Source: Zingiber officinale (taxonomy: Eukaryota; Streptophyta; Magnoliopsida; Zingiberales; Zingiberaceae). Taken from it: DNA of 64,000 nucleotides. Of this stretch, positions 1 to 64,000 are shown one piece after another; within the stretch, counting starts at the first letter, position 1, and each line of letters opens with the position of its first letter. Both the position numbers and the translations under genes were made by a program. Under the pieces are notes generated by a model, which saw nothing but the letters and a program-made list of their open reading frames with translations, ran no database searches and was not told the origin of the DNA. The stretch lies in assembly GCF_018446385.1 (NCBI RefSeq), contig NC_055986.1, positions 24,786,302 to 24,850,301 of the forward strand, in the 5' to 3' direction.

Positions 1-299
1 AGTTAAAAGATCTGCTCATGTATATCTATATAAACTAAAATTTGCATATCATACAAGCTTAAACTAAATCTAAAACTTGTTGGAGTTTTTAGGCACTTAA
101 TTGGTTTACAAATGTAACACCCCAAATTTCATGATTTAGAGTTCTAAAAGTCCATAAAAATATTTGAAAATACTTTTAAAATATTCTAGGGATTTTTAGA
201 AATTTTTAGAGTATTTTTATGGAATTTTTGGAGTTCGTTTGGTATTTTTACCAAGAGGAAGAAGTTTAAAAAAATAATAAGAAAAATATATATGTTAAA

Positions 300-376
300 G
301 CCGGGTTTTGAACCCAAGACCTCGGAGCCGAACCAGGTTCTAATCGGATGCAGCCAACCAGCTGAGCTACACGATT
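300..376 (-). other. tRNA-like unit 3 inside the LTR
   Basis: On the minus strand it has the A box TAGCTCAGCTGG and the B-box-like GGTTCAAAACC, 146 nt downstream of unit 2. Like its neighbours it keeps a tRNA length and tRNA box spacing but has no convincing acceptor stem. Confidence 0.6.
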
Positions 377-450
377 TTTGTTAACATTATATGGAGCGAA
401 ATATATATAAGCAGTATTTAGGAATGTTTAAATAAATTGAAAATAAAAGT

Positions 451-522
451 GCGCGGATGAGGAATCGAAGCTGCGACCTGGGATTTGGTTAAAACTGGGT
501 TAACCAAGTGTGCTAGAAGTCA
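451..522 (-). other. tRNA-like unit 2 inside the LTR
   Basis: On the minus strand it has an A-box-like TAGCACACTTGG and a B-box-like GCTTCGATTCC and is followed by a T-run. It starts about 145 nt downstream of unit 1 and shares its spacer sequence (CCTAACTACTGCTTAA). It is more degenerate than unit 1. Confidence 0.6.
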
Positions 523-593
523 TTTGTTATTATAGAAGGAGAAAAATTCTATTTAAGCAGTAGTTAGGAAACAGAGAATAATAGGAAATAAAA

Positions 594-667
594 TGGTTGC
601 AGCTGGGATTCGAACCCGCGAGTCGCGCCCGAAGCAGAATGCAGCCAACCAACTGGGCCAGCGGGCT
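594..667 (-). other. tRNA-like unit 1 inside the LTR
   Basis: Read on the minus strand it starts GCCCGCTGGCCCAGTTGG, which contains an A box (TGGCCCAGTTGG). It carries a B box (GGTTCGAATCC) about 45 nt later, ends in CTGCAACCA and is followed by TTTT. Length and box spacing are tRNA-like, but the acceptor arms do not pair well, so this is a tRNA-derived sequence rather than a functional tRNA. It is the first of three units spaced about 146 nt apart. Confidence 0.7.
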
Positions 668-980
668 TTATTAATAAGAAGGGAAGCGAAAAATATATAA
701 GCAATAGTAGTTAATAGAAATATTGAGAACTTAGGTTTTTCCCCGTGACAAAATCTTCTCCTCTCCTCCTCTCGCGACGGCGCTTCTCCTCTCGGGCGAA
801 AACAGAGACGAAGCTAGGGCTTCGTCTCCGGCGGCCAGCGAGCACCCTTCTCCGTGAGTTCTTCATACCTTTGTGATCCTCTCGTCGAGGAGAGCAAGAA
901 GATACCAAGAGATCGTCGAGGAAGCATATATCCGAAACCCTAGCACCTCTCTTTCTCGGTTGTAAGTCCAAGAAAACGAA

Positions 981-998
981 GGTGAGTTGCTACTCACC
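981..998 (+). promoter_or_regulatory. Splice-donor hairpin in the LTR
   Basis: GGTGAGT and ACTCACC form a perfect 7-bp stem with a 4-nt loop. The left arm, preceded by AA, is a near-consensus 5' splice site. The same hairpin is kept in the inverted related LTR at 3993-4010. It follows a CT-rich, 5'-UTR-like stretch (740-960). A role in splicing LTR transcripts is inference. Confidence 0.45.
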
Positions 999-2645
999 TG
1001 CAGTAGGATAGCTCCGAGATTTGGCTTTGGTGTTTTCTTGTTTTCTTGAGTTTTGCCGTGAAGAATCTTGGTTTTTTTGTTTGCTGCCGTGAACCTTAAA
1101 GAAAGAAGAGACAAATTAGTTCAGTAAGCATGAAGAACAGATTTCGGATTCCTGTGTTGGGCAAGGAACAAGGAAGAGTTTAGTTTCCTTTAAAGCATGT
1201 AGTTTGATTTTGTAGAATGGTATGTTATAATACAACACATGAAGAACAGCCATGTTTTCCTAGGTTTTCAGTAGCAAATCTTTGTTTGGTTGCAAGGTGT
1301 GTACAATGGCACAATGTTGGTGAATATGCTGTGAGATACTTGATTGTAGTTTAGTCCTTAAAGCATGTAAGTAATGTACTGCAGATTTATGCAATTGATA
1401 TGGAATTTGTGATGTGTTCAGATTATTTTATAGCAAATAGAAAGATGTAAGTGCAGGTGGTTACAAAATTAAATCTTAGACATGAAGGATTTTATGGATC
1501 TTAAAAGGAAAACGAGAGCATGAAGCTTTTTAATGTTAAAGGATCTTAGTTGAAGAATTAGCAATGTGAGAGACACAGTAATATAAAGATAAATAAGAGT
1601 TAGAGGGAGACAAGGGATAGTCATAACATATGACAGTATTAAGCTCTATAATAAGTCAGATCAGCAGGAATGATGATAAGAGAATACTAGTAATGTTAGA
1701 TGGATTCTAAGTAAATTGTAGTATATAGTATATTTACTGCAACTCTACTTGTGCTATTCAGCTTATATCAGTTAGATCTCTTAATGGCTAATTTGAACAT
1801 GCAGTGATCTCTTCATTTTATAGTTTAGTGTTTCAGTTTGAAATTGTTCTGTTAATTCCATGCAGCAATGATTCCTTTATTTTCTAGATTCTATTGCATG
1901 TCTAGTAGTTGAATTTGTTTTACTATCACAGCATGCTTAAGTTGTTCTAGTTTCCTATTTGCTATTGGAATAACATGAGCAGTCCTATTTTTATAGCATG
2001 CAGATTTTAGATAAGCTTAGTATGCAGATTTTGATAGGCTTAATATGCAGAATTTTGTTAAGCTTTGCATGCAGATTTATGTTAAGCTTTGTATACAGAT
2101 TTTCAGTACGTAGGGTGTGTTCTAGTGCACACCAAGTGCTTGATAAAATGCTTAGTTCAATATAATGCTACAGTAGGCATTTTAATAGCTCAGTTAATGC
2201 AGTAGAAGCATTTAAAATCACTTATTTAGTCTTGCTTCAGCTTATATGGGACTACGGTCCAATGGGTGGGCTCCCTCTAGGTTCAGATAACCTAGTTCTA
2301 GGTTCGGATAACCTAGTTAAAGCAAGGTAAGAAAATTAGCTATGAAATCGGTATTTTATTTGTAATGGATTAGATATCCATTGGGTTGGACTCCCATCGT
2401 CCCTAGGTTTAGATAACCTAGTAAACCCTACTAGACCCTAACTTGCAATCCCGGGTTTAGTTAGGGATCCGCGCACCTGGCCCATCAGCAGCATGATTAT
2501 TATTTTAATCTATTATGTAAATAGTTTTCAAAACTTCACAAATTAGTTATGTGAATACAAGTTAGACTCAGTTTAGCATTAATTAGTTTAGCTTAGGTAT
2601 CAATTCAGTTTCTTATTGATACACATGATAGTTCTATGATTAGCT

Positions 2646-2950
2646 TTACATGTTTAGTATTTCATTCCTTTATTGGTTTATGAGCATGATTAGCTATACA
2701 TGTTTAGTATTTCAGTTAGTATGATTCCTTTATTGATTTATGAGCATGATTAGCTATACATGTTTAGTATTTCAGTTAGTATGATTCCTTTATTGATTTA
2801 TGAGCATGATTAGCTGTACATGTTTAATATCTCAGTTAGCATGATTCCTTTGCTATTTATGAGCATGAGTAGCTATACATGTTAGTTTTTCAGTTAGTTG
2901 ATTTCTTTGCTATTTATGAGCATGAGTAGCTTTGCATGTTAGTATTCAGT
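2646..2950 (+). repeat. 60-bp tandem repeat, about 5 copies
   Basis: Units read roughly CATGTTTAGTATTTCAGTTA, then TGATTCCTTTATTGATTTAT, then GAGCATGATTAGCTATA. The middle copies are nearly identical and the outer ones are shortened and diverged. The repeat lies within the 3' half of the solo LTR. Confidence 0.85.
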
Positions 2951-4307
2951 TTTAGCATGTTTTTATTTATATACATGCATATCGAGTTTTTGTGAGTAGG
3001 ATAGCGCTCACTAAGCTTTTAGCTTATAGATACTATTTTCCTCCTACTGCAGATAAAGGAAAAGGAAAAGTATAAGAAGGAAGGCGACAAGGAGATGCTG
3101 TGACAGTGTGTGTGATGCCAGGACTATGGAGAGATCCAGGGTTCGCTAGCGAATTTTCAGGACCTACCTGTTTAGAGTTTTAGTTTATGTTATTATGAAG
3201 TTGAGATTGTAATTGAGTTATTCCGCACTTGTAGCTTGTATGTCCTATCGTTGGAGTTCTATCTGTTTATTATTGCTAGAGTAGTTTCATTCTTCTTATT
3301 GAGTTATTATACTGCGTGGTTGAGTGATTATATGTTCCAGCCGCCTGTGGCTGAGTATATATTATTTGTATTGTTGATTTGGTCACCGGTACAGGGGAGA
3401 TTTTGTCGAAATTTTTCGGTAGGGTTTCCATGTGATTTTCTAATCATACCGGTTAAGTAGAGTTAGTAGTCAAGTAACGGTCATCCTTAGAGTGTAGTAG
3501 TAGTAAGAAGGGTGGTCGTTACAACAAAGTACAGATCTTAATCTTATCTGACTTGTGGTATACTTTGTAGACCTATACGTGGTTTACAAATCTGCACTTT
3601 GTAAATAGGTTTACAAATAAAACAACACACAGATTGTTATTACTTATTGCCCATCAGATTTTAAATATTCTGTATTGTATTTTGTTCCAAAAGTCTGCCC
3701 CGTTTCATACTCCCTGCCCAGTACAAAACTTTAAAACTAAAGGCTAACTGAAAACCGAACAAACCCATCAAGGTAGCAAGGACGTCTAAATTGAAATCCT
3801 AACTAATAGGGGCTGTTCTAAGCCCTAGTAAAGCTGTTCGTGGTTACAAAAATGCAAATAAATTGATCGTGCTTAATTATTAGCAAATGGAAAACCGAAA
3901 TGCTCAATATAACAACCGACGAATCTAGGGTTGTTCCTGCTCGGCGAGAAGGCAAAGAAGAACAATGAAATCGCGGAACTATTCCTACTGCAGGTGAGTA
4001 GCAACTCACCTTGCTTCTTTAACTTACAACCGAAGAAGATAAAGGATTCTAGGGTTCGGATAACTTGAGTTTTCGGCTTCTTCTTGCGCGCACAGATCCT
4101 CCTCGACGATGGTGGTCGCACACGGTTGAGGACCCGCCGGAAAAGCCCTTCGCCGGCGTTTTCGCCCGAGCAGGAGTCGGCGCCGTCGTGTGAGAAGAGA
4201 AGAGAAGAAAGTTAGGTCACGGGAGAAAATAAAACTCCCTTTATAACTAGGATATTCGACTACTAACTATACCTTAAATATAATCTGTTCTTTCCTTAAT
4301 TAACAAC

Positions 4308-4380
4308 AGCCGCTGGCACAGTTGGTTGGCTGCGTTTTACTTAAGGCGCAGCTCATGGGTTCGAGTCTCGGCTGCAACCA
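4308..4380 (+). other. tRNA-like unit, counterpart of unit 1
   Basis: The A box TGGCACAGTTGG (4314-4325) and the B-box-like GGTTCGAGTC (4358-4367) are present. The unit ends GGCTGCAACCA and is followed by TTTTT. Box spacing is tRNA-like. It corresponds to 594-667 in the solo LTR. Confidence 0.7.
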
Positions 4381-4453
4381 TTTTTCTTCCTATTTATTCC
4401 CTAATCATTAACTACTGCTTAACTAGAATATTTCTCCTTCTTTAATAAGAAAT

Positions 4454-4525
4454 GCCCGCTAGCACAGTTGGTTGGCTGGGTTTTAACCAAGTCCAGGGTC
4501 TCGGCTTCAATCCCTCAGCCACCCC
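4454..4525 (+). other. tRNA-like unit, counterpart of unit 2
   Basis: It has the A box TAGCACAGTTGG and the B-box-like GGCTTCAATCCC and is followed by a T-run. It begins 146 nt after the previous unit and corresponds to 451-522 of the solo LTR. Confidence 0.65.
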
Positions 4526-4600
4526 CTTTTTATTTCGATTTATTTTAAATGTTCCAACTACTGCATATATATACATTTCGTTCCATATATATTTACAAAA

Positions 4601-4660
4601 GACCCGCGGCTCACTTGGTTGCCTCGCTTTGCTGAAGGTGGCTCACGGGGCTGATTGGAC
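4601..4660 (+). other. Partial tRNA-like unit, counterpart of unit 3
   Basis: Only the A-box half (GCGGCTCACTTGG) is recognisable, 147 nt after the previous unit. The B box is not convincing. It is supported mainly by position and spacing. Confidence 0.4.
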
Positions 4661-4736
4661 GAAGAAGGAAGGGCAATTTCATAGCACGGAGGAATTTCAT
4701 ATGTAGAGTTTAGGCTCTCTGCATCACCCCCGTCGA

Positions 4737-5550
4737 ATCTAGATTTGACAGATGTGTACCAGAGGCTAGGAACAGGGATATGAATTTGAGAGGAACTCGC
4801 CATCAGACACAAAAGATCGACAAGAACACAACAAGTTCGATCAAAAAAGAGAAAGAGGATGCTAAGAAACAACCAAATGAGCTGAATGAGAAGGAAGAGT
4901 TACGAGAAAGGGGAAAGATTGCTAGAGAAGAGAGTGCAACAGTAAATTTGTAGGAGAAGAGCGTGCAACAGCAAAATTTAAAGACAAAAGAGCGAAGTAG
5001 ACGGCGACGACACACATGAGGCTTATAAAGCTTACAGCCAATTGACGACAACCGTCCAATCTAGGGTACACAAACCTAGAAACAAATCGAGCCACTGAAT
5101 TTGAAAATGGTACACGTCACGTCGGGCAGATGTCCGCCCGTCACATTAGGCATGCAGTGGTAGTATAGGACACATGCCCTTCAGTCAAAAGGTCGCATAA
5201 AGCCCTTAATTAAAAAGGTATAGACGCGTGCTCAACCATAATCTTCGAGGATTTACGCGTATTTCAAGAAATTTGAATGACATCAGCCAAAATCATGCCC
5301 ACCTAAAGGGATACAATGAAGGTAAAATTTTTTGAAAAGTATTGCTGACCACCTTCCCGATTGGCACACCATCTTCCTGATCAACACACAATCTTCCCAA
5401 TCGGCCAAGGCAAAGTAAAGTTGAGTGGCGTTGGTTCAGGGGTCTCTCAGCAGTTAATGGACCGTGTACAGTCTGATCAAGCATTAAGGCACCAACTGTC
5501 TAGTCAGTCGGACTTGCAGCCTCCTTCGACTAGACTTGAAAGGGAGTTTG
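4737..5550 (+). mobile_element. Tat-like Ty3/gypsy element, 3' internal region
   Basis: This non-coding stretch aligns with 53288-54240 in the same orientation. Shared landmarks are a GGATGTATACC-like start, a TTATAAA-containing segment, a (T)TAATTAAA segment and the closing CCTCCTTCGACTAGACTTG. It ends in a purine-rich tract (TTGAAAGGGAG) just before the LTR, as expected for the polypurine tract of a plus-strand element. No coding domains remain. Its 5' part is missing. Confidence 0.6.
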
Positions 5551-6143
5551 TGATGCAGAGATAAGAGCTTAGTGGCACAGGTCAATGGTCACGGTGTAGA
5601 TCAAAGTCAAAGTGGTCAACACCAGGGTTCAAGCAAGGCTGATCCGAGTAGGAGTGACTATATCAGTCGATCGGAATGATGCTGCCCGATCGACATGAAA
5701 TTAGTCCGAGTGAACCACCCGTCTGGTCAGATGTGGCACTGACATCAGTCACGCGAAGTAACAAAAAAGAAGACTAAAAGTCTTGAGAAAGAGAAAGCAA
5801 AGGAGAACACTCCATCTGTCATTAAATACACAGAAGCCAAGATAAAGATGCATTCTATATATAATCAATATCATTAAATAGGGGAAGATGAAAAGTCATT
5901 AAGAAAGGTATAGATGGGGAATGCTAGGTATGAGAAAAAGGGCAAGAAAAATAAGTCTCGGTCTCTACCATTTTTCATTTTCCTTCTTTTGTTTCTAACT
6001 TGAGCGTTGGAGGGCCAACGCCAGAGACTCCTTCCCTGGTTTTGGTTTTGGTTTTTATTTTGTAGAGAGGAGCAAGGTCTTCATCCCGTCAACGGAACTT
6101 CCACCTCCCTGGCTTTCTAGCTTCATGCCTCCGGACAGGATCA
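5551..6143 (+). mobile_element. Tat-like 3' LTR
   Basis: The LTR starts TGATG straight after a polypurine tract and ends near ACAGGATCA. The segment CTTGAGCGTTGGAGGGCC near the end is typical of Tat-lineage LTRs and recurs at about 11823 and 54931. It is shorter than the relative at 54241-55079 (593 against about 839 bp). The right end is uncertain by about 10 bp and no TSD was found. Confidence 0.6.
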
Positions 6144-6261
6144 AATTGCAAAAGGAAACACAAAGAGAAAGAGAGAAAGAGGTAGCCGCAAAAGGAGGCT
6201 AGCGAATTATATTACAAAAAACTTAGGTTTACAAAGGAAAAGGAAATATAAATAGACAATA

Positions 6262-6910
6262 AAGTAATAACAAAAAACTAATAATCTACCCTTATATAAT
6301 AATTTATCACACACTAACATCTCCCTCAAACTCATGATATACTAACAGAAAGTATTGAGAGTTTGTTAACCAAAAATTAAAATCGTGCAATGGAATGCAC
6401 CGAGTGAGCAAGGCTGCAATTTGCATGGAAGATGAGACAAATGACAAAGTGATGGTGCCATTTTTGATAGTGATGGCGAGTGAAATGACAATCAATCTTG
6501 ATATGTTTGGTGCACACATGAAAGATAGAATTACGAGTAATTTGCATAACACGAAGTTGTCATAATGCATAAGGGTAGGGTTAAGAGAAAAGCACCCATA
6601 TCAGCAAGTAGCCAACGTACCTAAATAATTTCAATAGTAGTAGAGGTCATAGCACGATATTCTGTTTTGGTAGAAGAATGAAAGACAACATTTTACTTTT
6701 TTACTCTTCCAAGAGATAAGGGAATCTTCCAAAAAAAATATAAAATCCTATAGTAGACTTACGATCTGTAGAATCACCACTCCAATTTACATCTGAATAG
6801 GCACACAACTCTAGGGTAGAAGTGGAAGGATAAAGAAGACTATGAAACTAGGTACCTCGAAGATATTGAAGGATGCAAAGCACAGCTCTCCAATGTATTG
6901 AAGTGGGAGA
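6262..6910 (-). mobile_element. Ty1/copia remnant, RNase H region
   Basis: Minus-strand translations resemble the copia RNase H end: a YSD..W.GDSTDRKSTIGF stretch (about 6800-6700) and, further on, a NGTITLSFVSSSMQIAALLT stretch (about 6450). The remnant is old and carries many breaks. No LTRs were recognised around it. 6144-6261 and 6911-6950 hold nothing recognisable. Confidence 0.6.
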
Positions 6911-6949
6911 AGTATGCTAACCAAGTCTTTTTTTTTGTCTTCCTCTTCA

Positions 6950-9860
6950 TTATTTGATATACATATTTGTTATAGTTTCACATCACTTAACTAAAGTATT
7001 TATTGGTCATCTAAGTACATGCACATATCATCCTCAACGTATCTCTTGAAGTTTTTCTTTAATAGATACAATCTAACTTTCTCCTTAATGCTCTCATTTC
7101 TTATTATGTCCATTCTCGTATGTCCACATATCCACATTAACATCCTCATCTCTGCAACTCTCATCTTCTACTCATGTGTTCGAGTCATAGCCTAACATTA
7201 AGCTCCATATAACATAGCATGTCTAACTGCAATTTTATAAAAAATTTCTTTAAGTTTTAGAGGTACTTTACGGTCATATAAAATACCTGACGCTCTCCTC
7301 CATTTTAACCATCCTAATTGTATTCTATGTACGAAATCTCTCTCAATCTCTCTATCATTTTACAAAAATAATCCTAAATATCTAAAGCTCTCGGTTTCGG
7401 GTAATTCGTCATCTCCTATCTTAACAATTGTCTCATTATATCTCATATTGTTAGACTTAAATTTTATATATTCTATCTTTATTCTACTAAGCCTAAAATC
7501 TTTCTCTTCTAGTGTTTCCTGTCAAGATTCTAGTTTAACATTTTCTCCTTCATGTGTTTTATCTATCAAAATAATATCATCTGTAAACAACATACACCAC
7601 AGTACTGTGTCTTGAATATGTGCAGTGAGTTCCTCCATAATTAGTATAAAAAGATAAAGACTTAGAGTTGATCCTTGATATGACCTTATCTTTATTATAA
7701 ATACTTCAGTTACTTTGTCTGAAATCTTTACTCTATTCGTTACTTCCTCGTACATATTTTTAATTAGTTCAATATATGTTACGCTAACACCTCTCTTTTC
7801 TAAAATTTTTCATATAATTTCTCTTGGAACTCTATCATAAGCTTTTTTTAAGTCAATGAATACTATGTGTAGATCTTGTTTTTGCTCCGATATTTTTTAA
7901 TAAATTGTCTAAGAAGATATATAGCTTCTATTGTTGACTTTCAAAGCATGAACCCAAATTAATTTTTGATCATCGTGGTCTCCTTCCTTAATCTTTTTTC
8001 CATTAATTTTTCCTAAAGTTTCATGGTATGACTCATTAGTTTAATACCCCTATATTTTACACAATTTTGTATGTCTATCTTGTTCTTATATAAAGGAATT
8101 AGAGTACTTATCATCCATTGATAGATTTTTTTTTTAATTTTTAATATCATATTAAATAATTTTGTAAGTCATTCAATATTTTATTTCCCTAGGCATTTCC
8201 ATACCTTTATCAGAATATCATCTGATTCAATGACATTTCCATTGTGCATCCCATTTAAAGCTTGTTCTACTTTTGAAGTTTGAATTCTATGATAAAAATT
8301 TAAATTTCTATGCTTATTAGACCTACTTAAATTATCTAAGTTAAGTTGGTTACCTAAATTTTTATTAAAAAGTTGATGAAAATACTCCTCTACCACTCTT
8401 TTATTACTCTATTATTTACTAGTACTTTATTACATTCATCTTTAATACATTTTATTTGGATAAGATCTCTTGTCTTCCTTTCTCTCACTTTAGCTATTAT
8501 ATAAATGTCTCTTTCCTCTTCTTTTGTATCCAATTTTTGATATAATCATTTAAAAGTTTCATTCTTTGCTTCATTCACTACTCTTTTAACTTCTTTTATG
8601 GCTATTATAAATGTACAATGTCTTATAAGCTATTCATTTTTTCCTCCACTTTCTCTTGTACTTTCTCATTCCACTACCAAGATTCTTTACTTAGTGGTGC
8701 ATATCCCTTTGACTTACTGAGTACACTCTTAACTACTATTTTTAACTTTGATATAATCTTATCTCATGTTATATTAGAATCACCATATATTTCATCTAAT
8801 ATTTGTACTCCTACATTCTCCTTAAAGATATTTTGCTTCCGATTCTTTAACATCCACCACTTAATTCTAGGAGTTATATATATTTTCTTTCTATTGATAT
8901 TATGCTTGAGACGTATATCCAATACTACTAACCTATGTTGGGTAATTAAGCTTTCTCCAGAGATGACCTTACAATCTTTACAAGTGTTTCTATTATTCTT
9001 TCTAATCATAAGAAAGTCAATTTGTGATTTATTATTCCCACTTTTGAACATTACTAAGTATTTTCTCTTTTCTTAAAATATATATTAGTTAATATAAGGT
9101 TATATGTTATTGCAAACTCTAATATAATTTTCGCTTCCTCATTTCTCATTCCAAATCTATGACTTTATGTACCCTCTCATATTCCTTATTTTTCACTCTG
9201 ATATGCCCATTTAAATGACCTCCTATTAAAATTATTTCATTTGGTGGAATGCTTTGTAATATTTCATCTAAGTCATTCTAAAATTTTGATTTGATAGCTT
9301 CATCTAATTCTACTTGCGGTACATATACATTAATTATGTTCATAGTTTATTTCACCAGTATTCTCTTAAGGACTATAATTTTATTCCCCTTTCTAACTAC
9401 TCCTATAACTTCATCCTTTAACGAACTATCTACAACAATACTCATTCCATTTCTTGTTTTACTCTTTTCTGTGTACCATAATTTAAAATTCGAGTTCTCT
9501 ATCAATTTTGTATTCTCCCCTACTCATTTTATCTTTTGTATACACAGAAAATTAATTCTTTCCTAATTATCGTATCTACTACCTCTATTTATTTACCAGT
9601 GAGGGTTCCTATGTTTTATGTTCTAAATTTTAGATTATTAGTTTTCCTATCATATTTGTTCTTATCCAACCTATAGTATAATAACTCTTGTCTATTTAAC
9701 ATTATACCCAAGTTTTTATAAAGATGTAGTGCTCCTTGCCGATACGTTACAGTCAAATCCTGCAATGTGAACTCTTACATATTTAGCATTGCATTCGAGT
9801 TCTGGAGATGTAGTGGTTCTTACCGAAACATTATAGTAGGGCCCTACAATACGTTCCTTC
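6950..9860 (-). mobile_element. Degenerate RTE-type LINE
   Basis: Minus-strand reading gives an endonuclease-like part (about 9600-8760) and a linker that includes the ORF at 8396-8181. A reverse-transcriptase core follows at 7755-7522, with QGSTLSLYLF and the catalytic FTDDIILI motif. A C-terminal stretch WICGHTRMDIIRNE (about 7160-7100) is typical of plant RTE LINEs. Many frameshifts and stops separate the pieces, so it is dead. The endonuclease-coding 5' part occurs a second time at 12010-13210. Confidence 0.75.
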
Positions 9861-10223
9861 TAGGGAACAACGTAGCATTAGCACAATAGTTTAATAAATC
9901 CATTCATTGAATATTTGTCATAGTTTTAATGTCGGCTGATAATTTAATATAACCATTCTCCTTTATTTGAGTTTGGGATCAACCATAACTGGTCATGTAC
10001 AGAATTATTAATTTGACTGAATATGAATTACTAATTACTAAAGAATAAATTAATTAAAATTTTAATTATTACATTCACTTTACTTTTTAGTATTTTTAAA
10101 TTTATTTATTTTATTATCTCAATTTCATATTTTGTTTTTGTTAATATAGAATGGACTAATCCCTAGGTGAATGATCTTATCTTACGGATAGACTATCAGA
10201 TAAATCTAAAAAACTACCAGATG
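8691..10223 (+). repeat. Direct repeat copy 1 (LINE 5' part plus flank)
   Basis: From TAGTGGTGCATATCCC to CACTACCAGATGG-like sequence, this region aligns with 12009-13453 over about 1.45 kb. It covers the LINE endonuclease part, the LINE 5' end and about 350 bp of flank. The flank of this copy has an extra AT-rich piece (about 10020-10150). Confidence 0.8.
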
Positions 10224-10476
10224 GTAAAGCTCGACCGAGCATAAAGATATTTAGCCTTATGAAAATTCTTAGTATATTACTGGTCGAGTGAAGGCCAAGT
10301 GGGCACCAATGAGTGCCTGCACGCGCTTTGTCAGGCAAAGCCCGACCGAGAATAAAGACATTTAGCCTTATGGGAACTCTTAGTATATTACCGGCCGAGT
10401 GAAGGCCAAGTGAGTACTAATGAGTGTATGCACGCGCTCAGTCAGGCAAAGCCCGACCAATCATAAAGGCACTTTG

Positions 10477-10701
10477 GCGGCGTTTGGTTAAATGATGGGA
10501 ATGACTATGGGTATGTATTTGATAGTAAGGTGGAATGAGAATGAGAATGGAAATGAAACCCACCTAGTTATATGGGTTTTGTTGATTCACATAAATCTCA
10601 AAATCATTCCCAAATTGTTATTCTCAAACTCACAATCCAAACACTATCTTTTACTATCATTCCATTCCCTCATTCCCAAACCCATTAACCAGACACCCCT
10701 T
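10477..10701. mobile_element. MITE, Tourist-like
   Basis: About 225 bp interrupt one unit of the surrounding 125-bp repeat. The left end reads GGCGTTTGGTTAAATGATGG; the right end, reversed, reads GGGGTGTCTGGTTAATGGG, so the terminal inverted repeats share TTTGGTTAA-like cores. Internal GGAATG/CATTCC runs also pair. A TTA/TTT target duplication is possible but imperfect. Superfamily assignment (PIF/Harbinger Tourist type) is tentative. Confidence 0.6.
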
Positions 10702-10954
10702 AACCTTTTGTATAATTTTTAATATATTACTGGCCAATCAAAGGCTGAGCGAGCACCCATGTACTCATATACACTCGGCCGAGCAAAGCCCGGCAGAACT
10801 CAGAGACGTTTAGCCTTATACAACTTTTAGTATATTATCGGCCAAGCGAACACCAATGTGCTTATATACGCCCAGCCGAGGGAAGGCCGGGTGAGCGTTA
10901 CAGTACTTACAAGTGCTCGACTGGGCAAAGCCCTACAGAGGATAGAGTCACTCA

Positions 10955-11003
<49 letters not shown>

Positions 11004-11008
11004 TATAT

Positions 11009-11430
11009 ACGACCAGCTTGAATGACCAGTCGAGACATGCTCAATAGAAGATATTCCTAATATATATACACACGACCGGCTTGAAAGACCGGTTGAGACA
11101 TGCTCAACAGAAGGTATTCCTAATATATATACACGACCGACTGGAATGACCGGTCGAGATATGCTCAACATAAGGTATTCCTAATACACACACACACGAT
11201 CGGCTTGAATGATCGGCCGAGACATGCTCAACAGAAGGTATTCCTAATATATATGCGACCGACTTGAATGATCGGCCGAGACATGCTCAACAGAAGGTAT
11301 TCCTAATATATATGCGACCGACTTGAATGACCGACCGAGACATGTTCATTAGAAGATATTCTTAACAACATATATGATCAGTATAAATGACTAACTGAAA
11401 TATACTTAACAGATGATATTCTTATTATAT
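11009..11430 (+). repeat. About 60-bp tandem repeat, 7 copies
   Basis: Each unit contains GACCGGCTTGAATGACCGG, TCGAGACATGCTCAACAGAA and GGTATTCCTAATATATA. The GACCGGC...GACCGGTC part is partly palindromic. Copies 2-5 are the most alike; the last two are diverged. The array lies inside the LTR at 10224-12009. Confidence 0.85.
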
Positions 11431-12009
11431 ATGCGGCCGGGTTAAAGGATTGGTTGGAAATATGACAACTTGACAAATTTGGTGGGAAATATCTTCTAAA
11501 AACTTCTTTAGTTATAATGACGTGTTCCTATGCATACCTCATCACAAATATAAGTCACAAATGACAAAAGAGGTACATCTGGGATACAAAAAAGATTCCT
11601 TAAAAGATTATTGTATAAAGTATAGAAGATGACTTCATCTCCTAATAAACCCTAACGAATCGGGGACTACTTTACGACTACGGAGGTCACATGAGGTAGT
11701 ATAAAAAGGGACATCCTCTCCGTTGGTAGGGTACACAAGTTATAACATCTAAACTCTATTTCAAAGTACTTCAGTTACTAGTCTTCTCTTCTTCTTCTTC
11801 TTCCACCCTTGAGAGAGAAATTGACTTAAGCGTCGGAGGGCCTAGCCAGGGATCCCCACCTCGGTCTTGGGTCACTAACGCTTTGTTGGTTTGTCTTGTT
11901 GTGCACAGGATCGTGGAGAGGTTCTTTTAGGTCTTCAGGATATTATCTTCATCAAATATCGTCGTCCACCGGAGCTAGCGCATCACTTCTCAGATTTTAG
12001 ACAGGATTA

Positions 12010-13453
12010 GTGGTGCATATCCCTTTGACTTACCGAGTACACTCTTAGTTATTATTTTCAACTTTGATAACATTTTATTCCATGTTATATTAGAATCACC
12101 ATATATTTCACCTAATATTTGTACTCCTACATTCTCCTTAAAGATATTTTGCTTCTATCTTTTAACATCCACCACTTAATTACAGGAGTCATATATATTT
12201 TATTTCTATTGATATTATGCTTGAGGCATATATCCAATACTACTAACCTATGTTGGGTAGTTAAGCTTTCTCCAGAGATGACCTAACAATCTTTACAAGT
12301 CTTTCTATCTTTCTTCCTAACCACAAGAAGTCAATTTATTATTTATTATTCTCACTTTTGAACATTACTAAGTGTTCTTCTCTTTTCTTAAAAAATATAT
12401 TAGTTAATATAAGGTTGTATGTTATTACAAACTCTAATATAGTTTTCGCTTCCTCATTTCTCATTCCAAACTCATAACCTCATGTACCCTCTCATATTCC
12501 TCATTTTTCACTCTGATATGCCCATTTGAATGATCTCGTATTAAAATTATTTCATTTAGTGGAATGCTTTGTAATATTTCATCTAAGTCGTCCTAAAATC
12601 TTGATTTGATAGCTTCATCTAATTCTACTTGCGGTGCATATACGTTAATTATGTTCATAGTTTCTTTCGCTACTATTCTCTTAAGGACTATAATTTTATT
12701 CCTCTTTTTAACTACTTCTAAAACTTCATCCTTTAACATACTATCTACAATAATACCCACTCCATTTCTTGTTTTACTCTTTTCTGTGTACCATAACTTA
12801 AAATTCGAGTTCTCTATCAATTTTATATTCTCGCCTACCCATTTTATCTTTTGTATACACAGAATAATAATTATTCTTCTAATTATCGTATCTACTACCT
12901 CTATTTATTTATCAATGAGGGTTTCTATGTTTTATGTTCTAAATTCTAGATTATTAGTTTTCCTATCATATTTGTTCTTTCCAACCTATGATGTAAATAA
13001 CTCTTGTCTATTTAACACTATACCTAAGTTTTCAGGAAGATGTAGTGCTCCTTACCGATATGTTACAGTCAAATCCTGCAATGTGAAACTCTTGTATATT
13101 TAGCATTACATTCAAATTCTGGAGATGTAGTGGTTCTTGCCGAAACATTGTAATAGGACCCTACAATACATTCCTTCTAGGGAACAACCTAATATTAACA
13201 CAATAATTTAATGAATCTATTAATTAAATATTTATCATAATTTTAACGCTGACTGATAATCTATATAATCTTTCTTCTTTACTTGAATTTGGGACTGATC
13301 ATGACGGGTCACGTGTAGAATTATTAATTTGACTAAATATGAATTAAAATTTGAGCGGGGACCATCAGAATTATTAATTTGAACGATCTTTAATTTGGAC
13401 GATCTTATCTTACGGATAGACCATCAGATAAATCCAAAACACTACCAGATGGA
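12010..13453 (+). repeat. Direct repeat copy 2 (LINE endonuclease part plus flank)
   Basis: This is the second copy of 8691-10223. Its minus strand still shows an endonuclease-like stretch (12820-12593, with NGVGIIVD and MNIINVYAPQ). It ends with the same GATCTTATCTTACGGATAGA and CTACCAGATGG flank as copy 1. It is clearly diverged from copy 1, so the duplication is not recent. Confidence 0.8.
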
Positions 13454-13774
13454 GCCCAACATCCCGATCAGTTCGAGCACCATGAGCGGGGACCACCTTA
13501 ATTTCTTTTGTTTTTTTTTCCTTTTATTCAATTCGAAAGTGCAACGTCTTAAATTCCAAGGAAAAAATACCCTTATATAGCCTTCCCTGCATTTGGGATT
13601 CGAATTATGAGTTTGCTATTCCCTGCATTTCTAGGGATAAAATTGTAAGGAAGGAAAATGGGTGCGCACGTGATTCCACCAGTCCACTCTACAACTAACG
13701 GTCTTCAATACCTCCCCTTGATCCATCATTCCAATAGCACAACAGCAGAGCAGAGCAGAGCAAACCGGAAGAAG
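13454..13774 (+). promoter_or_regulatory. Promoter and 5' UTR region of the STP gene
   Basis: A TATA-like TTATATAG lies at about 13572-13579, roughly 200 bp before the chosen start codon. A short direct repeat, CCCTGCATTT, occurs at about 13587 and 13621. An upstream in-frame ATG at 13658 would add 39 residues with no family resemblance, so 13658-13774 is read as 5' UTR. Confidence 0.45.
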
Positions 13775-15367
13775 ATGGCCGGAGAAGGATTCAGTCTTGA
13801 TCAGGGGCCGGCTGATGATTATGGAGGTAGATTAACAGCATCTGTGATCGTCACTTGCCTCATGGCCGCCTCCGGTGGCCTAATTTTTGGATACGACATC
13901 GGGATTTCAGGTGGCGTCACGGCCATGGAATCGTTTCTGGAACAGTTCTTTCCCAGGATTTTGCGGCGGATGGCGGCGGCACAGTCCGACGAGTTCTGCG
14001 TTTACGACAGCCAGGTGCTAACGGCGTTCACATCGTCTTTGTACGTAGCCGGCCTGGCAGCAGCGCTGGCCGCCGGGAGGCTCACCCGGGCCGTGGGAAG
14101 GCAGAAGGTGATGCTGCTAGGAGGGGCCACCTTCTTTGTCGGTTCCATCATCAATGCTGCGGCAGTCAACGTGGAGATGCTTATCTTGGGGCGGATACTG
14201 CTCGGCTTCGGCGTGGGTTTCACCAACCAGGCGACTCCTGTGTACCTGGCGGAGACGGCGCCGGCGAGGTGGCGAGGCGCCTTCACCGCCGGGTTTCAGT
14301 TGTTCATCGCTGTCGGAGTGGTGGTGGCCAACCTCACCAACTACGGCGCCTCCCACGTTCGCGCCTGGGGGTGGCGCCTTTCGCTTGGCCTCGCCGCCGT
14401 CCCCGCCGCTGCCATCTTCCTCTCGGCCATCCTCATCTCTGACACTCCTAGCAGCCTTGTCGCGCGCGGTAGGATCGACGACGCGCGCAAGGCGCTTCTC
14501 AGAATCCGGGGCGGCGATGCGAACGCAGAGCTCAAAGCCCTCGAGCGCGCCGTCCGCGACGCAGACGAGATGGCGCAAGGGGCGTTCAAGCGGATCGCAA
14601 CACGGCGGTACCGGCCGTACCTGGTGATGGCGGTGGCGATTCCTCTATTTCAGCAGCTTACGGGGGTGATCGTAATCGCCTTCTTCTCGCCGGTGCTGTT
14701 CCGGACAGTAGGGTTCGGGAGCGACACAGCGCTCGTCAGCGCTGTCATTCTTGGCGTCGTCAATCTCGTGTCCCTCCTCATCTCCTCCACTGTCGTCGAC
14801 CGCTGCGGCCGCAAGTTCCTCTTCATGGCAGGCGGCGCCCAGATGATCCTCTCTCAGGTATTTTAATTCTAAGTGTTCTCATGCTCTGTTTCTTGACTAA
14901 TTAGCTTCAGTCAAATTCATAAGGCGGCGGTGGCGTGGATACTCGGAGCCGCCGGGCGGGCAGCGCTGCCGCAGGGGCACGCAGTGGCGCTGTTGGTGCT
15001 GTTTTGCACGTACGCGTTTGGGTTCGGGTACTCATGGGGTCCGCTGAGTTGGATCGTCCCCGTCGAAATCTTCCCGGTGGAGGTGCGGTCGGCGGGGCAG
15101 AGCATCAGCGTCGCCGTCAACCTAGGGGTAACTTTCCTGCAGGCGCAGATCTTCCTAGCCATGCTCTGCCGTCTCAAGGCCGGTACCTTCGTCTACTACG
15201 CCGCCTGGGTGGGCGTCATGACGGCATTCGTGGCTGTCTTCCTGCCGGAGACGAAGGGGGTGCCACTGGAGGCCATGCCGGCTCTGTGGGCCCGACACTG
15301 GTACTGGCGCCGATTCCTGGTGACAAATGACGTCACAGAGCATAATGACCAGGCACTGTCTTCTTAA
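13775..15367 (+). CDS. STP-type monosaccharide/H+ symporter
   Basis: There are two exons, 13775-14857 and 14924-15367, joined across a 66-bp phase-0 GT-AG intron and giving 508 residues, a normal length for plant sugar transport proteins. As a plasma-membrane MFS carrier it should import hexoses with protons. Visible landmarks are the STP signature GYDIGISGGVTAM (39-51), LGR (139-141), ETAPARWRG (160-168), QQLTG (293-297), VDRCGRK (341-347), SWGPLSW (398-404) and PETKG (469-473). Cys75 and Cys443 match the lid-domain disulfide of Arabidopsis STP10, and Asp41 and Arg140 match its proton site. Oddity: the Asn after QQLTGI that contacts sugar in STP10 is Ile299 here, although Gln175, Gln293, Gln294, Asn330 and Trp404 are kept. 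The start at 13775 (MAGEGF) fits family N termini. Coding GC is very high. STP clade and substrate cannot be fixed by eye. Confidence 0.93.
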
Positions 15368-16051
15368 TCAATTACCTATCTACTTTAACAGTATGTTATG
15401 TTGACTGTCATGATGATAAAATTGCATATCCTAATTATCAATATTTAATATCACATATTAACTTTTTTTATTTAATGATCCATCCATCTTTAATTAAAGT
15501 TTCAAATCACTTCATTCTATTTCATTTTATTATTGTGATATGCCCTTATACTATTCGAAAAGTCTTTTTCTCACCCAAAAAAAATAGAAAGATTTTTTAA
15601 AAATCATTATTGATTATGGTAGACAAACTCGGTCGATATATTTAATGGTGAAAATCAATAAGGCATTACCATGTCACTACTAAAAATTATTGTAACAGTC
15701 AGTACATGATTCAACCCAATAAAAATTATCATAAAAAAAATGTGACAAACTTTAATTACTTTTGGGTAGAATTACATTACCATGTCATCTATCACGCCCC
15801 TTCTCATAGCCCATTGCCATTAAAAATATCCAAACTACAGGCTTCCAATAAATATTTACGCATAAATATCCGCCCGAGCTACATGACAATCTTTCCATCG
15901 GCAAAGACTGAACTAGATGAAAGATAATTAGTTCTCTCTTCCAACATATGTTTTCTATTTGACATTTAACCAAACAAGTCCTCTATGGCTTAGTTAACAA
16001 ACCAAGAGTGTGTTACAATTCCCAGTGTTACTCGAGAATTCAGTTCCATGG
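15368..16051. other. AT-rich intergenic stretch between convergent genes
   Basis: The 3' flanks of the STP gene (plus) and the UPF0235 gene (minus) meet here. The sequence is AT-rich with short A and T runs that could serve as polyadenylation signals. No gene or clear repeat was seen. Confidence 0.5.
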
Positions 16052-18810
16052 CTAGTCACATTTCCACGCCTTGTTAAGGGCATCCAGGACGTTCTGTAGA
16101 GTTACCTCTTGCACAAGCACAACCTTTTCCCTAGATTTTGAACCAGAACCAATTGACACTTGCCTTTTCTTCACACCTAATACCTGCAATATGGTAAATA
16201 AGTTCTGGCCTCTCATGCACTGAGCGATAATATGGATTTCTTCAAACTGCAGTTTACATTTGAATAAGTATCCTTTAGCAATTACTATGGATTCACGGAT
16301 ACTTCCACTAGTTGTGTATCCTATGACCATCACATGCTCAATTGTAAAAATATGCTTGGATGGTTATCACTGAATGCATATAACTGCCACTTCTGTAATG
16401 AAAGATTAAAGCATGTTTCTTGATAAGTACTTGGAAATATCCACTTATCATTTAAATTTGCAATTACGATACTTTGCACATACAATTTTGAAGACTTGCC
16501 CTTTGGTTGGGTTTGTTCCTGGTTGCCAACTTCACTATCTAATGGAATGAGGTTAAGAGTATATAAGATGGATGAGTATTATTTGGAATGATAGTGGATA
16601 CTTCTAAACTTAAATGAAGATGCATCTTTGCATATCGAGAAAGCTCCATTGAGCCAGCAAACGTGCTAATCAGATGCATGACAAGGCATTTAAGACCCAG
16701 AAACACTATTGCTCAAAGTAATCTAATGACAGGTATATTAGCTATCAAAGATTGTGGTATTTTAATCAAGATACACTTACAATCTTCTTACCTCTTCTTT
16801 TAGCATAAAATCTTTGCCTGGTAAGGATTCTGGATTACAGGATCAGGTTCTTTACACGGATGGAGTGGTATTACACCATAAATATATGATCATATTGGCA
16901 CTAAAGAAATCATAAAAACTTCTGCAAACAAGCACATACTGGTAATTATCAACAGTTTGGTCCGTTCTGCAAATTAACATTACTTAAAAGCGGAGGAAAA
17001 AAAATGCAACCAGCACATGGTACTGCCTCAGGTCAACTACATTAAATATCTTTCCGACACAATCAGAACAGAAGTAAATATCTATCTCACAACGGCAACA
17101 TTCTTCATGTTGCTTGGATTTATTTTTAGTATGTCATCCCTCAATAAAACTTCAGGGACTACTTTGTATGAATAACACACTCATTGAGTAGTCTGCCAAT
17201 TTGTTTGATTAATAGAAGAACAACAAGATACTTATACCATTTCACAGATAACATGATCAACATAACCAAAACTAGAATTGCCACAAAGAAAAATCATATT
17301 ACCATTCCTAAGAGCAAGATAAACAGCTAATCAAAATGTGAAATATTCTAGCTTACATTGATTCTTTGAATTGACAAATTCCCCTAACAGAATCTAATTT
17401 ATCAATTTACTGATAATTTGATGTGCTAGGTAAATAGTAGGGAGTTTATCAATTACTTTGAATTGATACTACTACTCCATCAGCATTTTCCAGTCTCATT
17501 ATTACCCCTGTTGTCTGGGGGAACTTATCACTAGTGTAATTAGATAAATTTCCAATGCTATTGGATGTCATTGTTCAGTTTAGTTCACAATACAGGGTCA
17601 CTTTAATATGACAGTTTCCCAGTAAAAAGCAATCATGTCTCAAGCTAAGCCGCATTTGCCACACCCATGCAGCTATTTTCCAAAATTTCCATCTTCAGCA
17701 GGATCAGAGAGTCTCTTCATTTTTTATATTCTAGATTTCATTTGTGCCCAGATAAAGTTAAAATTTAAATTGCAATATGGTTGAAAGTAATGGTCAAAGA
17801 TTTAGCCATGGAGAGGGCTAATGGATAAGAGAGAGAGACAGAGTCGTGGACTAAATAAAAATAGTTAGAGAAGTAATCCTGATTTTTAATATGGCAAATC
17901 AAACCTTGAGTAAAAATAGATAAAGCAAAGTGCTTCTTGTCATAATTTTGTTTAATGGGAATTTGGTTACAAAGTACAATGGCTTATGTGCCAATCATTC
18001 AATATATGCCACCATTAATACCTATTTTAAGATATCATCAATCACACTGATTCAATGTTTGTTTGGCCTTCCACTTTCCTCTCAAATCCCTTAATTGATT
18101 AATTTTGCCAAACTAAAACAAAAAGTGGCCATCTTTGAACATGCTGAAATCAATCTTAACCTAATTTTGTGTCACCTAAGGATCTTAGCAGTGCCCTTCT
18201 TAAACTTTGATATCCCATCACAAACTGATCGCACAAGGCAATAAACTACTAAAGAGATTTGCTTCTTTTAAATGACATACAAGAGAAAATTTATGTAATC
18301 GTGTTCATATTGTTTCAATATCAATCTATGCAAAAACTATTTCTGTTCTTCGCAATTTCTTCTAAATTCCTCACTCAATTCTCTTCAAATTTACCATCAT
18401 TCTAAAAAGACCAAGCAATACTTGTTGCCGAGATAAAGCGAATCTTTATCAGGAGCGGAGAGATCAGAAACTCACCGAACTAATGTAGTCGAGCAGCGCC
18501 GCGTTGGCCTCACCATCCCTCGCTGGGGCATCGATCTGAACTCCTAAAGCGTCGTCGCCGACATCTGAAACCAGAAAAAAAAAAAACTCTCGCAGGGGGA
18601 AAAAATGGCAGACGAGACAGAGATTGAAAGGGAAAGGGGCGGACCAGTGATGGTGGCGACCTTGGACCCTGGCTTCGCGTGGATGGTGATGGCAACGGTG
18701 GACGGAGGAAGGAGACGGAGGCAACCGGGAAATTTGATCTCCGCCGGAGCGACGACGGTCGCAGATGCTGCGGAACCACCCTTCGCTTTCCCACGCTTGG
18801 GCGGCGCCAT
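16052..18810 (-). CDS. UPF0235/DUF167 family protein (C15orf40-like)
   Basis: There are three exons on the minus strand: 18810-18645, 18564-18476 and 16183-16052. Introns of 80 bp and 2,292 bp both have GT-AG borders; phases are 1 and 0. The product is 128 residues, the usual size. It has a basic Lys/Gly/Ala-rich N terminus (1-20), then [20 protein letters not shown] (35-54), [16 protein letters not shown] (64-79), [19 protein letters not shown] (87-105) and a C-terminal helix ending in KCD. The IDAPA.DGEAN and GSKSREK blocks are the hallmark of the DUF167 fold. The molecular function of this family is not established. The gene is divergent from the histone H3 gene and convergent with the STP gene. 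The long second intron holds no recognisable coding sequence. Confidence 0.93.
16184..18475 (-). other. Long intron 2 of the UPF0235 gene
   Basis: This is 2.3 kb of AT-rich sequence between the donor TCG|GTGAGT and the acceptor TTGCAG|GTA on the minus strand. No transposon ends, tandem arrays or open frames of note were seen. The length is ordinary for a plant gene intron. Confidence 0.7.
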
Positions 18811-19162
18811 CTCTTCGCCAGAGCTTAACGCCTTTTCTGCCTGCTGCTTCCTTTCACGCAGCGAAAGGGTTAACCTCGGTTCGCGGACTCAAGCTCAGCT
18901 TGAGCTCGTCAATTAGGCTCCGTTTCAAGGTTGCTTACCGATCAAACCACACTCCCAAAATCATGTATTATCTCTTAAATAAGCAACGTAAAAATTTTAG
19001 TGTAATAAATAAATATTATATTAATTGTATTGGAATTTGATTAAGCGTCTTTTTTCCCCCTAAAATACTAATATTCCAAAAACCCAATTAAAATCAAGTT
19101 AATTCTATCGAGACGAATCCGACGGTAAACAAAGCAACAGCAAAGGCTCCGTGGTTACGCCA

Positions 19163-19178
19163 CGGATCGCGATCCGCG
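19163..19178 (-). promoter_or_regulatory. Plant histone octamer motif in a palindrome
   Basis: GATCCGCG at 19171-19178 is the reverse complement of the CGCGGATC octamer found in S-phase histone promoters of plants. It overlaps the perfect 14-bp palindrome CGGATCGCGATCCG (19163-19176). It lies about 135 bp upstream of the TATA box of the H3 gene. Confidence 0.7.
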
Positions 19179-19256
19179 TGGTCAGTTTTGGTAAGAAATC
19201 CACCATTCATTCATCCACATCTGACGGTTCCAATGAAACTTAGGACTTCGCAGTAG

Positions 19257-19823
<567 letters not shown>

Positions 19824-21941
19824 TCGCTCTGATTTACTTGTCTGATCTTATTAGGGTTTAGATTATTACTGTTGTCAACTATTGCCTCTGTGTTTGAATT
19901 TCCTAGTGGGATGTAAAAATGCTTTATTATCAAAGTCTGCTTTCTGCAATGTTAAACTATGCAGTTCTTTCTAATGCTTGTCACATTGAACAATGAATGT
20001 TTTCATTGGTGTGTTCTTCTGTGAAACTTGAATCCATGAAGTTATCATGTGAGTATTCATTTCTACATGAGGTTTAAAATTGTTATCTGATTTATTTAGC
20101 ACAATGCGAGTGGAGAAATTGACGTAGGATTTAGAACTGGAGCAATTACTCTATGAGGTTAATTGTTTATTAAATTTCTCCATAATCGTTTATTACTCTA
20201 TGAGGTCGTATCCTTGTTGACTCCGTCGTATGTCTTTTCCCCGACTCCATAATCTTTTGTCTTTATCATCTGGCCTCTTTTCCATAAGAAAAAGGCTAGT
20301 CTGTACATACTCGTTTCCATTTGGCAATGCAGAGCATGTGAGTCTGACAAGCCCGCATGCCACATCTCGTCAGGCCCAACTTGGTCTAGTTGACATCTCT
20401 ATTAACCAATTCAAACAACGGGTAGAATTGCTTTATTGTTTTACATATTGGACAGGTGGAGATAATATGTCAGATAGATGATTTTGGCGTTGATTAGGAG
20501 ATCTTGAATTAGGGAAAAAAGTGTTCTGTTTTTATCCTTGACACATATAGGGTAAAAGAGCGTTGGAATAAGAACCACGAGTTATTGTTATAGGTTATTC
20601 GATTCTCAAGTCAATACAGTAGTTGAGGAAAAATGTAGAGAAGAGCATGCGTATATCAAAATATGAGTGTATTTACGTACTTGATTCATGGAAAGAATTT
20701 TTTTTATTGTGTCTCTCATCATCTCAGTAATAATGAGATCATGGTCCTCTTGAAAATAAATTAAAGCTTTAATGTTTTTTAAAAATAAATATTAAAAATA
20801 TTATTAAAGACATCTAATTTTATTAGTAAAATTTAAAATAATAGTTTTATATATTACCAATGATTATTTATACAATCAAAAGGAATGATAAATTAGGTCA
20901 CATAGTAATAATTTTATCAGGTGTCAAACCTCACTTTTTTATTAGTAAAATTTATAAAAAATAAAAAAATATTTTATGTTAACTAATTTGACAATGATTA
21001 ATAAATTATTATAATATTATTAATATATATTTTAATTGTTATTTTTTAAAAAAAATTATCAATTAATTTTAACTTCGAGGTAAGTCTTGATGTAACGGTA
21101 AAAATTATTATTATCTGACCAAGATATAATAGGTTCAAGTAATAGTCTAGTAGATATAGATAATGCGTACAATAGACTCATCCTTAGGATCTCATATTGG
21201 CAGGACCTTAGTGAACCAAACTATCTTTTATCAATTTTAACTCAGATAAATCATCAATTATATTTATTTAGTCAAAAATATTTAGATAGTAATATCAACG
21301 ACAAATTATTAAAAGAAAGGTGTGCATAATAAAAGACCAAGGACACTATAATAATAGTAAAAAAAATGATAATAAAGGAATAGAGAGAAAGAAAAATAAA
21401 ATTTAGAAAGAAATAATAGTACAACTAATATACTGTTGAAAAACTTTCAAAAATATTTTTATAAAAAAAATTAATTAAGTATAACATTTTAAATTTATTA
21501 ACAGGACTTAATTTTAATTATTAAATTAAATTTTTATCAGTAAAAACTTAAAAATTATGAGTCAAATTTTAATAAAAAAATAAAAATAAATTACCAACCA
21601 AATCTAACTTTAATATTAAAAATTTAAAATTATCAATCAAATCTAATACAAGTAAAAAAAGTAAAAAAAATAAAAATGATCAAATTTAATTTTAATCTAT
21701 AAAAAACAAAAAATTATTGGTTAAATCTAAAAATTAAAAATTATTGATCAAATATAATTTAGCTAGTAAAAAATTAAAATTATCGATGAAAATAAATCTT
21801 GACTAAAATTTATTTTAACTATAATTTTAAATATTTAATATCCAAATTAATATTATATATATATATATAGGGGCCCTAAGCATAGGCCTTAATGGCCTAT
21901 GCCTTGAGCCAACCCTGCAAGAAATATACGATGCAAGAAGA
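19824..21941. other. AT-rich intergenic region
   Basis: The first about 150 bp is the H3 3' flank (TTATTAGGGTTTAG, TGTAAAAATG). From 20500 the sequence becomes strongly AT-rich, with irregular AAAATTATTAATCAAAT-type repetition (21440-21850) and a short (TA)n at 21855. Open frames here (for example 20230-20481) show no family resemblance. Confidence 0.5.
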
Positions 21942-23035
21942 TGTCGGGTAATGGAAGGTGTACAGTCTTCCGTTAAGGAATCTTCCGTTATACATATATG
22001 AATAGTCTTTTATAACTTTCGTAATAATGATAGAAATTGAGCAGTCATCCTTATAAGAAAGCTCTGTTGCATGTATATGTCAAAAATCAGAATATTTTTT
22101 GGTGAATAGCTGTTATTTTCTGACGAGTTATTTTGATTCCCTAATAATATTGTCCCATGGATTTAGCCGACTGAGGTATCCTAGTTGGATCTTTAGCCGA
22201 TCTTCTGTATACTGTGATGCATGTTTCTGAAGGGTGGGGATCCAAGTCCTGAAAGATCTGATCGATCCTTGGATTGATCGACTTATATGCTATGATACTT
22301 GCCTTGAAAATGCTCTACGATATGGAAGTCTAGTCGGATCTATGTTTGATCGAGTTTGTAATGAGAATTGCCTCATGCATTTGCCTTGTGTATACATATG
22401 TGAGATGGGAACACCTAGCCATGATAACCTGACCGACCTTATGACCGACTGACTATATGAAGGGATACTAACACATGAGAAGTGGGGGAATTGAGACCCG
22501 GAGGTCCGACCGACTATTGGACCGACCATCTATACATTGAGAATTGTATTGTAGAGCTGATTAGTTTACTGAACATCTTGGCTCTGCAAGTCAGACCGGG
22601 TCTCATCCTAGCCGGCTATATGTTAGGAGATTGTCTTTGCTGCGTGCTGAGAGAATACTTCTGGAGGACGGGGAACTAAGCCCCATATGCTTGCCCGACA
22701 CTAGGGTTGTTCGGATTTATCTTGTATAGCTTGGCATCAAGTGGAGTGATAAGTTCTCCCAGTTCGGCCGCCTCTTGGGGCTGACTGACTGTATACAGAG
22801 AGACTTGTACCTATAGAATAAGGAACTAATTCCCTTAAGTCCGACTGACTACTGGGTCGGTTGACTTTATGCTGAGAGCCATAGCGCTAATGAGGAGTTA
22901 AGTTTTGATGAGAATAACCCGTTCAGATTCATATATTTTAACATTGACAACCACCTCACCCTGACTTTAGCCACCATCTCATTTTGACTTTGACTGACAC
23001 GTCATCTTTGGGTCCACTTATAATATACCACATCA
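21942..23035 (-). mobile_element. Tat-like LTR copy (minus), with adjacent polypurine tract
   Basis: On the minus strand it begins TGATGTGGTA directly after ACTTGAAGGGAGG (a polypurine-like tract at about 23040-23060, preceded by CCTCCTTCGACTAG). It ends CCCGACA at 21942. It aligns along its whole length with 25349-26419. The same start and tract occur at 5551 and 54241, so this is the same broad family in the opposite orientation. No coding sequence remains. Confidence 0.65.
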
Positions 23036-23059
23036 ATAGCCTCCCTTCAAGTCTAGTCG

Positions 23060-24293
23060 AAGGAGGCTAATGTCCAACTGATTGGACCTGAGTCTAATTT
23101 CTGCCTGATCACCTGATTTGCTGGGTCGACAGGATGATCATGCTTCAGCTTACCCATTACTACTAGAGTTAACTTTATTTTTCTCCAAAAAATGCATATC
23201 AGACACTTGATATGATAAGCAATGTACCGATGATACGCGGGAAAACACTTTTAGCGAAATGATTTAGGTTGTATCGTCCATCATAAATGTCTATTCATGG
23301 GTAAGGCCACATGTCCCATTACCTTATTCTTTGAAGTGATAGCTGATATATGTCTTTTCATATGGACCAACTTCCTTTTTAAACTAATGCTAGGGATGCA
23401 TTGAGGATTAGTATGGACAAATACATCAAGAGGAAGTCAAACTAGCACTTTAGGTTAAGGTTCAATTGAATCATTTAGCCAATTTTAGATTTTGTGATAA
23501 ACTTGGGATTGCTGATAGATATATTTTTTAAATGTATTTTTCACAAGTAGACATGGGTAAAATATACCTCTTTACAAAATTTCTAATTTTTTGGATGTCT
23601 ATGGAATTATTGGTGTATTTCTGAAATCGGGTAAAAAATGTTGATTGGACTGGTGCAATTACTAGTCGACTAGTAATAATATTTTTCAACCATAGAATGC
23701 CTCTGTGAGTGTGTATCAATGAGGGCAGACGACTGGTGTTTGAGGCAGTCGACTGATACCAGTCTAAGACTATTTTTCAACACTGATTTTGATTGAGACA
23801 ATTCGCATAGGTGTATGAGATCTTAGGGAGATAAATACACAAGTTTAGGTCAATTTGGATGATTAAGTTTCGACAATTGGGATATTGTTGGAAATTTTTA
23901 ATGTTAGACAAAGGGGGAAAAGTAAGGTTTAGTTGGGAAAATCTTAGATGTCTTTGTGTAAGGGGAGTCTTATGATAGGTTCTTAAATATCCCTATGGTA
24001 AAATTCCTAGCTCAATGAGGAGTTTAGGTGTACGGGGAGCATTGGGATAGGTTTCAATGCATGTTTGCATTTTTGACTTGGTGGTGTAAGTCCAAGTGTG
24101 TAATCTTAACAATGTAAAGTCCATTCGACGTTGTAAGTCCAAGTGTGTAGCCTTGACAATGTAAGTCCATTTGGTGGTATAAGACCAAGTGTGTAGCCTT
24201 GGCAACGTAAGTCCATTTGTTATTAGCATATTATTTTTTCTATTATGTTTTTCCTAACTTAAATGTATTGCCAAATATAAAAAAGGGAGAGAT
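23060..24293 (+). mobile_element. Sirevirus-like copia, 3' internal non-coding region
   Basis: The stretch shows no coding domains. It ends in AAAAAAGGGAGAGAT, a polypurine tract directly before the LTR at 24294. At about 24085-24220 there are three copies of a 45-50-bp repeat (GTAAGTCCAAGTGTGTAGCC). The left limit is not clear; 23060-23460 may still belong to the Tat-like element. Confidence 0.45.
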
Positions 24294-25333
24294 TGCTAGA
24301 GCAATCCCAATGGTCGGTGTGACCATGTGTTTTGATATTTGGGCAAAGAGTTTAAGTTAGATTCATCCTTATATTTGATATGTGTATATGAGTGTGCAGG
24401 TTTACAGAATACACATATGACTCAATTTGATGGCTTCGGGTCCGGTGAAGGATGGAGCATCCGAGGGACCGTGGATAAGGCAGCAAGGACAAGGGCTGAG
24501 GGAAGTAACTTCGAGGCATACATGAAGGATGACATTGGGGACGAGTCACAGGCTTGAATATATCCGAGGGACAAGAGCCAAAGGGAGTAGGCTTGAAGGC
24601 AAGAGGTCAAGGCTGCAAAAGAAGAGTCAAGTCAGTCGGGAAGGTCCAAGTGCTAAGAGAAATGTACTCGGGAAGGAGAATCTTAGGTTTAGGGTTGTAC
24701 TAGTCAATTGATGTATGTACCAGTCGACTAGTAGTCAAGCTGGAGAGAACATAATGCTTCTGTTCTCTCAACCGAAGTGAAGCAACCGATTGGTCCTAGC
24801 ACTAGTCGACTGGTATCGAACCGTTGGAGCTATAGCGATCGAATTCCACAAAGGACCAGTCTACTGGTGTTGACACCAGTCGACTAATAACGATAGTTTC
24901 AGCTTGGCTATTTTCCCAAGCTCTATATAATGGAGCTTGTGATGGTTGACTTTGGTTGACGAAATTGGACTTGGTTAAAGTCTAATTAGAGTCTCCAAGC
25001 CTAAGCAACAATCCGTGTGTTCTTGGTCGAGTTGTGGCAAGGTTTCTCCACCGACAAGGAGGATTGTGATAGTCGGAGTTTTCAATGACTAATCCACTGA
25101 AGGATTGAGGAGATCGTCCGCCTTACGGATAGCTGTAGAGTAGGAGCAAGTTATCTTCGAACCACGTAAACGATCATGTATCTTGGTTTGCTTTCTTGTC
25201 TTGCCTTTAGCTTTTATATTTGTATTTGTATTTGTTTATTTTCCGCTGTGCACTAACGAATACATAGAAAGTGATCAACTTGGGGTCAACGTCTATTCAA
25301 GTCTCCTTCTAGTCGACCATCCGATCCCCTACA
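24294..25333 (+). mobile_element. Sirevirus-like copia 3' LTR
   Basis: The LTR starts TGCTAGAGCAATCCC after the polypurine tract and ends CATCCGATCCCCTACA. Its end zone (GTCAACGTCTATTCA...CTTCTAG...) parallels the end of the LTR at 36576-37853. It carries several GTCGACTGGT-type motifs. Size is 1,040 bp. No partner LTR was found in the window. Confidence 0.55.
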
Positions 25334-25348
25334 TTCAGTGCCAAAAGA

Positions 25349-26419
25349 TGTCGACTAATGGAAGGTGTACAATCTTCCACTGAGGAATCTTCCATTACAT
25401 GTGTATGAACAACCTTTTGTAACATCCACAATAATGATAGAAATTGAGTAGTCATCCTCATAAGAAGGTTTTGTTGCATGTATGTGTCAGATATTAGAAT
25501 ATTCCCTGGTGAATAGTTGTTATTTACTGATGGGTTGTTGTGATTTCATGATAATATTATCCCCTAGATGTAGCCCGACTGAATCTTTAGCCGACCGAGG
25601 TATCCTGGCCGAATCTTTAGTCGACCTACTATATACTGTGATGTCTGTCTATAAAGGGTGGGTATCCAAGTCCCAAAAGATCCAATCTATCCTTGGATCG
25701 ATCAGTCATATGCTATGAGACTTACCCTAAAATGCTCTGTGATCTGGAAGTCTGGCTGGATCTACATCTGACCTGGTTTGTAATGAGAATTGTTTTATGT
25801 TTTTGCCTTGTGTATACATATATGAGATGGGAATATCTAGCCATGAAAACCTGACTAACCTTATGACCAACCAACTATATAAAGGGAGATTGACATATGA
25901 GAAGTGGGGAATCGAGATTCAGAGGTTCGACCGGCTAAACGTTGAGAATTATATTATAGAGCTGATTAGTATACTGAACATCTTGGCTCTCCAAGTTCAA
26001 CCGGATTTCATCTTGGCTAGCTATATGCTAAGATATTGCCTTTGTTATATGTTGAGAGGATATTTATGAAAGATGAGGAGCTAAGCCTCGTATTTCCGGC
26101 CGACATTAGGATGGTTCGGGTTTATTTTGTATATCTTGGCATCAAATAAAGTGATAAGTTCTCTCAGTCCGACCGGCCCAAGGGTCGGCTGATCGTATAT
26201 AGAAAGACTTATACCCAAAGAATGTAGAACTAAATTCCTTAAATCCGGCTGATGTATATTGGGTCTTGGTAAAAATAATACTGAATGAAAAATTGGGTCT
26301 TGGTAAAAATAATCCGTTCAGATGTATATATTCTGACATTATCTATCATTTCACCACTACCATCCTATCTTAACCTTGCCTAACACGATTTTTGGGTCCA
26401 CTTACAGCCTACCGCATCA
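25349..26419 (-). mobile_element. Tat-like LTR copy (minus), second
   Basis: On the minus strand it begins TGATGCGGTAGG and ends GTCGACA at 25349. It aligns throughout with 21942-23035. The sequence after its end (TTTTGGCACTGAA on the minus strand) could be a degenerate primer-binding site. The two copies may be the two LTRs of one element, but the outer flanks show no matching TSD, so they may be independent. Confidence 0.6.
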
Positions 26420-26593
26420 TGCCCTTCTGCAATATCCAGTCAAAACACAACTAGACTTCTTGATTCCTTATTCGAATCCAAATTATATTTCTTAATTTCT
26501 TAAACATATCCAATCCGATGTAAACAACAATAAAGGGAAGGACCGCAGCTTTTGCTGCAGCCATGTTCAGCTAAAGAAGCCGGCGAGCAAGTT

Positions 26594-27499
26594 TCAATAT
26601 TTCCAAACCCCACTCATGTTCGTCAGTGGGGCTACATCAAGGAACAGAGGATCAACGAACGCCGGCGAGGAAACAGAGGAAGCAGGTAACCAAGGCGAAG
26701 CAATAGAGCTACCATCGTCCACACTGTCGAAGGGGCTTGTTGCCGGAATCCTTTGGCTTTGGTAGTAGTCTCCACTTCCTGGTAGTGGTAGTAGTAACCT
26801 CGAGCAATCACCCAACGCTGCCGTCGTCGTCGTAGACGGAACATAGTTAGGAACAAGGAATTGAACCGCTGGGGAAACAGAGGACGGGGGAGGCCGGTGA
26901 AGGTGGACGTGCTCGGGGAAGTTGACCTTTGCTCGGCTTCCCTTGAATCGAATCGCAGCGGCGTCGTAGGCCCACGCCGCGTCCTCCGCAGTTGCGAAGG
27001 TCCCCAGCCACACTCTGGCGGCCTTATGCGGGTCGCGGATCTCCGCTGCCCATTTTCCCCACGGCCTCCTCCTGACGCCGCGGTACTTTCTCTCGCCGAT
27101 TTCCGCTGACGTGTCCCCTTCCGTTGCTTCTGTCGGAACTTGACAGCTTCCGGCACCCCCAAAACAAGATTCGTAATACTTCACTCCCACCCCCGGCAGC
27201 AGCTCCTCTCTAGCCCTTTTCTGTCCGGCCTCGTCGCCGGAGGACATGGGAGAGTAAGAGGAGGATACACAAGATGACGAAGAAGAGGGCGAAGCAGAAG
27301 AAGAGGGAGAGGCCGACGTGGACTCCCTGGACACGACATGGACCAAGGCCGACACCATGGTCGACGTCTCCCAAGCCAAGAGGCTGCCGGAGAGCAACCA
27401 CGCTGCAGGATTCTCGTCGATCCCGGACACTACTGCTCCGGAGAATCCATGATCACCGGAGATGAAGGGGAGACTTGCCACTTCGTTTTCGTGGTACAT
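26594..27499 (-). CDS. AP2/ERF transcription factor, ERF group X (ABR1/RAP2.6/ERF113-like)
   Basis: A single exon of 301 residues. One AP2/ERF domain spans about 139-196. It starts [20 protein letters not shown], with [26 protein letters not shown] and NFPE following. [19 protein letters not shown] is the GCC-box-binding core of ERF proteins; the single domain and the Ala/Asp contact positions separate it from DREBs. The pattern is closest to the ABR1/RAP2.6/ERF110-113 group, which acts in ABA, wounding and stress responses. The N-terminal region has a Ser-rich tract (59-88); QKRAREE (93-99) is a likely basic nuclear signal. The C-terminal half is Ser/Pro-rich and low in complexity. GC content is high. 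The start at 27499 is the first ATG of the frame. Exact orthology is not determined. Confidence 0.93.
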
Positions 27500-28632
27500 G
27501 GCTGACTCGTGAAGGGCTGCGGCTTTAAAACTGAGTGGCGGAAGGCGGGTATTTAAAACAAATGCAAAGCACGTTTTCGATGACGGCCCAGTATGTGATT
27601 GGGTGGGAGATGCCGTTCACACACTCTTTTATGGTAGGTATGTGTTCTATGGAATCAGTCGTAGATTAGGAACAAAGTCAGCGGTACTAGATTCTAAAAT
27701 ATCTAACGTCGACAAAAGTCATCGCGACCACGGCCGACATGCACTAATGCTAAGTGTTTTACCATCCGTATTTTAGGGGGTTAAATTTAAAATGCATTTG
27801 CACTTTAATATTCATTAAAAATCGTATTTATTCGATTATAACCTCAAAGAAAATTATAATAGATTTTTTTTACCTAATAACTGATTTGATAATAACCCCA
27901 ATTATATTGTGTACAGACTGAATACTTTTTGTACCCTTTAAACTTCAACCTAGACTAAAGAATTTCACAGAACATATATATACATACTTTACTTATTTCC
28001 CTTTTTTTTTTTTTTGTTGTTGCAAACTGTTTAAGTTTAATATATATAAATAAGAAGTATGTCGACCATGATTTATGATTTTGAGAAAATAGACACTTGT
28101 GGCCCCTCGGGGTCAAGCTTTTGGAATATGTTGGAAGTGTTTTAGGTGCGGTGTATCTTCATTCTGTTTTGTTGTTTACGATGCTTATTAACATAAATAG
28201 GTCCCATCTTTTAAATTTATTTATTATTTACCCTGAGGCCGACTAAGTTATATATTCTTGGATGATACTAACAATTAACTTTAGATGAATTCATAAAACA
28301 CAAATAGTTAAGAAAAGTTTAATGCCATTCCTTTTGACATCCATCGTGATGTGGTTGGTGAAAATAACTATGTTTTGGTGTGTGAAAATGCTGACCAAAT
28401 AATTAATTGACATCGCTAATCGCCCATCCCTCTAATTAAAACAATAGAACATTCTCTTGATAACTTGACATTTGACCCGAGTTAAATACTTAAATTCCCC
28501 GCGGAAGAAAAATATCCACAAAGACAGCTACATCTTCGTTGCCATCTGTGGAAGCAGAATGAAGTTGTCTCACGCTCAACGTCCTTGATTTCTATACCGT
28601 GGATTCTGAATATAAAATCTGTTTATTTTCTT
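27500..28632. promoter_or_regulatory. ERF upstream region and AT-rich intergenic DNA
   Basis: A TTTAAATA sequence on the minus strand at about 27547-27554 could be the TATA box, about 50 bp before the start codon. Beyond about 27780 the sequence is AT-rich with a T-run at about 28003 and no recognised gene or repeat. Confidence 0.4.
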
Positions 28633-29480
28633 GGGCAAAAGTTAAAAGGATAAATCCCACTTTTAATAAAAAAATATATTAAAAGGAGTCTCATCTTAAT
28701 ATTTTTAATGTTTATATTATCCAACTGGATTTCATATTATTATTTCCCATTTAAATCCTGAGTCTATTAGACACGATGTAGCAATTATGCATTCATATTT
28801 GTTATACAGATTATAATAACTATGATTTTATAGTTAATACCATACATATTTAACTTATTTGAAAATATTCACATCATATCAACAATGAAATCGTAGTTAT
28901 TATCATATGAAATTGACATGTTCACATAATATTTAGGTTATAGTAGCTATCAAACCATAGCTGCTCCAACATGTGTAGTAGCTACCAAACTAAGTAGGCA
29001 TCCTCTAGTCCGTAAATTATGGATTAGGGGATGGTCCATTGCATGAGGACCCTTGATTTAGATAGACTCCACCTTTAAATAGGTAGGGTCCATCCAAATC
29101 AAGAGTCTAAAAAAGTGGACCATCTTCTGGTCCGTAATTTACGGACCAGAGGATCCATCCTCATCAAATTGTACCTAATACAATATGTTTAGCAACTATG
29201 ATTTTATAGTTGTTACAACACATTCAATCTGCTCCATCAAATATTTATATTCTAGTCGTTATCAATGTAGTAGCTATGATTTTGTAGTTGTTATAATATG
29301 TCAGACTGATTCATATATGTGTAGTAGCTATTGTTTTATAGTTGTTATAATATAGATTGGACATAATCATTTAATATTTATATCCTAATAACTACCAATG
29401 TAGTAGCTATATAGTTTTATAATTGTTATAATGTGTCTGACTTGTTTAGAATTTAAATGAAAAATTTAGGTGAGAGATAA
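28633..29480. mobile_element. Degenerate MULE-like element
   Basis: The left end GGGCAAAAGTTAAAAGG resembles the terminal inverted repeat of the MULE-like element at 60340. Inside are repeated TAGTAGCTATGATTTTATAG and TTGTTATAAT modules, related to the TAGTAGCTACGAAATCGTAG modules of 60500-60700. Inner segments near 28740 and 29450 pair in inverted orientation (CATTTAAAT, AGACAC). The right terminus was not found, so the element is probably truncated. Confidence 0.45.
28999..29157. mobile_element. Hairpin MITE nested in the MULE-like element
   Basis: The two halves are near-perfect inverted repeats. The left arm begins GCATCCTCTAGTCCGTAAAT and continues GGATGGTCCA; the right arm ends TTTACGGACCAGAGGATCC. 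Internal CCTTGATTTAGATAGACTCC pairs with a matching segment on the right. At about 160 bp it could fold as one long stem. The superfamily is not assigned. Confidence 0.6.
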
Positions 29481-30585
29481 TAATAAGAACCGAAGAGTAA
29501 TTGATAACTATATATCAAAGCAAAAGATGACATTACTCATCCCAAATAATTTAATATCATAGCTCCATAATAAAATATAGATCGAAAAATCGCTCTATTA
29601 ATTTTTTTTACTGGGAAGTAACAGTCACTAGTGGCACAAGGAAAGAAAGGGAACATCGGGAAAGATGTTCGAGTTGAGTTGGCAAAGATGACTCTGCTTG
29701 CCCAGTGCCTCCATCAATTTATTCATGATCAACACGGAGGAGAAAGTAAATTCTAGATGAAAATAATGAGTGACATACGACGGAGGAGGGAAAGATGTTG
29801 AAGTCGAGCCTGAGGGCCCTAACTCTAGAAATTGAGGCATCGTTCGAGTCAAAATGCAAGTTCAAGGCTTCCAGATGCAAATAAGAATTGCTGGAGTTGA
29901 ACTTGGCATATTGCTGGTGCTCTATGTCAATGCTAGTGATGGAGAACAGTCAATCACGGATGCTTGAAGACGACGACCGAGGGGATAATGGGTGTTGACC
30001 TGTCACTAGCATAGCCGACTTATTGAAATCGTGCCACAACAAATGTAAAAAAATGGCATAAGGAGAAATCGAAGAAGAATTAATTGAGAGAAAAGGATAA
30101 TGAATTATCACGGTTCATGTGTTTACGCCATAGAACTCTCTATTAAAATTATTTTATATATATATATATATAACTAACACTCAAGTCATATATATAGTAT
30201 TTGGATAAAAATATAATAAGTAAACCTAAAAGCCTTAAACTCCCTGCGCCTCTGGCACGGGGCACGGGGCACGGCTAGGCCATGTCCGAGCATGGCCGTT
30301 CACTCATATCCAAATATGGCCAAGACGTGTCTGATAGCATGATTGTACCTGTGCAAATAGAGGCATGGCCTGGCCGTGCCTTCGAGCATGGCTTGGTCAT
30401 GCCTTCGAGCATGACTGTGTCTTATGATGGTCAAATATGAGTCATCGTCAACAATCTTCACCTTAACGAGTATCCATCTCTTTGGAGAACTACAAGCATT
30501 TGAGAAGAACTCCTAAAACGTCGAGTTTGGGCTACCTCCATCTAGCAACTAGATAAAGTTCAATCAATACTTGAACTTTTCTATG
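29481..30585. other. Intergenic sequence without recognised genes
   Basis: Nothing coding is recognised. At about 30245-30420 a low-complexity stretch repeats GGCACGG and CGAGCATGGC/TGGCC-type motifs (minisatellite-like). The border at about 30586 is where the truncated LTR of the next element begins. Confidence 0.5.
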
Positions 30586-31336
30586 GTAACTGGTGTACTT
30601 TTCCGCAGCTCCCTCATCCTTCGGACGCACCGAGCCCGTCGGCTCCCTTCCCGTGTCGTCCTTCTCGCTAGTTGCGTCTTCCGCTCGACTTCTTGCATTC
30701 CTAAGCTCCTGCACACTCAGACACAGAGATCAAACACAAAGCAGGACCTAACCAACTTGGTTGATCACATCAAAACAACCACGAGGTCTAACAATCTCCC
30801 CCTTTTTGATGTGCATCAACTCAAGTTCAAGTTAAGGTAAAAATAGACAAACAGTAATTTTAAAGAAAATTACTAAATTAACATGTTAAGCATAAATTTG
30901 TAATAAATAAAATTACAACTATTTAATTAAGAGTTAAACAAAAATTTTTAAAAATATTTTTAAAACTCAGAGTTATTAAAAAAAACTCTCTCCCCCTACA
31001 CTTGTACCTATCTCTCCTCCTTTGATCACAGGAAAAAAAACGGGGTAATAATAAGAGAATATGAATTTTTTTTTAAAAAAAAAATCCAAGTAAAATGAAT
31101 TTTTAGAATTTTCTAGAAAAAAAATTCTAAGCAAACTAAATTTTTAGAATTTAAAAAAATCTAAGTAAAATGAATTTTTAGAATTTTTTAGAAAAGAAAT
31201 TTATAAGTAAACTGAATTTTTAGAATTTTCTAGAAAAGAAATTTTTAAGTAAATCGAATTTTTAGAATTTTCAAGAAAATGTTTGAAAAACTTTCAAAGC
31301 ATTATTTAATTCTAGTTTAAATATTTTTTCAGAAAG

Positions 31337-31470
31337 TTAATTAAACATTTTATTTCAATATTTCAGCTTCCAGGTCGTGGCGAGGCACTAGGCCTTCTTG
31401 GTTATTAGAGCAACAACCACTTCCTTAGACAAAGCCTCATAAAGAAATTTTAACATTTAATTTTCTTACT
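31337..31470 (-). other. Shared non-coding module, copy A
   Basis: On the minus strand it carries the landmarks GCTTTGTCTAAG, GTGGTTGTTGCTC, CCAAGAAGGCCTAGTGCC, TCGCCACGACCTGGAAGC and a trailing TTTAATTAA. The same ordered landmarks recur at 39951-40080, 42999-43133 and 50335-50460 in different copia elements. It is non-coding here and lies just 3' of gag. Confidence 0.6.
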
Positions 31471-31494
31471 GGAAGCTTTAATAATAAAAGAAAT

Positions 31495-32913
31495 TTATTC
31501 TAATAAGTCTTTTGGAACCCAATAGAGGTTCCTTCCTACTAGATTAATTAGAAACTTAGGGGGTATATAATTCTTGGGAATTTTCCTAAGTTGACCTTGA
31601 TGATGTTTAACATACCAGTTTAATTTTCCATAAATCTTAAGTTTTGACTTTTGAAAAACATTTGTTTTAAAACATGCATCAGTCTTCGATTTTTCAATTT
31701 CATCTTTCAATTTTGCATTCTCTAATTTCAAATGTTCATTTTCCTTTTCTAATTTATCTAACTCTTTAGAAATGGCTTTAATAAAGCGAAAGGACTGAGT
31801 AGGGGTAAGATTACGCAGCTGACTTACCTGACTTGGTGATGCTCCCCCTTCACTGTAGCTTTCCTCTTCTGATGTTCCTCCCCCTTCATCTATGCTCATC
31901 TCTGAGCTTGACTCTTCTTCCAGCTGATGGTTAGCCATTAGCGCTAACCCCGAGAAGGCTTCGACGTCTAATTCGGAAGAAGACGAATCTGACCAAGTGG
32001 CCTTCGGGTTCTTGTGCTTGAAGGATTCTGATTTCTTGTACTTTGTCTTTTCCTTCTCTTTCTCCTTTTTCTTTAATTTTGGACAGTCATCTTTGATGTG
32101 TCCTTCTTCGTTGCAGTTGTAGCAATGAACCGTTCTTTTTCTTTGCTGATGCCTCTTTGTCTGCGATCTAAATTTATTAGAATTAAAAAAATTATTGAAG
32201 CGTCTTACCAATAGTGCCGCTTTAGATTGGTCGATCGAGGCTTCGGAGTCATAATCATTTATTCTTGCCTTTAAGGCAATGTTCTGACTTGTTTTCTCCA
32301 CTTCATTGGACTCTGCAATCCGAGATTCATGAAGTTCAAAAGTTGAAAATAAATTTTCTAAAGTACTTACCTCGAAGTCCTTAGAGATGTAGTATGCATC
32401 TACTAAGGAGGCCCACTCGGGAGTTCTCGGGAAGGCGTTGAGCGCGTACTGGATCGAGTCCCGGTTCGTTACTTTTTGTCCAAGGTTGCTTAGTTGAGTT
32501 ATTAGCTCCTTAATACTTACTTGGAGTTGTGCTACCTTCTCTCCATTGTTCATCCGGAGGTTCATAAGCTGGGTCCGAAGGATGTCGCGTCTTGCTAGCT
32601 TTGCTTTTGAGGTGCCTTCGTGGAGCTCCAGGAATTTATCCCAGAGGTCTTTAGCGGAGTCGTAACTTCCAATCCGACTTACCTCCTGGGGCGGCTGAAC
32701 ACTGAGCAGGTGAAATTCGGCCTTTCCGTTGGCCACGCAATCGGCCTGCTCCTTCTTTGTCCAGTTGCACTCTTCTTTATCTTTTGGCGCTGCATATCCA
32801 TACTTCATTATTAAAAGTATATCAAATTTAGTTTTAAAAAATACCTCCATTTTTCGCTTCCAAGTAGCGAAGTCTTCATCAAACTTTGGGGGATGAATGT
32901 TCACGCCGGCCAT
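31495..32913 (-). CDS. Gag protein of Sirevirus-like element A
   Basis: This is a retrotransposon-encoded gag of 472 residues starting MAGVNIHPPKFD. Domains in order: a UBN2/DUF4219-type copia gag region (1-210), with LWDKFLELHEG and QYALNAFPRTPEWASLVDAY; a basic stretch; one CCHC zinc knuckle (CYNCNEEGHIKDDC, at about 270); a Lys/Glu-rich region; a Ser/Glu-rich acidic region; and a coiled coil rich in LEKENEHLKLENAKLKDEI near 390-415. It would package element RNA. The reading frame is long and continuous, in contrast to the other retroelement remains here. It is part of a mobile element and not a host gene. Confidence 0.8.
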   Translation of the reverse strand: MAGVNIHPPKFDEDFATWKRKMEVFFKTKFDILLIMKYGYAAPKDKEECNWTKKEQADCVANGKAEFHLLSVQPPQEVSRIGSYDSAKDLWDKFLELHEGTSKAKLARRDILRTQLMNLRMNNGEKVAQLQVSIKELITQLSNLGQKVTNRDSIQYALNAFPRTPEWASLVDAYYISKDFEVSTLENLFSTFELHESRIAESNEVEKTSQNIALKARINDYDSEASIDQSKAALLVRRFNNFFNSNKFRSQTKRHQQRKRTVHCYNCNEEGHIKDDCPKLKKKEKEKEKTKYKKSESFKHKNPKATWSDSSSSELDVEAFSGLALMANHQLEEESSSEMSIDEGGGTSEEESYSEGGASPSQVSQLRNLTPTQSFRFIKAISKELDKLEKENEHLKLENAKLKDEIEKSKTDACFKTNVFQKSKLKIYGKLNWYVKHHQGQLRKIPKNYIPPKFLINLVGRNLYWVPKDLLE

Positions 32914-33966
32914 CGTCCTGATCTTTGTGCTTCAGTCGGTGGTTAGTCCTTCTGAGGTTGTCGGACTCTGATACCACTTATTGGTGCAGCGGAGGCCGAC
33001 AACAAGGGGGTGAATTGCCTGAAAAATTAAAATTATACCCTCCTTGTGCTTTCAACTCAAAAATGCAATAGCAATAATAAAATAACTGAAACAAAGAAAC
33101 AGAAATAAAACAGAGACTCAGCAGTTAACCTAGTTACAACAAAAAATGTTGTTAATCCAGGGCGATGAAAAGCGCACTATAAAAAGTCTCCTTTACTGAA
33201 GGTGGAGAAGCCTTTTACACTCTAACAGCTCAGAACTATTGCTAGGAATGAATACAGAGTTGATTGAACAATTGATCTCTAATTCCTAGGTCTATGGGTC
33301 CTTTTATAGGCCCTGGAAACTCTATCTCATAGGTCTAAGGCGCCTCCAATAGAGGTCCAAGGCGCCTCCAATGAGTTGTTCGGATAGAACTCTATCCGAA
33401 CCTCAACGGTCATTTTGACCTGGCTCAAGGCGCCTTCAACAAGCAATGAAGGCGTCTTCAACAAGCAATGAAGGCGCCTTCAATGTTGAAGGTGCCTTCA
33501 ATGTTGAAGGTGTCTTCAATGCATGTTTAAGGTGGCTTCAAGGTTCCTGCTATAAATACCTTCCTGCTTGCATGGTATAAATAGTTTCCAGCCCCTTTTG
33601 ACTTCTTTTCTTCTTCACTTTGACTTCCAAATCTCCGTTTGCTTAGGTGATTTCGGCCAACTGAAATAGGGCTCACCCGAACCCAATTTTCAGCCTTCTC
33701 CTCGAGCAGCCTTCCTCCCCGGCTTAATGCCCCTTGAACGCCACACACGTTTTTCTCGCCCACCGGTGTACTCTTCCGCAGCTCTCTCATCCTTCGGACG
33801 CACCGAGCCCGTCGGCTCCCTTCCCGTGTCGCCCTTCTCACTAGCTGCGTCTTCCGCTCAACTTCCTGCGCTCCTAAGCTCTTGCACACTCAGACACAGG
33901 GATCAAACACAAAGCAGGACCTAACCAACTTGGTTGATCACGTCAAAATAACCACGGGGTCTAATA

Positions 33967-36575
33967 GTTAGTAGCTAAAGGGTTCAACCAAGTAGAAGGG
34001 TTAGACTATGATGAGATATATGCCCTTATAGCAAGACTTGAATCCATTAGGATACTGTTGGCCTATGCAGCACATAAAGGATTCAAGCTTTATCAAATGG
34101 ATGTAAAATCCACTTTCTTAAATAGATTTATCAAAGAAGAGGTGTATGTAAGTCAACCCCCCGGATTTGAGGACTTAGAATATCCAAATAATGTCTTTAG
34201 GCTAAAAAATGCCCTATATGGACTAAAACAAGCACCTAGGGATTGGTATGAATGTCTATCCAATTATATAATATCTAAAGGGTTCAACCAAGGTCAAATA
34301 GATCCAGCCCTATTTGTAAAAACCCTAGAAAATGATATTTTTATAGCTCAAATATATGTAGACGATATAATTTTTGGCTCAACGAACTCCAAATTTTTAA
34401 AATAATTTACCAAATTAATGGAAAATGAATTTGAAATGAGTCTAGTAGGTGAACTTAACTTTTTCTTAGGTTTACAAATTAAACAAACCAAAGGTGGAAT
34501 TTACATCTATCAAACTAAATATGCTAAGGAATTAGTTAGAAAATTTGGAATGGAAAACTCAAAAATTATTAATACACCAATAGCTACTAATATTAAAATT
34601 GACTCAGACTTAAAAGGTAACCAGTAGACTTGAAATACTATCGAAGTGCGATAGGGAGTCTCCGACATTCTTTTTGTAGTAGGTATGTGTGTAAGATATC
34701 AATCTTGTATAAAAGAGTTTCACTTAACCTTTGTCAAAAGAATACTTAGGTATATTAAGGGAACCCTAAATGTAGGATTATGGTACCCTAGATCTTGCAC
34801 CCTTGATCTAACCAGCTATTATGACTCAGACTATACCAAGTGCAAGCTAGATAGAAAAAGCACAAGTGGTAGCTGTCCATTTCTAGGTCAGTGCCTAGTA
34901 AGTTGATCAAGCATAAAGCAACATTGTGTTGCTTTATCTACCACTGAAGCGGAATATATAGCCCTAGGTGAATGTGCATCTCAATTATTATGGATGATAA
35001 AGACTATCAACTAGAATATAAGAAAACAAAAATTTCTATTGATAATATAAGTTCAATTAATCTAACCAAAAACTCAATTCACCACTCAAGGACTAAACAT
35101 ATAGAAGTAAAGCACCACTTTGTAAGGGATCACGTAGCTAAGGGTGATATTGTACTTAACTATGTTGAGTCAAAATTAAACCTAGCTGACATATTCACAA
35201 AGCCCTTACCTGAACTTGAGTTCAGTTCACTTAGAAGACAAATAGGGATGTGCTTAGTAGAATAGAACTTGCTTACTGTATTTTCTCAACTTGTTTTCAA
35301 AATTTGTTTTAAATCCTAAGAAAAATAATTTTTTAAAATTTCAATTTTTTTTAGTTTTTCAAAAAACTGGTTTAGCATAGGATTTTACCCTATAGAAATC
35401 ATGTACCCCTAGTTTCAGCCAGAGCATCTCACAAGCACACTAAGATTAACTTGCTTGTGTTGAAAACACTTAGAATGGTGTGAGATGCATAGGGTACTGT
35501 CTGGACTTCAGTATGCTTATGTTTGTGCATCGACATAAGTCTGGGCTATAAAATACCTAACTTACATTAATCAAGTTAAGTTATCCAGATTTAATCAAAT
35601 ATAATTGGATCACTAACTTAACTTGACTAATCAAGTGAAGACTGTTACCTTCTAAGTAAGCAGCCAATAGCTAATGGTTAGACATGTAGCCAAAAAAACT
35701 AAGTATTGAGTTTTATTTTTTGTTACTCATGCTTGGACTATAGGACTTGTTGAATTTTTTTGTGAGGGTGACCTTAGCTAAAATTATCTAAATCAAGTGG
35801 TAGTGCTTAAATCAACTTTTTAATCCTAAAAGAGTTCTTTTCTATAAGTTTATTTTAACATTTTACACTTTAAAGTTTTATCATCTATTTTTATAAACTT
35901 TTTAGCTAAGTTACTTTTCAAATCAAAACTTTCCCTTAGCTAAATCTATTTCTAAAATTGAGTTTTGAGATTTTGAGTTCACTTGGGTAAAAAGCTAAGT
36001 GTTCTTGAGCTTTTCAAATTTAACTAAGTATTTTTCTAAAGTTTTTTAAATTTGGCTAAGTACTTCAAATTTGGCCGAAAATTTTTCAAAAGCCTTTCAA
36101 ATTTATCTAAAGTACTTTTCAAAAAGGCTTTTCAAAATTTAATTTAAGAGAAAACATTTTTTTTTACTTTTTCACTTAGCTAAAAGTGTTACAAGGAAAG
36201 TTATTCTAAAAAGCTTATCAGCTTATCAAAGTATTTCTAACTCTCTATTCAAAAATTCTAAAAAGATAAAATATCTCTCAAAAAGAAGTTATTCTTAGCT
36301 AAGGCCATTGATCACTTTCCTAATTCTCTCTTTATTTTATTACTTATTTGATATATGGCAAAGGGGGAGAGTAATTCAAAATTCAAATAAAATTTTAAAA
36401 GGAGCTTTTATTAAGGGAGAGTTTTTGTAAGCTACTATTAAGGGGGAGCTTTGTATTAAATTTATGCTTGCGCTATTTTTAGTTATGCTTGCACTGTTAT
36501 CTTTACAACACTTTATTTATTGTGTCTTTTTACTTAATTTTAAATTTTAGTTGCCATAATAAAAAAGGGGGAGAT
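33967..36575 (+). mobile_element. Sirevirus-like copia element D (plus), pol 3' part and 3' non-coding region
   Basis: The plus strand opens inside the reverse transcriptase ([16 protein letters not shown] at about 33972). The [10 protein letters not shown] segment and the YVDDIIFG catalytic motif (about 34360) follow. Connection and RNase H parts lie at 34418-35265 (RTKHIEVKHHFVRD, LADIFTKPLP). The copy is broken in several places. 35266-36575 is AT-rich and non-coding, ending in a polypurine tract AAAAAAGGGGGAGAT. The 5' half of D is not seen on the far side of element A. Confidence 0.8.
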
Positions 36576-37853
36576 TGTTGGTGCGGGAAGCATCCGACGA
36601 TCGAACCCAAATTTTGATAATGGCAAAGGATTCAAAGTTAAGATTATGTGTTATCTAACATGTGTGAATGAGGTTTTTCAGGAAAGTCCTAACTGCGGTT
36701 AGGCAGGAGGAAAACCCTAGGGGGTGGTAACCCTAGGTCCTAGGGGGTGGTAACCCTAGGTGAAGGAAAACCCTAAGGGGCAGTAACCTTAGGTCCTAGG
36801 GGGTGGTAACCCTAGGTGGAGGAAATCCTAAGGGGGGTAACCTTAGGTCCTAGGGGGTGGTAACCCTAGGTGGCGAAAAACCCTAGGGGTGGTAACCCTA
36901 GGTCCTGGGGAGTGATAACCCTAGGCAGAAAGTCCAGTAGGTCTGGAGGATCGGACTGGCATCAGGTATGCTCTCCTGAGTGGAGTAGGTGAGGGCGCGT
37001 TCCCCGGAAGAAGGAACAATAGGCGTCGGTTCGACTTAGGGGTTCTGGTCGAAAATTCGAAGTCAGAACCGGACAGTCCATGACTGTCATACTTTTATAT
37101 TATTATGTTTATTATGTGTACTAACTTTGTTTTGCAGGATATATGGTTGGTTTGTGGACTAACATGTTTTACAGGGATAAAGGAGCAAGATTAGTCTCGG
37201 ATGAATAGTACCTGAGGCGCTCTCATGGAGCTTGAGGTGCCTCGGGTGCAAAGGAGAAGAGTTTGCACACAGTGGAGCTGGAGGCACCCTCATGGTAGCT
37301 TGAGGCGCCTCAGACAGCATTGGAGGTGCCTTCAAGGCTTATGGAGGCTCCTTCAACAAGATAGACGAAGACTTCTTCTCAGCTTATCCACGCGCGGCTG
37401 ACTCGACGGTTGGAGGCGCCCTCAAGGGGGTTTGAGGCACCACCAATGGCCCTTATAAGGGGTCTCAACCAGCAGCCTTGGATCATCAATTCTCAAGTGT
37501 TCTGACTCCTGTGTGCTGCTAACAAGGTGACCCAGAAGTGTTGTTACAAATCCCCGACGACCCGGAGCTTTAATTTCTTAATTCAGTTGTCAGTATTGTT
37601 TATTTTACAGCAGTACTTATTTTATAATTGTACTCTTTCATGATATTATAGTGATTGCCCAAAGTAAACGTTCATCGAGCGTGAGTCTTGGAGTAGGAGT
37701 CGCCCAAGGCTCCGAACCAAGTAAAACACTTGGGTCCTTCTGTGTGTGTGTATTTTGTTTTATTCCATTATGTTACTCGTCGAGTTTTTCGATTACGTCA
37801 AGTGAAAGCCACGAGCGCTATTCACCCCCCCTCTAGCGCTTCTCGATCCAACA
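36576..37853 (+). mobile_element. 3' LTR of element D
   Basis: The LTR starts TGTTGGTGCGGG straight after the polypurine tract and ends TCTCGATCCAACA, giving inverted TGTTGG/CCAACA ends and 1,278 bp. It contains a minisatellite at 36709-36935. The start resembles the LTR start of element F near 53287 (TTTTGATAATGGCAAAGG in both). Confidence 0.8.
36709..36935 (+). repeat. Minisatellite in the LTR of element D
   Basis: About four units of 55-63 bp are built from CCTAGGGGGTGGTAACCCTA and GGTGAAGGAAAA-like linkers. CCTAGG palindromes recur throughout. Related but fewer units occur on the other strand in the LTR of element F (about 53030-53130). Confidence 0.8.
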
Positions 37854-39239
37854 TTTACTTGATTTGTAACTAGAGAGGTTGTTAATTTAAGACAAATGAA
37901 GCTCAACTAGTAGACTCCTTCGACACAAGTCAGAGACGGAGAAGCCTCATACAGAACATTGATAACATAGAATTTGAAAAACAGAATGGAAAATTGAAGT
38001 ATGAAAAGTGTTGTGTGAAATGTCGTGCACCAAGCCCTCTTTTACAGGCTCTTTTACAGACTCGTAGGCCCCGATTCGGTTGACTTCTTATGATGGTAAG
38101 ACGCTTAGAAGATGGAACTATGCTTTACCGTTTGCCACAAAATTGGTCTGCTCATTTTTGGTCCAGTGGTATTTTTCTTTGCCTTCATGTGCTACAAAAC
38201 TAAATTCCATTATTAAAAGAAAATTGAAATCAGTTTTGAAAAATACCTCTATCTCCTTCTTCCAGTTGGTGAAATCCCTCTCGAACTTTGGCGGGTAGAT
38301 GCTTGATCCGACCATCTCATGTGCTTCGTTCGACGGTTAGTCCTCCTGAAGAAAACTTGGCTCTGATACCACTTGTTGGTCCAAGGTAGGCTGGAGGGAG
38401 GGAAGGTGAACTGGCTATTAAGAAAAATCTTCCTCGACTTTTAACTCAGATTAAAAAAAAATAGAATCAATGAACAACCAAAAAAATGAGGTCAAAAGAG
38501 TTACTTGGTTACAACCGAGGAGGTTGTTAATCTAAGGCAAGTAAACACAATAAAGATCTCCTTCTTTGAAGGAGGAGAAGCCTCTTATACTCGTTGGAAG
38601 CTCAGAAAGTAGCTAGGAAGTGAATACAACAGTTGTTACATATTTCCTATGTCAGGGGTCCTTTTATAACCCCTGAAAAATCTTATCCGTGACTGAAAGG
38701 TGCCTTCCACAGAGCTGGAAGGCGCCTCGAGCGAGGCGCAGTGGATAAAAATTTATCCACTACCAATGGCAAAATTTGCCTGGTCGAAGGCACCTTTCAT
38801 GGCTGGTTGAAGGTGCCTTCAGCCTGAAGGTCGAGGAGGCACCTTCAACTCTTGTTGAAGGCGCCTCCAGCAGCTCGATAGCTCCATTTTAGCTCTTATG
38901 CTTCTCCAATTACTTGGGTGATTTCGGCCAACCGAAATAGGGCTCACTCGAACCTAATTTCCGACCTTCTCCTCGAGCAGGCTTCCATTCCGGCTTCTCA
39001 TCCCTCTAACATCGTGCATGTTCTTCTCATCCACCGGTGTACTCTTCTACAACACCTCATCCCTCGAATGCACCAAGCCCGTCGACTCCCTTCTCGTGTC
39101 ATCCTTCTCACTAGCTGCGTCTTCCGCTTGACTTCTTGTGTTCCTAAGATCCGGTACACTTAGACACAAGGGTTAAACACTAACAGAACCTAACCTGACT
39201 TGGTTGATCACATCAAAACTACCACGGGGTACCAACAAC
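37854..39239 (-). mobile_element. Sirevirus-like copia element E (minus), 5' end
   Basis: On the minus strand the 5' LTR runs 39239-38374 (866 bp; starts TGTTGGTACCCCGTGG, ends CCTTGGACCAACA). A primer-binding site TGGTATCAGAGCC follows, and then the gag N terminus from 38315 (MVGSSIYPPKFERDF). Gag similarity fades near 38100. 37854-38060 looks like another degenerate LTR scrap. The LTR is related to that of element A (the matching stretch CGCACCGAGCCCGTCGGCTC in A is diverged here). Broken; only the 5' end remains. Confidence 0.7.
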
Positions 39240-42134
39240 TGACCCTAAGTTCTTGAGTTTTAGCTTAGTGAACTTCATCTATCTCCAGTCATGTGTCTGG
39301 AGAATCCACTATCCAACATCCATTGGTCTAAATCATTATGTTCCTACACATAAAGTATTTGATTTGGATCCAATTTTGATGAATTAAAAGATAGTTTGAT
39401 TGAATTCGGCTCCTTAATTTTCCATCTCACCCGTCTAGATTGTCAATCAGGTTATACCTATAGGTGATTGTGAGATGGTTAATGATTTTTTTCCTTTAAG
39501 TTTATTTGATTTGAGTTTAGTTTAATTAAGTTTAATTTTATTAGATTTAAGTAAGTTAATTTTAATTTAGTTTAATTTTAATTTAATTTTATTAAGTTTA
39601 AGTAAGTTTAATTTAGTTTAATTTTAATTAAGTTTAAGTAATTTTAATTTAGTTTAATTTAGTTTAATTTTAATTAAGTTTAATTTTATTAAGTTGAAGT
39701 AAGTTTAATTTTAATTAAGTTTAATTTTATTAAGTTTAAGTAATTTTAATTTAGTTTAATTTTAATTTAGTTTAATTTTAATTAAGTTTATTAAGTTGTC
39801 AACTAATTTAAACCCAGATTCATCTCACCCTTTTCTAGATTTTCAATCTGGGAACCTTATAAGTTTTTGTGAGATAGTTAATTTTATCTTTACTTTAGAT
39901 TAAAATTTAGGAATTGTTTCACATTTGAGTTAGACTAAGGTTTAGCAGTTAGTTAATTAAATATCCATTTCAATAATTGGCTTCCAGGCTATGACCAAAC
40001 ACTAGGCCTTCTTGGGTATTGGATCATCAACCACTTTTAGACAAAGCATTTTAATGAAATTGAATATTTAATTTTCTTTCTGAAAATCCTAGTTCTAACT
40101 AGTCAAGTGTTAACCAAACCTAAGTTCTTATCTACTCTAATCTAAACATGAATAATAAAGAGCAGTAGAACATACATCAAATAAATTTATCTAATGAATA
40201 TGATTTTTTCTATTAGCTCCCCTAGATCATAGCCTCGATAGGGTCTATTAAGGTAATGGATTTGATCCTTGGGGATCCAATATTGACCAAGTCCAACTTG
40301 ATTAATCAAGTTAGCCTTAGGGACTCATGCTTGGACTATTTTTCTATTTGTTCGGTTAACAAGTGATAAATAAGATCTAAACTTACGGTTAGCCTTATAT
40401 CTAAGTCCTGATTGATTGTATACGTCTCTTTATTTTTCAAGAATCAAATCAAGATTCTTGGAACCCACGGTGAACCGTTCCAAAGTATCTTTCAGTTCCT
40501 TGACTTAATTTTTCATACTGGAATTTTCTTCCTCAAGTTTTTGGACTTGAGTTGAAGTTCCATTCTGAACTGATTTTGTCAAGAAACTTAGGACAGTCAC
40601 TTCCTTGAGGGCTTTGACCTCCTCTTGGAGTGACTTGACCCGAAGGTTGGACTTCGCTAACTTTCTTGACAGGTAAGAGATTAAGTTATGCGATCTAGTT
40701 AAAGAGATACTTACATTGGTTTGGGAACCTTCTGAATCGAATATGGATCTGTGGCTTCACTCAGACTCAGCTTCCAACTCTGTCTCGGAAATCACTTGCT
40801 CTCGGGTCAGAAGTGCAAGGAAACTTGTTTGTTCGAGGTCTTCATCGGAGTCTTCTGATGAAGATTCATCCCACGTTGCTTATAGCATCTTTTTTCTTCG
40901 TTGCTTATTTGCTTCCTTCTGATTTGGACAGTTGGTTTTGATGTGACCCTTCTTATTACATCCATAGCAGGTGGCTTTAACATTTGTTTTGGAGCTTGGG
41001 CATGGTTGTGTTGTCTTTGACTAGATTACCTTTTTTATTTCCCTTTTTATGAAGCCCTTCTTTTTCATGTACAGTTTTCGTACAAGGTTGACGAGTTCAG
41101 TGGTGATCTCGTCGTCATCCTCTGAGTTTGACTCGTCTTCAGGCTCGGGTTGGGTTTGATGCTTGAGTTTTGGTCCCTTTGTTTTGTTTGTACCTGCAAC
41201 AAGAGTAATACTTTTCTCGACAAAAGGTATATTAGTATGTTCGTGTAATTCAAATTCGGAGAAAAAATTATCTAATCTAATTGAGGAAAGGTCCTTAGAT
41301 ACCTTGTAAGCATCTACCATTGATGCCCACAAGGTGTTCCTAGGAAATGCATTTAGTGCATACCTGATGATGTCGCGATTCTCCACCTTCTGACCGATTG
41401 CATGGAGGTCGTTGAAAAGGTCTTGGATGCGTGTGTGTAGTTGACTCACTGATTCACCATCCTGCATTTTTATGTTATATAACTTATTTAAAATTAGGTC
41501 TCTTTTACTTACCTTAGTATCAGAGGTCCCTTTGTGCAGCTTGATTAGCTTCTCCCACAAGTCTTTAGCGCTTGAGAATGGGTTGACTCGGTTCAGCTCT
41601 TCTTTTGTTAAGCCACATTAGAGAGTGCACGTCACTTTAGTGTCGGCTGCGATTCTCTTAATCAGACTTGTGTCCCAACTCTTGCATGATACTAGTTTTC
41701 CAATGTCGTCGAATGGAAGTGTGAGGCCGGTTTGGATGATCATCTACATTTCTACTTTCGTCTTGAGGTGGTACTTCATTCGGCCCTTCCAGTAGCCAAA
41801 ATCCTCACTGGAGAAAAGAGGCAGGTGGATTGTACTGTAGCCTTCTTGGTTGGCCATTGTTAAAGAGAAATCTCACACACAAAAAAAAATAACGAATGTT
41901 CCAAAACTTAGCCTTGGATTAGTACTACGGGAGAGATAGAATATAGTAAAACTCGAGTGGTGTTTGTACGGACTTCGAGAATTAAAAAAACTCTATCGAT
42001 AAAACTGATCGAAAGGCGACAACTTTACCGACTCTGATTGATTCTAAAAAATTTAAAAATTACTATGAAAAGAAAAAGAAATTTGCTTGAATGGCGGTTT
42101 CACCAATTCAAAGCGACCCTACTCTGATACCAAT
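39240..42134 (-). mobile_element. Sirevirus-like copia element F (minus), gag to protease region
   Basis: On the minus strand: a primer-binding site TGGTATCAGAG (about 42134-42122) and gag from about 41868 (MANQEGYSTVHLPLF), including 41560-41021 (MWEKLIKLHKGT, RYALNAFPRNTLWASMVDAY). A zinc-knuckle/acidic region lies near 40990-40740. Non-coding DNA with the shared module (40080-39951) and a TTTAATTTTAATTAAG-type repeat (39480-39800) follows. The protease start WMLDSGFSRHMTGD is at about 39330-39285. Element E abuts here, so the rest of pol is missing. The copy is broken in several places. Its LTR is split by element G. Confidence 0.75.
39951..40080 (-). other. Shared non-coding module, copy B
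   Basis: On the minus strand it carries GCTTTGTCTAAAAGTGG, CCAAGAAGGCCTAGTG, GCCTGGAAGCC and ATATTTAATTAAC in the same order as copies A and C. It lies between the gag and protease regions of element F. Confidence 0.6.
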
Positions 42135-42998
42135 TGTAGGATCGATGCGTGCTAAAGGGGGGGGGGGGTGAATAGCACTCGTGACTTTTTCACTTGTTTC
42201 GAAAAACACAGAATAATGCAACGAAAGATAAAAAGAAACATGAGAACAATCACTAACACTTTTGGTTACTTGGTTCGGAGACCCTGATGATTTCTACTCC
42301 AAGGTCCCTGATCATTGATCACTTACGTTGGACAATCACTATAGATCCTAAAAGTCTTTACATAGAATGGTATAAGTAATAAGCTTTACAAATATTGAAA
42401 TACAACTTGTTACCGACGACTTGGTGAAATCAATCTTCTGGCTTGGTCATCGTCGGAACAACGTTTAGACTTTTCCAGAGTGCACGCAAGAGCTTGAATT
42501 GTTCTCAATTGATCGTTCTGAATGTGTTGTTCAAAGTTGCTGGTCGACCCTCCTTTTATAGCTGAGCCAGACCTGATCCAGATCCACTGATCTCGGGACC
42601 AGTCTTTGAATCGACACTGGTCGGTCAACCGATCCAAGTGTTCTATCAACTGAACCCTCTAAACCTACCCAGCTTCTCGCCCACATGCTTCTGCTCGGAT
42701 AAGTGTCTTCGTTCGGTTTACAGATCCGGTCGTTTAGTCAATCGATCCCCAGCTCATCTGGTCAGATCAACTTGTTGGTTGCTACTCGGAAAGCCTATAG
42801 GTTCCACTGTACAAAAATTTTGTACAAAGGTCTGAACCTTTTCCTAGCTACCATGTGTTCTTTTAAATTAAATTTTGGATCTCCTGCGGAACTTAACACG
42901 TTTGATCCAAAACTTAATCTATTTGTTCTTTTAGGTTTTGACTTGGATCTCCTGCGGAACTTAACACGTTCGACCCAAGTCTCCTTAAGTTATTAATT

Positions 42999-43133
42999 CC
43001 ATTAAATATTAATTTCCATAAAAGGTTCCCAGTACTGACGTGGCGAGGCACATGACCTTCTTGGATATGGGAGCAACCACCACCGACTAGACAAAACCTT
43101 TAATAGAAAGCTAATATTTAATTTCCTAAAATA
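42999..43133 (-). other. Shared non-coding module, copy C
   Basis: On the minus strand it carries GGTTTTGTCTAGTCGG, GTGGTTGCTCCC, CCAAGAAGGTCATGTGCC, TCGCCACGTCAGTACTGGG and ATTAATATTTAATGG. It lies inside the LTR of element G, unlike copies A and B, which lie in internal non-coding DNA of Sirevirus-like elements. Confidence 0.6.
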
Positions 43134-44130
43134 ACTTTAGGTTAACCAAAGAGAACAATCAAATCACAAGGAAAAGAAAGAAACAAAAGAACACAACTTC
43201 GAAAAAACATATTCGAAATACTAGAATGTAAGCCTCTTGTATTTGGTATTATTTCCATAAATAACTAGCATGATGCGGAAATAGAAATTACTAGTTATAC
43301 CTTGTAGAAAAACCTCTTGATCTTCTACCGTATTCCTCTTCTAACCTCGGACGTTGTGTGGGTAACGATCTACCAAGATGAGAAACCACCAACCACCTTC
43401 TTCTTCTCCAAGCAAGGTTCGGCCACAAAGGAAGAACTTTACCAAAGAAGAAAATCAAAATACTAACCAAGCTCCAAGAGATGCTAGCTTTCTCTCCTTC
43501 TTCTTCTTCTTCTCCAAGTAGTATCCGGCCACCACAAGAACTCCAAGAGAGATGAAGTATTCGGCCACCACAAGAGGAAGAGAGGGAGAGGGTAATGGCC
43601 GGCCACAACACCAAGGAGAAAGGGAGAGAAAACAATAGAGGTTGTGTCTTGTGAAGGCACCCTCACCCATTCTTTTATATTCCTTGGCCTAGGCAAATTA
43701 GGAAATTTAATTACAATAAAATTTCCTTAATTTCCTTGACATGATTTATTTGAGAAAAATAAAATAAAATTTCCCAAATAAACTCTAATGGCCGGCCACA
43801 TCAAGAGGAAGCAAATTGGACAAGTTTTAATCAACAATTAAAACTTTCCTTATTTGTTTCCGAAAATTTTAAAAAATAAAATTTCTCTTTAAAAATCTCT
43901 TCATGGTTAATAAAAGGAAATATCTATAATTTTAATTTTATTAACATGTGAATAATTTTAAAGAGAAAATAAAAAACTCTCCAATCTACAAATAAGGAAA
44001 GAGATCTAATCTCTTTCTTTAATCTTTTGTAAATCTTTTACAAGAGAGATATTTTAATTTTAATTCTCTTTAAATTATATCTTCCACATAATAATAAAAT
44101 CTAAAATTAAATTTCTTTTTTATTTAATTA

Positions 44131-44231
44131 TGGCCGGCCCTACTAGCTTGGGTTCAAGCTAGGGCCGGCCACCTTAAACCCAAGCTTAGGCCGGCCCTAG
44201 CTTGGTTCCCAAGCTAGCTTGGCCGGCCCCC
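44131..44231. repeat. GGCCGG-rich palindromic cluster in the G LTR
   Basis: Five GGCCGG(CC) sites are interleaved with CTAGCTTGG/CCAAGCTAG arms, for example CTAGCTTGGGTTCAAGCTAG and CTTGGTTCCCAAGCTAGC. The other LTR has the same cluster at 51441-51542. It could fold into several hairpins. Confidence 0.75.
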
Positions 44232-47200
44232 TTTAGGTGGGTATATGTGGGTATAGTACTTTATAAATAAGAGGCTACGATAGGGACCGAGAGGAGGAAT
44301 TGGTTTTGGTCTCCCGATAAAATTAAGCATCCCATGTTCGCCCCGAACACACAACTTAATTTTATCAATGATAATTCATTCCACTAGAGAACTATCATTG
44401 AACTACCGCACCAATCCCAAATTACATTTTTGGGCTCCTTCTTATTATGAGTGTGTTAGTCTCCCTGTGTTTAAGATATCGAATGTCCACTAATTAAGTG
44501 AGTTACTGACAACTCATTTAATTAATATCTAAGTCCAAGAGTAGTACCACTCAACCTTATTATCATGTCGGACTAAGTCCACCTGCAGGGTTTAACATGA
44601 CAATCTTTATGAGCTCCTCTTGAGGACATTATCAACCTAGTATCTCTAGGACACAGTTTCCTTCTATAATCAACAACACACACTATGAGTGATACCATTT
44701 TCCAATTTATCGGGTTTATTGATTCATCGAACTAAATCTCACCCATTGATAAATTAAAGAAATAAATATCAAACATATGTGCTTGTTATTATATTAGGAT
44801 TAAGAGCACACACTTCCATAATAACTGAGGTCTTTGTTCCTTTATAAAGTCAGTATAAAAGAAACGACCTCAAATGGTCCTACTCAATACACTCTGAGTG
44901 TACTAGTGTAATTATATAGTCAAGATAAACTAATACCTAATTACACTACGACCTTCTAATGGTTTGTTCCTTTCCATTTTGGTCGTGAGCTACTGTTTAT
45001 AATTTATAAGGAACCGATAACATCATCTTCTGTATGTGACACCACATACTATGTTATCTACAATATAAATTAAATGAACAACTACAAAACAAATGTAGAT
45101 AATTAGATCAAATGTGATTCTTTATTCATAATGAATGTTTACAAAACTTAGGCTTTCAAGATACACCCAACAATCTCCCACTTATACTAATGACTAAGTC
45201 GCCATATCTTCTACCATACATCCGATTCCATTCCTCCACATGCCGATCGAAAGCTTTAAGGGCCTTAGTGAAAGGATCTCGCCAGTTATCCGCTGATGCA
45301 ATCTTGGCGATGACAACTTCTCCTCGCCTCACGATATCTCGTATCAGGTGGTACTTGCGCTCTATATATTTACTTCCCTTATGAGCTCGTGGTTCCTTCG
45401 AGTTTGCAATCGCATCACTATTATCACAATAAATTGTGATGATCTTGGGCAAACCAGAATCACATCTAAGTCCATTAGAAAGTTCCCGAGCCATACCGCT
45501 TCTTTAGCCGCCTCAGGGCTGCTACATACTCGACTTCCATGGTTGAGTCCAAACCATTGCTTAACACTCCTCCATGAAATGGCTCCACCTCCTAAAGTAA
45601 ACACATAGCCCGATGTAGACTTACTATTGTCCCTATCGATTGAAAATCAAAACCCAGGGAGCAAATCATCTCGCTGGTAAACTAGCATATAATCCCTAGT
45701 CCTCTCGTGTACTTTAATATATGCTTTACCGCAGTCCAATGTCCTTGTCCAGGGTTACTTCGATATCTGCCAACTATGAGCAGATATCGTGTCTCGTACA
45801 TAGCATTGCATACATTAGGCTTCCTACACCAAGCATAAGGAATCGCTTTCATGTCCTCTATCTCTTTGATGTCTTTGGAGACATCTCTTTAGATAGAGCT
45901 ACTCCATGTCTAAAGGTAAGAAACCTTTCGAGTCTTGCATGCTAAAACGAGCAAGGATTGTATCTATATATGAAGCTTGGGATAGACACAACATTCTTTT
46001 TTTGCGATCCTTATAACTTCGATCCCAAGAATGTGTGCACATTCTCCTAAGTCCTTCATATCAAATTGTTTGGACAACCATACCTTTACGTCGGATAATA
46101 CCTTGACATTGTTGCCAATTAACAAAATATCATCTACGATAGTACAAGAAATACCACCACTCACACACTTTTATATACACAAGACTCATCCGACTTTGAA
46201 TAAATCCATATGACTCGATTACTTCATTAAACCGGATGTTCCAAGACCTTGAAGCTTGCTTTAGTCCATAAATGGACCGATTGAGCTTGCATACTAGATG
46301 CTCTTTGCCTTTTCAATAAATCCTTCCGTTGCTTCATATGGATGTTCTCTTCAAGACTTCCATTAAGGAAAGCTGTCTTGACATCCATTTGCCAAATCTC
46401 ATAATCCATATGAGCAAAGAATGGATAAGAGTATCCGGATAGACTTAAGCATGGCTACCGGTGAAAAGGTTTCATAATATTCTCTTTCCGAGTGTACCCT
46501 TTCGCAACAAGCCTAGCTTTGAAAGTTTCTACCTTCCCGTCTGTCCCTCTTTTCCTTTGTAGATCCACTTGCATCCAACGGCTTTACACCATCGTGTGGT
46601 TCTACAAGCTCCCTGCACCTTATTAGAGTACATGGACTCTATTTCGTAATTCATTGCCTTTTGCCAAGATCTCGCATCTATATCTTGGAGTGCTTTCTCA
46701 TATGAAGGGATCGGGTTCATGTTTACCCGGATCAAGTCCCAAGACTCTCCCAAAAACATGAATCTTTCAGTCGCATTACAACCCTCCCACTACGACGAGG
46801 CATCGTCTGTGGTTGTGTATCATGTGTGACACGTGTTGCGGCTCTTGTGGTACTTCATCTTGTCCTGTTCTCAAGTAGACATGTCCTCTCTAAGTTCTTC
46901 TAAAACAACTTTACATCGGGCTTGTGATCCATTATATAGTCTTCTTCTAAAAAGCGGGCATTGGTGCTAACAATGACCTTCCGGTCTTTAGGACTATAAA
47001 TAAACCACCTTTCGCTCCTTTGGGATATCCTACAAACACGCGAACTTCAGACGAGATTCTAACTTATCATCATCTCGTTTCAAGACATGTGCTGGACTAC
47101 CCATATCCGAATATGTCTTAGACTGGTTTCGCCCATTCCACAATTCTATGGGAGTAGAAGAAACTGATTTAGAAGGTACTTCAGAACGTATACTGCTGCT

Positions 47201-50115
47201 TCCAGAGCATATCCCCAAAACGAATTTGGTAATTCAATAACTCATCATTGATCTAACCATCTCCATAAGAGTCCTATTCCTTCGCTCGCTACACCATTCG
47301 CAGGGTGTTCCGGTGCGCATAATTGGGATTGAATCCGCCTCCGATAAGTAATTCCTAAACCTCCTAAGAGGTATTCGCCACCACGATCCGATCGGAGTGT
47401 CTTGATACTTTTACCTAGTCGCTTTCTCCACATCGACCTTGTATTCTTTGAACTTATCAAAGCACTCTGACTTATGCGCATTAGGTAAATGTATCCATAT
47501 CTTGAATAATCGCTATGAAAGAGACAAAATATTCAAAACCTCCTCTTGCCCGGACATAGACCACACAAATCCGAGTGAACCAACTCTAACACTTCTTTGG
47601 CTCTATACCCTTGGCCTTGAACGCCTCTTGGTCATTTTACCTTCTAAGCAAGATTCACAAGTTGGAAAATTTTCCAACTCTAATGAACTTAAAGTCCATC
47701 AGCTATAAGCCTCTGAATCCTACTTAAGTTAATATGACCAAGCCTTAGATGCCAAAGATATGCTTGATTCATTTCTGAAGGTTCTTTTCTCTTATTAGAA
47801 TTAGAAGATGAATTATAAATTTCCATGTTTTGCTTTGTGGAAGAATTTGGATTTAAAATATACAAATTGCCAACTAATGCACCAGAACAGATAATCACTT
47901 TATTTCTTTTAATAACTACATCATTACTGAAAGAAACTGAATATCCATCTAAAAATAGTTTAGAAACTGAAATTAAATTCTTTCTAAAACTGGGTACATA
48001 AAGACAATTTCTTAAAACCAAATTTCTATTTCTACTAAAAGATAAGTAGACGTCTCCCACTGCAACAGCTGCCACCTTAGTAGCATTGCCCATGTAGACG
48101 GTAATCTCCCCTTCAGATAGTCGTCGGGTTTCCTGGAACCCCTGCAAGGAATTGCAGACATGATCAGTGGCTCCCGTATCTACACACCAGGTGCTGGTAG
48201 ATAACACCGCTAAACATGTTTCAACAACTAGAGTATGAGATATACCTTTGTTTTGGTTCTTACGAGGACAGTCCGCCTTCCGTCCTGCCTGCTTATAGAT
48301 GAAGCACTTGCCCTTGGCTTCTTCATTCCACTTTAAATCCCGTACACTGAGATTTATTCACTTTCTTTGCTGAACCAGTTTGTTTCTTCTTCTTACCTTT
48401 CGTTTAGAAGTAGAACCATTTTCAAGATAGTGAATTTGAGCATTGTGACGAAATAACCCTTCTGCTTGAAGTTCGTCAGTAGTTCCCCTAATGAATAAAT
48501 CCTTTATTCATATTATAGTTCAAACGGAACTGCTTCTAGCTAGGGTTTGGAGGATCATATCGATCCGGGTTTCCCATCAATTTCTCCTCCAAGGATCCGT
48601 ATTTCGTTCAGATAAGCCATCATGTTTAGGATATGATCCTTACAGGAGTACCCTCTTGCATGGTGGCTGCCATTATCTTTCTCATAGCTTCTTGTCTAGA
48701 AGCCCTATCCTGATGACCAAAGAGTTCCTTGAGATTATATCATAAATCGTTGGTAAATCTTTATGTCGATGTTGCAATACATTTGACATTGAAGCCAAAA
48801 TGTAACACCGCCATCTCATCCGCTTTTACCCATTTCCTATGATATTCAATCTCCTCTTGGGTAGATTCACCAAAGTGCATCAGGCAATGCTCAACAAGAT
48901 AAATTTATAGCTTTCAAAGAAAACAATATCCGTGTTTCTTTTCCAATCTATGTAATTTGGTCCAAGAAGTCTATTTTGTTGAAGTATGATGGACAAGGTT
49001 GAAAGTCATCCTAAGAATCACAAATAACTTTTGGTCGAACTCTAAATTTAGAATAATATTGATTCCTCAAACAATATTATTTTAAATTAACCAACACCTT
49101 AAAACACCGTGAATTTTGTATGCCACGTTAATGTGGACGATACAAATTCAACATTTGTAAAGGAGGGTTTTAACCCATTAATTTTATTATCTTGTCAACC
49201 TAACTTTTGACAAATAAAATTAATAGTTGGTATTATTTGGTCACACAAATAATATCAGTGACTCCGATTGGGAGGATACTATTAGATGTGTCTAAGTGTA
49301 CACCATTACTTGACACTAAGTCCATTAATAAGATTATGCCCCTTCCGCTGGGGAAGATCACACGCCTTAATTAACTTCCTCTAGTCATCCAAAATGGAAG
49401 TCTGTTCTAGTGATCCGCAAACAAGCTCATCCGTTATGGAGGAAGGCACTCGAGCCAACGCGCAAGCTTGTTTGCATCACTTACAAACCAGAATGGAGAC
49501 CATGGGATTTACTTAAAATTCCTCTCCCACTTAGTTATTTATAAATGAGGAATTTTAACTATGCTAGCCTACTAAACTTGTAAACTAACATGCACACACA
49601 AGACAATATAAAAGCAATAAATAGAAAATCTAATTTTCAACTATTATGGCTTTTATCTTTAATTGTCCTCCGTGTGTTGTCATCCCAAGCTGCTGCCATA
49701 TTTGGCCACCGCCATCGGGTCTAACTGTCGCATCCATCTTGCTCCGAGTTCCACTGCGCCTCGGTCCTTAGAAGGTTCCACGCTTTGCAAGATTCGATCC
49801 ATGACATAAATAGAATTTTACATTTTGATCCTATATTCCATAAAAGGAATGTACATGTATCTAGATCAAAAATAAAATCTAATAAAACTAAATACAGCTC
49901 CTCTGTATTTTAATACAATCATGCACACACATATAAATTGCCCTTGACATGTCCAAGGGTCCAATCACACACATAATTAACTAAAAGCCATAATAGTTGG
50001 ATCCTGCATCCATAGAGTTAGCACATCCTACTATTAACCGCCTAAATTATGTATGACATGTGCATAATTAAACTAAATACCAAATACAGAGGCAAAACCC
50101 TAGCTCGATACCAAT

Positions 50116-52483
50116 TGTTGGTTGCTACTCTAAAGCCTATAGGTTCCACTGCATAAAAATTTTGTACAAAGGTCGAACCTTTTCCTAGCTACCATGTGTT
50201 CTTTTAAATTAAATTTTGGATCTGCTGAACTTAACACGTTTGATCCAAAACTTAATCTATTTGTTCTTTTAGGTTTTGACTTGGATCTCTTGAACTTAAC
50301 ACGTTCGACCCAAGTCTCCTTAAGTTATTAATTCCATTAAATATTAATTTCCATAAAAGGTTCCCAGTACTGACGTGGCGAGGCACATGGCCTTCTTGGA
50401 TATGGGAGCAACCACCACCGACTAGACAAAACCTTTAATAGAAAGCTAATATTTAATTTCCTAAAATAACTTTAGGTTAACCAAAGAGAACAATCAAATC
50501 ACAAGGAAAAGAAAGAAACAAAAGAACACAACTTCGAAAAAACATATTCGAAATACTAGAACGTAAGCCTCTTGTATTTGGTATTATTTCCATAAATAAC
50601 TAGCATGATGCGGAAATAGAAATTACTAGTTATACCTTGTAGAAAAACCTCTTGATCTTCTACCGTATTCCTCTTCTAACCTCGGACGTTGTGTGGGCAA
50701 CGATCTACCAAGATGAGAAACCACCAACCACCTTCTTCTCCTCCAAGCAAGGTTCGGCCACAAAGGAAGAACTTTACCAAAGAAGAAAATCAAAATACTA
50801 ACCAAGCTCCAAGAGATGCTAGCTTTCTTCTTCTTCTTCTTCTCCAAGTAGTATCCGCCACCACAAGAACTCCAAGAGAGATGAAGTATTCGCCACCACA
50901 AGAGGAAGAGAGGAGAGGGTAATGGCCGCCACAACACCAAGGAGAAAGGAGAGAAAACAATAGAGGTTGTGTCTTGTGAAGGCACCTCACCCCTTCTTTT
51001 ATATTCTTGGCCTAGGCAAATTAGGAAATTTAATTACAATAAAATTTCCTTAATTTCGACATGATTTATTTGAGAAAATAAAATAAAATTTCCCAAATAA
51101 ACTCTAATGGTCGGCCACATCAAGAGGAAGCAAATTGGACAAGTTTTAATCAACAATTAAAACTTTCCTTATTTGTTTCCGGAAATTTTAAAAATAAAAT
51201 TCTCTTTAAAATCTCTTCATGGTTAATAAAAGGAAATATCTATAATTTTAATTTTATTAACATGTGAATAATTTTAAGAAAAATAAAACTCTCCAATCTA
51301 TAAATAAGGAAAGAGATCTAATCTCTTTCTTTAATCTTTGTAAATCTTTTACAAGAGAGATATTTTAATTTTAATTCTCTTTAATAAATTATATCTTCCA
51401 CATAATAAAAATTAAAATTAAAATTCTTTTTTAATTTAATTATGGTCTGCCCTACTAGCTTGGGTTCAAGCTAGGGCCGGCCACCCTAAACCCATGCTTA
51501 GGCCGGCCCTAGCTTGGTTCCCAAGCTAGCTTGGCCGGCCCCCTTTAGGTGGGTATAGGTGGGTATAGTACTCTATAAATAAGAGGCTACGATAGGGACC
51601 GAGAGGAGGAATTAGTTTTGGTCTCCCGATAAAATTAAGCATCCCGTGTTCGCCCCGAACACACAACTTAATTTTATCAATAATAATTCATTCCACTATA
51701 GAACTATTATTGAACTACCGCACCAATCCCAAATTACATTTTTGGGCTCCTTCTTATTATGAGTGTGTTAGTCTCCCTGTGTTTAAGATATCGAATGTCC
51801 ACTAATTAAGTGAGTTACTGACAACTCATTTAATTAATATCTAAGTCCAAGAGTAGTACCACTCAACCTTATTATCATGTCGGACTAAGTCCACCTGCAG
51901 GGTTTAACATGACAATCTTTATGAGCTCCTCTTGAGGACATTATCAACCTAGTATCACTAGGACACAGTTTCCTTCTATAATCAACAACACACTATGAGT
52001 GATACCATTTCCCAATTTATCGGGTTTATTGATTCATCGAACTAAATCTCACCCATTGATAAATTAAAGAAATAGATATCAAACATATGTGCTTGTTATT
52101 ATATTAGGATTAAGAGCACACACTTCCATAATAACTGAGGTCTTTGTTCCTTTATAAAGTCAGTATAAAAGGAACGACCTCAAATGGTCCTACTCAATAC
52201 ACTCTGAGTGTACTAGTGTAATTATATAGTCAAGATAAACTAATACCTAATTACACTACGACCTTCTAATGGTTTGTTCCTTTCCATTTTGGTCGTGAGC
52301 TACTGTTTATAATTTATAAGGTACTGACAACATCATCTTCTGTATGTGACACCACATACTATGTTATCTACAATATAAATTAAATGAACAACTACAAAAC
52401 AAATGTAGATAATTAGACCAAATGTGATTCTTTATTCATAATGAATATTTACAAAACTTAGGCTTTCAGTATACACTCCAACA
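50116..52483 (-). repeat. Right (5') LTR of element G
   Basis: This LTR of 2,368 bp is collinear with 42773-45172. The two differ mostly by small indels; several are losses of 1-4 bases in this copy at CGG- or GG-containing sites. The primer-binding site lies immediately to its left, which makes it the 5' LTR of a minus-strand element. It contains shared-module copy C' at 50335-50460. Confidence 0.9.
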
Positions 52484-53287
52484 CAACTCAGCTTGACCAC
52501 GTCAATGCCTATCCACTATTCAATCGACTGAACCCTAGGTTCAGTCGAACCTGATTAGCTCACTGGAAATCCAATCTTTTTGGTTGGAGATTCGGTTGAT
52601 TGACCCCTGGTTTGATCAACCGATTAAGGTCGAAACTAACCCTGCACAATTATTAGTTTCCCTGCAAAATAGACATTAGAAAATAGGCAGATAACATGTG
52701 AAGTAAAACCTGGTTTGATAGTCATTGGACTGTTCGGTTTTGACTTTCGAATTTTACCAGAAACCCTAGGTCAAACTAAGGTCTACTGTTCCCTCTTCAG
52801 AGAACGCGTCCTCAACTACTCCTCTCAGGAGAGTTTACCTTTTGCAGACCAGTCCTCCAAACCGTCTGAACTTTTGCTCAACGCCCGAGACTTCAGGTCT
52901 TCATGTTGGACGTCCGCTCCACGACCCGTCTAGTCTTTTACCTGGTCCGCGACTACCAAGATTTTCACCAAGAGTCCCCGACTTTAGGATTTTACCCAAA
53001 GTTCATGATCCACCAAGACTTTCCACCTAGGGTTACCACCCCTTAGGACTTAGGGTTACATCCCCCTAGAGTTTTCCATAATCTAGGATTACCAACCCCT
53101 AGAACCTAGGGTTATCTCCGCTTAGGGTTTTCCACCTACTTAGTATCCACTAGGAATTTTGCCTAAGAACCCATAGGACTTTCCTATAAGCTCAATTGCA
53201 CTTGTTAGATAACAAGACAATTTAACTTTGAACCCTTTGCCATTATCAAAACATAGATTCGATCATTTGGTGCTCACTACACCAATA

Positions 53288-54240
53288 ATTTGCATCTGCA
53301 TTATTTCATCGCCGTTAAAATCGGACTTGGTGGATGTATACCACAAGCTGGCGATAGGAAGAGGAGGAGAAGAGGCGGCTATGGAGAAGCAACGAAAAGT
53401 AGAAGCGGTAATGTCAACGAAAATCAAGGAGTGGATGAACAAAGGGAGAGAGTGCTTACGGAGAAATATCACTGCCGACGAACAATGAAGAAGAGAATTG
53501 GCAAAAGGCGTGCGCGAGGAAGAAGATACGGTGAAGCAGGAGAATGATGGTGAATAAGGGTTTATAAACCTTGGAGACGACTATTCTGAGCCGTCCGATC
53601 GAGGACTATGCAAAACAAGGTCAAGATCTAGCTGTTGAATTTAAAACAGCGTTTGTCACATCAATCGCGGATATCCGCCTATCACATCAAAAGTGTGGTG
53701 GCAGAAAGCAAGACATGTGGCGCCTAGCGATGGGGAGGCATTAATGAGGTTTAATTAAAGTGCATAGGCGACGTGCTCGACAATAATGACCAAGAAATTA
53801 GGATGACGTCAACAACCATTAAAAGATACTCACTCACTAGAGGAAGCGGTGGGAAGTTGAAAAAACGTCAAGTGATGCCCATGAGCACCTCGACCGGACA
53901 GCGCGGATTGGGATATAGGCGAGAGGTGGCTCAAAATCCAGGGCAATATGTGAAAGCTGAGCGGCGGCTCTAAACCCGTGGCAGAGAGCAATAGCCGAGC
54001 GGCGGTTCTAAACTCATATCAGTAATTGATAGCGGAGCAGTGGCTCTAAACTTATGTCAGTAAGTGATAGCTAGGCGACAACTCTAACTCATGGCGGAAA
54101 GCACCTGTAGTATTCACCATAGCTGAGTGGTTGTCCTAAAACCAAGAATGTCTGATTAGCTGTGGAGGTCACCGGAAACACTACTCGTCCAGTCAGTCGG
54201 ACTTACAACCTCCTTCTATTAGACTTGAGGGGAAGATTTA
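53288..54240 (+). mobile_element. Tat-like Ty3/gypsy element, 3' internal region (second copy)
   Basis: It aligns with 4737-5550 in the same orientation and ends in CTATTAGACTTGAGGGGAAG, a polypurine tract before the LTR. It is non-coding. It contains a 38-bp tandem repeat (53955-54106). Its 5' part is missing, as in the other copy. Confidence 0.6.
53955..54106 (+). repeat. 38-bp tandem repeat, 4 copies
   Basis: Units begin AGCTGAGCGGCGGCTCTAAA or a variant and end CAGTAATTGAT or a variant. Four in-register copies of 38 bp become more diverged toward the right. The related copy near 5.3 kb does not show this array. Confidence 0.75.
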
Positions 54241-55079
54241 TGATGTGGTGGTAAAGGGGCCCACCAGGTATGAGTAAAAGGAGGAAACAACAACCGACGT
54301 GGAAGTCAAAGTCAAGGCTGTCAGAAGCTGGAAATCGCTAGGTCAAAAAAGTTGGCCAAGCAGGTGGCAATGAGTCGAACGGGCTTGAAGGGTCCGATTG
54401 GCTAGAAGGCTCATCGAAGTAGATCGCTCATCCACATGGAACAACTATACAGAGAGGACATCAGATACTCGCAACTGTAACGACCCTATAAGGGCTAGTC
54501 CGACTGGATCGCATGTTTGGTCGCGCGAGGAACAACCTACTGAGCCAAGCGACGGTAGAGAGGAACAGCTAAGATTAACCATGCAGGGAATCCCGGCCAA
54601 GCGACTCCTCCACTCGGCCAAATAATGTGACCCTTCCGCTGACAACAGAGCATGGTCAACAGGCAAATCGTACGACAGAAGCTTCCACTATTATATCAGG
54701 GATTTGCACGCCCTGTTAAGTAATGGTGTCAGAAACACTTTCCTAACATGTCTTTTTATAGGGCAGTTGAGAAAATGTGCATGTGTCTTGAGAGGCGTGC
54801 ACATTTGCTACTGGAGCACTCTATAAAAGGGGGGGGGGGGGTCTAGACATCGACAGAGGTATGCGTTATTTGTACTTAAGCTCTTCTGTTGCTACAGTTC
54901 TTTACCATTTTTCCACTATTCTGGTGACTGACTTGAGCGTCGGAAGACCAACATCGAGAACCCCTTCCCTGGCCCGGCACTGACGTTCTTATTTTTGTAG
55001 AGCGGAGTAGGGTCTTCACAAGGTCAACTGCTAAGCCACATCCCCAGCTAGCTATCTTTACCATTTTCGGATAGGATCA
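54241..55079 (+). mobile_element. Tat-like 3' LTR (second copy)
   Basis: The LTR starts TGATGTGGTGGTAAAGGGGC after the polypurine tract and ends near CGGATAGGATCA. A TATA box CTATAAAAGG lies at about 54821, followed by a G-run. CTTGAGCGTCGGAAGACC near 54931 matches the conserved end zone of the LTRs ending at 6143 and 12009. The right limit is uncertain by about 12 bp. Confidence 0.65.
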
Positions 55080-56098
55080 TAAGAGAATTGCACAATGAAG
55101 ATATTTATAATGTTTATGCCTAATTCTACATCTTTACGATAAGTTATGTGTATGTGTCAATCATCTTAAAGTCATAAACTTTGAAAACTTTCTAAGCATT
55201 ACTGTTAATGATTTCAAGTTAACATCTTTAGGCACCTATATACTCCGTGTTACTTTAGAAACATGTAACACTTGGAATTGATCCAATCGGAACTCTCTAG
55301 ATATATTAATAAATTTTGACTAAAATCCATTGATGAACCTAGAAGATTTAGATTTCTGAAAAGTTGACATGTAATGAAAGAGGGTAGTTCAGTAAAAGTA
55401 TATATATTGTCCATGCCTGATTCTAACATCCATATGATAAGCATGTGTATGTAATTATCAATTACTTGCTTTTAAAAATCATAACTTTTGACTCGGGTAT
55501 TAGAACTAGACAATATTTTTAAAATCAAATCTCGTTTAGAGATCTACATTTGTTATCAGGTGAAACCCATGATACCTCAATTTCAAACCTAAAAAATATC
55601 GTTTAAAATATTTTTGAGTTCATTAAGAGGTTTCGTTTAAAATCCATTGATGGACCTAAACAGTTCCGATCAGAATCATTCCAAATACTATAGATTTTTG
55701 AAGTGCTCCAAAGTCTATATATAACAGAAATGTCAACTTGAAGTTATTATAGTAGTGATCAGAAGGTTTTTAAAGTTTATAATTTTAAGATAATTAATAA
55801 ATACATATAATTTATCGTAAGAATGCCAGAATTAGGCATTGACACTATAAATATATTCACTATGTTATCTTCTTTAATTACATTGCAAACTTTTTAAAAA
55901 TCTAAATTCCTTAGGCTTATCAATGGATTTCAGTTAAAACTCATTAGTGTACTTCGAGAACTCTAATTAGACTCATTTCAATTGCTGTAGATTTTTATAA
56001 TTTTCCAGAGTTTAGATATGTCATTCTTTACTATTGTTTAAAAAACTAATATCACAGCTTAACACAATAGATAGTACTAGTCTTTATAAATCAATATT
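55080..56098. repeat. Module repeats related to the 60-kb MULE-like element
   Basis: A roughly 250-300-bp module occurs twice in direct orientation (from about 55105 and about 55405) and at least once inverted (about 55870-55610). Shared landmarks include ATGCCTAATTCT, ATAAGTTATGTGTATGTGTC, TAACTTTTGACTCGGGT and TCCATTGATGGACCTA. The AACTTTTGAC...CTCGTTTAGAGATCT part also matches 60740-60820 and 62560-62600. No clear termini were found. Confidence 0.5.
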
Positions 56099-56106
56099 AC
56101 CGTAGT

Positions 56107-56686
56107 TAGGGTTGTAAATAAGCTAAGTCAAGCTTTGGGTTATTCAAACTTGTTTAATAAGGTAACCAAGCCGAGTCGAGCCAAGCTTAAAATAAATCAA
56201 ACTTTTGAAATGAGTGTTCAAGCTTGACTTGGTTTATTTTTTATGAACTTGAGCTTGTTTGAAGCTTGACTTGAGCTTGGCTCGGTTAGATGTTATCAAG
56301 CTCTCAATTCAAGTTTGGCTTGAGCTTGGTTCAAGTTTGGTTCGTTTAGATGTTATCAAACTCTCAATTCAAGTTTGTTTGATTATTTGAAACTTTTAGT
56401 TGTTTGATTGGTTATTGAGCTTGATAATTTAAATTTATTTATTATTTTATTTTATTATTTATTTAGTATATTGAAAATAATTTTATTAATGAATATGGTT
56501 CATGAACATTGTTCACGAACGTTAATGAACTGAACACATATATGTTTGAGTTTATTTATTTAGCTTAACGAGTTGTTTAAACTTGTTTGTTTAATTAAGT
56601 TTATATATATTGAACGAACATAAATAAATTTTTACCAAGTCGAATATTGAATTTATTTACGAACGTTTAATTCATTTATAGTCTTA
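56107..56686. mobile_element. hAT-type MITE with perfect 8-bp TSD
   Basis: The 580-bp element starts TAGGGTTGTAAATAAGC and ends ATTTATAGTCTTA (imperfect terminal inverted repeats). It is flanked by ACCGTAGT at 56099-56106 and 56687-56694. The interior repeats CAAGCTTGACTTGAGCTTGG-type motifs and holds no coding region. The 8-bp TSD and ends fit non-autonomous hAT elements. Confidence 0.8.
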
Positions 56687-56694
56687 ACCGTAGT

Positions 56695-57428
56695 ACTAAA
56701 TTTTAGAAATTAACATTTTTATGGTACTAATTTCTAAGAATCAGAATAGTCGTGTTGTTGGTTTAAGAAACTAGTACCATAATTGTACTCGTGTAATTAA
56801 ACCGATGTTGATTTATAAATATTAATATTACAGTAATTGTTTTATACGGTAAAGGAAAGAAAAAATTTTAATACGAGGAAAGAGAATAGAAAACAATTAT
56901 TTTATATAAAGGAGAGCTGACAGAGAAGAAAAAAAAAAGAAGTACGTAAACGGAAAAAAAGACGCGTATATTTTCAAAACTTAAGGTGCCGTTTAGGCAT
57001 TTTTAAATTTGAGGCGTCTTTTAAGCCATCCCAAACTTTGGGTGCGCAAAATTACCGTACTTCGCATGCATCAGCTGAGTTATTCAGATTGGTTTATAAT
57101 TGATCAATTGATATATTTAAAAATTGTACCATATGTTATTAACCAGGCGCATTCCGCCAGATACGCGACTCAAATCATCATGCATCAAACGGCTGGGATT
57201 TCTTCATCTCATCCACAAGCAAACATGAGACAAGATCGAACGGCTGGCCCAGTTCGTCAGGCTGCGCCGATTTAAATCGATTGATCTTCCCTCTCACAAA
57301 GGCGATAACTTACTGTTTAACTCAGTTGATCTCGACCATTCAATCGGTCGATCGCTTCCTCGTTCCTTGAGGGTATTCGCGGGGTTGGGGTTTCGGCGTC
57401 AAAGTCTTTGCCAGGAAGAGGCTGTGCG
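56695..57428 (+). promoter_or_regulatory. Upstream region of the LCV-like gene
   Basis: AT-rich DNA gives way to GC-richer 5'-UTR-like sequence from about 57270 (CTCGACCATTCAATCGGTCG). No clear TATA box was seen. Around the hAT MITE the flanks (56070-56098 and 56800-56840) are partly inverted copies of each other (TTTATAAATCAATATTAC), hinting at one more element. Confidence 0.35.
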
Positions 57429-58440
57429 ATGGACGACGAGAAATCGACGATGCCGATGGGGAATCGAGAGCGGGATCGGGAGCTTCTCATCATCCCCGTC
57501 GTCGATGACGAAGCCGATGACAAGGCTTCGTCCTCCGCCTCCCCCGCTCGCCTCCACCATCCGCACCACTCTGGTAGAGAGGTGACGACTTTTGCCTCTT
57601 CTATGATTTTTTTTTTTTCGCTTGATCTGATCTGTTCTTTATCTCGATTTGATTTGCGACCTCCGCGGGTTCATTGTAATTTTGGGGAGTATTGTGCTTG
57701 GGGGTATCTCAGATTTGGGTTGATTTCATGGGTGTTAGGGTTTGCTCCGCAGCCTTATACCAATTTTCTGGAGCTGCTGCTATTTGTTTGACATTATTGA
57801 GCTGGAACTCCAAAACATGCCCATGATTTTGTTCATTTTTTTTTAATTATTTACACAGTTTGGAATTAGCATTGGGGAAAAAAAAATCCGTCTCTTCTTC
57901 TATTTGTGCCTACTTATTCTACACCATTGGAAGCAATTCTAGCTGTTGTAAAATCGGGTGAGTTAATTGTGAACAGTTGTGTCATACTCCTGACCTGAAA
58001 ATGTAGGCAAAAGTTGAGAGTTTGTTCACTGTATCAATGATACAGATTAATTGAAAGGAAAACTTGCAAACTGTGATATGTTTTGCACTAATATTCCTGA
58101 TACTCTTATTTTATTCCTTGTTGTTTTCTTCTTGCTATGAAAGGTCTGCATCATACCTGCATAATCACAAGGATTCATTAAAGAATTCTTGATTTAATAT
58201 GTAGATACATAGATCTGCATTTTTAATTACTAAATATCATATCAAGAAGATGAAAATCCTTTGATATCCAATTGCTCACATTTAGAAGATCTTGTCAAGG
58301 ACTATGATAACGTGCAAACTCTATACTTCTAATGCTTATTTTTCACACACTTGGTCTTTCTAAATTAACCAGCTCTACAATTTGCAGGCATTCTATAAAG
58401 TAATACGTAGTTGGGCTTCAAAAAAATTCATGACCGGATG
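57429..58440 (+). CDS. COV1-like (LCV family) membrane protein, exons 1-2 only
   Basis: Exon 1 is 57429-57581 (51 residues, MDDEKSTMPMGNRERDRELL...HHPHHSGRE). Exon 2 is 58388-58440 (AFYKVIRSWASKKFMTG plus two bases of the next codon). The intron is 806 bp, phase 0, GT-AG, and a good donor (TG|GTAAGC) follows exon 2. RERDRELLI, the Ser-rich linker, HHSGRE and the VRSWASKKFMTG block match the N termini of LIKE COV proteins, relatives of CONTINUOUS VASCULAR RING 1, a Golgi-associated membrane protein that affects vascular patterning. The next block expected, a transmembrane segment starting CVIL, was not found up to 64000. Exon 3 may lie past the window edge behind a transposon-filled intron, or the gene may be a 5' fragment. 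The first ATG of the frame was used as start. Confidence 0.75.
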
Positions 58441-58664
58441 GTAAGCTTCTTCAATTGTCCGGCATGATATTGGATTTTCCCATTCTTATCTTTTCTTAAA
58501 CAAAAAAAAACAAATATATTCTGTTGTTAGGCATTGTGTTTTCCCATTTTCCTCTTTAACAATTGTAATTCCTAAAATTGGACAGCTCATAAGGAGGTTG
58601 TCATCGAAGGCTGAGATTGGTATTGAATAGTAAAGGGCCGTTGCAATGAGTGCACTGGACCCAA

Positions 58665-58708
58665 TTATAACAGAAGAACAAAGTGAAACCAAAATATGTT
58701 TGCGTGGG

Positions 58709-58751
<43 letters not shown>

Positions 58752-58785
58752 CATATTTTGGTTTCACTTTGTTCTTCTGTTATAA
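58665..58785. repeat. Long near-perfect hairpin with (TA)n loop
   Basis: Arms of about 36 bp (TTATAACAGAAGAACAAAGT, continuing GAAACCAAAATATG) are inverted copies with one mismatch. They are separated by a GCGTGGGTT plus (AT)n loop. It lies 225 bp after exon 2 of the LCV-like gene and would form a hairpin in the pre-mRNA. It may be a recent MITE with a TA or TTATAA target, or a small-RNA-producing locus. Confidence 0.75.
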
Positions 58786-60330
58786 AGTTCCTTTTTTATG
58801 GATCATCAAGCACTGTGAAGTCCAAAAATGAAGTAGATTTAACAGTGGAGGTGGAGATCTTCTCTTAACAATGATATGAAGTAGATAAAGTTATTCTAAT
58901 AGATAGTTTTGTTTTTTTATTTACTTGTTTATGACAGCACACTATAATGATTGCTAAAAAATCTCTTAAGTAATGTCTATTGTTTCAAACTTTTTAGCTT
59001 CATGGCATACTGCTGCATTTATCTTTTGAACAATTTGATGTGGTGGTCGTCCCAGTAAACTTCGATCAAGGTTTTGATTTTCTCAAAATTGCTTTTGTAA
59101 CTTTCACCAATTTAGTGGACCAAAATATTTGAGAGGATTCATTCAGCAACATTGGTTGGCCATCGGATCAACCTGACTGCAGCTCAAGTGTTAGCTTGCC
59201 TTCAAGTACCAGTGTACCACATTTATTGTTCAAGGAACCCTCTAAATTTCTGCTTGGTTGAAAGCCACTAAAATATAATATAAAATAATTAAAAATAATC
59301 ATAATTTATCATGAGCTACCAAAATTGAACTTCTTTTTCTTGCTAAAGCCTAAATTAAGAACATCAGTGATATGCTTATTTTTGGAGATCTTTTAATGTG
59401 ATCTTCTCTTGCATCGAAGAGGAAGGATTGGATCTCAGATGCCAAGCCCTTTTACTCGGGGTTTATAATATTATTAAGAATGGAAACTATTTTGAAGTAT
59501 GCTCTATCTTCTGGTTTGTGATATCTGCAACTTCTACAAGTGTATGAATTTATGCAAGTATATGACACTTGAACTTACGATTACCAATATTATCAATAGT
59601 TCTTCTACTCCTGGTTAATCAGAAGAACTAAAAAAACTCTGAATTTCCAGATTTTTTTTCTTCTTTGTTGTTGAAGTTGTTGATCTTTAACTGACTTAGA
59701 GCAAGGTTGTATTTTGTGATATGGCCTCTTTGAAAATTCCTCTTCTTCATCAGTTAGCTCTAGTAGCATTCGTTGCTTAGATTTATTTCCCAATTTTTAT
59801 AGATGTAATCATTGTACATTGTACATTTATAACATCATATATTAATGCTATCTATTAAACCATACAAGTCTTATTTATCAAGTTTTACAATCTCATTCAT
59901 TGCTGAGATTACAATGGCTAACTGGACCAAGAGAATGCCATCGTCGTGCTATGCTGACATGTGGAGCTAATGGCATAAATTAGGATAAAGGAGGATCTAA
60001 GAAGAACAAAAAGTAGAGGAGAGGTTACCCAAAGGAGAAAAGAAATATTTGTGTTTTCCCCCTTGTGTCTCGAATCTTGATGGAGCCAAAGCAAGGAGAC
60101 AAAATGGAAGTCTGTACTTTCTGCCTTGTCTCTACATAGCTTGAGGATGAAAAAGGCTAAAGTGAGTTTTTGGTTTAGTTGAACCCACATGTCGTGATAG
60201 AGCCTAAATGAAAAAAGATGTAGCAAAGTGTCTTAAGGTAGCTTTAATGAGGAGGAAGTGTAGAGCATTCCATGTGTGGTTAGCTAATGAAACATTATGT
60301 TTCATATGTGCCAACGGACACAACAATGTA
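58786..60330. other. Putative intronic or intergenic sequence downstream of LCV exon 2
   Basis: The sequence is AT-rich without recognisable exons, transposon ends or tandem arrays. Open frames at 59605-59793 and 59918-60226 (minus) show no family resemblance. Confidence 0.45.
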
Positions 60331-60489
60331 ATTAGGTTTGGGCAAAAGTCAAAAGGGCACCTCTTTTTTACGGAATCATCAAATGGGCGTCCTATATTGA
60401 TTTTTATTATCAAAAAGGCACCTCATTCCCCTATAAAGTGACACAATTGTCCTCCAGTACTGATATCACTATTATCATGTCTCTTGCCT

Positions 60490-60700
60490 AAGTCGAGCGT
60501 GCTGTAGCAGCCATAAAATCGTAGCTGCTACGTAGTAGCTACGAAATTGTAGCTGCTATATAGTAGCTATAAAATCATAGAATGCAGTAACTACGAAATC
60601 GTAGCTGCTACATAGTAGCTACGAAATCGTAGCTCTCACACAGTTGTAGTAGCTACGGTTTTGTAGCTCCCATAGTTATAACAGTTATGGTTTCATAACT
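60490..60700. repeat. Palindromic CGTAGCTACTACG repeats
   Basis: The phrases TAGTAGCTACGAAATCGTAG and CTGCTACATAGTAGCTACG recur about five times with small changes and are themselves near-palindromic. They lie just inside the left TIR of the MULE-like element; weaker versions occur at 61100-61130, 62690-62760 and 28780-29430. Confidence 0.7.
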
Positions 60701-61593
60701 GCTAAAACATGAATGTTAAATCCTAAACTTCGAGAAGTCATAACTTTTGACTTAGGTTAAACCATGGGATGCACAATATATCAAATCGAAGCTCGTTCAG
60801 AAATCTATAACTGGTTACGGGGTGGAACTTGTAATGGCCCGGTGCATTGTTGGAATTGAGACTGGAATGTCAGACGGCTCTAGATTCAAGGGTTTTCTGC
60901 TATAGCCGAGCACGAGGGAAAGATCATTTATACTGATCCTCACAAGATTATTTTTGCAAGTAATGGAGACACTACTACAAGTAATGGAGGCACTACTACA
61001 AGTATTCCATTAGTTATCTGTCAACGTTCCAACAAAAATACTTGTATGCATAAAAAAACCTCGGTTTCGTGAGGTAAATGCATATAAAATGTACAAATTT
61101 GTGTAGCGGCTACGGTTTCGTAGCTACTACAACGTAAATGTTGAACCCTAAACTTTGAGAGCCCATAAGTTGTGATTTGGGTTGAATCTAGGGATGATAA
61201 TGGCTAGGATTTGGTCGGATTTCATATCTTCCGTACCCATCCCTATCAATTAAATCCATCCTCATACTCATCTCCATACCCATCGGGTATTTAACTTTCA
61301 TCCACATCCCCATACTGATCCGAGGATCGGGTATTCATACTCTACCCATCACCCTATTACTACCTGCAATTCTTTTTTTAAAAAATAAATAAATTATTTC
61401 AATGAATTTATGAATATTTATTAAATTCTTGTACTCGCGCTTCTTCGATTGGGTGAGGATTTCTTGTGGAAAAGAAGATGAGATACGTGTTGGTGACCGG
61501 ATAAAGAAGCAACTAAGTTTTTTTTCGAGGAGGGAAGCGGGCTAAAGTTTTTTCTTTTCCAACAAAATAAAACAAGGCTTTATATATATATAT

Positions 61594-62353
61594 CAGTGTT
61601 TTAAATCGCGTAGCGTTGGTTCATAGCGTTTTTGTCTTGTCATTGCATAGCGTAAATAGCGTAGCGTATAGCGCAAGCTTTTCGTGCACGTCAATGTTTA
61701 AATTTTAAAAAATAAAATATACTTATATAAGTAAAATAAAAATAACATAAAGGATCTGGCCACCGATCGCTATTCGTGCGATCCAGCGATCGATCCAGAT
61801 CCTTTCTGTTCGACCCTGGATCGATCGCTGGATCGATCCAGATGCCCGACTTCTGGAAATCGCGAAATCGTTTTTGCTCCTTCGAGAAAAAAAACGAGAA
61901 GGAAAACCTAAACGAAGAAAACGAAAGGAAGGAGAAAAGCTTACCTCCAATCGCTGTCCCTCGCCACCACTCACAGGTCACCGCTCGCCGCTCGCCGCTC
62001 GCCGCTCGCTGCTCGCCGATCGCCGCCTGTCGCCTCTGCAGTCTGCCCTACCTTCGCCTCTACCACAGTCACGATTCGACTCACCTTTGCCCTAGCTATT
62101 GGTAAGCAATTTGTAATTTTAGCGCCCGCTATGGGGCGCTAGGGCATGATAGCACACGTTATGTGCGCTATCGACGCTTTTGTCCCGAATAGCGTGGGCT
62201 ATTCGGGACAATCGCGATTCAGCGAACGCTCTGCAGCGTTCGCTGGTCGTAGCGCGCTATGTAGCGCGCTATCGCGATTCAGCGAACGCTCTGCAGCGTT
62301 CGCTGGTCGTAGCGTGCTATGTAGCGCGCTATTCGCCGCTATTGAATACACTG
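61594..62353. mobile_element. hAT-like element nested in the hAT-type MITE
   Basis: 760 bp with ends CAGTGTTTTAAAT and, reversed, CAGTGTATTCAAT, inside a (TA)n tract; an ATATATAT duplication flanks it but is weak evidence in such sequence. Subterminal TAGCGTAGCG/TAGCGCGCTA motifs are frequent. The middle (61750-62100) is GC-rich with CGATCGATCC and repeated CGCTCGC, and has candidate splice donors. Two nearly identical 60-bp units (62213-62332) carry strong hairpins. No transposase was seen. Confidence 0.75.
62185..62332. repeat. Hairpin array with two 60-bp tandem units
   Basis: CCCGAATAGC/GCTATTCGGG (62185-62208) is a perfect 10-bp stem with a 4-nt loop. Two 60-bp units at 62213-62272 and 62273-62332 follow, each with GCGAACGCT/AGCGTTCGC (9-bp stem) and two TAGCGCGCTA palindromes; unit 2 differs at one base. 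The array is near the right end of the hAT-like element, where transposase-binding subterminal repeats are expected. Confidence 0.8.
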
Positions 62354-63059
62354 ATATATATATATATATATAGATCGGGTAGGGTATGGATAGGATTTTA
62401 CCACATCCGCCCCCATTCTTGAACTCGAAAATACCCATACCCGAATACCCGATTATTTAATTGGGTCTAAAAATACTTCCCATACCCTCCATTCGGGTCG
62501 GATATCGGATTTCTCATGGGGAAATTGGCATTCCTAGTCGAATCACGCTACGCATAATATATCAAATTGAAGCTCGTTCAGAGATCTTTAACTGATTATT
62601 GGGTTAACGGCTCGGTTTTAGCAACAAAAAAAAACGTCGTTTAAAGCCTTTTTGGAGGCTTCGAACAATGTCTTAAAAAAAATTTCCATGTTGTAGTAGT
62701 AGCTATGATTTAGAAGTTACTACAATTGTTAAGCAGCTACGGCTTTGTATCTATTTCAATGCGCTCGATTTAACCGGGAGATATAGGCAAGAAAATAATG
62801 AGAACAATACCTAGGGCAGTTGTGTTATTTTATAGGGGATGGGACACCATTTTGATAAAAAATCAACATAGGGTGATCCTGTGATGATTCAGTAAAAAAG
62901 GTGCGCCATTTTGACCTTTGCCCATTAGGTTTTTAATATTATTAGTTGTTGAGTGGAACTTTAGGGTTTTCTCCTCTCAAATCCTTAAGTAGATGCCACA
63001 ATCTTAGTTATATATTATTGGATAATTGCCAATGGGCCCTTAGAGTTATATAATTACAA

Positions 63060-64000
63060 ATGGATCCCAACACTTCCTTTCAAGTTAGTTCAAATATATT
63101 AGAGAAACCTACCTTGTTACAAATATATTCAACTCTAAGTCCTTATAATGATCCAGTTATCTAACTAATTGTTTGAATTATATAGGAATTAACAATTTCT
63201 TTAGTTTATATTTTCTCCATGATAAAATGACAATCAATTTCTATATGTTTTGTTTTTGTGAATACTAGATTTGAGCTTATATGCATTAATGTTTGATTAT
63301 CACGGTAAAGCTTTAGAGACTTTGGAAAGGCTTATCCTATCTCAGTCATTGAATGTTTAACCCAAATAAGTTCACATGTTGTGAAGGCCATAGTTCTATA
63401 TTCTGCCTCTGCATTCGACTTGTCAACCACTCTTTATGTTTTTCTTTCCCAAAAAATAAGTTTACCTTCTAAGAGGATATAATAACCTAATGTAGATCGT
63501 TGATCTTAGGAGAGCTTGCCTAATTTGCATCTAAATAACCAATAATCTGAAAACAAAATATCTTTTCCTTGAGTATTTTGAGATTCTTAGGGTGTAAGTC
63601 AATGTGGTCCAACCCTTCTCTAGGAGCCTGCATTGGCAAGAACTTCGTGCATTGGGCTGCCCTTAGGGTTTCAAGCCAATGATCATGACATGAGTTCTAT
63701 AAAAATTGACATGAGTTTTTGTGAGTGACTATGAGATGGTTCACTTTTCCCACTAGCCTACTGTACTTGTACTTGCATGACTTTGATGCTCCTCCTATCT
63801 TGGGACTTATCTAACAATAAAGATCCATGGGAGTGCCTACCATATTAGTCCTTAGCATGCCAACCTACTTGAGCATGTCTAATACATGCTTGCATATCTA
63901 ATACAAATATTTTTATTTTTATTCATTCTAGTTTATTCCAATTATCTCACTAGTTTTATTATGAAGTGTCATATTTATCTTGGTTTAATCATGTTATAAT
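63060..64000 (-). mobile_element. Ty1/copia remnant, RT/RNase H region
   Basis: Minus-strand reading gives scrambled but recognisable copia RNase H pieces near 63540-63200 (a YLDANQA-like block, and FGKEKHKEWL-type sequence in place of SWKSKKQ) and RT-end pieces near 63900-63800 (DMLK-like, NMVGTPMDLY). Old and heavily broken; it runs off the window edge. 62933-63059 shows nothing specific. Confidence 0.5.

What the first reader, a model, noticed from the sequence alone, without database searches (positions are those of the whole stretch)
300..667. 146-bp tandem units, each with a tRNA-like Pol III promoter, inside a giant LTR
Three tRNA-like sequences on the minus strand (starts near 667, 522 and 376) are spaced 145-146 nt apart and share the spacer between them, so the array is a tandem repeat of tRNA-like unit plus spacer. 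Each has an A-box-like and a B-box-like block at tRNA spacing and most are followed by a T-run. The period is close to nucleosome length. A Pol III unit running antisense to the LTR could drive small RNAs, act as an insulator or position nucleosomes. Seen: boxes and spacing. Inferred: any function.
Basis: partly seen in the sequence, partly recalled or inferred. Interest (0 to 1): 0.8.

Follow-up and report, generated by a model that had tools for sequence, protein, structure and literature searches.

The report
Antisense tRNA-like promoters inside ginger LTRs
A very abundant group of large retrotransposons, in what appears to be the ginger genome, carries one to four backwards-facing, tRNA-gene-like promoters beside its own likely promoter, and the pattern of change suggests that evolution has kept the promoter signals while letting the tRNA itself decay.

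Summary
Window 113-3523 is a solo LTR (3,411 bp, TSD ACAAA) of a Ty3/Gypsy element. Relatives with a PBS fix its sense strand as +, so the three units run antisense. Each has a TATA-like box at -40/-41, A box, B box 44 or 55 nt on, and a T-run 23-28 nt after B. None scores as a tRNA. Of 40 LTRs sampled by a motif outside the units, 40 carry units (20 one, 17 two, 3 three), 65 of 65 hits on one strand. Between families B boxes are 82% identical and A boxes 66%, against 47-49% for unit body and spacer; between 5' and 3' LTRs of one element the boxes change no slower than other sites, arguing against a mutational cold spot. A sense TATAA[AG] sits back to back with the outermost unit in 32 of 40. 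Best reading: selected, tRNA-derived Pol III type-2 promoters in U3, divergent from the Pol II promoter. Closest known: Helenus/TRIMp3 and Cassandra, which are miniature. Transcription is untested; a general nucleosome-period meaning is not supported.

The parts
113..3523 (+). solo LTR (family A), 3,411 bp, TGTAAC...GTTACA; sense strand is +
   Evidence: Bounds and length; PBS TGGTATCAGAGC follows the 5' LTR in full copies L018, L020, L021, L022
108..112 (.). target site duplication ACAAA, left
3524..3528 (.). target site duplication ACAAA, right
589..672 (-). tRNA-like unit 1 (outermost): A box 660-649, B box 616-607, T-run 593-590, TATA-like at -40
444..527 (-). tRNA-like unit 2: A box 515-504, B box 471-462 (second position C), T-run 448-445, TATA-like at -41
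282..381 (-). tRNA-like unit 3 (nearest the LTR start): A box 369-358, B box 314-305, A-to-B 55, T-run 286-282, TATA-like at -41
3524..4638 (-). piece of a second, related LTR element (family B) next to the solo LTR; LTR sense on the minus strand by its relatives; matches L017:954-2053 at 95.8%
4302..4385 (+). family B unit 1: A box 4314-4325, B box 4358-4367, T-run 4381-4385
4448..4531 (+). family B unit 2: A box 4460-4471, B box 4504-4513, T-run 4527-4531
4595..4642 (+). family B unit 3, truncated (profile match ends at model position 48)

Best explanation
A large group of related Ty3/Gypsy (probably chromovirus) LTR retrotransposons carries, in the U3 part of its LTR, one to four tRNA-derived RNA polymerase III type-2 promoter units pointing away from the element's own transcription. 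Each unit keeps the start, internal-promoter and stop signals of a plant tRNA gene (TATA-like near -40 from the A box, CAA/CAG near -11, A box, B box, T-run) while the tRNA body has decayed. The outermost unit usually lies back to back with a sense TATA box, presumably the LTR's Pol II promoter. Most likely mechanism: TFIIIC binds the A and B boxes, TFIIIB/TBP the antisense TATA, and the assembled complex (with or without a terminated antisense transcript of roughly 75-95 nt) keeps the U3/Pol II promoter accessible in otherwise silenced chromatin. Shown: anatomy, orientation, copy number, and box conservation against a within-element baseline. Inferred: TFIIIC/Pol III engagement, transcription, and the benefit to Pol II.
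For: Antisense orientation from PBS, PPT-like tract and TSD in full copies of families A and B. Sample of 40 LTRs chosen by an LTR-start motif outside the units: 40 of 40 carry units, 65 of 65 hits on one strand, reversed-sequence control 0; a profile from the five window units alone hits the proximal unit in 40 of 40, 37 at E<=0.01. Pairwise identity over 34 non-redundant rows of the 40: B box 0.82, GAGGTC block 0.83, A box 0.66, rest of unit 0.47, upstream spacer 0.49. B box 10/10 in 32 of 40 and at least 9/10 in 39; A box at least 10/12 in 30 of 40 (2 and 4 of these positions are free); T4 14-29 nt after B start in 40 of 40. Baseline (5' vs 3' LTR, 9 elements): boxes 17/532 changed, other sites 124/5,330. 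TATA-like matches pile up at -39 to -41 and CAA/CAG at -10 to -13 in 63 units. Sense TATAA[AG] at -86 to -54 of the outermost A box in 32 of 40; Markov null mean 1.7, maximum 7 in 200 (window set). Genome-wide: 4,327 matches of GGTTCGA 45-75 nt before an LTR-start 20-mer that occurs 7,356 times (a few copies counted twice); scrambled heptamer 0. Coding copies whose LTRs carry units: L023 and L025 (RT, RNase H, integrase domains), L027 (RNase H, integrase C-terminal domain). Plant tRNA genes have upstream TATA/CAA and downstream poly(T) signals (PMC11700998, passages).
Against: No RNA, ChIP or nucleosome data were available. The A box alone (0.661) is not above the best other window (0.665). 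By a loose pattern set 18 of 63 units lack a TATA-like element at -55 to -25, and only 29 of 63 have CAA itself at -18 to -4. A sense-TATA window tried first, -130 to -70, held it in only 21 of 40. The LTR-start side is conserved too (0.79), so the boxes are not the only constrained part. The T stem stays 82% and 80% paired, with some compensatory change, so an RNA role is not excluded. The link to Pol II activity is geometry only; the window copy itself lacks the sense TATA at -75. PBS-based orientation was checked in families A and B; for the other sampled copies it rests on the shared LTR-start motif.
Confidence: 0.6

Rival explanations
1. Working Pol III genes whose short antisense RNA is the selected product: RNAs of roughly 75-95 nt, complementary to U3, that act on the element's own RNA or feed small-RNA pathways.
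For: Start-side and stop signals are kept as well as the boxes: T4 after B in 40 of 40 proximal units and 22 of 23 distal units. T stem 82% paired; for acceptor plus T stem together, cells paired and covariation score exceed all 500 shuffles in the longer class.
Against: The body between the boxes diverges like spacer (0.47); RNAalifold gives -0.22 and -1.4 kcal/mol, in the shorter class a T-arm hairpin only; acceptor stem 34% and 33% paired; in the longer class the number of pair types does not exceed shuffles (183 of 500); in the shorter class 140 of 500 shuffles pair as well, and a slide of +1 scores higher.
Confidence: 0.2
2. The boxes are Pol II enhancer elements or another DNA-binding protein's sites; the tRNA resemblance is ancestry only and Pol III is never recruited.
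For: The units lie directly upstream of the sense TATA, where U3 enhancers sit; plant U3 repeats can be enhancers (recalled).
Against: TATA-like, CAA/CAG, A, B and T-run at tRNA-gene spacing is more than a single binding site needs.
Confidence: 0.17
3. Inert relic: a tRNA gene or SINE captured once in an ancestral LTR, hitch-hiking to high copy number and duplicated by unequal recombination.
For: tRNA-like yet not tRNA; copy number alone needs no function.
Against: Box conservation between families against a within-element baseline in which boxes change at least as fast as other sites; no copy without a unit among 40.
Confidence: 0.08
4. The array is there to position nucleosomes (period about 146 bp).
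For: Spacing 145-146 in the window.
Against: 20 of 40 LTRs have a single unit; spacing runs 142-156.
Confidence: 0.03

Closest known systems
Helenus / TRIMp3 (Kojima 2024, PMC10886601; abstract, passages, and sections 5, 11 and 19 seen)
   Same: tRNA-derived sequence inside an LTR; A and B boxes conserved while most are unlikely to encode a tRNA; PBS, PPT, 5-bp TSD in plants.
   Different: Helenus is a TRIM of 311-1263 bp; its only characterised plant family (Selaginella) has a 120-bp LTR. Here the LTR is 3.4 kb, coding Ty3/Gypsy elements carry the units, and the units are antisense, one to four in tandem, and back to back with a sense TATA. Kojima argues that the autonomous partners of TRIMp3 must use Pol II and are unlikely to share long LTR stretches with them.
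Cassandra (PMC7215508; abstract and passages seen)
   Same: LTR carries a Pol III gene-derived promoter with terminator.
   Different: 5S rRNA-derived, TRIM, non-autonomous; here tRNA-derived, with no Rfam 5S match.
Plant tRNA genes (PMC11700998, passages seen; 20 tRNA loci of this genome)
   Same: A box, B box, upstream TATA/CAA, downstream T-run.
   Different: Cloverleaf largely lost; ARAGORN and Rfam do not call them.
tRNA-derived SINEs (recalled)
   Same: Pol III head with conserved boxes and degenerate tRNA.
   Different: The units sit at fixed places in U3 of an LTR element; a SINE tail or own TSD was not looked for.

Membership tests
Helenus / TRIMp3 | tRNA-derived sequence with A and B boxes in the LTR | tested here: met
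Helenus / TRIMp3 | short, non-autonomous TRIM (screened at under 1000 bp) | tested here: not met
   LTR alone 3,411 bp; RT, RNase H and integrase domains between unit-bearing LTRs in L023 and L025
Helenus / TRIMp3 | small-RNA promoter drives the element's own sense RNA (my inference from the paper's argument) | tested here: not met
   units antisense to the PBS-defined sense strand in families A and B
Helenus / TRIMp3 | PBS, PPT, 5-bp TSD | tested here: met
Cassandra | 5S rRNA-derived sequence in LTR | tested here: not met
   no 5S match in Rfam scans
Ty3/Gypsy | RT, RNase H, integrase in this order | tested here: met
   L023 and L025
chromovirus | C-terminal chromodomain after integrase | tested here: inconclusive
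   L025: Chromo E=5.1e-4, 20.4 bits, below Pfam's cut-off of 25.1; not reported in the L023, L018 and L027 ORFs that hold SH3_Tf2-1
functional tRNA gene | cloverleaf recognised by tRNA models | tested here: not met
   acceptor stem 34% paired
Pol III type-2 gene | A box, B box, T-run in tRNA order and spacing | tested here: met
Pol III type-2 gene | TFIIIC/Pol III occupancy or Pol III transcript | not testable with these tools
   no chromatin or RNA data
tRNA-derived SINE | own 3' tail and TSD around the unit | not tested
   not searched for

The most novel reading that the evidence does not exclude
Coding LTR retrotransposons have evolved a divergent two-polymerase LTR: a Pol II promoter back to back with one or more selected antisense Pol III type-2 promoters, whose TFIIIC/Pol III complexes keep the LTR open in silenced chromatin. 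I found no description of such a design for full-size LTR retrotransposons (searches named in Tried and rejected); here it is present in thousands of copies in one genome.
Probability: 0.42. Interest if true: 0.86.

Novelty: new variant of a known kind. Interest (0 to 1): 0.72.

Why it matters
In the papers I saw, Pol III promoters in LTRs occur in miniature, non-autonomous elements (Cassandra, Helenus, Ajax), and the 2024 paper that named Helenus reasons that their autonomous partners must use Pol II and are unlikely to share long LTR stretches with them. Here coding Ty3/Gypsy elements keep tRNA-type promoter signals under apparent constraint, facing away from the element. If Pol III factors do bind, this links plant retrotransposon control to TFIIIC, offers thousands of natural U3 variants with one to four units for testing dose effects on silencing, and warns that tRNA-fragment and small-RNA studies in this species may pick up LTR reads.

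Tried and rejected
Real tRNA genes: rejected (ARAGORN 0 in the window at default, and hundreds of unspecific low-score calls when the threshold is lowered; Rfam 0 at gathering on the window, 0 at E<=1 on 1-5000, no tRNA-family match at E<=10 on two short stretches, the nearest being the T-arm letters in the tmRNA model at 9.7 bits). Conserved cloverleaf RNA: not supported except the T arm. Mutational cold spot: argued against by the 5'-versus-3' LTR comparison. Nucleosome period as a general rule: not supported. Parent tRNA: not assigned; the best of the 20 fetched tRNA loci differs by unit.

Literature: ten searches, judged by their listings, showed no report of tRNA-like units in full-size plant LTRs; the library is open-access PMC only.

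Limits of the counts: the 40 sampled copies are the odd rows 3 to 81 of a listing of about 100 among 15,537 matches, and lie between 2.8 and 30 Mb of contig C1. Six of the 40 were dropped as near-duplicates before the identity figures. The profile was built from 34 of these same proximal units plus the five window units; the distal units were found by that profile, so their box scores are partly circular. L037-L056 were chosen by the boxes and not used in the conservation test as such, but two of those copies (L040 = L072, L041 = L095) also came up in the sample, and L080 is a family B copy already in L017. In one search boxes were found by a text pattern and some were missed (L023: 34 box sites). 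The -86 to -54 window was set. No null was computed for the box scores; one search gives one for distal units (B at least 9: 23 of 23 against 2.4%; A at least 10: 16 of 23 against 22%).

Full report
Identity and setting. The window is contig C1:24786302-24850301 of a 3.09-Gb plant genome with 211 contigs.

The LTR. Window 113-3523 begins TGTAACACCCC, ends GTCGTTACA, and is flanked by ACAAA on both sides: a solo LTR of 3,411 bp. Sense is fixed by full-length relatives: in L018, L020, L021, L022 and, for the related family B, L023, L024, L025, L027, the 5' LTR is followed within two bases by TGGTATCAGAGC (a primer-binding site for initiator Met tRNA; that match is recalled), and the 3' LTR is preceded by a purine- or G-rich tract. 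Matching 5-bp flanks are visible in full copies and solo LTRs. Family A sense is + in the window, so the units at 282-672 run antisense. Next to it, 3524-4638 is a piece of a family B LTR (about 71% identical to family A) in the other orientation, with two complete units and a truncated third, again antisense to its LTR.

The element. Between the LTRs of L023 lie ORFs with reverse transcriptase, RNase H, integrase zinc-binding and SH3_Tf2-1 domains. L025 has reverse transcriptase, RNase H, integrase zinc-binding, a weak integrase core, SH3_Tf2-1 and a chromodomain at E=5.1e-4, under Pfam's cut-off; L027 has RNase H and SH3_Tf2-1; two of the 11 ORFs sent gave no match. This is the Ty3/Gypsy order, probably a chromovirus. 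Both LTRs of L023, L025 and L027 carry units, so the units belong to coding elements, not only to miniature ones. Other copies have very short interiors, about 0.42 kb in L021 and 1.1 kb in L022 (coordinates).

Anatomy of a unit. In the window each unit has a TATA-like element at -40 or -41 from the A box, then A box, B box at +44, +44 or +55, and a T-run 23, 23 and 28 nt after the start of the B box; the two complete family B units give 44, 44 and 23, 23. The five units align to 20 tRNA loci of this genome better than shuffled versions do (0, 1, 1, 0 and 0 of 200), yet neither ARAGORN nor Rfam recognises a tRNA.

A sample not chosen by the boxes. A motif of the LTR start, AAACGANNTCCAAAAATNNNNTAAAAATA, occurs 15,537 times in the genome, 0 in the reversed control. 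I took the odd rows 3 to 81 of the listing, 40 copies. A profile made only from the five window units finds the LTR-proximal unit in 40 of 40 (37 at E<=0.01; the others 0.018, 0.097, 0.32). With a wider profile, partly built from these units, 20 copies have one unit, 17 two and 3 three; 65 of 65 hits are on the strand antisense to the LTR-start motif's LTR; reversed sequence gives 0; spacing is 142-156 nt. Some family A copies have four. In 20 loci chosen instead by an A-plus-B-box pattern (1,531 matches genome-wide, reversed control 0), the LTR-start motif follows every matched unit with at most one mismatch.

Constraint. Among 34 rows under 88% identical, mean pairwise identity is 0.82 for the B box, 0.83 for the GAGGTC block before the T stem, 0.66 for the A box, 0.47 for the rest of the unit and 0.49 for the upstream spacer. 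Among 76 other 10-column windows in spacer and unit body the maximum is 0.66, below the B box; among 71 other 12-column windows at least one (0.665) equals the A box (0.661). The LTR-start side is also conserved (0.79). Thirty-two of 40 B boxes match 10 of 10 consensus positions and 39 at least 9 (two positions free); 30 of 40 A boxes match at least 10 of 12 (four free); A-to-B distance falls in two groups, 44-45 (13) and 52-60 (27); a T4 follows 14-29 nt after the B start in 40 of 40. Baseline: in nine elements I compared 5' with 3' LTR over about 650 nt; boxes differ at 17 of 532 sites and other sites at 124 of 5,330. After insertion the boxes decay at least as fast as their surroundings, so their conservation between families points to selection in the transposing lineages and not to a low mutation rate. 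Genome-wide, an exact GGTTCGA lies 45-75 nt before the LTR-start 20-mer in 4,327 matches against 7,356 occurrences of the 20-mer (a few copies counted twice), and a scrambled heptamer gives 0.

Start and stop signals. Across 63 units the TATA-like matches concentrate at -40, -39 and -41 (26, 15 and 12 matches; overlapping matches counted) against 8 at the next position, and CAA/CAG at -11, -13 and -10 (16, 15, 12); 45 of 63 have a TATA-like element in -55 to -25 by a looser pattern set, 47 of 63 CAA/CAG/CAC in -18 to -4, and 29 CAA itself. Published work describes upstream TATA and CAA and downstream poly(T) as signals of plant tRNA genes, present in only a fraction of them (PMC11700998, passages). 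On the other side of the outermost unit a sense TATAA[AG] lies at -86 to -54 in 32 of 40 copies (Markov null mean 1.7, maximum 7 in 200 runs); I set this window after seeing the positions, where the first window tried, -130 to -70, held it in 21 of 40. I read it as the LTR's Pol II TATA box, back to back with the Pol III unit; no transcript start was available to prove it. The window copy lacks it at -75; of six other family A copies examined, four have one at -75 and two, with four units, at -69.

RNA or DNA? RNAalifold gives -0.22 kcal/mol for the longer class and -1.4 for the shorter, where only a T-arm hairpin is predicted. Given the tRNA stems, the acceptor stem pairs in 34% and 33% of cells, the T stem in 82% and 80%. 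For both stems together, pairing and covariation exceed all 500 shuffles in the longer class, but the number of pair types does not (183 of 500), and in the shorter class the controls are weak. So the boxes and the T arm that overlaps the B box are kept, and most of the rest is not. That argues for selection on promoter signals more than on the RNA, while the retained start and stop signals argue that whole transcription units, not bare TFIIIC sites, are kept.

Comparison. Cassandra (5S-derived) and Helenus (tRNA-derived) are the LTR retrotransposons with a Pol III-type promoter that I found described in plants; both are TRIMs (PMC7215508 passages; PMC10886601 abstract, passages and sections 5, 11 and 19). 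Kojima notes that not a few Repbase LTRs resemble part of a tRNA but analysed only TRIMs under 1 kb. A 2025 review names Cassandra as the exception to Pol II transcription of plant LTR elements (PMC12786077, passages). The present case shares the working principle but fails the TRIM definition in size and coding capacity and differs in orientation; I file it as a new variant of the kind.

Verdict. Observation confirmed; interpretation partly supported. The strongest new points are antisense orientation in two diverged families and one-sidedness in the sample, box conservation against a within-element baseline, and the back-to-back TATA geometry. Pol III engagement and function remain untested.

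Noticed in passing
L068, L070, L077, L078, L084 (upstream of the single unit): The spacer that holds the sense TATA recurs at about 80-nt steps without a tRNA-like body, so two or three TATA boxes sit in a row (sequence of L068, L070, L084).
   Followed up: partly
window about 735: The window's solo LTR lacks the sense TATA at -75 from the outermost A box; four of six other family A copies examined have it there and two at -69.
   Followed up: partly
LTR start, window about 240-270: The LTR-start side of the alignment, beyond the T-run, is itself strongly conserved between families (0.79 pairwise over 28 columns); reason unknown.
   Followed up: no
L021, L022, L020: Elements with giant LTRs and very short interiors (about 0.42, 1.1 and 2.4 kb); L020 also holds a partial extra LTR start at 6372-6528.
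   Followed up: no
window 981-998: Perfect inverted repeat GGTGAGT-TGCT-ACTCACC inside the LTR; similar letters recur in some other copies.
   Followed up: no
window 2664-2951: 60-bp tandem repeat, 4.9 copies, in the 3' part of the same LTR.
   Followed up: no
A-to-B distance in L057-L096: Two length classes about 10 nt apart (44-45 in 13, 52-60 in 27), as for tRNAs without and with a long variable arm or intron (the tRNA comparison is recalled).
   Followed up: partly
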